Of a stretch of DNA of 64,000 nt, positions 1 through 64,000 are shown piece by piece. Origin of the DNA: Gigantopelta aegis (lineage: Eukaryota; Mollusca; Gastropoda; Neomphalida; Peltospiridae); contig NC_054703.1 of assembly GCF_016097555.1 (NCBI RefSeq), forward strand, positions 2,605,920 through 2,669,919. Reading direction: 5' to 3'. Position 1 is the stretch's first letter, and each line of letters starts with the position of its first letter. The position numbers and the translations under genes are program-made. Under the pieces are notes generated by a model. It had not been told where the DNA came from. It searched no databases and was given only the letters and a program-made list of their open reading frames with translations.

Positions 1-119
1 TTTTACGGTCATCGGGGTATGAACAAAAAATATCATCCGCAAACTCTGTGAATCGGGGAAGCCGTTTTCACATAAGTTTGCGGATGATTTTTTTTGTTCA
101 TACCCAGATAAACGTAAAA
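1..119. repeat. Foldback / MITE-like hairpin
   Basis: Two arms of about 50 bp are inverted around a spacer of about 20 bp; both carry GGGTATGAACAAAAAA and ATCATCCGCAAACT. This is a non-autonomous foldback or the remains of a MITE. No coding content is seen. The left end may continue beyond the window. Confidence 0.7.
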
Positions 120-1021
120 GAAATAACAGACAATACTTATAATTAAATTTGAATCATACATGCTAATAATAACACTAAAACGTCATACTTTATTTTGAAT
201 TATTTTTTATCCATAAACAATAACGCTCATTAAGACAACTTGCCCATATAAAATGACGTCCTCACATATGACGTTCCCTTACGACGTAATTTTTACATTC
301 ATCGAAAAATGAACAAACTCCCGTTGCTACGTCTGGACCAATCGGATGACGTTATGTTGTAATGAATGTAACAGAAATTTAATTATATGATTATAAAGCT
401 AAAGTAAATGGACTTTTAATCGCTGTTAAATTGTACCCCAATGAGGGGTGTTGGGGTTGTGTGTTTTGGTAGAATTTCTGCGTAAGCAGTTGAAACATTT
501 AAAGGGAAGATAACTCTGTTGTGATTAGGGGGTGGTTTTGAGTTTCTTTCTTTGGCTTTAGTATGTTACTGTCTACTTAACTAATATACATTTTTAGAAC
601 TAGTTTCACACTAGTTTTGACCTGTGAGCTTCCATGTTGTTTTTTAAATTTCAAGTTAATGCCATGGTTAACTTGATATAAAGCTGTTTAACGATTATAT
701 CACCTATACAACTGTTAGTCGATATTACACTGTACAAAAATCCCAAATTGTGAGAAAAGTTAAACATTTCGATATTGTTTGCTGTAGATGTCAGGATGCA
801 ATTTATTTGAATGATGTGAGATTCAGCATGATTTTAATCCTTTGTGAACAGAGAAATATTGAAATCAAATACTTTAGATTTAATTAACTTATTTTGTTAC
901 GGAGGTACATGTTTTGTGTACATGTCTGATTAATATCAACAACCTTTTATAATTTTAGTGCTACGGCTAGATAAATGGTTCCACGATTTGTTTTTCTCCG
1001 AAAGCCAACATGAAGTACAAG
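120..1021. other. AT-rich spacer, no gene seen
   Basis: There is no open frame of note, no convincing splice pair and no repeat with clear ends in this stretch. Confidence 0.5.
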
Positions 1022-1430
1022 TATTAAAGGAACAGACCCTAGTTTTTTTAAACACTAAGGCATATTTTTCACCTAGACCCTAGTTTCAGCCTGTAAAAAT
1101 GGATACTAAGTTTGGTTAATTTACAAACCTGTAACAAATTTGGATACAACAGAGTGAAACGAGTCTGTGACATTGAAATACACTTTAAAAAATAGACTAA
1201 AATGTGTCTCAATAACCATTACTTCTAAGACGCATGTATGTTTTTAAAAATATGAAAAATGCATTTTGTGATATTAGAAACACCAGGATTACCAAAAACA
1301 CTTCAGTTGTATGGAAATGGATAATCTAAAGAATAAAATCTAAGTAAAGTATGATTTCAGTTTTCAAAAACGGCTCTAATAGTGAAAAATATGCTGTAGT
1401 GTTTAAAAACTAGGGTCAGTCCCTTTAATA
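1022..1430. mobile_element. MITE, 409 bp
   Basis: The ends are inverted copies: the left reads TATTAAAGGAACAGACCCTA and the right ends GGGTCAGTCCCTTTAATA, and similarity continues through AAACACTA to ATATTTTTCAC, about 45 bp per arm. TTAA lies at both tips. The interior has no coding capacity, so it is a non-autonomous DNA transposon. TTAA would suit a piggyBac- or Kolobok-type target, but the superfamily is not certain. Confidence 0.75.
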
Positions 1431-3186
1431 GGTTAATCTATACTGAAAAACAAAAGAAATCCAAACTTATTAATATTTTTGTTTCATGATGAAATTAATT
1501 TGGTAAATAGTTCATAAGACATTGATAATAATAACAGACACAGAAACTACTGAGATTCAAAATTAATCATTTAAAATACAACAGTCCTTGGTTTTTGAAA
1601 ATTATAGGCGAGTGGAAAATCGCACACCTCAATATGCTAAGGCAAGTGAAAAATCACTCTCCAGAATAAATAGGCAGTGTAGCTCTGATTGGATTTTGAC
1701 TGGTATGTCTACAAAATTGTGTTTTAAACCAGTATTTCCCGATTTGTTCAACAAAGAGAAATACCAGTTTAACGACTGCATGGGAGCCACCACCATGTTT
1801 TCAATTTTTATTGTTTTAATAAAAGGACCTTCCTATCGGCTAAATGAGCTATGAAAACTGTTGATTTTTGTAAACAGTGGAAATAAATATACCCATCTAT
1901 TTTACGTGCGCTATTTGTTGAGTGTAATGTGTGCTGTTTTTCACACTCGTCAGATTGAAATTATGTGCGCTGTACGAGCGCAATCGCACCCGCGCACCTT
2001 AAAAAGCAAGATCTGATACAATTTTTAAAAATTAAATTAATAATGTTTCTTTTGTTGTTCGGTGTATTTTTCAAACTATAGTAAAGGTATTGATTGGCTC
2101 CGTCTTCTAAATTAATCTCCATATTTGATGCCATGTTTAATGAATGACTGACTGCTTGTGTTTTACTTCAGTTAATTTGTTATGACAATTTACACGTGTG
2201 CATGAACAATGTATTTAATATTCTTTGAAGCTGAACAATTAATTTTAAAGAGTCTTATTGAACAATTGTAGAGATTTTATATTTAAATTGATTCTTCAGC
2301 TTATTGGGTTGTCTGTTTATTGAGACATGAATTATAACTAATAAATGATATTTTCTTTACAACTACGGTTCTATACAATTTCCATTAACTTTTTCCGGTG
2401 AAGCTGTCATTTATTGTTTAATAATTGTTTCGGTATAAAGATAGATAACCAGTATTTGTTTGTGTTCATTTACCAAAAAAGACAAGAAAAGCAACATTCA
2501 TCATCAAAATATTAGTTTCATTGTCATATTTGACATTAAAAATTCATCATCACCATCAACATCATCATTATTATCATCGTCGCCGTCATATTTGTTTATG
2601 CATTGAATGAAACATTTCATCTGATTTGTAACATTGGTTTCATCCAAAGTGCTACTTGTCATGCTACATTCATTGATTGTTTGTTGTTTACATGTGTACT
2701 ACTATTATTATTATTATATTATTATTATTATTATTATACTAGGTCTTTATTAGGTAATTTTGTCACTGGAGTGGGATATTCTAGTCTATCTTAGCTAGCA
2801 TATGTACATATTTTTTATCTTTCATTATATGCATTGCCTGCCTTACAAAGTGCACACAAAAGCAATACCGATCAAGCTACTTGGTTGCCATTAATTGTAT
2901 AAAGCTTGTTGTGTAGAAAGCAGTTTGTTATGTTCACAAACCTGTTATCCAATAAGGTAACTCCAAAAGATTTCAATTTTTTTTTTTTTTTTATCTTGTG
3001 CCATACTGTCGTGACATGACGTCCCCTTACTTTGGTCAATCAGAATGTCATGTTTAGTGAATTTTATGCAAAAAAAATTCTTCTTAAAATTATACTGATG
3101 GAAAGAATTAAGAGAGATCATCACCACTAACAGAAGAGAGTTACTGCAACCCAAACTCATCCATTGTGTCAGCAAGTTAACCACGT
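1431..3186. other. Spacer with microsatellites, no gene seen
   Basis: AT-rich. It holds a CAT/ATC-rich run near 2535-2590 and a TTA run near 2700-2740. The open frame at 1588-1854 lies over a small inverted repeat (AAACCAGTATTTC and its complement near 1728-1770) and starts at TTG, so it is not called a gene. Confidence 0.5.
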
Positions 3187-3202
3187 TACTGACATTCATT
3201 CT

Positions 3203-3529
3203 AACGGTCGGGATGTAGCTCAGTGGTAAAGTGACCACTTGATACGTGGTCGGTCTAGGATCGATCCCCGTCGATGGGCCCATTGGGCTATTTTTCGCTC
3301 CAACCAGTGCACCGTGACTGGCATATCAAAGGCCGTGGTATGTGCTATCCTGTCTGGGATGGTGTATATAAAGGATCCCTTGCTGCATTAGAAAAAAATG
3401 TAGCGGGTTTCCTCTGATGACTACGTGTCATAATTACCATATGTTTGACATCCAGTAGCCGATGATTAATAAATCAATGTGTTCTAGTGGTGTCGTTAAA
3501 TAAAATAAATTTTACTTTAAATCTCACAA
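3203..3529 (+). mobile_element. tRNA-derived SINE, type A, full length
   Basis: The head has a pol III A box (TAGCTCAGTGG) and B box (GGATCGATCCCC). The body (CAGTGCACCGTGACTGG, then GTATATAAAGGATCCCTTGC) and tail (TAGTGGTGTCGTTAAATAAA) are shared with many other copies in this window. The 11-bp direct repeat TACTGACATTC at 3187-3197 and 3530-3540 is a target-site duplication. Confidence 0.85.
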
Positions 3530-3546
3530 TACTGACATTCTTCTCA

Positions 3547-3690
3547 GGAGTGGCTGTCCTATAGCCGAGGCACCAGATAGAGATTCCCGGAATCATTCAC
3601 TATTTTGCTGAATGTTCATTTGACTCTGCATTGTGCAGAGATACAGTCTTATGGAGAAGGGTTTTGTCGTTAGTTTCTGTCTCTCATTAC
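3547..3690 (+). repeat. Interspersed repeat family G, copy 1
   Basis: GAGTGGCTGTCCT through GACTCTGCATTGTGCAGAGA recurs at 7950-8190, where it is interrupted by a MITE. It is a dispersed non-coding repeat of unknown class and contains the small palindrome CTCTGCATTGTGCAGAG. Confidence 0.6.
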
Positions 3691-5821
3691 ATCTGTGTAC
3701 TTTACACAGCGTACATCTCATGACAGTATTTTTTATTTGAAGAAACTATCCATAGCTACAGACCTTTCTGTTACTTTATTTTTTACTCTTCCAGTGTTCT
3801 CAATCCTAAAAGAGTTGAGACAGGTTTGTGATCATATCAAATAAATCGTGTTGTAAGATATCAAAACAGATCACGGAAGTCTAACTTCAAAAGAAATCAA
3901 AAATTGTTTTGACCTTTTTAAATAGGTTTGTTTTCTCTTGGTTAAAAAATAATATTTTTAAATATTTAAAACCTCCATGTTTTTATATTTTTGTTTTAAT
4001 CAATTTTTCATTGTGATTTTTATACATTTTGAAACCAGTATTTAAGATTTTTTTTGTTTTGTTATATGTAATTATATAGAACAAAAATAGCAAATAGTAA
4101 TATGGCATTCAAAATTAAAATTTTAGAACATTGTAAGATGAAAACCCACAAGTTTAGGATTCCTAATCTTTCAACCATGACATTTAGTTTTTTCAAACTG
4201 ACTTCTTTTATTATATAGATGTTTATACAGGTTTATTCTCTTCATGATGTTTTTAAAGTCACTGACCCCGCTTTGTGGCAGTTAGTGTTTTTTTTGGCTA
4301 TTGCAGACCTTTTACCTTTAATTTGCATATTATTTTAAACATTTTGTTTAAATTATTAATTTTGCCCATGCTTCTAAAACGTTTAGAGTCTAGATTCAAA
4401 TCTTTAATGATGTTTCATGCATGCACGTTTTAGAAGCAGAGATACGATTTTGATCACGAAAACCGTCTTGTTGTTAAGATAGTTAAGAAATTCACGGAAT
4501 TTGGACCTTGTGGGTTCTTATTTTACAAAACGAGGTAACAAAAAGCAATCATATATTGTTATGCATTTTTTAGTGTTTCGATTAATATCATGTATAATAA
4601 TGGTTAGATAGTGAAGCATTGTCTCAGACTTGGCTAAGATATGTTAAAACTGAAATAAGGTTTGCTGTAAAAAGGCTTGGTATAGGAAGTTTTATTTACC
4701 TATGAAATAAAGCCCCACTGTCTGCTAATTGTGTTAATAATTTAGTTCAATCATATATGAAGTTTTTCTGTTGTATAGTAGTAAAAAACAAAACCAAACA
4801 CTTCCATGCTTGTTTACACATTGAAAGAAAAACCTGTATGCAATTTTTTTAAACATTGTGTTAGAAAAATGGAATATAAGGGCAGTGGGCCTTTGATAAT
4901 TTTAACTGTTTTTCACTACTGCTGGATATTTTTTGTTTGTTTTTTAGGTGGTATCTTGTAAAGGTCACCGTAAGGATGCAAGAACCAAAGAATAAGATGC
5001 ATCTGAAATGTGATGAATATTATCAGATATAATGGCTAAACAATGTCTTCATGCTCAAGGTCTCCTCAATCTATTGGTTTAGACTTTTACAGCAGACGGT
5101 GGTGGGTAATGGTGGTTTTGTGAGGGAGGTGGATTAGGTATTTTACCTTCTCCAAGGCCCAGTCCCTAAAAGGTAACCCATATCATAAGGGTCCTAAGAA
5201 TACGTTAGTTTTACTTTGTTACCTGGAATGGGGATCACATGATGATTGGTAAAACCCCATTTAAAAATTTAATTTGTCAAAAACATCCGTATTGTTTTGT
5301 ATGCATTTTACAGTTCAGTTATATAATTTGACTTCTTGCAGACATTTAAATCTGTAAACAAAATGTGCAAAGATGTCCCCATGCAGTAGCGTGCATGGGT
5401 TTTATGCGTTTTATGATTCAGTGCAAATCTCTCTCAGAGAATGCCAATCAAAACGTTGTTAATGTGGAATCATCAATGTTATGTTACTTTGGAAGGGTGG
5501 GAGAACGTTTCCCTGTTTTGGGATGGTATGTATTTTGGGAGCACTCTGAACTGAGGCCGGTATTTGCTACCTGGTGGAATCCCCATATTTTAATTCAAAT
5601 TTAAATCCGTGTCACCCCATTATCATATTAATAAGTACAACGTGAGAACCACCAAATATATTTTTAGTTATTTGCCATTGTTGGGCTGTGGAATGTATAT
5701 CTTTAACAGCAAGAAAAGTGTTCAGACGTCTGCACGTTAGACAGGATAGTTTGCGTAAGACCTTGAACTTGAAGATATTTCATATTTTCGTAATGTTTAT
5801 TTTCACATTGTTTTATCTACT
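3691..5821. other. AT-rich spacer, no secure gene
   Basis: A possible acceptor (TTTTTTAG before GTGGTATC, about 4949) is followed by 27 open codons ending near 5030, but no partner exon is recognised. The open frame at 5365-5604 matches nothing I know. Confidence 0.4.
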
Positions 5822-5824
5822 ATA

Positions 5825-5890
5825 GGTAGCCTAGCTGCCGACACCATGGTCCCGTCTTGTCATCTGAAGGACGCCATCCTTGTCTCACAG
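5825..5890 (+). other. Candidate short first coding exon (weak)
   Basis: The sequence CTACTATAG precedes it like an acceptor. Inside, GACACCATGG at 5841-5850 is a strong initiation context and gives MVPSCHLKDAILVSQ up to CACAG followed by GTGTAC, a possible donor. Read-through meets a stop within nine codons. No partner exon is seen, so chance is quite possible. Confidence 0.2.
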
Positions 5891-7107
5891 GTGTACTCGC
5901 TAATAATGAATGTGTAAAGGTACCTGGTCTTTTTGTAACATGATATATGGTATTTCCGTCTAAAACGTACCGTAGTTTTCTGCGTAAACGTTTTTTAAAA
6001 CTCGTAAAAAAAATTCTGGCAAGAGCCTTATATGGTCACATTAAAGGGAGTGTCTCCAAGTTGCATAACGATTTGTTTTTTAATTATTCAATTTTTTTTT
6101 GTTAAATGCACTTTTAAGATACTGTTTTGAACTTCTGTAGACATTAGGACAACTAAGAATACACTGGACGTTCAGATATGAATATTCTACAAAAGAAACT
6201 GAAAGAGTGCGTGTTTATAAAGACATTAGTCTGGACTCAAATCTCTAACCTCGTCACACGCATACATTTTGTATGACGTTGCCATGGCGTTGAAGTCTTA
6301 GACTAACGAGAGTCTTTAGTCTAAACTGAAAGTTTGTAAGCACCAAACCAGAAGTACTGTGTTTCCAAAGGACCTCGAACCTTTTAAGAACTACTTAAGA
6401 CGTTGTGATAGAGTAAAATGGCGGAAAGCTTTACGTAGCTTCAGATGACGAGATTGGACCCAAATTGATGCCTTTTGTATCAAAACTACAATGGCTTATT
6501 CGGACCCAATGTACTTTTGTGAAGTTTGTTTCACCATACGCTATACAGTTTGTTGATATTAACTTAGTTTTATATTTTTAGGACATTTTGTCAAGCGCAT
6601 TTTGCAATGTTAGTGAAGCAAGGGAATGGCTTCCGTAATAAAGCTTTACAGACAAATCTCACGAGTTCGTTTTCATTGAAATACACATACCCACTGAAGT
6701 TCGGGGCTCGAACGTAAATAATATTGTTAGCTACGACAAGTTTTAGCCTGCCTATAGCAATTTTAGACCTTTGCAACATTTAAAAAACTAACAAATTGTA
6801 AACCAAACATTATCCTTTCAACTGACGGGGATCCTGTTTATCCGAGATTTCGAGCCCTGTTTTATAAGCATGACTTTAAGCTTCGTGTTGTACTGTTGTT
6901 GAGCCCTCTGGTCCCTTCACTGTTTCCTTTTTCTGCGTTTAATTTCTATCTCGTTTCTGCCACATCTGAAAGCTCTTATCTTTAATTTAGTTTGCTTTTC
7001 ACCCCCACACCCAACTCCTTGTGTTTCCAACACGAACAAGTGTTTTTATTTTGTAATCATCAGTACCACAAGCATATTGTGTCATTTCCAATTGGCATTT
7101 ACTACGG
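5891..7107. other. Spacer, no gene seen
   Basis: Short imperfect inverted pieces (GTCTGGACTCAAATC-like and TAGTCTAAACTG near 6225-6330) suggest old MITE debris. No exon is supported. Confidence 0.4.
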
Positions 7108-7949
7108 CCCAAGAGGGCGGGACGTGGTCCAATGCAGGCCTCCCAGACCTATATGTCCTATATTTTTTTTTATAGGATCCTATAAAACTCCTATATTGAT
7201 ATTCATTTCCTATATTTGACTCCATTGCTTTCCCAAAATGCCGATCAATAAAATATGTTGCTCGGTTATATTCGCAGTTCAGAAATTCAGAAGATGCTTT
7301 GAATGTGCACCAACCTTCAAATTATCCTCGATATCGGCATAGACTGCTGGCAAGCCTTGTTATATATTTCTTCAGGGTTGAAAATTAACATGAAAACCAT
7401 GGTCGCCAGCAGGGCCAGTTGAAGAAAAATCTCACTGGCCCTTCTCAAATTCAACAAGCCCTCCAAGTTAACTGCACAGCCAAAATCAAAACTAGAATGT
7501 TCTTTGTTGAATAATAACCATGTATAATAATAACTATGTATAGTTCATTTGCGTCAAAAGGGAACCGATGAATTGGCATGTAACTTCATAACGAATAAAG
7601 TTAAAATTCATAGTAGAAACATTAAGTTTTAAACCCATACCAACCTAAATCACATTTAAAGAGCAAAAAAAGAAATAGTCCAGTATAAATAAAAGTCACT
7701 TTAAAAGTTACCATTAATTGATAGATTAAATATAATTTTTAATACAGTGTTACAAAAAAAAATGCTAGCACAGCCAAGATATGCATCTTCACTTGCATTG
7801 TCTCTGAAGTAATTGATAATGCAATACAAAGAGACTAAAGGTAGAACTGCGTGTGTTATAATATATTAGTCTGGGAATGACAGTTTTCTTTGTGCACCTG
7901 TGAGAGGTGGTTCAATATGGGAAACTCTCCAGTAAAGGATCTCCTTGGG

Positions 7950-8190
7950 AGTGGCTGTCCTCCTAAAGACGAGGCACTAAATAAAGATTCATGGAATCAT
8001 CCACTATTTTGCCGAATACCCAATCGACTCTGCATTGTGCAGAGATACGGTCCTGGCTCCGTATTCATAAACGTACTTAAGTCAATGTATATTTATTGAC
8101 ATACTTAAAGTATGTATTTAAGTATCATACTTTGACTTAAGTACGTTTATGAATTCGGAGCCTGATCTCGTATTACGGTTTTTGTCGTTC
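7950..8190 (+). repeat. Repeat family G, copy 2, interrupted
   Basis: It matches 3547-3690 up to GAGATACGGTC, is broken by the MITE at 8056-8161, and picks up again at TGATCTCGTATTACGGTTTTTGTCG. The open frame at 7890-8099 is only this repeat. Confidence 0.6.
8056..8161. mobile_element. Harbinger-like MITE, 106 bp
   Basis: This is an almost complete palindrome whose arms carry CATAAACGTACTTAAGTCAA. The tips GCTCCG and CGGAGC are flanked by CTG on each side, a 3-bp duplication that fits the CWG target of PIF/Harbinger elements; the ATTCATAAACG end is also Harbinger-like. Copy 1 of repeat family G serves as an approximate empty site. Confidence 0.65.
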
Positions 8191-9445
8191 AAATTACGTT
8201 GGATTTATCCTATGCAGTTTTATAAATATATATTGTTTTTATTTACACTGAATGTTTTACCCCCAAAAACGTTATTTCAGATGATATGGGTTTACAATTT
8301 AATAAATTAATATGTTTTTATATGAATTTTATCTTTAGGCCTACATGCCAGTTAACTGACTTCTGAAATAATCCATGTAGTAATGGAACATTTCATTGTT
8401 AGTATGAGTTAAAAGTAAAAAAAAAATATTTTGTCCCAGAATAATATAAGCTTATTAAATATTATTAATACATTGAATAATGTCAAAAAGTAGGTCTACT
8501 AAATAATTATGGCGTATCCAGTCCATTAATCCGACAACTTAAAAAAAACCCCAAAAACATGATGTGTTTGCAATACGTTTTGAGCTATATTTTTTAAAGC
8601 CTCGGACCAAAATCTTAACAGCTGAGGCTGAGGCTGGTAAGTCTGGCGTTGTCAAAATATAGAACATGTTCTATAATGTTGTCTGTTGCCAGATCTGTAG
8701 TTCGCGCCAGCACAATAGCGGTGTGTTTTGTCACATTCGATTCAGTTTCAGTGCGTTAATTTTTCACCTGGTACCATATTCACCAGATTCTAAAATCAAT
8801 GGTCGCCCAACGGACTACCTTTGTGAAATGCATAGTCGCCCATAGCCAATAAAGGTCGCTACGGGCAACCGGGCAACTGCTAATTTTCAACCCTATTTGT
8901 TGAGGTAGTAGATGGTATTATTGTGTACATATGCAAGGTAAAAGCATACCATTAGTAATATAAATGTCTTTAAAAATCCGTGTAAAATGCCTATAATCAT
9001 GATAATTGGTCCAAATTTCCCTATAACACTCCTATATTTGACCTCTAAATTCCTATAAAACTCCTATATTTGACCTCTAAATTCCTATAAAACTCCTATA
9101 TTTTGGTATGCAAATTCCTATATTTCCTATATTTTAATATGTACAAGTGGCTGGGAGGCCTGCCAGTGGTACAGCGCGCGATCGGTCTGGGATCGATCCC
9201 CGTCGGTGGGCCCATTGGGCTATTTCTCGTTCCTGCCAGTGCATCACGACTGTTATATTAAAGGCCACGACTGGTATATCAAAGGCCGTGGTATGTACTA
9301 CCCTGTCTGTGGAATGGTGCATATAAAAGATCCCTTGCTGCTAATCGAACAGAGTAGCCCATGAAGTGGTGACAGCGGGTTTCCTTTCATTATCTGTGTG
9401 GTCCTTAACCATATGTCCAACGCCTTATAACCGTAAATAAAATAT

Positions 9446-9794
9446 GTTTTGGAACAGGGTTCATGATTCAGCTCTATGATTGCAGCAGTCTTTGACTGAT
9501 GAAGTATAATCATACATGTCTTCTACTGTAGGAGGGTGGGGATGCGTCACATTAGTGACTTTTGGGAAAGGAATCTGTCGATCCTGAAGAGGCAACTCCA
9601 GCCTATATATACTAGGACATCCACTAATTCACTGCCATCAAGAATATAGTTCTGTTACCACTTTGAATGCTGCCATCTTCATATGAAGGCATCCGAGAAA
9701 CACAGTTAAGTGATATTCACTATGACTTAATAGACATATACATTCAATACGTTTATCACTGGCATACAAAGGGTGGTCCAGGACAATTATGAGG
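9446..9794. other. Spacer, no gene seen
   Basis: No repeat ends, splice pair or convincing frame were found. Confidence 0.4.
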
Positions 9795-9910
9795 GGGGGC
9801 TCCCGCAGAAAGAAATTTGGTTAAATTTTGGGTTATGGTTAAGGAAATCATACAGGAATGATTTTTATTAAAAAGTTAACTTAAAATTTTACCCTCTGGC
9901 AGAAACCCTG
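9795..9910. mobile_element. MITE fragment, CTGCCAGAGGG family
   Basis: The right end TTACCCTCTGGCAGAAACCC and the left part CTCCCGCAGAAAGAAA match the larger copy at 51294-51782. Only a short internal version or remnant is present. Confidence 0.55.
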
Positions 9911-10337
9911 AGCAGGGAGGGGTTCCGACCCTCACTCACCCCCACCCCTACCCCAACATGCACTTGGCGAGACAGACAGACAAAGGGATCGAGAGAGAGG
10001 CAAAGACAGTTGATCGGGGTTTTTTTCCTGGCATGTACATAGGGAAAATGATATCCATGTTGGCGTGGGGTTTCACCACTCAGGACATTGAGACGAGTGC
10101 AGTTTTTCTGCGTTGTGGTACGCTGCAAGTTATATAAAATTTACGACACGATCCTGTGAGATATGATGCGATAGGGATCGGATATGCCAACACTGCGATC
10201 ACCTTCGCTACTAATATGACAGGACTGAAACAGTCTCATCATTTTCAAATGTAAATAAGAAAACCAGGGACGTGTAGATATAACTTGGATGTTTTGTTAT
10301 CGGGAGTCGTTTGCCAGATCTTTATTGGAGACGGAGA

Positions 10338-10364
10338 GGGGGGGGGGGGGGGGGGGGGGGGGGG
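10338..10364 (+). repeat. Poly-G run of about 27 bases
   Basis: An uninterrupted G homopolymer. Length in such runs is often unreliable in assemblies. Confidence 0.9.
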
Positions 10365-10448
10365 TCAGGAAAATAGTATATATACGGAGTGGAGAAAAAG
10401 ACATCCCTCTGGATACGTTAGTGTTTCCTATTTCACTTGTAGGTGGAA

Positions 10449-10662
10449 GAAGTTTGCTTTATTTAACGACACCACTAGAGCACATTTATTTATTAATCAT
10501 CGGTTACTGGATGTCAAGCGGTTATTTTGACAGTCATAGAGGAAACCCGCTACATTTTCTTTCCATTAGTAGCAAGGGATCTTTTATATGCACCATCCCA
10601 CAAACAGGATAGCACATACCAAGGTCTTTCATATACCAGTCGTGGTGCACTGGCTGGAACAG
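10449..10662 (-). mobile_element. SINE type A, head truncated
   Basis: The tail TTTAACGACACCACTAGAGC and body ATCTTTTATATGCACCATCC read on the minus strand; the tRNA head is absent. The 12-bp direct repeat TTGTAGGTGGAA at 10437-10448 and 10663-10674 shows that it inserted already 5'-truncated. Confidence 0.85.
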
Positions 10663-11212
10663 TTGTAGGTGGAATGCCACTCCCATTACTGGTTATATCT
10701 TAGGGGCGTTGGCTGGGGTGGACGAACACCGTTCCCCTGAGGCTAAATCAATTTTTAGTGCAATATTATTCTTGTATGTATGCTAGAAACATTAAGACAG
10801 CAGGGATAGAAGCTAAGGCTCGCCCCCTCGCCCCAGGCGAGTAGAAATCCCTGGGGGCGAGTACAATTTAATTTTAAATGGCGCTAGTCCCCCGGGCAAG
10901 TAATACTGGGCAGTTGTGACCCAGATTCACGATGCGGACAGTCAAACTATTTTGTCATGAACTCTCTTTAACAGGTTTGGGCCCTCAAAATTTCCACATG
11001 GGCCAATACACCTCTTTGCTTTCAAAGACTCCGCTGACGTCTACTGAAACAAACGCAATGACATTGTTTTGTGCGTCATTACACGTTGGGATTGGGAGGC
11101 GGGGCAATCGTTATTGTGACGCAAGTCTTCTATGACGTCACGCATTTGTGTTGGATACGCGCTGTGCTACTGCCTGTACTCGGACAACGCGGTAACAAAA
11201 ATATTAATTAAC
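10663..11212. other. Spacer, no gene seen
   Basis: A GC-rich patch near 10803-10890 (repeated GGCGAGTA-type motifs) looks like one end of an unidentified repeat. The open frame at 10932-11135 is not recognised. Confidence 0.35.
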
Positions 11213-11402
11213 AGTGGCGTAGCCAGGATTTCAGATTGGGGTGAAGGGGAAACCCACTATTGGGAGGGGGTGGGGGCAACCCACAATATTTAAGTACTTA
11301 TGTATGATTTTATAAAATTTAATATAGTAAAAAAAGAAAAGAAGAAGAAATGTCTGATTGGGGTGAGACATGCCCCCCCCCCCCACCTCGCTACGCCACT
11401 GA
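11213..11402. mobile_element. MITE, CAGTGGCGTAGC family, 190 bp
   Basis: The ends CAGTGGCGTAGCCAGG and CCTCGCTACGCCACTG are inverted. The middle is AT-rich with a C run near the right end. A second, partial copy in reverse orientation lies at 16620-16746. No coding capacity. Confidence 0.75.
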
Positions 11403-11948
11403 TTCAAAAATAACTGAAGCAGCTAGATTAAGTATAAGTATTACTCCTGATAATAATATACCAGACGATAACCGTTAAGCAATCCACCCTTCATATGTTC
11501 CATGAAAAGTATTAATTTATTGCCCATTCCCAGTCATACCTCTCCCCGCCTCATCACGTTATATTTGCCTATCGTCATAAAGCACACTTATAATGTAAAA
11601 TCCTGGCTAAGCCAATGTTAATTTGCGATACAATGTCAAAAATGTAAACGGTATTTTGTTTTCAGTTTTGCACATAAAATTAGCGGATAGGCCTACATGA
11701 TTTGTTTTATTTATTTTTTTAAAAAAAAATTTAAAAAAAAAAAAAATTGGGGGGGGGGGGGGTGGGGGAAGGGTGCAGATAAAATACGGCATTTACAGCA
11801 TTCCAAAGAATTATTATTATTATTGATATTATTGTTACTATTATTAAATATTCGGAATATTGTAAAATATTGGGTTTATTTTTTTATTTTTTTTATAATA
11901 ATAATAATTTATGAAAAAACTTATGCCACTACAAATATACAATACAAA
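11403..11948. other. Simple-sequence spacer
   Basis: It contains A, G and ATT runs (11716-11770 and 11815-11965). The open frames here are products of these runs. Confidence 0.5.
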
Positions 11949-13594
11949 CTAATAATAATAATAATAATAATGACCACGAGCACAAATGAATTTCTTAGAT
12001 ATAGGCCTAGCCCTAGTAATATCATGTTTACGTTTTCGGACACCAGTTTTAGGTATACATATCCACATTGTTGTCTCTGTTTTACCTATATATGCCTTGG
12101 ACGTACTAGGAACCAAATCAGATTTATCAAAATTAACAACAAATCCTAATTCAGACAAAACATTAACAAAAGTTCTTTGTCAACCTCGATGGATTTGCTA
12201 CTAAGAATAAAATCGTCAACATATGCAGAAATCCGCAACAACTTCGCACGGAGTTACAACACATCTAATAAGTTTACAATAATTATACGGGCTTATTGAT
12301 AAAACAAAAGCCCGGCTTAAACTTATGCCATCTTTCAACCAAGTAATAAGCGTTTTATTTGCACCATTTTTTTCTCTCCAAAAACTCAACTTTATCTGGT
12401 AGGTTACCAAAACACATAATCAAACTGAATCCTAGTCCTGACCATGTGAACTTCCAACATTTGGGTAATGAGCTCTCATCGGCCTTTGGTTATGCGCTGA
12501 GAAATTGTCAAAAGCACCCGACAGTCTTGCAAACCCAAAACGTCTTGTAAAGTAGGCCTAACTACGAGTGCGACCTCTGTATGAGTAAGAACCTCTGTAT
12601 GGCCAGTATTGAGTAGTGTTATCAAAACGCTGTCTAGCAGCTATAATTTCAGCTACTATTTTCAGATTGTCTAAGGACTGACCAAACAAAGCAGAGGAAT
12701 TTTTCTTCAAACTTTTAAACAATGTCTCTCCATCGAACCTGCTCTTCACTAAGATAACTGCATACTCACTCTGAACGAAGTTTATTTGAGCATTGAGAAT
12801 AGTAAACAGTTTAGCAAAATTATCTTCCTCACGGGAATAGTCCAACCAGGGCTTCTAGATTATGGTAGCCCCACTCCCATGGCTAGTGATATTCAATGTT
12901 GAGCTAGTAAATAACTACAATTACCATGCCCCACGGCTAGTGAATGTTTTATGTCAAATGTTGCAGTTAAGTCTATTTTATAAATCTAAATATTCTGACA
13001 CCACCCGACCCCTCACTGTTAGTACTTCTAAGCTCTGTCTCCCTCTTTAGGTGACGTATCTGATTATTACTATTATTTAATAAACTTGTTTTAACTTAAA
13101 AGTAAAGTAGGGCTAGTGGATTTTTAATCGTGGCTAGCAAATTTTTAAAATCACTGATTGATTCCATGGCTAGTGGATTAAAACAAAAAATCGAGGAGCC
13201 CCGAGTCCAATGTAAGTAGTCTAATTGTTTCAAAGCTGTTTGCTTACAGCGTGCACACTTAGAAATTACTGATAAAGAACTGTGACATTCTTTAGAAATT
13301 CCTTGTCTACCATCAAACACTTTCAAGTAGGTCTACCGTACTGAAGTAGTTTGGCAACGACACTTTGTTCAAGGAGTCTTTTACTTGTAAATATTCCTTT
13401 TCCAACTCGGACGCAAAGTTATTTGTATCAGATGTGGGGCCGAGAGGGGCTGAAACTTGAGTAGGCGTCTGCTTTTGTGTATTGAAAACTCCACGTTTGG
13501 AGAGAGAGCTTCCTGCGTCGAAGATTGTAACCGGTCGCCATTTTGAAACAGAGTTTCTTGACCGCGCTGATTTGAATAAAAACATTGATGTCAT
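11949..13594 (-). mobile_element. DIRS-like retroelement, broken fossil
   Basis: On the minus strand, pieces of a gag-like region (about 13594-12558, with FASELEKEYLQVKDSL and QSLDNLKIVAEIIAARQRF) precede pieces of a reverse transcriptase (about 12410-11949, with LGFVVNFDKSDLVPSTSKAY). The order and style fit a DIRS-type tyrosine-recombinase retrotransposon; a Ty3-like origin is the alternative. It is broken, with several breaks and one DNA-transposon insertion (12847-13203), and no terminal repeats or recombinase are seen. Probably old. Confidence 0.55.
12847..13203. mobile_element. MITE inserted in the DIRS-like fossil
   Basis: The inverted ends are CAGGGCTTCTAGATT and AATCGAGGAGCCCCG. They are flanked by AGTCCAAC and AGTCCAAT, an 8-bp target duplication with one mismatch, which suits hAT. 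The motif GGCTAGTG recurs inside. A related sequence appears near 48185-48275. Confidence 0.7.
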
Positions 13595-13679
13595 TCGGCC
13601 TGGCGTAATATAAAGACGAAGGTGAAGGTTGACATCGGTGTTAACGAAATTTCACCTCCGGTGTAAAGGGAATATATTC

Positions 13680-13930
13680 CTCGTATTATTATTATTATTC
13701 ATTAATTTTATTATCTTTTGAAACATTTATTGTATACATTTAAAATAAGGTATTTACTTCTTCTTCTTCTTATTATTATTATTATTATTATTATTATTGT
13801 ATAGGCTATTCGGAATATTGGTGGGTTTTTCTTTTAAAAATATTTTTCTATTATTATTATTACTGTTATTATTTTTAAAAAAGAAGAGAATATTATTATT
13901 GATTTTTTTTTTTACAAAATGCCATATCAT
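13680..13930. repeat. ATT/TTC microsatellites
   Basis: Runs of ATT (13684-13700, 13772-13798, 13850-13880) and TTC (13758-13770) lie just upstream of the exon-array gene. Nothing else is seen. Confidence 0.7.
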
Positions 13931-14032
13931 TTATATTTGTATAGTTATGTTATATTCTGTTTTACAGCGATTCGGTTTGACGTACGCGAAAACTGCCATT
14001 AGGATGTTCAAAGCTGCTAATTTTCTAACAAA

Positions 14033-15269
14033 ATGAACAAAGGAAGCCCGAAGATTATTCAACTTATAAATGAACTCAATTTTAAAATAGACCACCAAAA
14101 TAGTCAGACGATCTTTGAGAAGTGTTTTAAAACACACAATTTCAACAAAGAATACGACCTTAACATCGTTTCGTGTGAGATAAAATGGTTAAACAGAAAA
14201 CAAGATGGGCGTACAGATTTCCAGATATGTAGGAAAGTGTTTTCTGAAACACAAATCGGTAAAGAAATGTTTTCAGCTTCACAAGCTAACAAAATAAAGT
14301 CAGTTGGAGAAATAATTAGCGAAATCGAAAGTAGAAATCGCCATGCTATAAAAAGAAATATAGAAAAATATTCTGATGAAACCATTTGCGAAGATAATTC
14401 TGATGAACAAAACTACAAAATGTGTTCAGCTCCAGACGTTAATAAAATAAAGTCTGTCGAAGAAATAATTCGCAAAATCGAAAGTAAAAGTCGCCAAGCT
14501 AAACAAAAACGGATAGGAAACCATTCTGCTGAAAACAATAGCGAAGAGGATTCTGATGAACAAAACGAAGTCTATACAGCCCCAGAAGTTAACAAAATAA
14601 AGTCCGTTGAAGAAATAATTCTCAAAATCGAAAGTAAAAGTCGCCAAACTAGAAAAAGAAAGATAGACAAACATTCTGCTGAAAACAGTAGCGAAGATGA
14701 TTCTGATGAACAAAACAAAATGTATACAGCCCAGGAGGTTAACAAAATAAAGTCCGTTGAAGAAATAATTCGCAAAATCGAAAGTAAAAGTCACCAAGCG
14801 AAACAAACACGGATAGAAAAACTTTCTGTTGAAAACAATAGCGAAGATGATTCTGATGAACAAAACAACAAAATGTTTTCAGCTCCAAACGTTATCAAAG
14901 AAAAGTATGTTGAAGAAACAATTCGCGAAATCGAAAGTAAAAGTCTCCTTGCTAGAAAAAGAAAGATAGAAAAGCATTCTGTTGAAAACAGTAGCGAAGA
15001 GGATTCTGATGAACAAAATAACGAAGACGGCGTCAAATCCAGCAAGCTGGAGACCCCCAAGTGTCACACGGACGTGGGTGAACGGCCCATTTCAAACAGT
15101 TTAAAACCGTCATGTGGAAAACCCCTCACGGTGTCGGGCGCTAAAATAGATGACGTCAGAGATCCTGCGCCGTCGCAGTCTTACAACAACTTGGTCAAGT
15201 TCTGGGAGAAGAGAAATCACATGCTGCTACCCAGCCGACTATCTAGAATCGCCAAACTGCAAGAGTCAG
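14033..15269 (+). CDS. Exon-array gene, first coding exon
   Basis: I do not recognise the product. The ATG at 14033 (AACAAAATGA) is the first after an in-frame TAA at 14018, and TCTGTTTTACAG ending at 13967 looks like an acceptor, so the 5' leader is probably spliced. The exon encodes 412 residues plus one base: an N-terminal unit of about 80 residues, then five repeats of about 50 residues built on NKIKSVEEIIRKIESKSRQA, a basic stretch, and an acidic SSEDDSDEQN tract. It is hydrophilic with no signal peptide. It ends GAGTCAG before GTAAGAAAT, a strong donor in phase 1; read-through would stop at 15370. The downstream array exons all start in the matching phase, giving Ser-Gly-Glu-Asp at the junction. 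The link between this exon and the array is inferred from phase, strand and spacing. Confidence 0.7.
14262..15020 (+). repeat. Five in-frame tandem repeats in exon 1
   Basis: A unit of about 147-153 bp is repeated five times and stays in frame. The central three units are most alike; the first and last are more diverged. The antisense open frames over it are mirror images of the repeat and are not genes. Confidence 0.85.
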
Positions 15270-15362
15270 GTAAGAAATGTATAGTTGTAGGCGTCAGCCA
15301 GTACTCTGCTGTTAAGAGCTTAACGGACATATGGACGGTTATGATCGCTCTCTGTCGTCAGA

Positions 15363-15907
15363 CAATCTAATTAAAATTAGCTCCACTATTAGGCCTACAT
15401 CTAACAGCAGCCCATTGGAGCTCATGTCCAGTTGACCTTTCATTCGACCAATCAAAACCGTACTTGCAAAATCATGCCAGTGATTTGAAAAGAATTTGAA
15501 AACGTTCGGGATTATGCCGAGGGTATACGAAATGATTCGGGTGAATTATGAAGTATGCCAGAAACTAATTTCAATATAAAATTCGTTTCAAGACAAAAAA
15601 AAACAACCCAAAAAACCCCGTGATGGTATAGCCATAAAAGCTGTTTATACTAGTATACAATCCAGAGTTTATTACTGCACTTTCCCCCGTTTTTACAATG
15701 TTGAATAGACCAACAAGTTTGCCTATTGCATAAATAGTCTAACCCGATATTTTTAGAATTTATATGCTCCCGAATAACGCTATAAAAGGCGAAGAGTAAT
15801 TGATCGAGATTAAAATTGTTATTTATAGATGAAATGTCACCTGGACATGGGAGTCCACGCAATGTTGTTAGATTTACTGGTAGACCCAGTAGAGCTAATT
15901 TTAATTG
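15363..15907. mobile_element. MITE, CAATCTAATTAAAATTAG family, 545 bp
   Basis: The inverted ends are CAATCTAATTAAAATTAGC and GCTAATTTTAATTG. TCGTCAGA on both sides (15355-15362 and 15908-15915) is an exact 8-bp target duplication. It lies in intron 1 of the exon-array gene. Related pieces occur at 16898-16990 and 54652-54723. Confidence 0.8.
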
Positions 15908-15959
15908 TCGTCAGAGATAACTGTATAGCAAAACACGAAAAAACCGGGTGGGCAAGTAT

Positions 15960-16092
15960 TCCAGCTCTAATACAACAATAACCCTTTGTTTGACATTAAA
16001 TACTTTTAGCCTACATTAATCATTTTCGAGTTCGCCGATAACAAATATTTCACATAGTAATCAATAATACACACACTACAGGACGAAAACTG
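15960..16092 (+). repeat. Repeat family H, diverged copy
   Basis: CCAGCTCTAATACAACAAT, CATTTTCGAGTT and AATACACACACTACAG match 36595-36890 (plus) and 42812-43110 (minus). This copy is shorter and more diverged. Confidence 0.65.
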
Positions 16093-16141
16093 ATCCTACG
16101 ATAGGTTCCTTACCTGTCAAAGAGGAGCAACCAACTTCGCG

Positions 16142-16315
16142 CAGGCCCGTAGCGAGGATTTTGAGAAGGGGGGGGGGGGGGGGGTCGTTTAGGCTTATGA
16201 TGAGGCATGAGTGGCTTGGGGGGGGGGGGTCCGGGGGCATATTGAAAACAAAAGCCACCGGTGGGGGGGGGGTCGACTGCCCCCCCCCCCCGACCCCCCA
16301 TTGACTACGGGCCTG
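16142..16315. mobile_element. MITE with G/C runs
   Basis: The inverted ends are CAGGCCCGTAGCGAGG and TGACTACGGGCCTG. The interior has three long G runs and one C run. The end motif resembles the CAGTGGCGTAGC family. Open frames rich in Pro or Gly here are artefacts of the runs. Confidence 0.65.
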
Positions 16316-16619
16316 ATCGCGGCTTACTTCTTATTCCATGATGCTCTAATCATAATGATGAAGATCAGTAGCGGATACAAGGGGTGTCCGGTGTTCAAGC
16401 GCCACCCCACCCCCCTTTTTCAGATAAGATGCCTTTTTCAAACAAAAATAAAATATTAAGGTTTTTTCTTTTTTTAGCACGACTATGTTCGTGGTGAACG
16501 AACAACAAAGCAGCGTAGATGTATATAGTTATTTACTAAATTAGTAAAAAGAAGCATTTTCTTTATGTTAGAACTGCACGAAAACCGGAAGTATTGGAAG
16601 TTGATCGGCATGCTCCCCC

Positions 16620-16746
16620 ACCCCAATTAATTTTTAAATTTTTTTAAACTATTAAATTTTATAAAATCATACAGACATACATAGTGTGCCCCCCCCCCCC
16701 CCCTCCCCCCACACACACACTATAAAATCCTGGTTACGCCAGTGTA
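16620..16746. mobile_element. Partial MITE, reverse copy of 11213-11402
   Basis: The right end CCTGGTTACGCCAGTG and the interior TTTTATAAAATCATACA match the element at 11213-11402 in opposite orientation. The left end is not clear. Confidence 0.55.
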
Positions 16747-16897
16747 CCACCGGTTTTATAGCAACAAATGTCTGTCGCTGTAAGGTCTCATAATGATATG
16801 CTTTCGTTTTTGCCTCGTCTTAACGGGGGGTGGGGGGGGGGGGGTAGTCTTGGTACCCCCACAGGCGTACGTAACCTATTTTTCTAGGGGGCAGGCT

Positions 16898-16990
16898 CAA
16901 TCTAATTAAAATTAGCTCCACTATTACATGTGGATCTAACAGCAGCCCGTTGGACCTTTCATTCGACCAATCAAAACCTTACTTGCCTTA
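16898..16990. mobile_element. Truncated MITE at array boundary
   Basis: It matches the first 100 or so bases of the MITE at 15363 (CAATCTAATTAAAATTAGC, then CATTCGACCAATCAAAAC). The match stops where the first array repeat (CTTATAACTATCAGTG) begins, so the left boundary of the tandem array cuts the element. Confidence 0.7.
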
Positions 16991-17137
16991 TAACTATCAG
17001 TGCGTAACGAATGTCAACGGCTTATTTTATACTATCTTATAACTAATGTCAACCGCTTGTTTTACACAGCCTTATAACTAATATCAGTGGCTTATTTTAC
17101 ACTGCCTTACAACTAATGTCAGTGGCTTATTTCACTC
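16988..17137 (+). repeat. Intronic 35-bp minisatellite (unit 1)
   Basis: The motif CTTATAACTAATGTCAGTGG plus a T-rich CTTATTTTACACTGC half repeats four to six times before each exon. Equivalent blocks lie near 17871-18090, 18822-19000, 19732-19950, 20682-20890, 21620-21805 and 22530-22735. Confidence 0.8.
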
Positions 17138-17235
17138 CGCGTGTTTGACAGTACATGCTGATGTCAGCAACTTCAAAGTTGTATAAGCTGGGACAATTGT
17201 TCTAATTCTGACACTGATATCGATGATGATTTCAG

Positions 17236-17640
17236 GTGAAGATTGCAATTCACCTGTACTGACAGAAGAATCGCAGCAGGAGGTTCTCAAACCGCACTCT
17301 AGTCCCCAAGAGATCTCCAAACCATACTCTAGTCTCCAAGAGATCTCCAAAACATGCTGGCCAATGACACAAAACTCCCAGCCGCCAACCTGCGAACAGA
17401 ACGACTTTCGATCCTGCGATTCCGAGCAGAATGTCAAATCTGTAACGTTGCGGACAGACTCGCACCTGAACTTGTCACCTACACCAGAATCCACGACATG
17501 TTGCCAGCAGGACGTCGAGTTATGCGCTGCCGAGCAAAGAGACACGTGTTCTCCTCCTCCCTCGCCAGAGAACTCCCTATCGTACTCATCACCCGTGACT
17601 CCTGAGTTTATCAAGTCGCAGACTCCCGTGTCCAGTCCAG
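17236..17640 (+). CDS. Array exon 1 of 7 (135 codons)
   Basis: Acceptor GATTTCAG, donor CCAG before GTATGG, phase 1 at both ends, so it can be included or skipped without shifting frame. The peptide starts GEDCNSPVLTEESQQEVLKP, has a twofold SSPQEISKPY/SSLQEISKT motif, several Cys, and a Ser/Pro-rich end (SPPPSPENSLSYSSPVTPEF). It looks disordered and has no known domain. Read-through past the donor gives GMVYQRTWWCVLSCFKMCRS and a stop near 17720. Variants here: KTCWPMTQ, SPTPEST, ELCAAEQ. Confidence 0.7.
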
Positions 17641-18188
17641 GTATGGTATATCAAAGGACGTGGTGGTGTGTACTGTCTTGTTTTAAAATGTGTAGGAGTA
17701 AGGATAAACACCGGAGTTAATGTTGTTGCTTTTGGGGGTTTTCCAACCATCTACTTCCATTTGTTTTGTTTTTGTTTGTTTAGTTTTTATCTTTCCGTTT
17801 TCTTTAAAATGACACTGTTCACTTGTATATATATATATATAACGATGGTACTTTTCAATTCAAAATTGCCTTATAACTATCAGTGCTTAACGAATGTCAA
17901 CGGCTTATTTTATACTATCATATAACTAATGTCAACGGCTTCTTTTACACAGCCTTATAACTAATATCAGTGGCGTATTTTACACTGTCTTATAGCTAAT
18001 GTCAGTGGCGTATTTTACGCTATCTTAGAACTAATGTCAGTGGCGTATTTTACACTGCCTTACAACTAATGTCAGTGGCTTATTTCACTCTGCGTGTTTG
18101 ACAGTACATGCTGATGTCAGCAACTTCAAAGTTGTATAAGCTGGGACAATTGTTCTAATTCTGACACTGATATCGATGATGATTTCAG

Positions 18189-18593
18189 GTGAAGATTGCA
18201 ATTCACCTGTACTGACAGAAGAATCGCAGCAGGAGGTTCTCAAACCGCACTCTAGTCCCCAAGAGATCTTCAAACCATACTCTAGTCTCCAAGAAATCTC
18301 CAAACCATGCTCGCCAACGACACGAAACTCCCAGCCACCATCCTGCGAACAGAACGACTTTCGATCCTACGATTCTGAGCAGAATGTCAAATCTGTAACG
18401 TTGCGGACAGACTCGCACCTGAACTTGTCACCTCCAGCAAAATCCACGACATGTTGCCAGCAGGACGTCGAGTCATGCGCAGTCGAGCAAAGAGACACGT
18501 GTTCTCCTCCTCCCTCGTCAGAGAACTCCCTGTCATACTCATCACCCGTGACTCCTGAGTTTATCAAGTCGCAGACTCCCGTGTCCAGTCCAG
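18189..18593 (+). CDS. Array exon 2 of 7
   Basis: Same length, splice sites and phase as the first copy. Variants: QEIFKPY, KPCSPTTRNS, FRSYDSEQ, SPPAKST, ESCAVEQ and PPSSENS. It is the partner of copy 5 in its first half. The following intron has the variant GGGGATTTTCC. Confidence 0.7.
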
Positions 18594-19101
18594 GTATGGT
18601 ATATCAAAGGACGTGGTGGTGTGTACTGTCTTGTTTTAAAATGTGTAGGAGTAAGGATAAACACCGGAGTTAATGTTGTTGCTTTGGGGATTTTCCAACC
18701 ATCTACTTCCATTTGTTTTGTTTTTGTTTGTTTAGATTTTATCTTTCCATTTTCTTTAAAATGACACTGTTCACTTGTATATATATATAACGATGGTACT
18801 TTTCAATTCAAAATTGTCTTATAACTATCAGTGCTTAACGAAGGTCAACGGCTTATTTTATACTATCTTATAACTAATGTCAACGGCTTGTTTTACACAG
18901 CCTTATAACTAATATCAGTGGCGTATTTTACACTGTCTTATAGCTAATGTCAGTGGCGTATTTTACGCTATCTTACAACTAATGTCAGTGGCTTATTTCA
19001 CTCCGCGTGTTTGACAGTACATGCTGATGTCAGCAACTTCAAAGTTGCATAAGCTGGGACAATTGTTCTAATTCTGACACTGATATCGATGATGATTTCA
19101 G

Positions 19102-19506
19102 GTGAAGATTGCAATTCACCTGTACTGACAGAAGAATCGCAGCAGGAGGTTCTCAAACCGCACTCTAGTCCCCAAGACATCTCCAAACCATACTCTAGTC
19201 TCCAACAGATCTCCAAAACATGCTGGCCAATGACACAAAACTCCCAGCCACCAACCTGCGAACAGAACGACTTTCGATCCTGCGATTCCGAGCAGAATGT
19301 CAAATCTGTAACGTTGCGGACACACTCGCACCTGAACTTGTCACCTCCACCAGAATCCACGACATGTTGCCAGCAGGACGTCGAGTTATGCGCAGTCGAG
19401 CAAAGAGACACGTGTTCTCCTCCTCCCTCGCCAGAGAACTCCCTATCGCACTCATCACCCGTGACTCCTGAGTTTATCAAGTCGCAGACTCCCGTGTCCA
19501 GTCCAG
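19102..19506 (+). CDS. Array exon 3 of 7
   Basis: Same structure. Variants: PQDISKPY, LQQISKTCWPMTQ, LRTHSHL, ELCAVEQ and LSHSS. Copy 6 shares all of these, as expected if units 4-6 were copied from units 1-3. Confidence 0.7.
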
Positions 19507-20050
19507 GTATGGTATATCAAAGGACGTGGTGGTGTGTACTGTCTTGTTTTAAAATGTGTAGGAGTAAGGATAAACACCGGAGTTAATGTTGTTGCTTTTG
19601 GGGGTTTTCCAACCATCTACTTCCATTTGTTTTGTTTTTGTTTGTTTAGTTTTTATCTTTCCGTTTTCTTTAAAATGACAGTTCACTTGTATATATATAT
19701 ATAACGATGGTACTTTTCAATTCAAAATTGTCTTATAACTATCAGTGCTTAACGAATGTCAACGGCTTATTTTATACTATCATATAACTAATGTCAACGG
19801 CTTGTTTTACACAGCCTTATAACTAATATCAGTGGCGTATTTTACACTGTCTTATAGCTAATGTCAGTGGCGTATTTTACGCTATCTTAGAACTAATGTC
19901 AGTGGCGTATTTTACACTGCCTTACAACTAATGTCAGTGGCTTATTTCACTCCGCGTGTTTGAGAGTACATGCTGATGTCAGCAACTTCAAAGTTGTATA
20001 AGCTGGGACAATTGTTCTAATTCTGACACTGATATCGATGATGATTTCAG

Positions 20051-20455
20051 GTGAAGATTGCAATTCACCTGTACTGACAGAAGAATCGCAGCAGGAGGTT
20101 CTCAAACCGCACTCTAGTCCCCAAGACATCTCCAAACCATACTCTAGTCTCCAAGAGATCTCCAAACCATGCTCGCCAACGACACAAAACTCCCAGCCAC
20201 CATCCTGCGAACAGAACGACTGTCGATCCTGCGATTCCGAGCAGAATGTCAAATCTGTAATGTTGCGGACAGACTCGCACCTGAACTTGTCACCTACACC
20301 AGAATCCACGACATGTTGCCAGCAGGACGTCGAGTTATGCGCTGCCGAGCAAAGAGACACGTGTTCTCCTCCTCCCTCGCCAGAGAACTCCCTATCGTAC
20401 TCATCACCCGTGACTCCTGAGTTTATCAAGTCGCAGACTCCCGTGTCCAGTCCAG
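20051..20455 (+). CDS. Array exon 4 of 7
   Basis: Same structure. Variants: PQDISKPY, KPCSPTTQ, NDCRSCDSEQ (an extra Cys), KSVMLRT, SPTPEST and ELCAAEQ. The second half and the following intron match copy 1, while the first half is mixed, a sign of exchange between units. Confidence 0.7.
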
Positions 20456-20990
20456 GTATGGTATATCAAAGGACGTGGTGGTGTGTACTGTCTTGTTTTA
20501 AAATGTGTAGGAGTAAGGATAAACACCGGAGTTAATGTTGTTGCTTTTGGGGGTTTTCCAACCATCTACTTCCATTTGTTTTGTTTTTGTTTGTTTAGTT
20601 TTTATCTTTCCGTTTTCTTTAAAATGACAGTTCACTTGTATATATATATATATAACGATGGTACTTTTCAATTCAAAATTGCCTTATAACTATCAGTGCT
20701 TAACGAATGTCAACGGCTTATTTTATACTATCATATAACTAATGTCAACGGCTTCTTTTACACAGCCTTATAACTAATATCAGTGGCGTATTTTACACTG
20801 TCTTATAGCTAATGTCAGTGGCGTATTTTACGCTATCTTAGAACTAATGTCAGTGGCTTATTTCACTGCCTTACAACTAATGTCAGTGCTTTGACGTGTT
20901 TGACAGTACATGCTGATGTCAGCAACTTCAAAGTTGTATAAGCTGGGACAATTGTTCTAATTCTGACACTGATATCGATGATGATTTCAG

Positions 20991-21395
20991 GTGAAGATTG
21001 CAATTCACCTGTACTGACAGAAGAATCGCAGCAGGAGGTTCTCAAACCGCACTCTAGTCCCCAAGAGATCTTCAAACCATACTCTAGTCTCCAAGAAATC
21101 TCCAAACCATGCTCGCCAACGACACGAAACTCCCAGCCACCATCCTGCGAACAGAACGACTTTCGATCCTGCGATTCCGAGCAGAATGTCAAATCTGTAA
21201 CGTTGCGGACACACTCGCACCTGAACTTGTCACCTCCACCAGAATCCACGACATGTTGCCAGCAGGACGTCGAGTTATGCGCAGTCGAGCAAAGAGACAC
21301 GTGTTCTCCTCCTCCCTCGCCAGAGAACTCCCTATCGCACTCATCACCCGTGACTCCTGAGTTTATCAAGTCGCAGACTCCCGTGTCCAGTCCAG
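20991..21395 (+). CDS. Array exon 5 of 7
   Basis: Same structure. The first half matches copy 2 (QEIFKPY, KPCSPTTRNS), the second half matches copy 3 (LRTHSHL, PPPEST, ELCAVEQ, LSHSS), and the following intron matches the intron after copy 2. The mosaic points to gene conversion or unequal exchange. Confidence 0.7.
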
Positions 21396-21903
21396 GTATG
21401 GTATATCAAAGGACGTGGTGGTGTGTACTGTCTTGTTTTAAAATGTGTAGGAGTAAGGATAAACACCGGAGTTAATGTTGTTGCTTTGGGGATTTTCCAA
21501 CCATCTACTTCCATTTGTTTTGTTTTTGTTTGTTTAGATTTTATCTTTCCATTTTCTTTAAAATGACACTGTTCACTTGTATATATATATAACGATGGTA
21601 CTTTTCAATTCAAAATTGTCTTATAACTATCAGTGCTTAACGAAGGTCAACGGCTTATTTTATACTATCATATAACTAATGTCAACGGCTTGTTTTACAC
21701 AGCCTTATAACTAATATCAGTGGCGTATTTTACACTGTCTTATAGCTAATGTCAGTGGCGTATTTTACGCTATCTTACAACTAATGTCAGTGGCTTATTT
21801 CACTCCGCGTGTTTGACAGTACATGCTGATGTCAGCAACTTCAAAGTTGCATAAGCTGGGACAATTGTTCTAATTCTGACACTGATATCGATGATGATTT
21901 CAG

Positions 21904-22309
21904 GTGAAGATTGCAATTCACCTGTACTGACAGAAGAATCGCAGCAGGAGGTTCTCAAACCGCACTCTAGTCCCCAAGACATCTCCAAACCATACTCTAG
22001 TCTCCAACAGATCTCCAAAACATGCTGGCCAATGACACAAAACTCCCAGCCACCAATCCTGCGAACAGAACGACTTTCGATCCTGCGATTCCGAGCAGAA
22101 TGTCAAATCTGTAACGTTGCGGACACACTCGCACCTGAACTTGTCACCTCCACCAGAATCCACGACATGTTGCCAGCAGGACGTCGAGTTATGCGCAGTC
22201 GAGCAAAGAGACACGTGTTCTCCTCCTCCCTCGCCAGAGAACTCCCTATCGCACTCATCACCCGTGACTCCTGAGTTTATCAAGTCGCAGACTCCCGTGT
22301 CCAGTCCAG
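21904..22309 (+). CDS. Array exon 6 of 7, frameshifted
   Basis: Otherwise like copy 3, but 406 nt long: one extra base at CAGCCACCAATCCTGCG (other copies read CACCAACCTG or CACCATCCTG). In the array frame this changes the peptide after NSQPP. Because the exon is phase-symmetric, skipping it would keep the protein in frame. The inserted base looks like a fusion of the two allelic forms ACC and TCC, so conversion or an assembly join are both possible. Confidence 0.65.
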
Positions 22310-22831
22310 GTATGGTATATCAAAGGACGTGGTGGTGTGTACTGTCTTGTTTTAAAATGTGTAGGAGTAAGGATAAACACCGGAGTTAATGTTGTTGCTT
22401 TTGGGGGTTTTCCAACCATCTACTTCCATTTGTTTTGTTTTTGTTTGTTTAGTTTTTATCTTTCCGTTTTCTTTAAAATGACAGTTCACTTGTATATATA
22501 TATATAACGATGGTACTTTACTTTCAAAATTGCCTTATAACTATCAGTGCTTAACGAATGTCAACGGCTTATTTTATACTATCTTATAACTAATGTCAAC
22601 GGCTTGTTTTACACAGCCTTTATAATAAGTGGCGTATTTTAATGTCAGTGGCGTATTTTACACTGTCTTATAGCTAATGTCAGTGGCGTATTTTACGCTA
22701 TCTTACAACTAATGTCAGTGGCTTATTTCACTCCGCGTGTTTGACAGTACATGCTGATGTCAGCAACTTCAAAGTTGTATAAGCTGGGACAATTGTTCTA
22801 ATTCTGACACTGATATCGATGATGATTTCAG

Positions 22832-23448
22832 GTGAAGATTGCAATTCACCTGTACTGACAGAAGAATCGCAGCAGGAGGTTCTCAAACCGCACTCTAGTC
22901 CCCAAGAGATCTCCAAACCATACTCTAGTCTCCAAGAGATCTCCAAACCATGCTCGCCAACGACACAAAACTCCCAGCCACCATCCTGCGAACAGAACGA
23001 CTTTCGATCCTGCGATTCCGAGCAGAATGTCAAATCTGTAACGTTGCGGACAGACTCGCACCTGAACTTGTCACCTCCACCAGAATCCACGACATGTTGC
23101 CAGCAGGACGTCGAGTCATGCGCAGTCGAGCAAAGAGACACGTGTTCTCCTCCTCCCTCGCCAGAGAACTCCCTGTCGTACTCATCACCCGTGACTCCTG
23201 AGTTTATCAAGTCGCAGACTCCCGTGTCCAGTCCAGGTATGGTATATCGGAAGAATACACCGGTTCAGAATAGTGAGTCGTGTTGTTGCCAGGCGTCTCT
23301 CAAACCCCGGCTACGCTCTTCAACGAGGCGTCTCATGGTGAGCGTGTGGTGGGGGGTCGGCTTTCTGTTAATAGTCCTCCTGCAGTTTCTTTTATTTACC
23401 GATCGCATTGAAAGATCCCGCAAGACCAAACTCAACGAGTGTTTTTAA
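22832..23448 (+). CDS. Array exon 7, terminal, with membrane anchor
   Basis: The first 405 nt match the other copies. Instead of the usual intron, the frame continues past the CCAG/GTATGG site for 69 more codons to TAA at 23446-23448. The added tail has a Cys cluster (ESCCCQAS), basic residues (KPRLRSSTRR), one hydrophobic segment (VWWGVGFLLIVLLQFLLF) and a charged end (DRIERSRKTKLNECF). This is a single C-terminal membrane anchor: topology could be type I or tail-anchored, and with no signal peptide seen, tail-anchored is likelier. With exon 1 and all in-frame copies except the sixth the protein would have 1292 residues; with exon 1 and this exon only, 617. No family is recognised. It lacks the PPPX ending of KASH domains. 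Confidence 0.7.
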
Positions 23449-23570
23449 AAATCATGAGCAGTTGGAAAAAAATCTGAACGAAGATTATTAATAGTAAAAC
23501 TGCAAAATGCACGTATGTCTGTTTTAAGCAACAACAAAAAAAAAAAAAAAAAAAAAAAAAAATATTAAAA

Positions 23571-23576
23571 AATAAA
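23571..23576 (+). terminator. Possible polyadenylation signal
   Basis: AATAAA lies about 120 nt after the stop of the exon-array gene, just after an A run of about 30. It is the only standard signal close to the stop. Confidence 0.45.
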
Positions 23577-23806
23577 AAAGGCGGGAAGTAGAGCGGTATG
23601 GGTCACAGTATCAGTTTGTGTTCCCTATATGGTAAATCAAAGGACGTGGTGGTGTGTACTGTCTTGTTCGAAAATGTGTAGTAGTAAGGATAAACACCGG
23701 AGTTAATGTTGTTGCTTTTGGGGGTTTTCCAACCATCTACTTCCATTTGTTTTGTTTTTGTTTGTTTGTATATATTTCCGTTATCTTTAAAATGACACTG
23801 TTCACT

Positions 23807-23812
<6 letters not shown>

Positions 23813-23860
<48 letters not shown>
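23813..23860. repeat. TA microsatellite
   Basis: A TA run of about 24 units, an expansion of the short TATATATA found at the same place in every array unit. Confidence 0.9.
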
Positions 23861-23861
<1 letters not shown>

Positions 23862-24279
23862 CGATGGTACTTTTCAATTCCATCAATAGAATTTTATTTT
23901 CCATCATTAAGATTGGTTCATTACATGTAAAACATATACATTTAACTAGTATTTTATTTTGGTGAAAATTATACCAGATATTAGTTAACATTAAGTGACC
24001 AAGTGTCGGTAAAAAAAATGTTTTACAAGTTTTTATTATTTATTTGTTTGTGTTGAAAAAAAAAAGAATACAAAATTACAAAAAATCCCATTCCTTATTG
24101 TAGGCATGGGATAAAAACCAAATTTAAATAAATATTGTTGTTTTTTTCCGTTGTTTCTTTACGTGTTCGCGTTTCTCATAAATTTAATACACACACGTGT
24201 AGGCCTACACGTAATACTAATACATGCATAATGTTTTGATAAACAAACGTGTATACATATATGCTTATTGTAATGTTCT

Positions 24280-26770
24280 TTGATGTTTCTTTCTATTGTT
24301 CTCACTTTTGAAAAGTTGATGCCATACATAATCATATATAAATAAAAATCGTACATTTTATGTATGCATTTTTAAAAATTCTCTTTAAGAGGTGTACATT
24401 GGTATTAACATAAACTATGATATTTTTGTTTTTTGCTTTTAACATACGTTCGTGCGTATACAAAGAAAATGATATTGTTTTTGTTCACAAAGTTGGTACT
24501 ATATAAATTAAGCAAAACGTATTTTCTTCTCGTTTGTAATGTTGGTTCTATTCACGAGACACGCATGTACTTAACAGTGGCATTGATTGCGTTTTGTGTA
24601 TAAATAGAAAACGGATATGTTATTGTTTTACCATAAACGTGGTGCCATAACACACATAACAATTAAATTGTTTTATAAAGTTGATATTTAAAATGCGAAT
24701 CATGTTTGTTGGATCAATTGTTGGCGTACAGAATTGTATTGATTGCGAATACTAAACTGTATATTGTTTTCGTTATAACGTTCAGATTTGATATTGTTTT
24801 AACCGTAAACGTAGTTTCAAGACCAATATGGGGTCATGACCTATTTCCCTTGACCTTGGCCTTGGTGTGTGTTGAGAGATACGAGGCAGGTATGCGACCT
24901 TGGTGTTAGTCATAGCCTGACCTTGGCGTTCAGGTGCGTGACCGACTTCCGCCATAGCCTTGAGTTCATAACCTATTGGATTGTGGTGTACTGATTTATA
25001 GACTGTATTATTTTAGCTGATTTTCTGTAGCATTCATTACACTTAGTCCTGTCTATTTATAGGTGTTCTAGTGTTTTAGAGTGACGACCCAAATATTTGA
25101 TTTCACATTTAACGTTCAACACATCGCCATACCGTTTTGACGTAACGTATGTGTCTATTTTTATTCGTTTGAATACATTTGTCCGACATTCAGTGTTTTT
25201 TTTTTTTTGTATTGTGATGGGTGGTGTGTTTAACCCATTCATTCAATCATTCCGTTTATTAAACAAATAACAAAATGGATAAATAAAAAACATTAACAGC
25301 AGCTGTTCATTCTTCTGCATAGCACCTTCACGTTTATGGATAATCATGTTACGGCTGATAAGATGTCCATAGTGATAGAGCCGCAAGTAGTTGGTCAATC
25401 ACTTGTCAAATAATGTTAATGGCAAAGAGAATTAAACCGGAGCGGCTGTTCACCAGTTGCCATTGGTGTATGCGAACTGGTGTGATTCTGTGGTCTCTAC
25501 ATGACCGTAGTTTAAAAGACTGCTTAATCATACCAGTTCACGTACACTGATCTGAAAAGCCACTCTGGTTTAATTCTATCTTTGATAGGCATTCTTTGTG
25601 AAGGGATTAACCAAATACTTGCGGCTGTACAATGAACAGCTGTTGTTAATGTGTTAATAAAGTTTGTGTTCTGGTTAATAAACGAAACGATTTAATGAAT
25701 GGGTTGACGACACCACCCATTACAATAAAAAAAAGCAACCACTGAATGTCGTACAAATGTATTCAAAGGAATGAAAATAGATACACACATTACGTCAAAA
25801 CGGTATCGCGATGTGTTGAACGTTAAGTGTGAAATTATATATTTGGTCTGAGATACTAGAACTGCTATAAACAGACAAAACGAAGTGTAAAGAGTGCTAC
25901 TGAAAAATCATAGTCTATAAATCAGTATAAAATAATCCAATAGGTTATAAACTGAAGGCTATGGCGAAAGTCGGTAACGCACCTGGACGCTATGATTCAC
26001 ACCAAAGTCGTACGTACACCTGCACCAAGGTCATTCATTGTCTCCTAACACACACCAAGGTCAGGGTCACGGGAAGTAGGTCATGACCCCATACAGGCCT
26101 TGACACTACTCATGATGTAGAAGAAAAAAAGTACTTGTTTAGGTAGTTGATACCAGAAACATGTGGAGATATAAATGTGAATATCCTGTTGTTGTTATTT
26201 TTTCACAACGTTGGTATCATGCATGTTAATAGATAAAATGGTATTGTTTTGTATACAATTATTATGATAATGTTTATAACACACACTTTTATTATTTCGT
26301 GTAGAAAATAAGATAATTTTGTTTTCTTCTAAAACCTTTTGCATGTATATGCCAGTATGTATGTATGGTTATAATTGTTGTTGTTCTTGCTTTTTATTTT
26401 ATAAATATTTTATCATAAAAAAAAAGTCCATAAAGAGAGTTTTTGTTTCATATCCTAAAGTTGGTACCAAACCTACTTGAAGAATTTGTATTGTTTATTT
26501 ATAAGATTGACAAATGCCTTTTCTAAAAAAAATGTTTTTATTGTTTTATTATATTTTAACATGTATGTTTTGTTTCGTAACGTCCCTAGTTACATGTATA
26601 TATAGTATATATTTGGGTTTGCGTGAGGAACGTTTTGAATACGCAGCATGCGTTTTATTTTAAATTGTTTATTGCTATTGTTTCGTAGAGATGATACCAT
26701 GCGTATAGATTACGAGTACAGAGTATATCAATACATAGGTTTGAATAAAAATAGTACTGCATGTGGTTAA
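24280..26770 (+). repeat. Diverged sub-repeats flanking a foldback
   Basis: A motif like TATTGTTTT..CAAAGTTGGTACCA recurs in direct orientation near 24290, 24470, 24620, 24795, 26190, 26440 and 26690, spaced roughly 150-250 bp. The copies are strongly diverged. The foldback at 24816-26104 lies in the middle of the series. No gene is seen. Confidence 0.45.
24816..26104. repeat. Large foldback, arms about 600 bp
   Basis: The left arm (TATGGGGTCATGACCTA near 24828; CCAATAGGTTATAAAC-type and TTTTGACGTAACGTATGTG inward) is the inverted, diverged match of the right arm (TAGGTCATGACCCCATA near 26078; CACATTACGTCAAAACGGTA). The pairing continues inward to GCAGCTGTTCATT / AATGAACAGCTG and beyond, with the centre near 25460. 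Indels and substitutions are spread along both arms. It could be a foldback transposon or an old inverted duplication. No coding capacity. Confidence 0.75.
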
Positions 26771-27130
26771 AGGGGCATTCTCACAGTGCAACGTTTAGTA
26801 ACAGTTTGCTCCATGCAATTTAGATATATTGTGAGAAAGTTGAAACAAATTATATTGATTCATTTAATTTGGTTAACAGGGCGATACCAAGCCGAAAATA
26901 ATTAAGGTTTAATAAAAGAAAAATAAGGTCGCAATAAGACAAAAAAGCCAACAACCAGACACAGTTAAACTAAAAATGGCACCCATGTTAGATATTGTGC
27001 TGTGTGTATTATGAAATAATTGGTAAGATGCTACGTAATCAACTAGGTTCTAGAAATATTAGATGTAATGTTTTGTCAAAAGCTATTAAATGGCGATGTT
27101 GTTTTAACTTTTGTTTTTGTTGTTGTTTCT
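26771..27130. other. Spacer, no gene seen
   Basis: It starts with TTAAAGGGGCATTCTCACAG, which resembles one end of a mollusc MITE, but no matching right end was found. Confidence 0.35.
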
Positions 27131-27147
27131 TCATGAAATTGTAAAAG

Positions 27148-27447
27148 GCACACACACGCACCCACCCACACACAGAGACAAACATGCAGACACATACACC
27201 GACAGAGACACACACACATAGCGCGCACACACAGACACATACACACACAGACACACACACACACACGTGCTCACAAAGACACATACTCACACAGACGGAG
27301 ACACATATACACAACACACACACACACACACACACACACTGACAGACACACACAAATACAGACAGACACGCACCCACACACACACACAGACATACACGCA
27401 CACACACACTCACTCGTACGCACAGATGCACACACAGACAGATAACT
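27148..27447. repeat. CA-rich microsatellite block
   Basis: About 300 bp of ACACAC, ACACAG and ACGCAC mixtures. The open frames on either strand (Cys/Val-rich or Thr/His-rich) are artefacts. Confidence 0.9.
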
Positions 27448-27463
27448 AAACATTTAAACGTTT

Positions 27464-27675
27464 GTTTTGTTTAGCGACATCACTAGAGGAAATTGCTTTA
27501 TTACTCATGGGCTGTTGGATGTGAAACATTTGGTATTTCTGACATAGTCTTAGAAAGGAAATCTGCTATATTTTTGTCCATAAGTAGCAAGATATCTTTT
27601 ATATCCACCATCCCAGACAGGATAGCACATATCATGGCCTTTGTATAGCAGTCATGGTGCAGTAGCTGGATCGAG
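27464..27675 (-). mobile_element. SINE type A, head missing
   Basis: Tail TTTGTTTAGCGACATCACTAG and body ATCTTTTATATCCACCATCC; well diverged. It ends at the GCTGG of the core, without tRNA boxes. Confidence 0.7.
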
Positions 27676-27748
27676 GAAAGGGAGACGTACACACGAGAAG
27701 AGAGAAAGGGCACATACATACACACATAAGACACATACACAGAGGAAA

Positions 27749-27976
27749 GGAAATGTTTTATTTAACGACGCACTCAACACATTTTATTTACGGTTATATG
27801 GCGTCAGACATATGGTTAAGGACCACACAGATATTGAGAGGAAACCCGCTGTCGCCACTTCATGGGCTACTCTTTTCGATTAGCAGCAATGGATCTTTTA
27901 TATGCACCATCCCACAGACAGGATAGCACATACCACGGCCTTTGGTATACCAGTCGTGGTGCACTGGCTGGAACGA
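27749..27976 (-). mobile_element. SINE type B, head cut by next element
   Basis: TTTATTTAACGACGCACTC through CAGTCGTGGTGCACTGG is close to consensus. The sequence leaves the SINE at GAACGAG, where the inverted-repeat element at 27977 starts. Confidence 0.8.
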
Positions 27977-28180
27977 GGGACATACATTTGATAATAACTG
28001 GTACCGAGTCTTTATTTTCGAAATAGCCTACATCGGCTACACGTCCATTGTAAACTACTTTACTGTTTTGGGTATTGCTTTAACTTTGTATTTTAGTCAC
28101 GGTTCACAGATAATTTTTAAAACCCAAATCTATAATGGATTGATTAAACTACCATTTTATTACAAGTTTAACACAGAAAC

Positions 28181-29168
28181 CTGGACCCATATTCACAAAA
28201 AGGTGTAAATTTATGCCTACGGCTAGCACTTACGTCTGTCGTAGATTTACGTTTACGTGCACAGGCGCGTGCGCAGGGGGGGGGGGGGGGGGGGGTCGAC
28301 CCCCCCCCCCCTCCCCTGCTCAAGGCGAAAATTTTTTACATATCCCGATTTTTAATGTAATTTCTTTCCAAAAAAATGTGGTCAGAAAGCAGCTCGGCTA
28401 GCCAGCAGAAAACACCTCAGAATAGCCCTAGAAGGGGTCAATTTTTCAAAATGTTCGAGGGAGGGGCCTCCAGACCCCCCGCCACGGGCTTCGCGCCTGC
28501 GGCGCTCACGGTGTCGGGTTCGCCAGACACCTCGCCCCCCCCCCCCCCCCTGCAAAATTTCCTGCGCACGCCCCTGGTGCAAGAAGCACCTTATTCTCAA
28601 AGACGGTCGTAAATATAAACGGAACTTAGTTGGACGTAAATCTAGAACACTCTCACCGGGAAATAATAAAACAAATGCATTAGAAACGATGGCTACCGGA
28701 TAATAACAAATGCGCAAAACGCAATTTCGTTTGTCGTCTGCTAACAATAACATCGCGAACGGCGAACCATGGCATTTTGGTATTGGTTAGGATCCGCGTT
28801 TTGGTACGAACTTGAGGACATTTCTTAAAAAGGAAAAGATAACTCAGGAGAAATTGGCCGAGTAAAAACATCCGTTCGATCACAAACAAAAATATGTTCA
28901 ATCCGTGGGCGTTCGCTATCGCAAACTGCTTCAATTATTGGAAATGCTGCTAGTTTCCGTAAATAATAGTAAATAACGGCGATCGTGCTTGATTTATTAT
29001 ATGTACACGACTTACGTGCAGCGTTAGTTGTAACCGGAGGCACTCTTATATTTACGTCCAACTTTACACATAACTTACGTTTTCGTTGTTTCGTGAATAG
29101 TTCTTCAGTCGTAGATTTACGTTTACGTGTAAAACTAGGCTTACGATGTTTTGTGAATATGGGTCCAG
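28181..29168. mobile_element. Harbinger-like MITE or remnant
   Basis: The inverted tips are CTGGACCCATATTCACAAAA and TTTTGTGAATATGGGTCCAG. GTCGTAGATTTACGTTTACG occurs near both ends in the same orientation. The end style resembles PIF/Harbinger. A decayed transposase might underlie the minus strand around 28830-28950 but cannot be shown. Confidence 0.6.
28262..28576. mobile_element. MITE with G/C runs inside 28181-29168
   Basis: The inverted ends are CAGGCGCGTGCGCAGG and CCTGCGCACGCCCCTG. GTGCA at 28257-28261 and 28577-28581 is an exact 5-bp target duplication. The interior has long G and C runs. It may belong to the same broad group as 16142-16315. Confidence 0.75.
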
Positions 29169-29388
29169 AAAGACGCAAACGCTTTAAACTACGTGACGTC
29201 ATTGTGTGTGCTTTGCCAAATCGTGATGACGTCATATTTAGTACCGACAAGGTGACTGGTTTGTTGGCGTCAAATCGTCCAATAGTAGTGTACGTTAAAC
29301 CAATGCATGATAATTTCTCAGTGATTTTTATTTCCCCCGTTATGAATGCCTGCTGGGGTAATAAAAATAGAATAACAAACTCGATACC

Positions 29389-29502
29389 AGTTATTATCAA
29401 ATTTATGTCCCTCGTGAAATAATTTTCATTTGTCACTCGCTAAAGCTCGTGACAAGTGAAAATTATTTCACTCTGGACATAAATTTGATAATAACTGGTA
29501 AC
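29389..29502. repeat. Near-perfect palindrome, 57-bp arms
   Basis: ACCAGTTATTATCAAATTTA pairs with TAAATTTGATAATAACTGGT, and inward TGAAATAATTTTCA with TGAAAATTATTTCA, around a loop near TAAAGC. The left arm is also the right end of the composite element, so two copies of one end meet head to head. Confidence 0.85.
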
Positions 29503-29519
29503 TCGTTTATTATCATAAT

Positions 29520-29522
<3 letters not shown>

Positions 29523-29570
<48 letters not shown>
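29523..29570. repeat. GT microsatellite
   Basis: About 24 GT units. Confidence 0.95.
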
Positions 29571-29573
<3 letters not shown>

Positions 29574-29581
29574 CGTTAAAC

Positions 29582-29858
29582 GGTTTCTTTTGTTTAACGA
29601 CACCTCGAGAGCACATTTTTAAAATAATGGGCTATTAGATGTCAAACATTTGGTAATTTATATTTTTCCATTAGTAGTAAGGGATCTTCTATATGCACCA
29701 GCCCACATAGATGATAGCATATACCACAGCATTTGATATAGCAGTCATGGTGCATTGACTGGAACTAGAAATAACCCAATGGGCCCACCGACGGGGCTCG
29801 AACCTAGACCGACAGCACATCGAGCGAAAGCTTTACCACTGGGCTACGTCTCGCCCCT
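29582..29858 (-). mobile_element. SINE type A with head
   Basis: Tail TTTAACGACACC, body and complete head; the head reads GTAGCCCAGTGGTAAAGC on the minus strand with a diverged B box. Confidence 0.8.
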
Positions 29859-29865
29859 GTAAAGT

Positions 29866-30049
29866 TAAAGTTTGTTTTGTTTGACATACCACTGGAGCCC
29901 CGTGATGTATAAATCATCTGCTATTGGATGTCAAACATTTGGTGCACTGGCTGGAACGAGAAATAGCCCAATTAACCCGTAGTTCGATCCCAAACTGACC
30001 GCGCATCAAGCAAGCGCTTTACCACTGTCCGGGCTACGTCACGTCCCTG
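29866..30049 (-). mobile_element. SINE type A, core deleted
   Basis: The tail (TTTGACATACCACTGGAG, then TGTCAAACATTTGG) joins directly to GTGCACTGGCTGGAACGAG and a tRNA head, so the middle of the body is lost. Confidence 0.75.
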
Positions 30050-30805
30050 TATACTTGTAGTACTGGTGTCGGACGAGTATATTTGTAGATCAGTTGTTTG
30101 CTAGTACCAAAGTAATATCGTTACAGGGTAGTCTGTTTTGAGCAACATGCGTAATTAACTTTAACCACGGGGCGAGGAAAACTGGGAACTATTGTATTTA
30201 TTGTTTGGGGTTTTCTTTTGTGACTTGACAGGTAAGAAACTCCTCAAAACCGAAAACACTCGGGACCAAACAAATTGTTCGGTTTACTGGTGTTTTAAAA
30301 AATAGCCTTTGCAAACATTTTTACTTTTACTATTGATAAAACCAAAGTGGAAACGTGTGTTAAATTGATTTAAAACCAAAAGTGGAAATCCCGCCCTGTA
30401 TATATTCTAATAATCCGATTTTCGTCAAACTGTTCATTAATAAACTAATATCGTCCTTATTACACGGTTTTTTAAAAAATACATATTTACGTGTTTTGTC
30501 AACTGCGACATTGATATTCAGACTTTCTGGCAGAAAATAAATTGAGGGTTCGTACTAAAAACAGACCATAATTTATCATACTAGAGGGATTGGGTTTGGT
30601 AATATTTTGAAATTAGACACTGCATTGTGTACACTTACCACGATTTATACAAAATTACAATGTCACACATATATTAATTGGCAAGACTTAAGGGTACGTA
30701 ATGTTACCCTCAGTACCCTGTGTTAAAAAACTCTGATATTGTCCCCCTCCAACCCCATTACCAAAGCGGAAAAGGCATTGGGTATATTCCAGACTTTCTC
30801 AGACT
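30050..30805. other. Spacer, no gene seen
   Basis: No supported feature. Confidence 0.4.
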
Positions 30806-31112
30806 TCAGATCAGCAGCATATGGACGTGAAGATATGACAACACTGTTTGGTGTCGAACATATGGTTGTGACACTTGGTCTAGATAGTGAGGGAAGAAAT
30901 CTGCTCCCACCACAGTAGATATTTCTACCGGAAAACAGCAAATAATCTTTATATGCACATACATAATATCAACTAGCACGGTGTTTAATATATAACAAGT
31001 AACGGTTACTGGTTGGGACGAGAAAAAACCCATCGAGTCCACCGAGGAGGCTCGATCACGTGACCCAAAAGCACCTCGATTGATCGCTCTACGACTAGGC
31101 TAGATATAACCC
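30806..31112 (-). mobile_element. Old SINE, diverged
   Basis: CTTTATATGCACATAC, GTTACTGGTTGGGACGAGAAA and a head-like TAGCCTAGTCGTAGAGCGAT (minus) follow the SINE order, but the identity is low. It resembles the Gln/Val-like head seen at 63080-63376 more than type A. Confidence 0.45.
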
Positions 31113-31369
31113 ATAAAACAGATGAGGTTATTTTTAAATGGCCCATTCCCTCTATTGTGTGCTCCTCAGCTGGTATATCAAACGTTGTGGTGTACGCTAT
31201 TTGTGAATGCGGGTAACAAACCTATTTATTGATAGTCGAAAGGAGAAGGATAGGTGGCAGTAATGATTGTCTTAAATACAATAAACTCAACAGCCTCAAA
31301 TTGAAGAAATGCGCTGTAGTGTCGTTCTAGCACACGTTCCTTTCCATTCTTGTGTTATTACAATTCAAG

Positions 31370-31780
31370 ACAGTTCTTTATTTGTGTCTGGCTATTACGA
31401 ATCAGGGCAGTTCTTTATATACAATTCAAGTCAGCTCTGGCTATTACGAATCACGGCAGTTCTTTATTTACAATTCAAGTCCGCTCTGGCTATTACGAAT
31501 CACGGCAGTTCTTTATTTACAATTCAAGTCCGCTCTGGCTATTACGAATCAGGGCAGTTCTTTATTTACATTTCAAGTCAGCTCTGGCTATTACGAATCA
31601 GGGCCGTTCTTTATTTACAATTCAAGTCCGCTCTGGCTATTACGAATCGGGGCAGTTCTTTATTTACATTTCAAGTCAGCTCTGGCTATTACGAATCAGG
31701 GCCGTTCTTTATTTACAATTCAAGTCAGCTCTGGCTATTACGAATCACGGCAGTTCTTTATTTACAATTCAGCTAGTTTA
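31370..31780 (+). repeat. 49-bp minisatellite, eight copies
   Basis: TCTGGCTATTACGAATCAGG plus CAGTTCTTTATTTACAATTC recurs at an exact 49-bp step (31391, 31440, 31489, 31538, 31587, 31636, 31685, 31734). Degenerate pieces continue to about 31880. Because the unit has no forward stop and 49 is not a multiple of three, all three forward frames are open; these are not genes. Confidence 0.9.
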
Positions 31781-32089
31781 TTACAATTCAGAGAAGTTTT
31801 TATTACAATTAAAGTCAGTATTACAATTCAGGGTAGTTTTTATTAAAATTCAAGGAAGGTGTTACAATTCAGGGCACTACAGGGGCAGGCTGGCTTTTGC
31901 ACGAATTAACCGAAAATGCTCGAATACGGATGATAACATTTATTCATATTAGCATTACCACCAAACATCTATATAGGGTTGCAAACATATCATTAGCATG
32001 TTTACATAGATTCAGTTTGACTTACGATGAAGACAGACGTGTGTCTCTTCTCTCGAGCTGCCCCCCCCCCCCCCCCCCCACACACACAC

Positions 32090-32617
32090 ACCTGGGGGGA
32101 CTTATCAAGTCCTACGGAGCGTTATTGGAGTACCGAGTGTCGTACACCGGGTCACGGGCATCCGTGACCTTGGTGTACGGGGACCGGGTACTACTGAAGA
32201 AAGGAAGGTACCGGAAGAGGAAAAGTGCGTCAGGAGCGGTACGGGGGGGGGGGGGGGGAGGGGGACAAAGCTGGCGGCTGAACCGCCAGCGGCGGCCCCT
32301 TCTGCGTCGCCGCCCCCACCACGACCAGATCAGCCAGCCCTACAGGAAGCAACTGAGCGACCGACGGGACCAGCTGAAACGACGCAGCCCACAGGAAAAC
32401 TTACGTTTAATCGTGAGAAGCTTACGCGGGCAGCGCCTCCTGTTCCAGCTCCAGGCCGTCCGCGTCGAGACCCCCTACCCACGGGGGACTCCGCGGTGAC
32501 GACCACGGATGTTGCTGTTGCCAAGCGGAAGGCCGTCACTCCCCCGAGTGACCAACCAGCCAAGACACGGCCCTCCGCTACCGCCCGGGACTCCTGGCAG
32601 CTTGCCTCCGGAAAACT
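32090..32617 (+). other. GC-rich coding-like fragment, unrecognised
   Basis: Two open stretches: about 32090-32240 (SYGALLEYRVSYTGSRASVT, VTLVYGDRVLLKKG) and about 32330-32617 (Pro/Thr-rich: ATERPTGPAETTQPTGKLTF). The first has an RRM-like look, such as the ORF1 of some LINEs. A G run separates them, and the segment stops exactly where a SINE fragment starts. No start codon or partner is found. Confidence 0.3.
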
Positions 32618-32698
32618 CAATGGGCCCACCGACGGGGATCGATCCCAAACCGACCGCGCATCAAGCGAGCGCTTTACCACTGGGCTATGTCCCGCCCC
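32618..32698 (-). mobile_element. SINE type A head fragment
   Basis: Only the tRNA-derived part is present, with GGGATCGATCCCAAACC and ACCACTGGGCTATGTCC. Both boxes are recognisable. Confidence 0.75.
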
Positions 32699-32734
32699 GG
32701 GCAGGGAAATAAACAGACTGCACTCGTGGAGCAA

Positions 32735-32970
32735 GGGGCGGGGCGTAGCCTAGTGGTAAAGCGTTCGCTTGATGCGCTGTTGTTCTAGGATTGATCCCCA
32801 TCGGTGGACCCGTTGGGCTATTTCTCGTTCCAGCCAGTGCTCCACAACTGGTATAACAAAGGCCGTGGTATGTACTATCCTGTTTGTAGGATGGTGCAAA
32901 TAAAAGATCCCTTGCTGTTAATTGAATAATCGAAGAGTAGCCCATGAAGTGGCGACAGTGGGTTTCCTCA
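32735..32970 (+). mobile_element. SINE type B, 3' truncated
   Basis: The head (GGCGTAGCCTAGTGGTAAAG, GGATTGATCCCC) and body to TAGCCCATGAAGTGGCGACA are present; it stops at GGGTTTCCTCA before the tail. Confidence 0.8.
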
Positions 32971-33032
32971 CGCGCGCACGTACATGTATAAATATATAAA
33001 AACCATCGCTGCTGCTACAAAGTGATATAGTC

Positions 33033-35990
33033 TTCTTCTTCTTCTTCTTTTCGTTCGCTTGTTGACTACACGTCGAGGCCAGCAGTGACTATGAACGATA
33101 CTGTTCTCTGTAGATCACTTCTTGTGTCATACAGCTTCTTCTGGAGAGTTGTTGTAGTTGTCCAGGTAGTCTCCCTCAGCTGCTGAAGGTTTATGCAGTC
33201 TTGGATGACATGTTCGGTCGTCTCTTCTGCTTCTCCACAGGAACACATGGATGGAAGAAGGTACCAGCCGGAACCTCTTATGCATATGCTGGTTCAGCCT
33301 GTTGTGTCCAGTCCTTAGTCGGAAAATGATGACCTGTTCCTGACGGGATAGCAGGTAATAATCATTGGTTTGTTTGGGAGGTCTATAGAGAAATTTAATA
33401 TGGGATTTCATCTCTTCGTATGTCACCAAGTTATCCTCCTATTCTTTAGCTGCACCCAGTTTTGCCAGTCTGTCTGCATTTTCATTTACTGGTATGCCAC
33501 AGTGAGCAGGGATCCCTTGTAACATGACTTGGTTGACACTGCTGATAGGATGTAGGGCTTCTGAAAGACTGTCAAGATTGTTGTTTTCAAGAGCTTGGAG
33601 GGCAGAGAGAGCATCAGTCATGAATACGACATGTGAGCAGTTTTCTTCTCTGGTGCTGATGATGTGGGCAGCATGAATGACAGCCTCAACCTCTGCAGCA
33701 TAGTTTGTGCAGTGTTTCCCTGTAGGAAAATGTGCCTCCTCTCGGTAGCCACTAGGGTCCATGATGTATATTCCAGCCGCTCCATTTTCCACTGCATCTG
33801 TTGCAGATCCATCAGTATATACCTGTGTCCATGATGTATCTGGATACTGTTCATCAATCATGGCCAGTGTCAGGGCTCGTTTGTATGGTTCATTGTGTTC
33901 CTCTCCAGGGGTGAGGTGTTGGACCACTGTGCAGATCTTTACATTGTCCAGTTGTGGTTCCCATGATGGGATGCAACTGACAGTACTAACTTGATGGATT
34001 TTATCTGGGAGTTGTCCCTTATGTTGCCTCAAGAGTGATTTGCTCTGTTTATGAAAGCTAGTTCTTTTGAGTCTGTTGCAGGGATAGTCATTCATTCTCT
34101 TGTTCATTGGGTGTTGTGACAAAGACTTGAACTTAGTGGCTTGTATCATGAGCTTTGAGTCCCGGCGTTTGCTGAGGGATACGATGCCAGTGAGCTGTTC
34201 CATTTTCTCAATGGGGGTTCACCTCATTGCTCCAGTTATTATCCTGAGTGCTTGGTTTTGAACCCTGTCTAGTTTGTGACTTTGCTGTGACTTTGCTGCT
34301 GTTGACCATTGTGACGGAACATGCTCTTAATTTTATGTTTTCGCCTGTGGCAATATTAATTGTTTTAGAGGGCCGTGTGCAGTTCCAATATGCACTTAAG
34401 CTCAGGCGGGCAACTTGTTACGTGATACCTTTGCGCGACGGTCGTCGAGCTTTTCTAATACACACCCAGCCCAGGTGCGGAGGCCATGTGGCCAGTAGTT
34501 ACGTAATAACTCCGGTAGAACGGTTTATGACCGGGGGATTTCTGGCGAACTGGCGACAGAATGTCTGGTCATCTAAGAAAATATATAGACTCTGGGAGTG
34601 GTGGAAATTCACATGATAAGATTCAGTACCGCGATGTGCCCCCAGACGATATTCGGGTTTTATGATAAATAGCTAGGGTTTTAGAGATATGAAGGAGAAA
34701 CATAGGAAGGCTGCAGGGGAAACGGACGTCGTCCACTGAACGAAATATATGAGTTCAGCCCGGACGTGGTAATTATATATTATTTCTGCTCTGTTGTATA
34801 CCTTGATGTGATTGATGTGACTTTAAATATTTTAATACTGTATTATACCAATATTATTTAGACGGTGCTGCCGGTCATCTGACGCAGTAATCTGTAGGCT
34901 CACTGTCTAAATAATTATTAAAGCTTAGCCAGTCATCCTAGAGGACCTAGGTAAACTGTAGGTTATTGTCTTTATTGTGATAGGTACCAGTATTAATTCT
35001 GTGTTACAAGGTTACTGAATGAGTAGTTAAGGGTTAATTCAAAATTAACCAGTTAGGAATAGAGTTGTAATTCCTTTATTAATTAAGTTCCCCTGGAAGC
35101 GTTTCTCAATTATCACACGCGTGGGTGTTGTGTCACGGTGAAGTGATTAGCATATTGTGTAAACTAGACACCTAGAGATTAACTAATTAAGTGATCAGTT
35201 CTGGGTTGTTATTATTTGTTGTTGTTAATTAACTACTGCGGCAGAAAATTTGTCAGCGTAGGTTAATACAGATTCCAAAGTGTATTGTGTTTTTGTTGTG
35301 TTTTCTAGTGAACTAAACGTGCTATATTATATATACTTTATATAAGATCTTATCTCTGATCATACCTAGACGAGCCAGCAGGTATAACTGCCTGTTACAG
35401 AGAGATCTAATAGATATACAGTTAGGAGAGATATTTGGACAATCGTGTTTCATTCAGTTACGGGTATTATAGGATCCCCCTGACAACCATGCACTTTATC
35501 CGTACTCAAGATGTGGTCTGATTGCTCCTTGGTAGACTCTTTTCAGTATGTTATGATCAGCACCCCACTTGGTGCCAGCTAGTTTTCTCATTATAGCAAG
35601 TTTTCTTCGAGCTTTGGCCTCGGCTTTCTCCAATTGTGGTTTCCAGGTCTGTCTCTTGTCAAACGTGACCCTCAGGTATGTCTGTGATCCTCATACTGGA
35701 GAGGCGTGTCATCAAGTTTGAGGTTGCCTGCTTCCTGTTTTGTGGAGAGCAGCTGACTTGTCTTTGTTGATTGTCATGCACCAGTCTCGAGTCTAAGATG
35801 TAACATTGTCAAGGGCAAGCTATTGTTGCATATTCCTCCGAGCACCACAAAACTAGGTCATCTGCATATAGTGCTGTATGTATCCCTTTGGGTAGTTATG
35901 TGACCAGGTCATTGATGAAGATGATGAAGAGAGTAGGTGACAGTACTCCTCCCTGAGGTACTCCATGGCGTATGAGTATTTTCTTTAGTA
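33033..35990 (-). mobile_element. LINE with RNase H, 5' truncated, interrupted
   Basis: Reading on the minus strand from 35990: part of a reverse transcriptase (GVPQGGVLSPTLFIIFINDL, then the catalytic ALYADDLVLW), the thumb (RPHLEYG), a solo LTR, then LDRVQNQALRIITGAM and an RNase H domain (VYTDGSATD, AAEVEAVIHAA, VFMTDALSALQ, IPAHCGIPVNENADRLAK) and a C-terminal zinc-knuckle region (MCSCGEAEETTEHVIQDC). RNase H after the RT puts it in the I-like group of LINEs. The endonuclease and the front of the RT are gone. There are stops in the RT part and frame breaks near 33430 and 33250. An AAG-rich tail near 33033-33050 marks the 3' end. Confidence 0.8.
34310..35485. mobile_element. Solo LTR inside the LINE
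   Basis: A 1176-bp segment begins TGTGACGG and ends CCTGACA, with ACCAT on both sides (34305-34309 and 35486-35490) as a 5-bp target duplication. No internal region remains. The length and TG..CA ends suit a Ty3-like retrotransposon. It is a fossil left after loss of the interior, and younger than the LINE it sits in. Confidence 0.8.
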
Positions 35991-36127
35991 CAAAAAACAA
36001 CAAACTTTTACACTGTTAATAATCGCTATTGTTGATTATTATTTGAATGTCAAACATTTTATATTTTATTATTTTAATTAAATAATCTTAATTAATATGA
36101 GCGACAATAGTATTTACGTTCGCAACC

Positions 36128-36157
36128 ATGGCGGAAATGTCATTGAAAGAAAATTCT
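36128..36157 (+). other. Candidate first coding exon (weak)
   Basis: CAACCATGG is a strong start context; ten codons (MAEMSLKENS) run to GTGAGA, a possible donor. Read-through stops soon. No downstream exon in matching phase is recognised. Confidence 0.2.
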
Positions 36158-36594
36158 GTGAGATGTTTTTCTTTCGTTGTTTTTTTTCTATTTTAATTCC
36201 GAGCCTCTTTGTTTCCTTTAATTGATTTATACATATTTACCTAATGGCTATTCCCTCCACTGAATTAAAAAAAAAAAAAAAAAAATTATTGTAACTCTCC
36301 CCAAATCCCCAATTTAAAAAAAATATATACAACCGTGTCCGGTGTATTGGCACGTCCGGTGATTCGGCGCACTTGGTATTTTGCTTAAGTATGCTTAGGA
36401 AGTTGTCATGTTGTCGGTGTTTTAAACGAATTAAAGTTCAATTCCTTTTTCAATGGTTAATCAAGTATCAACATATTTATTGTTAAAGGTGCAATATATA
36501 TCGTTGTTGTAAAAACATCTGGTTAGACCGAAAATGAGCCATGGGAGGTACCATTTTTTTCAGTTAATACTTTGAGGTAGGGGTTGTAGTAGCC

Positions 36595-36930
36595 CGAGTA
36601 CTCTGATTGTAAGAGAGCTAGACGGACATTTGGACATAAATACGCTCTCATTACAGTCAGAGACCAACCTATGTATATTTTTGGCAATTCCTGACTACCA
36701 AACGGTAGGCAAAGATTCCCGCTCTAATACCACAACAATCCTATGTTTGACGTCAAATACCTTTACATCGATCATTTTCGAGTTAACTGATACCAAAAAA
36801 TCCACATATTAATCACTAATACACATACTACAGAAAGAAACCCGACAGCACCCACATTCAGCAACGCTTCGTGACACTCCGTCGCAACAATTGACCCCTC
36901 CGTACGGCGTGATTGACAACCGCACTGGAC
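36595..36930 (+). repeat. Repeat family H, copy 2
   Basis: About 290 bp are inverted relative to 42812-43110 (TCTAATACCACAACAATCCT, GATCATTTTCGAGTTAACTG, CACTCCGTCGCAAC). After CAACAATT the sequence GACCCCTCCGTACGG is the reverse complement of CATACGGAGGGGCC found at 41832, so the copies break at a shared point. Confidence 0.75.
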
Positions 36931-37743
36931 CAATCATGTTTCGCGGTTCAAAAACCGCGGGCCCAAATTTGCTTGGACGCCATTAGGTTAGACAACATAA
37001 TTGTTTTCGATGTGTAACGTTTTTGTATAGTTAGCATTAAAATTAGTTAAAATAAACTGAATTATAATCATAGTAAACATATACTTCTGCTGACAAGTGT
37101 TAACAGCGATGACATCTATGCGGAGCCTACGATTGACGTAAAATCAGTGTTTTCCTACGAAACCGTCACATGATATAAATATAAATTCTACGAAGGTAAG
37201 AGTTTAAGAATAACTTTCCCTCCAATGTAATGGAATTTACTGACTAATTTAATCAGTCTTCGATGTATATATTGTCGTTAAGAATCCGTCGTTAAACAAT
37301 ACACAGTCAGACGAATGGCCAAAATAAAAGTTTTGGCAAGACTTCCGATCGTTCCAGGATTCAGTTAATTTAGGCGCAAGTTACATTTAGAGTTAGTGAT
37401 AGTATTAACAAGCATGCTGGAACGTTTGGAATTCTTAGCCTTTTTTCCTTTTCTTTTTGTTTGCATGTGTAGGCGTGAGTCTGTGTGTATGTTTTTGTGG
37501 GGTGGGGTGGGGTGGGGTGGGTGGGGGAGGAGGGGGAGGAGTGAGGGAGTAACCTATATGGTTGTGAGCTTTAGGGGGATAAGGAAGTATTGTCTGGAAA
37601 TTTATAAATTAGGCAAATTTTATGTAGAGACCCCGAAATGTTTTCAAGCAAAAAAAATAAAATAATAATAATAATAATAATTGTGATTTTTTTTTTTGCA
37701 ATCAGAACAGATCTGCCGGTTACGGTTTCTCGGTTTGATTCGA
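36931..37743. other. Spacer with G-rich patch
   Basis: A GGGGT-rich run lies at 37498-37545. No gene is seen. Confidence 0.4.
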
Positions 37744-37976
37744 TTTAAGCCAGTGCATCACGACTAGTATATCAAAGGCTGTGGTATGTGCTATTCTGTC
37801 TGTTGGGTGGTGTATATATATATAAAAGATACCTGGCTACTAATGTAGCAGGTTTGCACTCTAAACATACATCATACATGTCAAAAGTACAAAATGTTTG
37901 ACATCCAATAGCTGATGATTAATAATTCAATGTGCTCAAGTGGTGTCTTTAAACAAAACAAACTTTAACTTATCCA
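37744..37976 (+). mobile_element. SINE type A, head missing
   Basis: Body from GCCAGTGCATCACGACTAG to tail CAAGTGGTGTCTTTAAACAAA; no tRNA boxes. Confidence 0.75.
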
Positions 37977-37981
37977 TTAGT

Positions 37982-38168
37982 CAGTGTTCGAGATTAACAG
38001 TATCCCGATATCCCGGGGATACCAGAATTTAATTTTGGATACCAGACTTCAAGAACCCAGTATCCCACCGGGATACCATATAATACTAAATTCTCAGGTG
38101 GGATACCAGATTTTGAAATGTTAGTATCCAACTGGGATACTGCCCCAAAATTTTAATCTCGAACACTG
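37982..38168. mobile_element. MITE, 187 bp, 5-bp TSD
   Basis: The inverted ends are CAGTGTTCGAGATTAA and TTAATCTCGAACACTG. TTAGT at 37977-37981 and 38169-38173 is the target duplication. The interior repeats GGGATACCAGA-type motifs. Non-coding. Confidence 0.85.
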
Positions 38169-39482
38169 TTAGTCCCCGTCCACCTCATCCCTCAATTAAA
38201 ACAACCCAATTTTACCATAATATATATTAAAACAATTCCTCACCTAACAGCAGATCTTGGGTAATTTATAACAAATACCAGTAAGACATTTTATTATTCC
38301 TTTGTTATTCTTAGAATTTTCAACTTAATGGTTTCTGCCAGAAGCTACTGAGGTTAAACTTATGTACCCTAAAATCTTGGAAATTAATAGATATATTTTT
38401 TAATGTTCAGATAAATGATAGTAAAAGAACTGCTGTTTATAAATGTGCTTGAAATGTAATGTCCTAACCCTAATTTCAAAACATTTCAAACCCATGACCA
38501 CCTAGATGATGCACTTACATCTGTTTTGTTTTTATTACCTACCCTAAATATGATTTTCTTTTGGAGACAGTAGTTTTGTTTTTCATCATTATTTTATACC
38601 CCAAATTTTTGCAAAACATAGGCATTTTTCTTCTTCCACATGTCATCTTATATGTAGCTTTGTGCAACTTTCCAATAGAAATCAAATAACATCATCAAAG
38701 TTAAATACATTGTTCACTACTTTTCTTAATTTACTGCTATACTTTTTAATTTTATACTTTGTTTAGTCACATTGATTTTGTTTCCTGTTAAAAAAATGTT
38801 TTCCTAAAATTAAATTAAACTTTAAATTAAACTTTAAATTAATACAACAATATGTAATTAAATTACAGACTAATGTACTTAACATGTTTGTTTTTATATA
38901 TTTCAGCAACTGGACCAATGGATGTGGAGTCATTGATTAGATGTCGAAAATGAGATTCTGAAGACAAACTATTAAACAAATTACATTGCATCTTGATATT
39001 GAGAACAGAATGATAGAAATAATAGAACAGTTTCAACTGATATGTGAAAAAAACCCTGGGACAGGGGGTGAAATTGCTGCTGAAAATTAAACACTTTCAA
39101 CAATTTCATTTAATACATTATTTTATTGTTTATTTTGTGTTTGACATATTGCTGCTAAGGAGTAATTCAGACTTCCAAGACTTGGGATTCAGTTTGACAC
39201 CACCCATCAAATGGTAATCCTTAATTGCTCAGTTGACTGTACAAGTTTCGAGGATAATGATTTGGAGATGGATGCCACAGAAAGATACATTTTTGAATAA
39301 ATATATTAACCTGTACCCGATTGCATGGGGATTAATATGTAAAGACCCTCTCTTTGATAAAAAAGAAAATGTTAGGAAGTATTCTCATAATAAATAGTAA
39401 ACAAATTGTGCGAACTGCAATCTGTGGTTTAGTTTTATGTTTTATATATATACATGTATATAATTTTGCCTCTTTTTTTTAA

Positions 39483-39521
<39 letters not shown>

Positions 39522-39810
39522 TGTTTTTTTAATTAAATTTTTATTTTGTATTATTATTATTATTGTTCTGTAGGCATGGGTTGTCTTATAATATTTATTA
39601 CTATTTTTTTTTATCTGCCTATGCCTCTAGAACAGCTTTGTGAGTACATTTTGTGTGACAGTAGGATAATTAATGGGCGGGTTGTGTGAGATTTGGGGTG
39701 GGTGGGGGGTGGGCAGAAGCTTCAAGTTTGATTCCCAACAGTTGTTACCACAACACATGAGTTTATAATTTATTTAAACACTTGTACTGGCTTAATTGGC
39801 AAATATTTTA
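38169..39810. other. AT-rich spacer, no secure gene
   Basis: A T-rich acceptor-like TTTTATATATTTCAG at 38891-38905 precedes a short open stretch, and AATAAA lies near 39295; this could be a terminal exon but nothing confirms it. A TA run lies at 39488-39516. Confidence 0.35.
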
Positions 39811-40871
39811 CAGACTGTCCAGCTATCCTACTTTTTCGTACTTTTTGGTCTTTGTCCTATTTTTTCTACTTTTTCTTCAGAATACTTAGTTTTTCGTACT
39901 TTTTTGTTTGAAAATGCCACGAATTGCTGTTAAAGTGTGCATATTCCTTGTGTTATTATAAAAGTTATCAGTTATGGGAAATATTTTAATTTTTCTTGGC
40001 AGCATGATTGTATCTCCCAATTTGTGGCACCATATAATCTCAACATATTAAAATTACATCCTCAAAGCCAACATATTTTCCAATGATTAATATGATTATA
40101 ATGTACAATGTGTATGTATGACTTCAGAATCTATAATACATTATGGAAAACCTAAATTAATCGTGTTAACTGTTTTACTGTGCATCAGCATTCCTATGCA
40201 TGTACCGGCCTCGGTGGCGTCGTGGCAGGCCATCGGTCTACAGGCTGGTAGGTACTGGGTTCGGATCCCAGTCGAGGCATGGGATTTTTCATCCAGATAT
40301 CGACTCCAAACCCTGAGTGAGTGCTCCGCAAGGCTCAATGGGTAGGTGTAAACCACTTGCACCGACCAGTGATCCATAACTGGTTCAACAAAGGTCATGG
40401 TTTGTGCTATCCTGCCTGTGGGAAGCGCAAATAAAAGATCCCTTGCTGCCAATCGGAAGAGTAGCCCATGTAGTGGCGACAGCGGGTTTCCTCTCAAAAT
40501 ATGTGTGGTCCTGAACCATATGTCTGACGCCATATAACCGTAAATAAAATGGGTTGAGTGCGTCGTTAAATAAAACACTTCTTTCTTTTTCCTATGCATG
40601 TAAATATATATATTGATTACTATAGTGTACAGTAATTTGAAATAACTGTATAACGTGACCGTTGAATAAGATTTACATTATTTTTGATAGAACACAAAAT
40701 ACATGTACAAACTAAGCACCACATAAAAAGTTGTTTTGAGCATGAATAATGTCGCTACGTACTGTTTCAGTCCTACTTTTGTTCTACGTTTTCCTATTTT
40801 TATCCTACATTTACTCTATTTTCATTCCTAATTGTGTCCAACTTTTTCAAAAGGGTGTGCTGGACAGCCTG
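39811..40871. mobile_element. hAT-like non-autonomous element
   Basis: The tips CAGACTGTCCAGC and GCTGGACAGCCTG are inverted, and both subterminal regions repeat CCTACTTTTT-like words in opposite senses. Flanks ATATTTTA and ATTTTATA are only roughly alike. A SINE of type C sits inside. Confidence 0.55.
40205..40588 (+). mobile_element. SINE type C, full length
   Basis: The head ACCGGCCTCGGTGGCGTCGT has an A-box-like TGGCGTCGTGGC and the B box GGTTCGGATCCC. The body GTGATCCATAACTGGTTCAA and the type B tail TATAACCGTAAATAAAATGG follow. The 14-bp repeat TTCCTATGCATGTA at 40191-40204 and from 40589 is a target duplication. Confidence 0.9.
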
Positions 40872-41435
40872 ATTTTATAAAGAAGGGATGGGGCACCCAA
40901 ACAGCCCTAATATGTCTTGTCACAACGGAGACGGGCCAATATGTCAGTATACATAACTGGAGGGCCAAAGATGTGGTCCCCACCAACCCACCCATGATTT
41001 GTTTTTATTTTATTTTTTTAATTTCGTGCAAGTGCCGTATATCGGTTGATTCAAGCAGTGCAGATATGTAAGAATACACCCCCATAAACATCGCAATCCC
41101 ACAATCTAAATCACTCAGTCGGTCCACTGCCTGCATAATTTTGGCACAGCCGACTGTATCCGGCTATAGTTTTGTAACCTTTCGTGCATAAAATTATGGC
41201 ACACTGATAGCATTCCCACACGCCTTTTATTTTAATGTTACACTGCTCACGTCCCTCCCTTTTGTTTTTTAAAACAAAACATTTAACGCAACCCGACCAA
41301 AAATAAAGACGCCACGGTTTTAAACGGGTCGATACCGGGTCGTCGCCGTGCATTCTCTTCTCTTGTACCTCAGCATATCGGGATTCCATTAATATAAAAC
41401 TCGAACAACAACAAAAATTAAGATGAAAAGAAGAA

Positions 41436-41475
41436 GAACACCCCCCCCCCCCCCCCAAAAAAAAAAAAAAACACA
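41436..41475. repeat. Adjacent C and A runs
   Basis: About 16 C followed by about 18 A. Nothing else. Confidence 0.8.
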
Positions 41476-41759
41476 AGACATTTTAATTTATCAGTTCTGA
41501 CAAGAAAAACGAGCATGGGATGTTTTAAATGTTCTTTTGGTTGTATTCGACGTTCACTTCGGGTTCTTGTGCTTCGATAAAATTTACTGAAGTAAAATGG
41601 TTTCGTCGATTTAAATCACGTTGTCATCGTAAATGTACCCTGTAGTGAAATACTTGAATGTCTCCGCTTGTCGGCTTTTTATTCAAACACCGATATTTGT
41701 AAATAAATTAAGCTAAAAACGTAATCGGCAGATCGGTTGATTTTGCTGTCGACCTATGC

Positions 41760-42009
41760 GAATTGGCAGCAATTGTTGAAAGTTTGTCTAACCTTGCATC
41801 ACGTGTCACGGTGGGCGTGGTTAACTCGTCATACGGAGGGGCCAATTACAAAGCTCGGCGATCTATTTCTAGATCACGTGATCGCCACTGGGCGATTCCG
41901 CCTTGTGCAGCAGTTACAGGGGCCGTCTCATACCAAGCGACGTTACAACATGGAAGAGTTGGCTAATGCCGTTTGGGATGAATTTGGATTTAATTACAGC
42001 ATGGATTAG
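41760..42009 (+). pseudogene. RecQ-like helicase first-exon copy, plus strand
   Basis: The stretch from CAATTACAAAGCTCGGCGATC (about 41849) to GAATTTGGATTTAATTAC (41998) is an inverted copy of 42640-42815. It has the likely true start, ATGGAAGAGTTGGC at 41950, giving MEELANAVWDEFGFNY; after that the match ends and a stop follows three codons later. The helicase motifs are therefore absent here. Confidence 0.6.
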
Positions 42010-42103
42010 TTTCGTTTTGTGTTTCTGCGATGGAATGTGCATGCTGTAAAGAACGTTTCGAGGATAAAAGTGGACGGTTGCGTAGAACAGGAATTTGTCC
42101 AGC

Positions 42104-42262
42104 CTGTGGGAAAGTACATATAAAAGATCCATTGCTAATGTAGTGGGTTTCATCTCCAATACTCATGTCAGAGTTACCAAATGTTTGACATCCAATAGCT
42201 AGTGATTAATAAATCAATGTGCTCTAGTGGTGTCGTTGAACAAAACAAATTTCAATATTTTT
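42104..42262 (+). mobile_element. SINE type A tail fragment
   Basis: TGTGGGAAAGTACATATAAAAG to CTAGTGGTGTCGTTGAACAAA; the front is missing. Confidence 0.75.
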
Positions 42263-42532
42263 TTTAGTTTGGTCTGAATAGCAAAACAACTATAATTATT
42301 TTGCAAGATAAGTTTTAAAGATCGAATGAGCTATGCACCGATTCAATTTTGATTTTGCAGTAACAAGCATTGCCATCCGTCCCCTTAACGCCTCAGAATA
42401 CATCTTATGATACCCCATCCCCTCAAGAGCGTTACGTAATTATTGGAGAAAAAACCCCCACACACACACTCTACTACTGTACTAATGACTAATTCATAAA
42501 ACATAAAATAATCAAATTAAATTACTACTTAC

Positions 42533-42829
42533 TTTATCTTTCATAAGAGGAGGCAGTACGTAGCACATACTTTTGCCGTATCCTGTCGATAACACCCGAA
42601 ATGTATCCTTCAAATTCAAAATGGAATCAATAATGTGTAATTGTTTTGGTTTAATGACGTAATTAAATCCAAATTCATCCAAAACGGCATTAGCCAACTC
42701 TTGTAACGTCGCTTGGTATGAGACGGCCCCTGTAACTGCTGCACAAGGCGGAATCGCCCAGTGGCGATCATGTGATCCACGTCTCGAAATAGATCGCCGA
42801 GCTTTGTAATTGTTGCGACGGAGTGTCAC
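42533..42829 (-). pseudogene. RecQ-like helicase exon fragment
   Basis: The minus-strand frame reads LANAVLDEFGFNYVIKPKQ, then HIIDSILNLKDTFRVLSTGY, then GKSMCYVLPPLMKDK: the Q-like motif and the Walker A (TGYGKS) of a RecQ-family superfamily 2 helicase. It ends at AAA before GTAAGTAG, a good donor at 42532. Compared with 41950 it lacks the 7 bases containing the start ATG. No later exon (DEAH box, C-terminal helicase domain) is found. RecQ-like helicases are multicopy in mollusc genomes and some DNA transposons carry helicases, so a mobile origin is possible. Confidence 0.65.
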
Positions 42830-43110
42830 GAAGCGTAGCTAAATGTGGGTGCTGTCGGGTTTCTTTCTGTAGTATGTGTATTTGTGATTAATATGTGGAT
42901 TTTTTTGTATCAGTTAACTCGAAAATGATCGATGTAAAGGTATTTAACGTCAAACATAGGATTGTTGTGGTATTAGAGCGGGAATCTTTGCCTACCGTTT
43001 GGTAGTCAGGAATTGCCAAAAATATACATAGGTTGGTCTCTGACTGTAATGAGAGCGTATTTATGTCCAAATGTCCGTCTAGCTCTCTTACAGTCAAAGT
43101 ACTCGGGCTA
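42812..43110 (-). repeat. Repeat family H, copy 3
   Basis: Inverted match to 36595-36890 and, more weakly, 15960-16092. It sits directly upstream of the helicase fragment on the same strand, like a 5' end or promoter region shared by a mobile family. Confidence 0.75.
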
Positions 43111-43799
43111 GGGTTGTAGGTAGTAGGCCTACTAAAGCAAATAACTTCCAATGGGTCAAAGTTGGAGGTGCAGCGAACTTTTGATAGAGAAGTGAACACC
43201 ACAAGTCCCGTGATTGGTTATAAATGTGAGTGTGTTGGTTGTAAAAAATAATAGGAAAAAAAATATGCAATTCTATTTCATCTAGTACCAATGTGTCAAG
43301 TAGCCTTGTGCTTGAAACATGTATGGGGTACCTGTAAAAAAAAAGTACTCGAATTGTGTGCGGAACTAAGGTAGTCATAGATGCTACCCATTATCTGATT
43401 CACTTCAAGTGTGAGGGGTGGTAGTATTTATATCCGTGGCGTTTATGTCGACTGATAAGCAGCATGTAGGAGTTTTAGCCACATATGCTACTATTGTCGT
43501 CTATGGGACACAGAGGGTACATAAAAAAGCCATATACCCCGAGAGATGCTTCTACAAGGAATTTATCTTACCAACATGTTAAACCATATAGCCAAATAAT
43601 CAAAATAACGTCAGACAATAATTGTTAACAATTTATTAACGGAGCCGTACCACGCGGTCAAATGATTTCAGTTTCAGTATTGGTTTTAAAAACAAGTGTC
43701 TCTAACACTGGGCTACATGTATTCCCCCTCCCTCCCTCCCGTCCCACGTTAAAGACAATAGAGCCAAACCCGTTAAACTATTAATGAAAAAAGTAGCGT
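43111..43799. other. Spacer, no gene seen
   Basis: No supported feature. Confidence 0.4.
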
Positions 43800-44010
43800 G
43801 CTTCTTCTCTTTTGACATCCAGTAGCATGTAGCGAGTTTCCTCTTCAAGACTATATGTCAAAATTACCAAATGTTTGACATCCAATAGCATGTAGCGGGT
43901 TTCCTCTTCAAGACTATATGTCAAAATTACCAAATGTTTGATATCCAGTAGCCGATGATTAAAAAAAAAAAATTGTTCTTTTGGCATCATTAAAGAAAAC
44001 AAACTTTACA
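43800..44010 (+). mobile_element. SINE type A tail with internal duplication
   Basis: A block of about 68 bp (CATGTAGCGGGTTTCCTCTT to GACATCCAATAG) occurs twice in tandem before the usual tail. No head. A long G run follows at 44038-44066. Confidence 0.7.
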
Positions 44011-44066
44011 CATTCTCTTAGCCTATTGTGTGTGTGTGGGGGGGGGGGGGGGGGGGCAATGACATG

Positions 44067-45340
44067 AGATGGAATGCCATGGGAACTTTGGGGAGGGTTT
44101 GAAGGGGGATCGTAAACAAATGAAAATTAATATATCATAAAATTATAACTCGCAAAATTTAGGGTGGAGGGGGCCTAGATCTGCCTGTGATGTATACAAA
44201 ATAATAATAACCTGTGCTTCAAGTAAAATCCAGTTTGGGTTATTACAAACACATCATATATACACAGACACTGATATATACTAAACCAGAAAATGTACTT
44301 AATATGATTCTAGTATCTACCAATACAGGGTTTTCACTCTTAATTTCTTATTTTTATTTTAGAATTGTTCATGAATTTTTCTGCAATCGCCATTATTTGA
44401 GGTGTAATGTCCATCTCTTGTTTTAAGTCTACGGTATGACCAAAGTTCACATTTAACCCCAAAACCAGTCCCTTTTTAAATATCTGTACAAAACAGAACT
44501 TCTACCAGGACCTGTGCTAATAACACTCCAATATCTAATGGCATCACATGCATACCATCTATATGTCATTGCCATGACATTTGAGTCTCCACTAAAAACG
44601 TTTTATAAGCACGTGTCCCACAAATCCCTTAAGGCTCGCTTTCCATTAATGCGATTCCGCACGTTTTATATTTATTTATTTATTTTATATAAATAAAATA
44701 AATAAATTACTTCTTAAGCATATCTAACACGGTATTAACAAATTTGTGTATAGTCCATTTCGCAAGTGGATTACTATACACAATTTTACCTCGTCCAAGT
44801 GTACTTTATGTCCGTGTTATGAATACCTGTGTGTGGAATCGCATATATGGAAAAGGTCGTATGAAAATGCACTGTATCGATAAACTTGCACGTGGAAACG
44901 CATGCGAAATGGTGTTACTGGAAAACATGCCTGAGACAGGACTGTGTACTTGATCCCATGGGTGTCCGGGTTAGAGAGCTATCGCCCTACTACTAAGCAA
45001 CAGTTCAACAAATCAACAAAGCCATGATGTTGTCAGGTGCATATTTAATTCATGCTAAACACACAGATACAAAGCACACCTCTCAGATCATAAAGTGAGT
45101 GTCAAGTATTAAATTAAAGTCTATATATTATGTTGCGGAGAACGCCATGATTAGTCCGACCAGCAGTCCACGTGTCCGATGAGACGTTCGTACACAGTCT
45201 GCAAGTAACAAAAACAGAAATCAAACATTTTAAATATTTTGATATTTTAAAAAGTTTGTTTTGTATAACAACCCCTGGAATTCAGAAAATATTCGCTGCA
45301 CAAAGACGCTGTTGTAACCCACATACATTATTTTTAAATT
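44067..45340. other. Spacer, no gene seen
   Basis: A small palindrome TATTTATTTTATATAAATAAAATA (only its core is unusual) lies near 44673-44705. Open frames at 44214, 44514 and 44744 match nothing I know. Confidence 0.4.
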
Positions 45341-45540
45341 TCACAAATGGTGTTCAAGGGCTAGAACTCTTGTCAAAAATAGATAAATTCCATTTCTGAG
45401 TTATGGCCCTTCAATAACTTCCCAAGAATATTGATCTTGATCTGAAAATAACCCTGTCAAAAATAAGTCAATCCCAACTGAAACTCAAACTTGATCTGTA
45501 ACTGCATGGTGATGCTACATAAAACATAAAAAATTAAAGT
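45341..45540 (+). repeat. Dispersed repeat, AACTTGATCTGTAACT family
   Basis: CAAGGGCTAGAACTCTTGTC and CTCAAACTTGATCTGTAACTG also occur, diverged, at 56376-56710. It resembles a common mollusc repeat of unknown class. Confidence 0.5.
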
Positions 45541-45760
45541 GTCATAAGGACACCCCGTTTACAATTCTTGAGAGCCTGTCCACAATCCAGCGAGTCCTAC
45601 AGCACATCATAAGATACATTAGATTTTTTTTTGCAAATGGTATACTAGCAATCTTGCATTTATGGTAGCTGCTAAGCATGTTATCAGTTTTATTAAATAT
45701 AATTATTTGTGAAACTCAGCTGTTACTCTGTATGTAGTAAATTTTTAAATGATCTGGAAG

Positions 45761-46146
45761 AAGAAGAAGTGTTTTTTTATTTAACGACGCACTCAACACA
45801 TTTTATTTACGGTTATATGGTGTCAGACATGGTTAAGGACCAGACAGATTTTAAGAGGAAACCCGCTGTCGCCACTACATGGGCTACTCTTCCGATTGAC
45901 AGCAAGGGATCTTTTATTTGCACTTCCCACAGGCAGGATAGCACAAACCATGGCCTTTGTTGAACCAGTTATGGATCACTGGTCGGTGCAAGTGGTTTAC
46001 ACCTACCCATTGAGCCTTGCGGAGCACTCACTCAGGGTTTTGGAGTCGGTATCTGGATTAAAAATCCCATGCCTCGACTGGGATTCGAACCCAGTACCTA
46101 CCAGCCTGTAGACCGATGGCCTAACCACGACGCCACCGAGGCCGGT
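45761..46146 (-). mobile_element. SINE type C, full length
   Basis: Complete from the ATTTAACGACGCACTC tail to GACGCCACCGAGGCCGGT. ATGATCTGGAA at 45750-45760 and again after 46148 is the target duplication. The B box reads GGTTCGAATCCC on the minus strand. Confidence 0.9.
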
Positions 46147-46184
46147 AAAAATGATCTGGAATAGGATTAATAAAACTTGCAAAC

Positions 46185-46352
46185 AGTTATTAATGACACA
46201 GGATAGTACATACCATAGCCTCTGATATACCAGTCGTGGGGCACTGGTTGGGACATGACAAAAAGCAATCTGAGAATGGGTCCACAGAGGTGGTTAGATC
46301 CTAGAACCAAAGCACCCCAGACGGCACTCTATCGACTGAGCTAAACCATCCA
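46185..46352 (-). mobile_element. SINE type D, tail missing
   Basis: The core CATACCATAGCCTCTGATAT is followed by a head that reads TAGCTCAGTCGATAGAGTGC on the minus strand, different from types A and C. Confidence 0.6.
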
Positions 46353-46465
46353 TAATTTTATAATAAATGCAACTGATAATTTCCATTGGCAAATGTCAGA
46401 TTAAAATTTAATGGAGACTTGTATACATGCATTGTTTAAATAAAATACTTTAACAGTAATTTAAA

Positions 46466-46652
46466 GTTTTTTTTTTTTTAACGACACCACTAGAGCACAT
46501 CGATTTGTTAATCATCAGCTATTGGATATCAAACATTTGGTCATTGTGACATGTAGTAGCAAGGGATCACTTATATGCACTTTCCCAGACAGAAAAGCAC
46601 ATAATGCCATTGGCCTTTGATATAACAGTCGTGGGGCACTGCTTGGATGGTT
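46466..46652 (-). mobile_element. SINE tail and core, head missing
   Basis: TTTAACGACACCACTAGAGC to CAGTCGTGGGGCACTGCTTGG; diverged. Confidence 0.7.
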
Positions 46653-47119
46653 AATAGTAATTATGCATGAATCATGCTGCATTATATAATTAAATTTGTT
46701 GACATTTTAAATAAAATGTTTTTTACCTGTACACAGAGTACACTGCAGTAACCAATTAAGTGTCAGTATGGGCACTGAAATTATCAACATCAAATATTAA
46801 ATGAGGTTTTGTATTTTTTCAATTAGATGTAAATTATCTCATTGAATATTAATCATAATGCATTAAATTAAAGGTAAATTAAAAGTAAAACAATTATTCC
46901 ACACTTGACACAATATTCCTAATTTATTTCAGACAAGTTAATAAAAAAAATTCTATGATGCTGTAAATGGAAAAATATCTATGCAGTACTAGTGAAACAA
47001 AAGTTTGAAGTTGGGTTGCCTTATCATTAGTCTTGATTTTGTTCCCATGGCCGGCATAAGGAAAAATTGAATAAGACCTCTCAGAGTTTGGTAGAACGTT
47101 CGTAATGAGCATGCCCAGA

Positions 47120-47300
47120 CATCGTCGTGTCACTGGTTAAATAGTCCTAGACTCGAACCCATAAAACAACGTAAATGGAAGGAACCGTGTCATACGAAAG
47201 GCCTCAATGAAAATGTACTAACCGTGCTTCAGGCACATGTGCAGAAATTAAATGAACTGGCTGGTGAAGCAAGTGCTGCAGGCGCAAAGCCAATCTTATC
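47120..47300 (+). other. Coding-like stretch, unrecognised
   Basis: One frame reads RKWKEPCHTKGLNENVLTVL, then QAHVQKLNELAGEASAAGAK and PILSSYR, with protein-like composition and no stop from about 47110. An acceptor-like AAATAGTCCTAG lies at about 47151. The stretch ends at the MITE at 47311. It could be an exon of an unknown gene or a piece of a transposon. Confidence 0.25.
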
Positions 47301-47310
47301 TTCTTATAGA

Positions 47311-47411
47311 ATACTAAACAAGCTTGCCTGTCATACCATTTTTATGAAATGAGTGAACAGGTTTGGTATCTGATGAGCAAAAGCAAGTCAGATACCAACA
47401 CTGTTCACTAG
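47311..47411. mobile_element. Hairpin MITE, AGCTTGCCTGTCA family
   Basis: AAATGAGTGAACAGGTTTGG pairs with CCAACACTGTTCACTAGTT, and GGTATCTGA with TCAGATACC. A second copy, carrying a SINE, lies at 58411-58945. Confidence 0.65.
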
Positions 47412-48302
47412 TTACAATGTATAATAAAGAACTCTAATCTTGCACAGATATTCATTAAGTTTAAATTTAAAATAATAACAACGGTCAAATTATTTTTTAA
47501 TTACTTAACCCTATCCAAAATTTAAAACTGTAAAAGAAAAACTTTTGAAGAATTAATGTCCTCTCGGAACATGTCGGTTTAAAAAATCTCTGCAACAAAA
47601 TTGGCTGAGTTATTCCAAATTACTTTTACGATTCTTTCTGACCGGAAAGCAACAAAGTACTAAATATCCACTCATGGAAAGCGAATACAGAAATATTATG
47701 GCACCATGAAATCACGGGGAAAAATTGTGATTCGAGACCATTGTTTTCCTGGGTTTTAAAATACATGTATGTTGCATGTGTCATTTAGAAAATTCAATTT
47801 CATTTGTACAAATTATATTTAAGAGCCATGCAGACACGTATACTAGGCAAGCCAGAGAGTCTGACATGATTTTTGCGAGCCCTTAGCTCGCCTTAAAATC
47901 GCACACAGGTTTCTGGGAACCCAACCCTTATAGTACCTAGAAAAAAGGGCTGACCTTAATTTGTTTTCTTTTTGTTTTTCGATGTACATATGTAAAAATT
48001 TTAAAAAAGGTTTTATTAATTTTTATTATGTAGGTGAACATTTATCTCAACCTGTAAAGGTGAATGAAGTTTCAAAAATAAGTTAATACCAGTAATAATA
48101 ATAAAACATTTAAATTGACCTACTGTATGCAATTTTCTTTTCAGCCTAATTTTGACAAGTTTGATCCTATTTTTTTTAAAACTACACTAGCCCATCAGGC
48201 TACTTGGTTTGTATTTGTCACTAGCCCGGTGTTAAAAAGCACCAGTCCCGGGCATCTGGCTAGTGGATTTGTCCAACTTATGTTACACTGGTCGGGGACT
48301 AA
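47412..48302. other. Spacer with old repeat fragment
   Basis: CTAGCCC / GGCTAGTGGA words near 48185-48275 resemble the ends of the MITE at 12847-13203. No gene is seen. Confidence 0.4.
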
Positions 48303-48782
48303 TAAAGTTTGTTTTGTTTTAATGAAAGAAAGAAAGAAAGAAGTGTTTTATTTAACGACGCACTCAACACATTTTATTTACGGTTATATAGCGTCAGACA
48401 TATGGTTAAGAACCACACAGATTTTGAGAGGAAACCCGCTGTCGCCATTACATGGGCTACTCTTCCGATTAGCAGCAAGGGATCTTTTATTTGCGCTTCC
48501 CACAGGCAGAATAGCACAAACCATGGCCTTTGTTGAACCAGTTATGGATCACTGGTCGGTGCAAGTGGTTTACACCTACCCACTGAGCCTTGCGGAGCAC
48601 TCACTCAGGGTTTGGAGTCGGTATCTGGATTAAAAAATCCCATGCCTCGACTGGGATCCGAACCCAGTACCTACCAGCCTGTAGACCGATAGCCTGCCAC
48701 GACGCCACCGAGGCCGGTTTGTTTTAATGACACCACTAGAGCACATTGATTAATTTAATCATCGGCTATTGGATGTCAAACA
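48303..48782 (-). mobile_element. SINE type A tail, split by a SINE
   Basis: The tail starts AAAGTTTGTTTTGTTTTAATGA at 48303 and continues after the inner SINE with CACCACTAGAGCACATTG to 48782. No head or core. Confidence 0.7.
48323..48717 (-). mobile_element. SINE type C inserted in a SINE tail
   Basis: Complete type C with a GAAA-rich tail; TTTGTTTTAATGA flanks it on both sides as target duplication derived from the outer SINE. Close to consensus, so fairly young. Confidence 0.9.
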
Positions 48783-48922
48783 AAAACCTAAATAAGTCAT
48801 TTCTCAGCTGTTCAGTTTCAATCCAATCTAGTTTGTGAAAATCATTTTACACACATACAAAAATCACAACCCTGAAATGATCATTTTAAAATTAATTCCC
48901 CAAAATGACTATTTTCAAGGTA

Positions 48923-51229
48923 CAGGGTTCATACACTTCAAATAGTTTCATTTTCCAGGACTTTTAAGGGCTATTTTCGTTCATTTTCCAGGACTTTTAA
49001 GGGCTATTTTCGTTCATTTTCCAGGACTATTTTACCTTTTTCCAGGGGTCTGAATATATGACTTGGAAAGAAGTCTTTGTTTAACGACACCCTAGCAGAT
49101 TGTTTACTCAGTGGCTGCTATGTCTCCAACATACAATACTTGTTACACACGGTCTACAGTAGTCACACCCTACTCTGGATATAACTGTTGAAATAAAACA
49201 TTTTATTAACTACATTTGTTGTACATTGTACAAAATAGTGATATAAACATGTATCTAATACTCAAATAGAATAGAGCAATCAACTTGGCTAGGTAACTAT
49301 TGTTTCAGTGTGTCCACTTTTGTGTAAATCTTGCTACACAGATCTTTCAGCTGGTCATTCTTTTCTTTAGCTGTTCTCCTCAGACTGTTTGATTTTGAAA
49401 TCCAAGATAGCTTACTGCTTTCTCGGCAAACTCATCTGCTGATTTGGTCAAGTCCACAATGTCACTTTCCAGTCGTCTTTTTTTTTTTTTTTTCATTTCA
49501 TCTACTTCATCAAGAAACAGCTTCCTCTTCTTGATCCCTTCCACTTGCAACTTTTCAGTTCTCTTTTCCTCCAAATACGCCATGTATTTCTGTCTACCCG
49601 CTGCTGCAGCTGTTAGCAGTTGTGGAGTGAGTTTCACATTCTGGACGCCTCCAACAGATGTCACATGATCACAAATCAATCTTTGTGCCTCTACCAATCG
49701 TTCTAGCAGATTTTCTACCTCTATCTCCTTATTGACAGAAAAACCGCGTTCCACGCTGGCTTGTCCATGTGACAACAGAAGAATATCTTTCACTACTTTG
49801 TTCCATAGCAAGTTGTACTGTCCACTGTTGCCCATATCCCGGTACAACAACACATCAACCCTGCTGCTTTCAGTGGAGAACTCTGTATATTCTGATTTGT
49901 GTTCAACAACAGTGGTTTCCAGGAATTCCCTAAACTCTCTCAGAACATCATCACATGTTGATGATCCACCTTTCACTCTGTGCGAGTCATTCAATAACTT
50001 TTAACAGGTTTTTCATTCTTGTGATGCAGCCATCTTTATCTGTAGCCATTTTCCTGGGATTTAGACAGGATAGATTCCTTACAACCGGGTACTTCATTGG
50101 CGCTTTTTCCAGCAGTTTACATACTATCTTCATCAGGAAGTCTTTACAGTCCATCCTCATTTCCAGAGCCTGCTTTTCGCTCATCTGTTTTGTAGCACTA
50201 AGCCTTTTCATTTAGCAAAGCCAATATCAATCTTTGAGTAACTACAGTGGTTTTTCTTTTCCCGTGGATCCAAGGACAACAGACTGGAAACACTGACATT
50301 CTCCAACAGTTCACTTTTCATGAATCTCTGCATAAGATTTTTACACAGACGAAACATATCTTCACCTAAGAAAGGCAACATCGGTTGATCTGTTTGGTAT
50401 TGAACCAGAAATGGCACAATCTGCTTGGCGATGGAAGTGAAAATGTGAATTTTAGCTGTAATTAACTTGTCGTTACAACATGTCTTGATGGTTTCAAAGG
50501 AAGCTGTGTTAGGATTGGATACCTTCTTTTCTTCCACAGATTTCACATATTTTTTAATATGTGTCCATACTTCTAGTGCTCTGACGGCTACTGGTGCATT
50601 TTCTAACCATCTGTGGTTACAGAATTTGAGAGGGAAGACATTGGAATCTGTCATTGAAATAAAATCTTCCCTTCGAGCTGGTGTATCCTTAAACAGGTAA
50701 TACAATCTTGACAGTAGCTTCTGTATGTCCCAACCAGACGCATTGGACCCATCTTTAAATGCACCATGGACGATAAACGTACACTTTCCGTTAGGCATTT
50801 TCGTAGAAGTGATTTACACATCTACCCGTTTTTCTTTTTCTTTTTTTTAATGTCATACTGGTATATATATATTTTTTTTATCCGGATTCCATGCTTGAAG
50901 AATTGTGTCGCCATCTCAATTAAGATTATCTACTCGTTAGAGCACCACTACGCCTATCTATAGACCAAATAAACCAACACAGTATTTCCTGCTCAACAAC
51001 TGACCAATGGCAGTCGACCTCATTATAATCATCGATGCGTTTAGGTATTGTTTTTGTGGGGGGTTTTCTTTCTTTCTTTTGGGGGAGGGGTACCTAAGTC
51101 AAACGCGATTATTTATGTATTTGTATTTACAGGACTTTTCCAGGAGGTAAACCGACTTTTCCAGGACATTTAAGGACTTTCCAGGGTAAAAAAAAAATTA
51201 AGCACTTTCCAGGGTGCGTGCGAACCCTG
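48923..51229 (-). mobile_element. hAT transposon, internally deleted
   Basis: The ends CAGGGTTCATACACTTC and GTGCGTGCGAACCCTG are inverted, with subterminal TTTTCCAGGACTTTTAAGG words on both sides in opposite senses. AAGGTA flanks both ends; with one more diverged base on each side this becomes an 8-bp hAT duplication. The transposase on the minus strand lacks its first half. Confidence 0.8.
49380..50798 (-). pseudogene. hAT transposase, C-terminal half
   Basis: About 470 residues in three overlapping frames. The first piece has FCNHRWLENAPVAVRALEVW, a usual hAT motif; the last has WNKVVKDILLLSHGQASVER then GFSVNKEIEVENL, the hAT dimerisation region. Two frameshifts in the present sequence lie near 50210 and 49990. 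The BED zinc finger and the first catalytic Asp region are missing, so the copy cannot move itself. A long K-rich tract (KKKKKRR) lies near the C-terminus. Confidence 0.8.
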
Positions 51230-51293
51230 AAGGTAGCATGGTACTGATCGGGGCAAGATGGCGCTAGATTATTGAGACTAAAATCCACTAGGG

Positions 51294-51782
51294 CAGTGTT
51301 TCTGCCAGAAAAAAATTGTTGGGTATGGCGCTAGGGAATTGAAGGAAGGACATGTTTTATTTAACAATGCACTCAACACATTTTATTTACGGTTATATGG
51401 CGTCTGACATATGGTTATGGACCACACAGATATTGAGAGGAAACCTGCTGTCGCCACTTCATGGGCTACTCTTTTCGATTAGCAGTAAGGGATTTTTTAT
51501 ATGCACCAACCCACAGACAGGATAGCACATACCACAGCCTTTGATATATCAGTCGTGGTGCACTGGATGGAACGAGAAATAACCCAATGGGCCCACCGAT
51601 GGGAATTTATCTAAGACCGACTGTGCATCAAGCGAGCACTGTACTACTGGGCTACGACCCTCCCCATAGGGAATTGAATGCAACCACAGTCAACATGGGG
51701 TATGGGGGGGCCTCCCCCAGAAAGAAAATGGGTTAAGTTTAAGGTGCAACCATAACCGTTTTACCCTCTGGCAGAAACCCTT
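51294..51782. mobile_element. MITE, CTGCCAGAGGG family, split by a SINE
   Basis: The left end CAGTGTTTCTGCCAGA and right end TACCCTCTGGCAGAAACCC are inverted. It is the longer relative of 9795-9910. The right end lies in the likely 3' UTR of COX7C. Confidence 0.65.
51341..51662 (-). mobile_element. SINE type B, full length
   Basis: Complete from the TTTATTTAACAATGCACTC tail to a head with TACTACTGGGCTACGACCC. TAGGGAATTGAA on both sides is the target duplication, in the MITE at 51294. Confidence 0.85.
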
Positions 51783-51800
51783 TAGGGATAACACTAACAG

Positions 51801-51806
51801 TTTATA
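51801..51806 (-). terminator. Possible COX7C polyadenylation signal
   Basis: TATAAA on the minus strand lies about 50 nt after the stop. It is a variant signal; an AATAAA further on (about 51354) is inside the SINE tail. Confidence 0.3.
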
Positions 51807-51854
51807 TAACTAACCTGAGTATCTACTGATATGTCAACCATGTGATCTGGTTGT

Positions 51855-51974
51855 CTACTTCTTAATAAGCTGGTGTCGAACTATGTAGAAGGGTGCACAT
51901 AATCCAGATGAAAAGAACAAAATGAAAAAACAAGTTGTCTTGTACTTGTTGGTGACAAGATCTACCGGCAGATT
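51855..51974 (-). CDS. COX7C: COX7C, exon 2
   Basis: Cytochrome c oxidase subunit 7C, a small nuclear-encoded subunit of respiratory complex IV in the inner mitochondrial membrane. The exon follows the acceptor TATTTTCAG and reads NLPVDLVTNKYKTTCFFILF, then FSSGLCAPFYIVRHQLIKK and TAG. It carries the single membrane helix and the family signature APF-x-IVRHQLxKK; vertebrate COX7C ends AAPFFIVRHQLLKK. Phase 0 at the 5' end matches exon 1. Together the two exons give 72 residues, against about 63 in mammals, the difference lying in the presequence. Confidence 0.92.
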   Translation of the reverse strand, partial: NLPVDLVTNKYKTTCFFILFFSSGLCAPFYIVRHQLIKK

Positions 51975-52127
51975 CTGAAAATATAACAATTGTTAGAAGA
52001 CTCAATTTAGTAGTTCCAACTTTAAAATAACAAAAACATATATATACTGTGTAAGATAAAAAATACAACATACATTATACTTTGCTTAAGTTATGACTAA
52101 ATATTTGTGCCCAGATTCAAAGTTAAA

Positions 52128-52424
52128 ATTTGTGTTGTTTAAGGACACCACTAGAACACATTGATTAATTAATTATCGGCTATTGGATGTCAAATATTTG
52201 GTAATTTTTACACATAGTCATAAGGAAATCCGGTACATTTTTTTAAATTAGTAGCAACTGATTTTTCATATGCACTTTCCCAGACAGGAAAGCACACACC
52301 ACGGCCGTTGACCAGTTGTGGTGAACTGGTGGGAAGAGAAAAGCCCAGTCAGTTGAATAGATCCAGTGATGCAAGCACCTCTGGCGAGCACTCAAAGCAC
52401 TGAGGTAAATCACGTCTGAAAATT
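52128..52424 (-). mobile_element. SINE type D, old
   Basis: Tail TTTAAGGACACCACTAGAAC, core CACTTTCCCAGACAGGAAAGC, and a head with ATTTACCTCAGTGCTTTGAG on the minus strand. Inside the COX7C intron. Confidence 0.7.
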
Positions 52425-52854
52425 TAAAAGTGCATGGCTTAACACATTTATGAGTTATGCACAAATAAATTCAGATAACACTTTTGTTCATAACCTGTCC
52501 TGACGATATAATTATAAATAGTGTCAAATTTAATTGCTGAAATATAACAAGACTTGTGTGAACAGCATCTGAGCATGTGAACGAAAATATTGTACTCACA
52601 ATTTTAAAATGCCTGCTATTGGATTACTTGGTGACATCACGACAATGCTATTAAAGGTACATTGTATATAACTAACCATAAGATTTATTTATTTTAATTT
52701 GGCGAGGAGGGGAAATAAGGAAGACATGCCTTGACGAATCAGGTATTTATTCAGATTTTTTCACCAGGGTCCCATTAGACATTGGGACTGGAAACAGTAT
52801 CGTGAGTAAATAATACATGGGATATTTTTTCCAGTACATCCATAAGGGACCAAA

Positions 52855-53213
52855 ACCTTACCGGCTCTGTACAGGACGGTCTTTGTATACGCTGCAGTGA
52901 ACGGTTACCAGTCGTTGTTCTACACGTGTACTGAGATATGAGGGGGTGAAGTCAGTAATAATAAAGAAAATATATGTATATTGTGGATAATGATCAATAA
53001 AATATATATGTGCATATATATAACGTGTTCGTGTGTGAGTATTAACAAAAATATATGTATATAGTGATGACGGCTCTATACAGGACGTTTCTACACAGGG
53101 CGGTCTATTATTTTATATAGTTAGATATGGTGGAAAACACATTAACAGTAAAGGAAATAAATATATATTTTGTATATAAAGAAAATATGTATATTTTGGA
53201 TAATACGCGGAAA

Positions 53214-53253
<40 letters not shown>

Positions 53254-53720
53254 CGTGTGTGTGTGTGTGTGTGAGTATTAAAAAAATATATAGTGATGAC
53301 GGCTCTGTACAGGACGTTCCTACACAGCACGGTTCTGCACAGGACGGTCTATAGTATAGCTGCAGTGAATGGTTACCAGTTGTTTGTCTACACGTGTACT
53401 GAGATATGAGGGGGAAGTCAGTAATAATAAAGAAAATATATGTATATTGTGAATAATAATCAATAAAATATATGGAAAAATATCCTCCCGGTCCCAACCC
53501 CAAACCCTAACCCTAACTAAAAATAATAATGGAGGGGACCGGGCGGATATTATACCAAATATATATGTGCATATGTATAACGTGTGTGTGTGAGTAATAA
53601 AAAAAATAAAAAAAAATATATATAGTGATAACAGCTCTATACAGGACATTCCTACACAGGGCGGTCTAGTATTTTATATACTTAGATACGGTGAAAAACA
53701 CATTAACAGTAAAGGAAATA
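52855..53720 (+). repeat. Tandem duplication, about 470-560 bp units
   Basis: CGTGTACTGAGATATGAGGG and its surroundings occur near 52927 and 53392; GACGGCTCTATACAGGACG-type text near 53068, 53298 and 53631; AACACATTAACAGTAAAGGA near 53140 and 53697. Units are separated by TA and GT runs. Inside the COX7C intron. Confidence 0.8.
53474..53556. mobile_element. 83-bp MITE with CCCTAA core
   Basis: Inverted ends GGAAAAATATCCTCCCGGTCC and GGACCGGGCGGATATTATACC, 8-bp target duplication AAATATAT (53466-53473 and 53557-53564). The other copy of the tandem unit, near 52990, lacks it and gives the empty site. The core contains CCAAACCCTAACCCTAACTA, two telomere-type units. Confidence 0.8.
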
Positions 53721-54277
53721 TTGATATATCTGTAGGTCTATACTGAAATAAACTGACAGAACACAACCAGTAGCACACATAATGAACGTACTGGGTAGCG
53801 CCGTCCCGTGTAGCGCTGGCTGCAATGACCCGTACACGTCACATGACCATCCTGGGCAGAGCCGGCTCTGCACAGGGCGGTAAGCTTTTGGATAAATTTT
53901 AAATTATTACTATTAGAACAGGCATAATTAAATATACAATGGCAATTTTTTTGCATAGAAATTGGAAATTTTCCATGCCACTTTTTTTTGGGAAAGGGTC
54001 TATTTTCGGATCCACAGAATGGCTGGATAAATCCCCGAAAAAAAAAGAAGAAGTTATGTTGTTACACTGTTAACTATTCTAGACAAATGCATGGGTGTAT
54101 AACCATGTAGTCTCCACATATTACGGAATGAGAATGAACGAAAACGTGACTGGAACCAAATCCAAAGCCATGACCTTCACGGCTTAACTGAAGTGAATGT
54201 TTTGAAGGTTAACGCACGGAGTTTTATTCCCCTAAAAATGTAATATAATATAAACACAACATATAGAAAACATTTAC

Positions 54278-54376
54278 CGCGCCTGGTATACCCTTCTGCT
54301 GCCAGTGTTGACTTCTGGCCACCACAGAAGTTGAAAATCTCCTCGAAAGTTGACGAGCTACTGTTCCGAACACCAT
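54278..54376 (-). CDS. COX7C: COX7C, exon 1 with mitochondrial presequence
   Basis: The ATG (AACATGGTG on the minus strand) starts MVFGTVARQLSRRFSTSVVA, then RSQHWQQKGIPGA: Arg- and Ser-rich without acidic residues, as expected of a mitochondrial targeting sequence, and close to the RRFTTSVVRRSH start of vertebrate COX7C. It ends GGCGCG before GTAAATG in phase 0. Vertebrate genes also split the presequence from the LPFS-type mature region near here. The upstream region (54377-54460) is short of repeats and is the presumed promoter; no TATA box is obvious. Confidence 0.9.
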
Positions 54377-54651
54377 GTTGGAGTTTATGCCAGAGTCCTA
54401 CAACACGTAATGTATCATTGGTCGAACTACTAGGACATTAACCAATGAAAATAAGCGTCTGTAAAAGTATTTATAATTTTGTGACAACCCACTCACAAAC
54501 TGGCACAAGAGGGCAGCACTATCGGTAGAGTTGTGCTATTTTTGGAACTGGCGAGTACACGTAATTAGTCAAATGTTATGAGAAACACGTTCTAACATTG
54601 CATCATGCGTGCAGCTGTCATTGCTACTTATTTTTTTTATTTTTTTTTTTT

Positions 54652-54723
54652 CAATCTGATTAAAATAAGCTCTACTGGGTCTAGCCACATGTATTAGTGG
54701 AGCCAATTTTAATTAGATTGATT
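54652..54723. mobile_element. Short MITE, CAATCTAATTAAAATTAG family
   Basis: CAATCTGATTAAAATAAGCT pairs with CCAATTTTAATTAGATTG around ACATGTAT. A 72-bp minimal relative of 15363-15907. A TTC/T run and a G run of about 27 follow to 54778. Confidence 0.7.
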
Positions 54724-54742
54724 TTTTTCTTCTTCTTTTTTT

Positions 54743-54773
<31 letters not shown>

Positions 54774-54779
54774 GGGGTG

Positions 54780-54962
54780 GATGGTGGTGCGTAGAACAGC
54801 GGTAGTGCACTCGCCCGATGCGCGGCTGGTCTAGGATCGATTCCCGTCGATGGGCACATTGGGTTATTTTTTATACCAGCCAGTGCACCGTGACTGGTAT
54901 ATCAAAGTACGTGGTATGTGCTATCCTGTCTGTGGGATGGTGCATATAAAAGATTCCTTGAT
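54780..54962 (+). mobile_element. SINE type A, 3' truncated
   Basis: Head (AGAACAGCGGTAGTGCAC, GGATCGATTCCC) and core to CATATAAAAGATTCCTTG; no tail. Confidence 0.75.
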
Positions 54963-55535
54963 ATTCATGGCAAATAGGGGCAACCACGGGAGTCATGGAG
55001 GGAAAACAAAAGTAGAATGTGTGTGGACTGCAATACAACATCATTATGTGCAAAATTGGCCTGATTTGGCATCCTTGTTCAACACTGGAATTAAAGACGC
55101 ATCATGCTACTTTACTTTATTTCTTCGTCGCATTTAGTGTAAGTGTCGGGTACTCGGATCCGGGTCGAGTTCGACCTCGAGTACTCAAAGTCCACTATTT
55201 TGGACTCGTTGAGGCCCCAATCACAAAAGTAATAAATACAATCAGAAAAATTGTCATCCTTGATAATTTCAGGTGTCCAAACACAGCATTTTCAACATTT
55301 AAAAAACATGAAGTTGTCACCACCACCTCTCACCCGTGTGTGGGGTCATACACTTGGGAGATATACCCATTGAGCCCAGCGGTGCATTCACATTGGGTTG
55401 GTTACTAGAATAACAGAGTACTGGTGAGTTTGATGGAAAATCATATTTATATTAATGAATATATGTTACGGGTACGATTCAATTCTAATTATGTGAATTG
55501 TTTGCAATGGAATGGATGAACAGTTTGTTTTGGAC
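54963..55535. other. Spacer, no gene seen
   Basis: Open frame at 55019-55408 is not recognised. A GAGTACTC-type repeat near 55160-55190 (GGGTCGAGTTCGACCTCGAG) is a small inverted motif. Confidence 0.35.
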
Positions 55536-55919
55536 AAACCACCATCACAAGTTGTTCCTACACATGGTTTGATGGTCCTGTATGCAAGATATGATCTGGA
55601 CAAGAATTTACTGTGATATGCAGTAGACCATGAAAAGTAGGTCACAGTCACCTAGTAATTATATAAATAGTACCACCATCCCAAGTTGTTCTTACATGTG
55701 AGGTTTGATGGCCCTGTATGTAAGATATGGTCCGGACAAGGATTTACTGTTATGTGCAGTAGACCATGAAAAAGTAGATAACATTGACCTAGTAATAGTT
55801 AGCAAAACACCACCATCTCAAGTTGTTCTTACATGTGAGGTTTGATGGTCCTATATGGATTGGTATGCAAGATATGGTCAGGACAATGATTTACTGTTAT
55901 GTGCAGTAGACTGAAAAGT

Positions 55920-55934
55920 AGGTCACAGTGACCT
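55920..55934. promoter_or_regulatory. AGGTCA-CAG-TGACCT palindrome
   Basis: A perfect inverted pair of nuclear-receptor half sites with a 3-bp spacer, the consensus of estrogen-type response elements. It lies in the satellite unit. Binding and function are inference only. Confidence 0.5.
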
Positions 55935-56028
55935 ATAATAGAACCTTACATGTGAGGTTTGATGGTCCTGTATACAAGATATGGCCTGGACAAGGATTTA
56001 CTGTTACATGCAGTAGACCATGAAAAGT

Positions 56029-56043
56029 AGGTCATAGTGACCT
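56029..56043. promoter_or_regulatory. AGGTCA-TAG-TGACCT palindrome
   Basis: Second perfect IR3 half-site pair, one satellite unit downstream. Near-matches are at 55639-55653 (second half TCACCT) and 56165-56179 (first half AGCTCA). Confidence 0.5.
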
Positions 56044-56193
56044 AGTAATAGTATGTGACACACCACCATCCAAAGTTGTTCCTACATGTGAGGTTTGATG
56101 GTCCTGTATGCAAGATATGGCCTGGACAAGGATTTACTGTTATGTGCAGTAGACCGTGAAAAGTAGCTCACAATGACCTAACAATAGTACATG

Positions 56194-56366
56194 CAGGGCT
56201 GACACTGGAACAAATTTTGGTTTAGCCAATTTTTTAAAATGTTCAATATTTCCTTGAAAATCATTAAAATGTGGTCAATTTGAGGAGTATTTTATTAGCC
56301 AAAGTCCAAATTTTGCAGCCATTCTGTATAAAAATTAGCAATTGGCAATGTACAGGTTGAGCCCTG
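56194..56366. mobile_element. MITE, 173 bp, ACATG TSD
   Basis: Tips CAGGGCTGACACTGG and CAGGTTGAGCCCTG are roughly inverted. ACATG flanks both sides (56189-56193 and 56367-56371). Non-coding; inserted at the end of the satellite. Confidence 0.55.
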
Positions 56367-56375
56367 ACATGATCA

Positions 56376-56717
56376 CCATCCAAGAAGCTAACAGACGGAC
56401 ATACAATGCAATACCATAATATGACCAATTATAGACGGGCGTATATAAGTCGCCATGAAAGTTAAATTTGACCTGTAACAGGACATGATAGTTATATAAA
56501 CAATTTCATATCAATATCTAGAGGCATTGTGAAAAAAGTTCATAATTTTTTTTTAATTACTCAAGTTCAAGAACCACAACGGTCAAAAAAGGGTAAATCA
56601 ACATGAAAGTCAAACTTGATTTTTAACAGTACATAAGAACTATAAAAAAAATTTTTATGCATTGTGAAAAAAAAAAAAAGTTCAGAACAAATATAAATGG
56701 GACAGACATGAAACCTA
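56376..56717 (+). repeat. Dispersed repeat, diverged copies
   Basis: CAACATGAAAGTCAAACTTGA and AATTTGACCTGTAACAGGAC belong to the family also seen at 45341-45540; two related blocks follow each other here. Confidence 0.5.
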
Positions 56718-58216
56718 TACTCTTCAAAAGAAGAAACGCAAAACCACACTGTCGTAACATTTGGAGAATTGATTTAATTATTGAATGGTGAGTCCGATAA
56801 TTACCAAATGTTGCAGGATTGTTCACAATTCACTCTAGTCCATTGTGAGCAAGTGATAGGACACACCACCAAGGTCAAGGTCATCTGGAGTCAATACCGG
56901 GTGTGGCCTCCGCGTGTGTTGACAACTGCCTGGCACCGCCTGCCCATTGAAGCAACCAGAGTACGGATGACGTCCCGGGGGATGGTGGCCCACTCGGCCT
57001 GTAAGGCTGCTGCCAGCTCGGGCAGGGTCTGGGGCTGTGGTTGTCGCTGTCGGAGGCGTCGGTCCAACTCGTCCCATAGATGCTCAATTGGGTTCAAATC
57101 CGGTGATATCGATGGCCAAGGAAGGACATTAATGTTGTTGTTCTGTAGGAAAGCCGTTGTGAGACGTGCTGTGTGAGGCCTGGCGTTGTCATGTTGGAAC
57201 ACTGCGTTGGCGTTGGCCATAACTGGAACGATGTGTGGCCGGAGGATCTGGTCAATGTAGCCCTGTGCATTCAGGTTGCCCTGCACGTGGACCAGGTCAG
57301 TTCTGCCAGTGTGTGAGATGGCTGCCCACACCATGACACTACCCCCGCCGAATCTGTCCACTTCCTGCACGCAGTTTGCCGCATAATGTTCACCACGACG
57401 CCTATACACGCGACATCTTCCATCATGACGTCGGAGCAGAAATCGGGACTCGTCACTGAACCACACCTGTCTCCATCGCAGTTGAGGCCATTGTCGATGA
57501 ATCTGGCACCACTGCAGTCGGAGTCGACGGTGTAGTGGTGTTAAGATGACACCTCGAACTGGACGTCTGGCACGAATTCCTACCTCACGTAGGCGGTTCC
57601 GTACGGTCTGGTCGGATATCCTGCGCAAACCTGGTATTGCTGTGGCTGTGGAGGTGGCAGTAGTCAATCGTTCCCGAAGGTGGCGTACCCGGATGTAGCG
57701 GTCCTGCCCGGGGGTAGTGACCCGTGGTCGACCGGATCTAGGGAGGTCACGTGTTGATCCATGTTGCTGGTAACGGTCCCACAGTCTGGAGATGGTGCTT
57801 GGGGACACATGGAATGCCCTGGCAACGGCCGTTCTGGATTCGCCTGCGTCTAGTCGGCCGATGGCATGGTTTCTCTGCGGTTCACCGAGATGTGGCATGT
57901 CCTGGATTGTCAACTGTCGGCCAGATACAGAGGCCAGGCAAGCGAACACCCTGCACTTTTATACTGTCGGTGTTCATGTTGCACGTGCAGACAACGCACG
58001 TGCAGTGGTGACATGGTTTGCACGTGGCTGCGTTTTTGCGAATATTCACATTATGGAACTTTATTGTACAGTAGCTGCGTTTTATCGAATGTAACCGTGG
58101 GAATGTGTTTGGGACATGCAATGACCTTATATTCACAAAGCATGAACCGGTAGGAAACATAAAATCGGGAGTTATAACCCATTTGTACCCTTTTGCGTTT
58201 CTTTTTTTGAAGAGTA
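56718..58216 (-). mobile_element. Tc1/mariner transposon, looks complete
   Basis: The terminal inverted repeats of about 26 bp start TACTCTTCAAAAGAAGAAAC on the left and TACTCTTCAAAAAAAGAAAC on the right (minus), then GCAAAA; one mismatch. TA flanks both ends (56716-56717 and 58217-58218). The 1.5-kb length, one uninterrupted transposase and near-identical ends indicate a recent and possibly still mobile copy. Confidence 0.92.
56891..57949 (-). CDS. Tc1-type transposase, DD34E, intact
   Basis: A 352-residue open frame; the likely real start is the second Met (MPHLGEPQRNHAIG, 57898), giving 336 residues, usual for Tc1 transposases. An N-terminal helix-turn-helix (SRTAVARAFHVSPSTISRLW) and an AT-hook-like PRSGRPRVT linker precede a second HTH. 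The catalytic triad is seen as Asp in WFSDESRF, Asp in FQHDNARPHTA, and Glu in SPDLNPIEHLWDEL, with 34 residues between the last two. The Gly-rich GGGSVMVWAAI box is present. It cuts and pastes the element at TA sites. No stop or frameshift is seen. Confidence 0.95.
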   Translation of the reverse strand: MFACLASVSGRQLTIQDMPHLGEPQRNHAIGRLDAGESRTAVARAFHVSPSTISRLWDRYQQHGSTRDLPRSGRPRVTTPGQDRYIRVRHLRERLTTATSTATAIPGLRRISDQTVRNRLREVGIRARRPVRGVILTPLHRRLRLQWCQIHRQWPQLRWRQVWFSDESRFLLRRHDGRCRVYRRRGEHYAANCVQEVDRFGGGSVMVWAAISHTGRTDLVHVQGNLNAQGYIDQILRPHIVPVMANANAVFQHDNARPHTARLTTAFLQNNNINVLPWPSISPDLNPIEHLWDELDRRLRQRQPQPQTLPELAAALQAEWATIPRDVIRTLVASMGRRCQAVVNTRGGHTRY

Positions 58217-58410
58217 TATATTATTACACACCTGTGTAAGATATAGCTCATGTCACAACACTCACTCTATATCTAACTAGCGTAATATTGGTGTAACGTG
58301 AGCGCGACTTGGATCACTCGCTGACCTACTTCCTAGAAATATTATGTATAGTAGTCTCGACATCTGCTTACTTCTGAATTTCGGCTTGTTTGCAATAAAT
58401 AAAATATTAA
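58217..58410. other. Short spacer
   Basis: Nothing supported. Confidence 0.4.
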
Positions 58411-58945
58411 ACTAGCTTGCCTGTCATACCATTTTTATTAAACACGTGAACAAAGAAAGAAGTGTTTTATTTAACGATGCACTCAACACATTTTATTTAC
58501 GGTTATATGGCGTCAGACACATGGTTAAGGACCACACAGATTTTGAGAGGAAACCCACTGTCGCCACTACATGGGCTACTCTTCCGATTAGCAGCAAGGG
58601 ATCTTTTATTTGCGCTTCCCACAAGCAGGATAGCACAACCATGGCCTTTGTTGAACCAGTTATGGATCACTGGTTGGTGCAAGTGGTTTACACCTACCCA
58701 TTGAGCCTTGCGGAGCACTCACTCAGGGTTTGGAGTCGGTATCTGGATTAAAAATCCCATGCCTCGACTGGGATACGAACCCAGTACCTACCAGCCTGTA
58801 GACCGATGGCCTGCCACGACGCCACCGAGGCCGGTCTAAACTCGTGAACAGTGTTGTTATCTGACAAGCGAAAGCGAGTCAGATACCTATACTGTTCACT
58901 CATTTCATAAAAATGCTGTGACAGGCAAGCTCGTTTAGTGTTCTT
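58411..58945. mobile_element. Hairpin MITE split by a SINE
   Basis: AGCTTGCCTGTCATACCATT at the left pairs with AATGCTGTGACAGGCAAGCT at the right; the centre repeats GTATCTGAC-like arms. It is the second copy of the 47311-47411 family. Confidence 0.7.
58455..58835 (-). mobile_element. SINE type C, full length
   Basis: TTTATTTAACGATGCACTC to GACGCCACCGAGGCCGGT; flanked by TAAACACGTGAACA and TAAACTCGTGAACA. Inserted in the hairpin MITE. Confidence 0.88.
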
Positions 58946-59106
58946 CGTGTACCCTCCGGTTGGACCAGTGGTAGGGGACTAAAAACAAACTCAATATTAC
59001 AGTTGAAAATTGCACGAACGTTTTTTGTTTTTGTTTTTTTATGTTCAGTATATTAACAAAGAAAACCACACAAATGTTGTTTAGAGGGAAGAGATACCCA
59101 GGTACT

Positions 59107-59112
59107 TTTATT
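59107..59112 (-). terminator. RPS27 polyadenylation signal
   Basis: AATAAA on the minus strand (CTCTAATAAAAG), about 175 nt after the stop codon of the last RPS27 exon. Confidence 0.7.
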
Positions 59113-59286
59113 AGAGCTTCAAGATTATTACAAGCCAATATAATCAGTTAACATCATCACAGTCAATAGTTGAAAACAAGTGTTTTTTTTAAATCTCAAG
59201 TTTTGTTTTAACAGTTTCATTTCTTCCAGGCACCATCAACCCTCAAACCACGACTGGTCAGTCATTCACATATCTCCGCTCTCAAT

Positions 59287-59315
59287 CTAGTGCTGTTTCC
59301 TTCGGAATGAACACC
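59287..59315 (-). CDS. RPS27: RPS27, last coding exon
   Basis: After the acceptor TTTGTTTTGCAG the exon gives the last two bases of a Gly codon and then CSFRRKQH and TAG, the exact C-terminus of eukaryotic ribosomal protein S27 (eS27). The 29 coding bases are in the phase left by the exon at 63428-63538. A 3' UTR of about 180 nt follows to the AATAAA. Confidence 0.9.
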
Positions 59316-59461
59316 CTGCAAAACAAAAAGGAATTTTTGTTTAAAAAGTTTTGTTTAACGACACCATTAGAGCCCAGTCCCTATCTACCCAGCAAAATGA
59401 AAGTTTTCTTCGCTGAAAGACAGCTCAAGTAGATTAGCAGGAGTGTGAAAAAGAGAGAAAG

Positions 59462-59781
59462 AAATGTTTTATTTAACGACGCACTCAACACATTTTAGTG
59501 ACGGTTATATACGGCGTCGGACATATAGTTAAGGACCACACAGATATAGAGAGGAAACCCGCTGTCGCCACTTCATGGGCTACTCTTTTCGATTAGCAGC
59601 AAGGGATCTTTCATATGCACCATCCTATAAACAGGATAGCACATACCACAGCATCTGATGTACCAATCGTGGTGCACTCGCTGGAACGAGAAATAGCCCA
59701 ATGGGCCCACTGACGGGGATCAATCCCAAACCGATCGCGCATCAAGTGAGCACTTTACCACTGGGCTACGTCTCGCCCCTT
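59462..59781 (-). mobile_element. SINE type B, full length
   Basis: TTTATTTAACGACGCACTC to a head with TTACCACTGGGCTACGTCTCG; both pol III boxes recognisable. Confidence 0.85.
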
Positions 59782-60103
59782 GTTAAGAAAGAAACGAGAG
59801 AAAAAACTGTCAAAACATAGGCTACTCTTGAAAAATAATCTCCATTTAAAACAATAGTATGACGTCACTAATACAGATTAAACACTGTAAATCTTCACTA
59901 TTGTTTGTTGGATATGGTAAATAATTTTGAGGGGACTGATAAAATTCACAATAATAAAAATCTTAAGTAAATTTCCGCAGTGTTCCGATTCCTATAATCA
60001 TATGCCCCAATGCTCTGAAAATTAAACAGTCTCATAATCAAACAGACCGTGTCTTATTTTGATGGTTACTAATTGGCCATCACAGTGATAAAAATAAGAA
60101 AGA

Positions 60104-60190
60104 AAAAAATCACTTGTCCACCGGATAGGTATACCACAAAATCTACTTGTCCGCCAATATTTCCACTTGTCCATCTATGTAGGGCAGGAG
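60104..60190. repeat. ACTTGTCC repeat, left fragment
   Basis: CACTTGTCCACCGGATA, TACTTGTCCGCC and CACTTGTCCATC in a row. A similar but inverted-looking group lies at 62772-62870 (TACTTGTCCACCGGATAATC, then CACTTGTCGGGACAAACGG). They could be the two ends of one old element that now holds 60.2-62.8 kb, but the evidence is thin. Confidence 0.4.
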
Positions 60191-60563
60191 GTGGATGCAG
60201 AAGGAAAAGTTAAAGCCTGTGGCTTTTCTTTTTAAACCAATTTGCTTATTGGGCCTACACTTCACTTCAGATTGCATGTAATTTCGTGACTCGGGTTACT
60301 AAAATAAATTGTAGAATTTTTTACTGTCAAGATAGTTCAGCATGAAATAGTTAGTCATAAATTTTTTTAGTGTTTTTGTTTACGATTCAATGAAAGCCAG
60401 TTAAAATTGTTCTTGAGAACAGTTCCCTTCAGTTCACTTTCAGCTGAAGGCCTGGAAATAATTGTTTGGTAGTGCTTGTCGGAATCACTTGACATAAATG
60501 AAAATATGCATGTCATCAAATGTTAAAATAATGTTATAGCTGTCCTTTATTAATCATGTACTG

Positions 60564-60951
60564 AAAGAAAGAAAGAAGTGTTTTATTTAACGACGCACTC
60601 AACACATTTTATTTACGGTTATATGGCGTCAGACATATGGTTAAGGACCACACAGATTTTGAGAGGAAACCCGCTGTCGCCATTACATGGGCTACTCTTC
60701 CGATTGGCAGCAAGGGATCTTTTATTTGCACTCCCCACAGGCACGATAGCACAAACCATGGCCTTTGTTGAAGCAGTTATGGATCACTGGTCGGTGCAAG
60801 TGGTTTACACCTACCCATTGAGCCTTGCGGAGCACTCACTCAGGGTTTGGAGTCGGTATCTGGATTAAAAATCCCATGCCTCGACTGGGATCCGAACCCA
60901 GTACCTACCAGCCTGTAGACCGATGGCCTGCCACGACGCCACCGAGGCCGG
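60564..60951 (-). mobile_element. SINE type C, full length
   Basis: TTTATTTAACGACGCACTC to GACGCCACCGAGGCCGGT, with a GAAA-rich tail. AATCATGTACTG flanks it on both sides. Confidence 0.9.
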
Positions 60952-62771
60952 TAAAAAAATCATGTACTGTTACATATACTAGTACGTACAAGTTTAAATG
61001 ATGAAGTGAATCTCCTCTAAACAGTAGCCTGAACCCATGGGCCAAATTGGGCCCAAGTAAGTTCGATGGGTATCCAGGATACAGGGGTTTGGTTTGAGGT
61101 AGTCTTGTTGTATTCTGTTCACTATTAAATATGGAAAAAGTAATAAACTTTCAAATAACAACTACAATAAAATGTGGATAAGATGATGCAATTTATAAAC
61201 ACTTGGCTTGGGAGTTCTGGGTGCGTCTTATCATCAAACAAGTTGAGGTTTTGTCGGACTTTTGACATGTAATTTCATTTGAAAATGAAATACAGTCAAC
61301 ATCTTTCCACGAATGCAAGCCGAAGAATTTATTTTGTTAAACACACGTTAAAAACATAACAAATAAAATTCACAATTGTCCGGTCACTGCGGAAAGGCCT
61401 ACGGAATGTAAACGGATTCTAATCACGTTCGCAACTCAAATAACTTTATAGTAACAAAGCTAGTGATAAACTTTATGAATAAAGTGTCCTTTACTTACTT
61501 CATAATAAAAGTTTCTATTTAACTTTGGTTGCTTAATTGACATTTGTCAAAAACGCAGCACAAGCTGAAGTGAAAGTACCGTAGTGACAACTAACCCGGA
61601 GCCTCGTCCAAGGTAATATTCTGCCATAAATGATGACTGCTACCTGCAGGACCGTATGCTTTCAGAGGTACAATTTACATTAAATAAACACAATGGAACT
61701 AGATGATTTGTCCACTGTTCGGTTTTAAAGGGTAGGATTAAACATTCATGTTAAAGGATGCGTTTGTCATTGAGCCATTCGCAACGCATAGGGTTTCCTC
61801 GGGTTGATTAACAGGCATGGGAAACTCTTTCCCCCGGAAAACGTGATGGCGTTCTAGTAACAAATCAAGTATAAACACGTGCATGATAAGGTAGAAAAAA
61901 AAAAAAACTTTAAATATGCATTATAAAACATACTACATCGCACTGCTTCAACAAAAAAATATTTACTCTTCATATGAATTAAGTTTGTCATTACCAAATC
62001 CTGGCAAATGACACATTAAAAAAAAATTGTACCGGGCTGTCCATGACCCGATGCTTATTTAGGCCCATTATGAATGATATCTGGAGTGGAGGATGGAAAC
62101 ATCTATGGTGGGGAGACCAGCCATATTTTTACTTTTATTTTTTAATTAAACGGGGTCCTATTATTTTCAGACTTGTTCTGATAATAAATCAACAAGAAAC
62201 CATGTGATCGGGCGTATCCTGCATTTTCACGGGTTTGTTGATTGATCGTAATTTTGTTTCGTCATTCAAAATTATTTTTAAGTAACTTATTTCATAAAAT
62301 TCACTGCAGAGATATATGTAAATATAACTTACACCTAAATAATAAAATAATAAATATTAACCAATATATTTTTAATTCAGTCTAACAGGTTTTCGTTTTA
62401 TCGCATTACCAATGATGTAATCAGTAATTCACAAAAAATCAAAGGAAAACTTGACTTTTACATTTGTGGTAAAGAGGCAACTACTTCATTTTAAACGTAA
62501 GTTTTTTTTCTAAAATGTGAATGGTATCGAATATAATTTGTTGATCAAATAAATTAATATCAGCCGAGACATTCCGAGTAGGGAGTTCAGAACTCAATCG
62601 CAACTCTGAATATTCACGAGCTAAGATATGTTTTCAAGACCATGTTTATTTATTTAACTCTCAAACCACAATATTTGTATTTATAACACTGTTATTAACA
62701 GTTTGCAACGAGAAACCACTGATTTCAGTACAACAATTGATAAAAATTCTGATACTGCTTTGTAAAAAAAA

Positions 62772-62870
62772 CATTTTACTTGTCCACCGGATAATCACTA
62801 TGACAACTTATGCTTGTCTGGGTAAATTTTCACTTGTCGGGACAAACGGACAAGTGCTTATTTCGAACGC
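62772..62870. repeat. ACTTGTCC repeat, right fragment
   Basis: Holds ACTTGTCCACCGGATAATC, TATGCTTGTCTGGG and GACAAACGGACAAGTG, ending at TTTCGAACGCTG. Confidence 0.4.
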
Positions 62871-63079
62871 TGCATCATATTAGAATGCCATCAGCCTTAA
62901 GACAAATTTGACGTAGGCAGTTACAACAATCCAAAACTTGTGTGTTATTCCCTAAATGCATAGTGGGCTAAAAAAAACCTTATGTCTCTGGGAAGAAACC
63001 CACAAAATAACACACAATTCGTGGAAAGAACGATGTTTAACAGAATTTAACCTGTACTTCATTAAGAAAAAAAACAAGA

Positions 63080-63376
63080 AAAGTTTTAGTTTAACGACAC
63101 CACTGGAGCACATTGATTAATCAATCATCGGCTATTGGATTTCAAACATTTGGTAATTCTGATTAGTAGTCATCAGAGAAAACCCGCTACATTTTTTCTA
63201 ATGCAGCAAGGGATCTTTTATATGCACATTCCAACAGACAAGAAAGCACATACCACGGCCTGTATCCAGTTGTGGTGCACTGGTTGGAACGAGAAAAACC
63301 CCAATCAGCTGAGGTGGTTCGATCAGGACTGCGACGCAAGCAAGCACTCAACCGACTGAGCTACATCCCGCTCCAC
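63080..63376 (-). mobile_element. SINE type D, full length
   Basis: Tail TTTAACGACACCACTGGAGC, core, and a tRNA-like head reading GATGTAGCTCAGTCGGTTGAG on the minus strand with B box GGTTCGATC-like bases near 63317. The head differs from types A-C. Confidence 0.8.
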
Positions 63377-63383
63377 TTCATTA

Positions 63384-63842
<459 letters not shown>

Positions 63843-64000
63843 ATCCCTGCAATTAAAGAAATGTCCACGGGAAAAAAACATGCCATTGAAAAAAAAAAAA
63901 AAACCTGATTATAGTTCAAGGCAAAAAGGTTCTGTGTTGAATTCAAAACTGCATGGCAAACTTCACGGCATTGCTGATTGCCGTGGGCAATTTCAGGGGT

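Follow-up and report, generated by a model that had tools for sequence, protein, structure and literature searches.

Tandem phase-symmetric exons in a gene of the gastropod Gigantopelta aegis and their proposed origin from a terminal exon

How many of the near-identical exons in a tandem run of the deep-sea vent gastropod Gigantopelta aegis can be included in or left out of a transcript without loss of frame, and how could such a run have arisen? We examined this question in a window of 64,000 nucleotides of contig NC_054703.1. A preliminary description had placed an unrecognised gene at 13968..23576, in which seven 405-nt phase-1 exons follow a first exon, and had put it forward as an undescribed system. 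The array indeed lies in this span, but coding stops at 23448. The features are as follows.

13968..15269, + strand: first coding exon (ATG at 14033, 412 codons plus 1 nt, phase 1), supported by the relatives P0001 and P0002 and by the NCBI protein P0003
15270..17235, + strand: intron 0 (1966 nt), the final ~250 nt of which are found again as the last part of each of introns 1-6
17236..17640, + strand: unit exon 1 (405 nt, phase 1-1)
18189..18593, + strand: unit exon 2 (405 nt, phase 1-1)
19102..19506, + strand: unit exon 3 (405 nt, phase 1-1)
20051..20455, + strand: unit exon 4 (405 nt, phase 1-1)
20991..21395, + strand: unit exon 5 (405 nt, phase 1-1)
21904..22309, + strand: unit exon 6 (406 nt), equal to unit 3 with one extra base at 22057 and thereby frameshifted
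22832..23448, + strand: coding part of the terminal exon, composed of unit 7 (22832-23236) and an in-frame 70-residue tail common to P0001 and P0002, with the stop at 23446-23448
23449..23627, + strand: putative 3' UTR and polyadenylation region, which is A-rich at 23536-23579, with ATTAAA at 23564 and AATAAA at 23571, followed by TTTGTGTT
23628..23880, + strand: 3' flank, which shares homology with the 5' part of introns 1-6 (against intron 1, 94.5% over 200 columns)

The 412-codon first exon, said to end in the phase of the units, was confirmed: its frame is open from the ATG at 14033 to the donor CAG/GTAAGA (slash, exon edge) at 15269, while position 13968 is a candidate acceptor only. This exon contains five tandem repeats of 150-153 nt each at about 14264-15019. 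As also stated in the preliminary description, the acceptor and donor sequences are the same throughout the array, all seven copies carrying the acceptor TTTCAG/GTGAAG and ending in CAG/GTATGG. The description of seven equal exons, in contrast, stood only in part: seven near-identical copies are present, but copy 6 has 406 nt, against 405 in the other six, and is frameshifted in this assembly, and copy 7 is fused to the terminal exon. The frameshift leads to a TGA stop at 22272-22274, 35 nt upstream of the 3' end of unit 6, and the frame of unit 7 runs open through the would-be donor into the tail, so that unit 7 is not a free-standing exon. Units 1-5, in any mix of inclusion and skipping, hold one frame through to the tail (32/32 combinations). 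Since units 1-5 are all frame-neutral while unit 6 is frameshifted and unit 7 fused, the array offers five freely skippable copies, not seven, and frame-safe inclusion of any copy number holds for units 1-5 but not for copies 6 and 7. Exon 1, units 1-5, unit 7 and the tail together form a single open frame across the splice junctions. Poly(A) hexamers (AATAAA or ATTAAA) are present 3' of the stop, sitting within an A-rich stretch (40/44 A) where a chance origin is possible; six such hexamers occur in intron 0, and none was found on the + strand between 17236 and 22831.

The gene is not unrecognised, as it had been called, because NCBI already holds a model of it. The G. aegis protein P0003 (1210 aa), named 'flocculation protein FLO11-like', equals the translation of exon 1 and copies 1-6 letter for letter; it ends at the copy-6 frameshift stop and hence short of the tail. 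No flocculin or other known Pfam domain was detected above threshold, and the name FLO11-like is misleading; a literature search for 'FLO11-like' in Gigantopelta found no paper. Two paralogs, P0001 ('myb-like protein V') and P0002 (LOC121377068), are encoded on another contig of G. aegis (47,477,099 versus 40,821,028 bases). Each has one unit together with the same exon-1 region and the same tail as the window gene, and in alignment each is 93% identical to the one-unit form of the latter. The 50-residue exon-1 repeats number three in P0002 and five in P0001. The junction between exon 1 and the unit (LQES-G-EDC) is found in the database proteins P0001 and P0002, and the unit-to-unit junctions are found in P0003, a database protein identical to this locus. 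No relatives outside G. aegis were found among the best 7991 and 7985 word-sharing candidates, a search that may miss distant ones. A focused search with the N-terminal 95 residues of P0002 as query recovered P0002 alone among 12 candidates; P0003 is outside the length range of that search and P0001 is without this part, which makes the result weak evidence for a lack of relatives.

The view that the protein matches no known family was upheld. Pfam returned 0 families for unit 1 and nothing above threshold for exon 1 (two sub-threshold matches) or the terminal exon (one), and the same two exons had no match above threshold in NCBIfam, a prokaryote library. Rfam gave 0 matches at the gathering threshold, and the only PDB sequence match to exon 1 had E = 0.94 and was taken as chance. 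AlphaFold on a four-row alignment yielded no usable model (pLDDT 37, pTM 0.16); composition and this low confidence are the grounds on which we infer a mostly disordered protein. The most hydrophobic 19-residue window (hydropathy 2.25) lies in the tail, 17 residues short of the C-terminus, whereas exon 1 peaks at 0.17. This profile gives one transmembrane candidate near the C-terminus and none at the N-terminus, the arrangement of a tail-anchored protein, and the product is probably a single-pass protein with a predicted C-terminal tail anchor. KASH proteins end in a PPPX motif past the transmembrane helix; this motif is absent here, the tail ending in ...KTKLNECF, and a KASH-domain (nesprin) protein was therefore rejected. 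Unit 7 contains 10 S/T-P motifs.

We consider it probable (about 0.6) that this is a young array, that tandem duplication within the gene, together with unequal exchange, formed it, and that the gene encodes a lineage-specific tail-anchored protein whose length would be set by copy number and from which splicing may drop units. The process would have started with a tandem duplication of a segment that began at the end of intron 0, took in the terminal exon and reached into the 3' flank. The upstream copy would then have lost 390 nt, comprising the tail codons, the stop and the poly(A) region, between two 11-nt near-repeats. The formerly coding CAG/GTATGG would thereby have become a donor and the unit a symmetric internal exon. 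Later unequal crossing-over and gene conversion in steps of ~0.91-0.95 kb would have made and homogenised six copies. In support of these steps, the 11-nt near-repeats TATGGTATATC and TATGGTAAATC flank the tail, the 3' flank beyond it corresponds to the 5' part of the array introns, and the poly(A) hexamers occur past the stop but not in 17236-22831. Each unit would lengthen by 135 residues a Ser/Pro-rich linker that joins the helical, charged repeats at the N-terminus to the membrane anchor, with protein length governed first by DNA copy number and possibly reduced further by splicing. Beside the tail, the window gene reads SSPG-MVY-RKNT against SSPG-EIQ-RMNT in both paralogs, equal in length but different in letters. 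This mismatch is not explained by the simple deletion model; a later conversion, or an intron at this place in the paralogs, is possible. An extended form of the proposal, in which loss of the stop and poly(A) region exposed CAG/GT on both sides of the unit and so created dual-specific splice sites, copy number and stochastic splicing set linker length as on a dial, and inclusion of unit 6 acts as an off-switch giving a soluble anchorless form, seems to us highly improbable.

Variation among the copies bears on how many of them are real. Unit pairs among the seven copies differ by 0-19 substitutions per 405 nt, plus the one inserted base in copy 6, and the seven-copy family shows 85-100% ungapped identity over 300 nt, far above chance. 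Intron pairs differ by 1-15 substitutions and 0-5 gap events in ~510-550 nt, and the introns were duplicated together with the exons, as in tandem symmetric-exon arrays. Copies 1-5, of 405 nt each, are near-identical neighbours that start and end in one and the same phase, whereas copies 6 and 7 deviate; a mollusc gene with phase-symmetric tandem exons is supported. An origin of the introns from a dispersed repeat found no support in the window: outside the array, intron 0 and the 3' flank, the one match to intron 1 was of 19 nt, at 53237. The strongest competitor of an array of this size, although still the less probable one, is that the assembly miscounted or blended copies, so that the true array is of another size and the copy-6 frameshift is a consensus error. 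The assembly was made from Canu-corrected PacBio subreads with wtdbg2, Racon and Pilon, according to its published account (PMC7895826). Around its extra base copy 6 reads CCAATCC, where CCAACC stands in copies 1 and 3 and CCATCC in copies 2, 4, 5 and 7; it carries both variants side by side and in all other positions equals copy 3. Units 3 and 6 are one base apart, as are introns 2 and 5, a near-identity that fits a miscount but is also expected under recent block exchange. However, introns 1-6 vary in length (548, 508, 544, 535, 508 and 522 nt) and units 1-5 and 7 each differ in sequence, which is not expected of a pure duplication artefact and indicates that several copies are real.

A further question is whether the locus is under constraint. 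pN/pS of the array units is 0.61-3.29 (15 pairs of six units, unit 6 being left out as a near-copy of unit 3), and the pooled value for the exon-1 repeats is 0.98 (10 pairs), giving no sign of purifying selection in either set. Exons vary on par with introns (25/405 against 21/496 ungapped variable columns; Fisher P = 0.22), and freedom from stops is weak evidence, having P = 0.29 under 26 neutral changes. The array may therefore be idle or the locus decaying. If it were decaying, the one-unit paralogs would be the working genes and the window locus a pseudogene that chanced to expand, which the values near 1, the exon-intron parity and the copy-6 frameshift would all suit. Nevertheless, the frame is open from the 412-codon exon 1 through units 1-5 and 7 to the tail, and the frameshift could stem from the assembly. 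Moreover, the repeats in exon 1 of this locus are open despite a pN/pS near 1, so low constraint may be a norm of the family. We regard a pseudogene as doubtful.

The splice sites raise the alternative that units are skipped, by programme or stochastically, at dual-specific CAG/GT sites, producing a ladder of protein lengths. All 15 CAGGT words in 15260-23245 lie at edges of exon 1 or of the units, and each of the 14 unit edges has one, but these 15 edges equal about three independent observations, the seven units being copies, and AG/GT is in any case a common context at exon edges. Scored as donors with a simple matrix, the unit starts rank 10-16 of the 646 GT sites in 13968-23880, immediately below the exon-1 donor, which is the top-scoring GT site of the locus, one tail site and the seven unit ends. 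The acceptors are weak (44% pyrimidine). A precedent has been reported in human polyubiquitin UBC, in which units can be spliced out and unit removal was shown by RT-PCR (PMC10809524). As in that account, the units here are in-frame and tandem, have AG/GT at each boundary and could be removed without change of frame; UBC coding units, however, are contiguous (PMC10809524), whereas introns of 508-548 nt separate the G. aegis units. UBC-like skipping appears unlikely as the explanation of the array. The least credible alternative is that the tail was inserted secondarily, when the 5'-truncated cDNA of another family member entered the intron after unit 7 and left an 11-nt target-site duplication. 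In its favour, TATGGTATATC and TATGGTAAATC surround the tail, the array intron resumes past it and the A-rich stretch 23536-23579 follows the 3' UTR. However, 48 nt including a GT-rich stretch resembling a genomic cleavage site separate that A-rich stretch from the second flank, and tblastn with all three proteins found no second tail in the window, so that the original would have to be elsewhere or lost.

Tandem symmetric-exon arrays are a known kind, of which the G. aegis array is a further member. The proposal of an undescribed system gave way to published accounts of same-phase exon arrays in Tetrahymena LRR genes (PMC6564038) and of splicing-varied unit number in human UBC (PMC10809524). 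Tetrahymena LRR genes are described as young and lineage-specific, with tandem arrays of 90-bp exons in one phase, which the authors credit to unequal crossing-over, possibly with retrotransposition (PMC6564038). They share tandem exons of fixed length and a single intron phase with the G. aegis gene, but comprise thousands of genes with 90-bp phase-2 exons encoding an LRR domain, in contrast to one locus with 405-nt phase-1 exons and no known domain (PMC6564038). In potato RdRp, a tandem duplication across an intron-exon boundary is reported to have made a new intron with a donor from formerly exonic sequence (PMC4974935). The proposed G. aegis model would likewise draw its donor from once-exonic sequence; the potato case, however, concerns intron 1 and exon 2, whereas here a terminal exon would be involved and loss of the stop and poly(A) region would be needed (PMC4974935). 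The polymorphic mucins SmPoMuc of Schistosoma are described as a multi-gene family whose members recombine, contain tandem repeats and give splice variants (PMC2576457); the likeness is one of description, and transcription, presumed for the G. aegis locus, is shown for the mucins.

These results suggest that the public gene model, with its name, absent tail and frameshifted end, may merit re-examination. If the favoured reading of a young, duplicated terminal exon is true, the locus would represent a very young case of a terminal exon turned into serial internal exons that keep the frame, and its single-unit relatives in the same genome would be the likely 'before' state. It could then show how repeat-rich proteins grow longer, and whether AG/GT boundaries aid the splicing of new arrays.

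The locus opens with a long first exon followed by an array of near-identical units, as follows.

14033 to 15269, + strand: exon 1, an open frame from the ATG at 14033, 1237 nt (412 codons plus 1 nt)
14264-15019: five tandem repeats in exon 1, 150-153 nt each (50 residues), charged, with helix predicted at low confidence
17236, 18189, 19102, 20051, 20991, 21904 and 22832, + strand: starts of the seven unit copies, each a 405-nt block (copy 6: 406 nt)

The 412-codon first exon claimed in the preliminary description was confirmed. Position 13968, directly after a plausible acceptor (TTTTACAG), is a candidate 5' limit for it, judging from sequence. With a simple donor matrix, the exon-1 donor CAG|GTAAGA scored highest among 656 GT sites in 13901-24000.

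The acceptor is TTTCAG|GTGAAG and the 3' edge CAG|GTATGG in every one of the seven units, and unit pairs are 0-19 substitutions apart. Introns 1-6, which separate successive units, are 548, 508, 544, 535, 508 and 522 nt long, with 1-15 substitutions plus 0-5 gap events between any two; if any of them were retained, a stop would follow after 26 codons. Seven identical-edged 405-nt exons had been proposed, and the seven copies and their edges stood, but copy 6 has 406 nt and copy 7 reads past its would-be donor (GMVYRKNTPVQ...NECF) to a stop at 23446-23448. Without the extra base at 22057, copy 6 is identical to copy 3; the site is A in copies 1 and 3, T in copies 2, 4, 5 and 7, and both in copy 6. 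With it, the frame ends at TGA 22272-22274, 35 nt upstream of the copy-6 3' edge. Accordingly, the proposal that any number of copies can be included without shifting frame holds for units 1-5, where each of the 32 combinations (none to all five), with copy 6 omitted, leaves a single open frame that joins exon 1 to the tail, but fails for copy 6. As an exon array it is real, young and in frame. The published genome was produced from PacBio subreads corrected with Canu, using wtdbg2, Racon and Pilon, and the host cDNA reads are 150-nt Illumina reads (PMC7895826); judging by the species, the window probably comes from this assembly. The copy number and the copy-6 frameshift are those read in the assembly and are provisional. 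A 35-nt minisatellite (TAACTAATGTCAGTGGCGTATTTTACACTGTCTTA type; ~2.5-5.9 copies each) precedes each unit acceptor, at 17005-17132 and in every array intron, and could favour unequal exchange.

The tail encoded after unit 7 has 70 residues, including a good transmembrane candidate, VSVWWGVGFLLIVLLQFLL, followed by 17 residues. ATTAAA (23564) and AATAAA (23571) lie inside an A-rich stretch (23536-23579; A 40/44) that is followed by a GT-rich stretch. Neither signal occurs on the + strand from 17236 to 22831; intron 0, between exon 1 and unit 1, holds six. In line with the earlier statement that the peptide matches no family, exon 1, unit 1 and the terminal exon had no above-threshold match in Pfam, nor had exon 1 or the terminal exon in NCBIfam. 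The AlphaFold model was uninformative (pLDDT 37.3). Unit 7 is rich in Ser (27/134) and Pro (19/134), with ten S/T-P motifs. Our best guess at function is that the units would form a linker, disordered, phosphorylatable and variable in length, joining a charged helical region to a C-terminal anchor.

Protein searches returned three related proteins, all from the vent gastropod Gigantopelta aegis.

P0001: 529 aa, 'myb-like protein V', on a contig of 47,477,099 bases
P0002: 514 aa, LOC121377068, on a contig of 47,477,099 bases, as P0001
P0003: 1210 aa, 'flocculation protein FLO11-like', on a contig of 40,821,028 bases

Translating exon 1 and copies 1-6 up to the copy-6 stop gives P0003 without a single difference, which places the window in Gigantopelta aegis. 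The locus, described earlier as an unrecognised gene, is therefore already modelled in NCBI, with a model that goes no further than the copy-6 frameshift and has no tail. P0001 and P0002, which are paralogs taken as lying on a different chromosome from P0003, each combine exon-1 sequence with exactly one unit plus the tail, and the junction LQESG|EDC is identical in both paralogs and the window. The 50-residue repeat is present five times in the window and in P0001 and three times in P0002. No relative outside Gigantopelta aegis was found among the 7991 and 7985 candidates with most shared words in two protein searches, and by these searches the gene is known only from this species. Within this one family NCBI uses the names of both P0001 and P0003; a domain search of the window's own sequence gave no support for either, and they look like low-complexity matches.

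The 5' part of introns 1-6 recurs beyond the tail (23628-23824 is 94.5% identical to intron 1), and the tail and poly(A) region is bordered by TATGGTATATC (23238-23248) and TATGGTAAATC (23628-23638), 390 nt apart. The simplest history would begin with a tandem duplication of a segment that starts late in intron 0 and extends into the 3' flank; the upstream copy would then have lost the 390-nt piece, and amplification would have come after that. With the stop and poly(A) signals lost, the last exon would become internal and CAG|GTATGG would then serve as a donor. Next to the tail, the window reads G-MVY-RKNT versus G-EIQ-RMNT in both paralogs, at the same length, which does not fit neatly with simple duplication and loss; conversion from an upstream copy, or a paralog intron there, could explain it. 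Units 3 and 6 are identical save one base, as are introns 2 and 5, which points to a recent block exchange between these segments. The proposed origin resembles a case described for potato RdRp, in which a new intron, its donor formerly exonic, arose from a duplication across an intron-exon boundary (PMC4974935). The nearest precedent for the array is the Tetrahymena LRR genes with 90-bp exons (PMC6564038).

Over 15 pairs of units 1-5 and 7 (unit 6 was excluded as a near-copy of unit 3), pN/pS ranged from 0.61 to 3.29, and the exon-1 repeats gave a pooled value of 0.98 (10 pairs). Exons were not less variable than introns, with 25/405 variable columns in units 1-6 versus 21/496 ungapped columns in introns 1-6 (Fisher P = 0.22). 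The probability that 26 random changes, chosen to match the variable sites, would introduce no stop was P = 0.29. Together, these values give no sign that the array amino-acid sequence is conserved, the tests having low power at such divergence and ignoring gene conversion.

Several other elements were observed in the window.

31387-31771: ~7.9 tandem copies of a 49-nt unit; each of the three forward frames is open over a long stretch here
33439-34218, - strand: RNase H domain fragment (Pfam E = 5.6e-12), probably a LINE end
40208-40279, 46070-46142, 48643-48714 and 60877-60948: four tRNA-like predictions with unclear anticodon, adjoined by recurring translated stretches (...GYMASDIWLRTTQILRGNPLSPLHG...), probably tRNA-derived SINEs
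56891-57958, - strand: open frame of 355 residues, unbroken from stop to stop, matching DDE_3 and HTH_Tnp_Tc3_2; a Tc1-type transposase, perhaps intact

The first bases of each unit are GT and the last are AG, with AG just before the unit and GT just after it. Of the 43 CAGGT words in the window, 15 lie in 15260-23245, and every one of these marks the exon-1 donor, a unit start (seven) or a unit end (seven); since the units are copies, these 15 edges count as roughly three independent observations. Scored as donors, the unit starts reach 7.48 and take ranks 10-16 among 646 GT sites in 13968-23880, below the exon-1 donor, a tail site at 23338 and the seven unit ends. The acceptors are pyrimidine-poor (44%). 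In human UBC, dual-specific sites at every monomer edge produce an isoform ladder (PMC10809524). The locus likewise has AG|GT at its unit edges, but unlike UBC its units are split by introns, and therefore a UBC-type mechanism cannot be assumed. Thanks to its one-unit relatives and AG|GT edges, the locus lends itself to direct tests of hypotheses on both origin and splicing.
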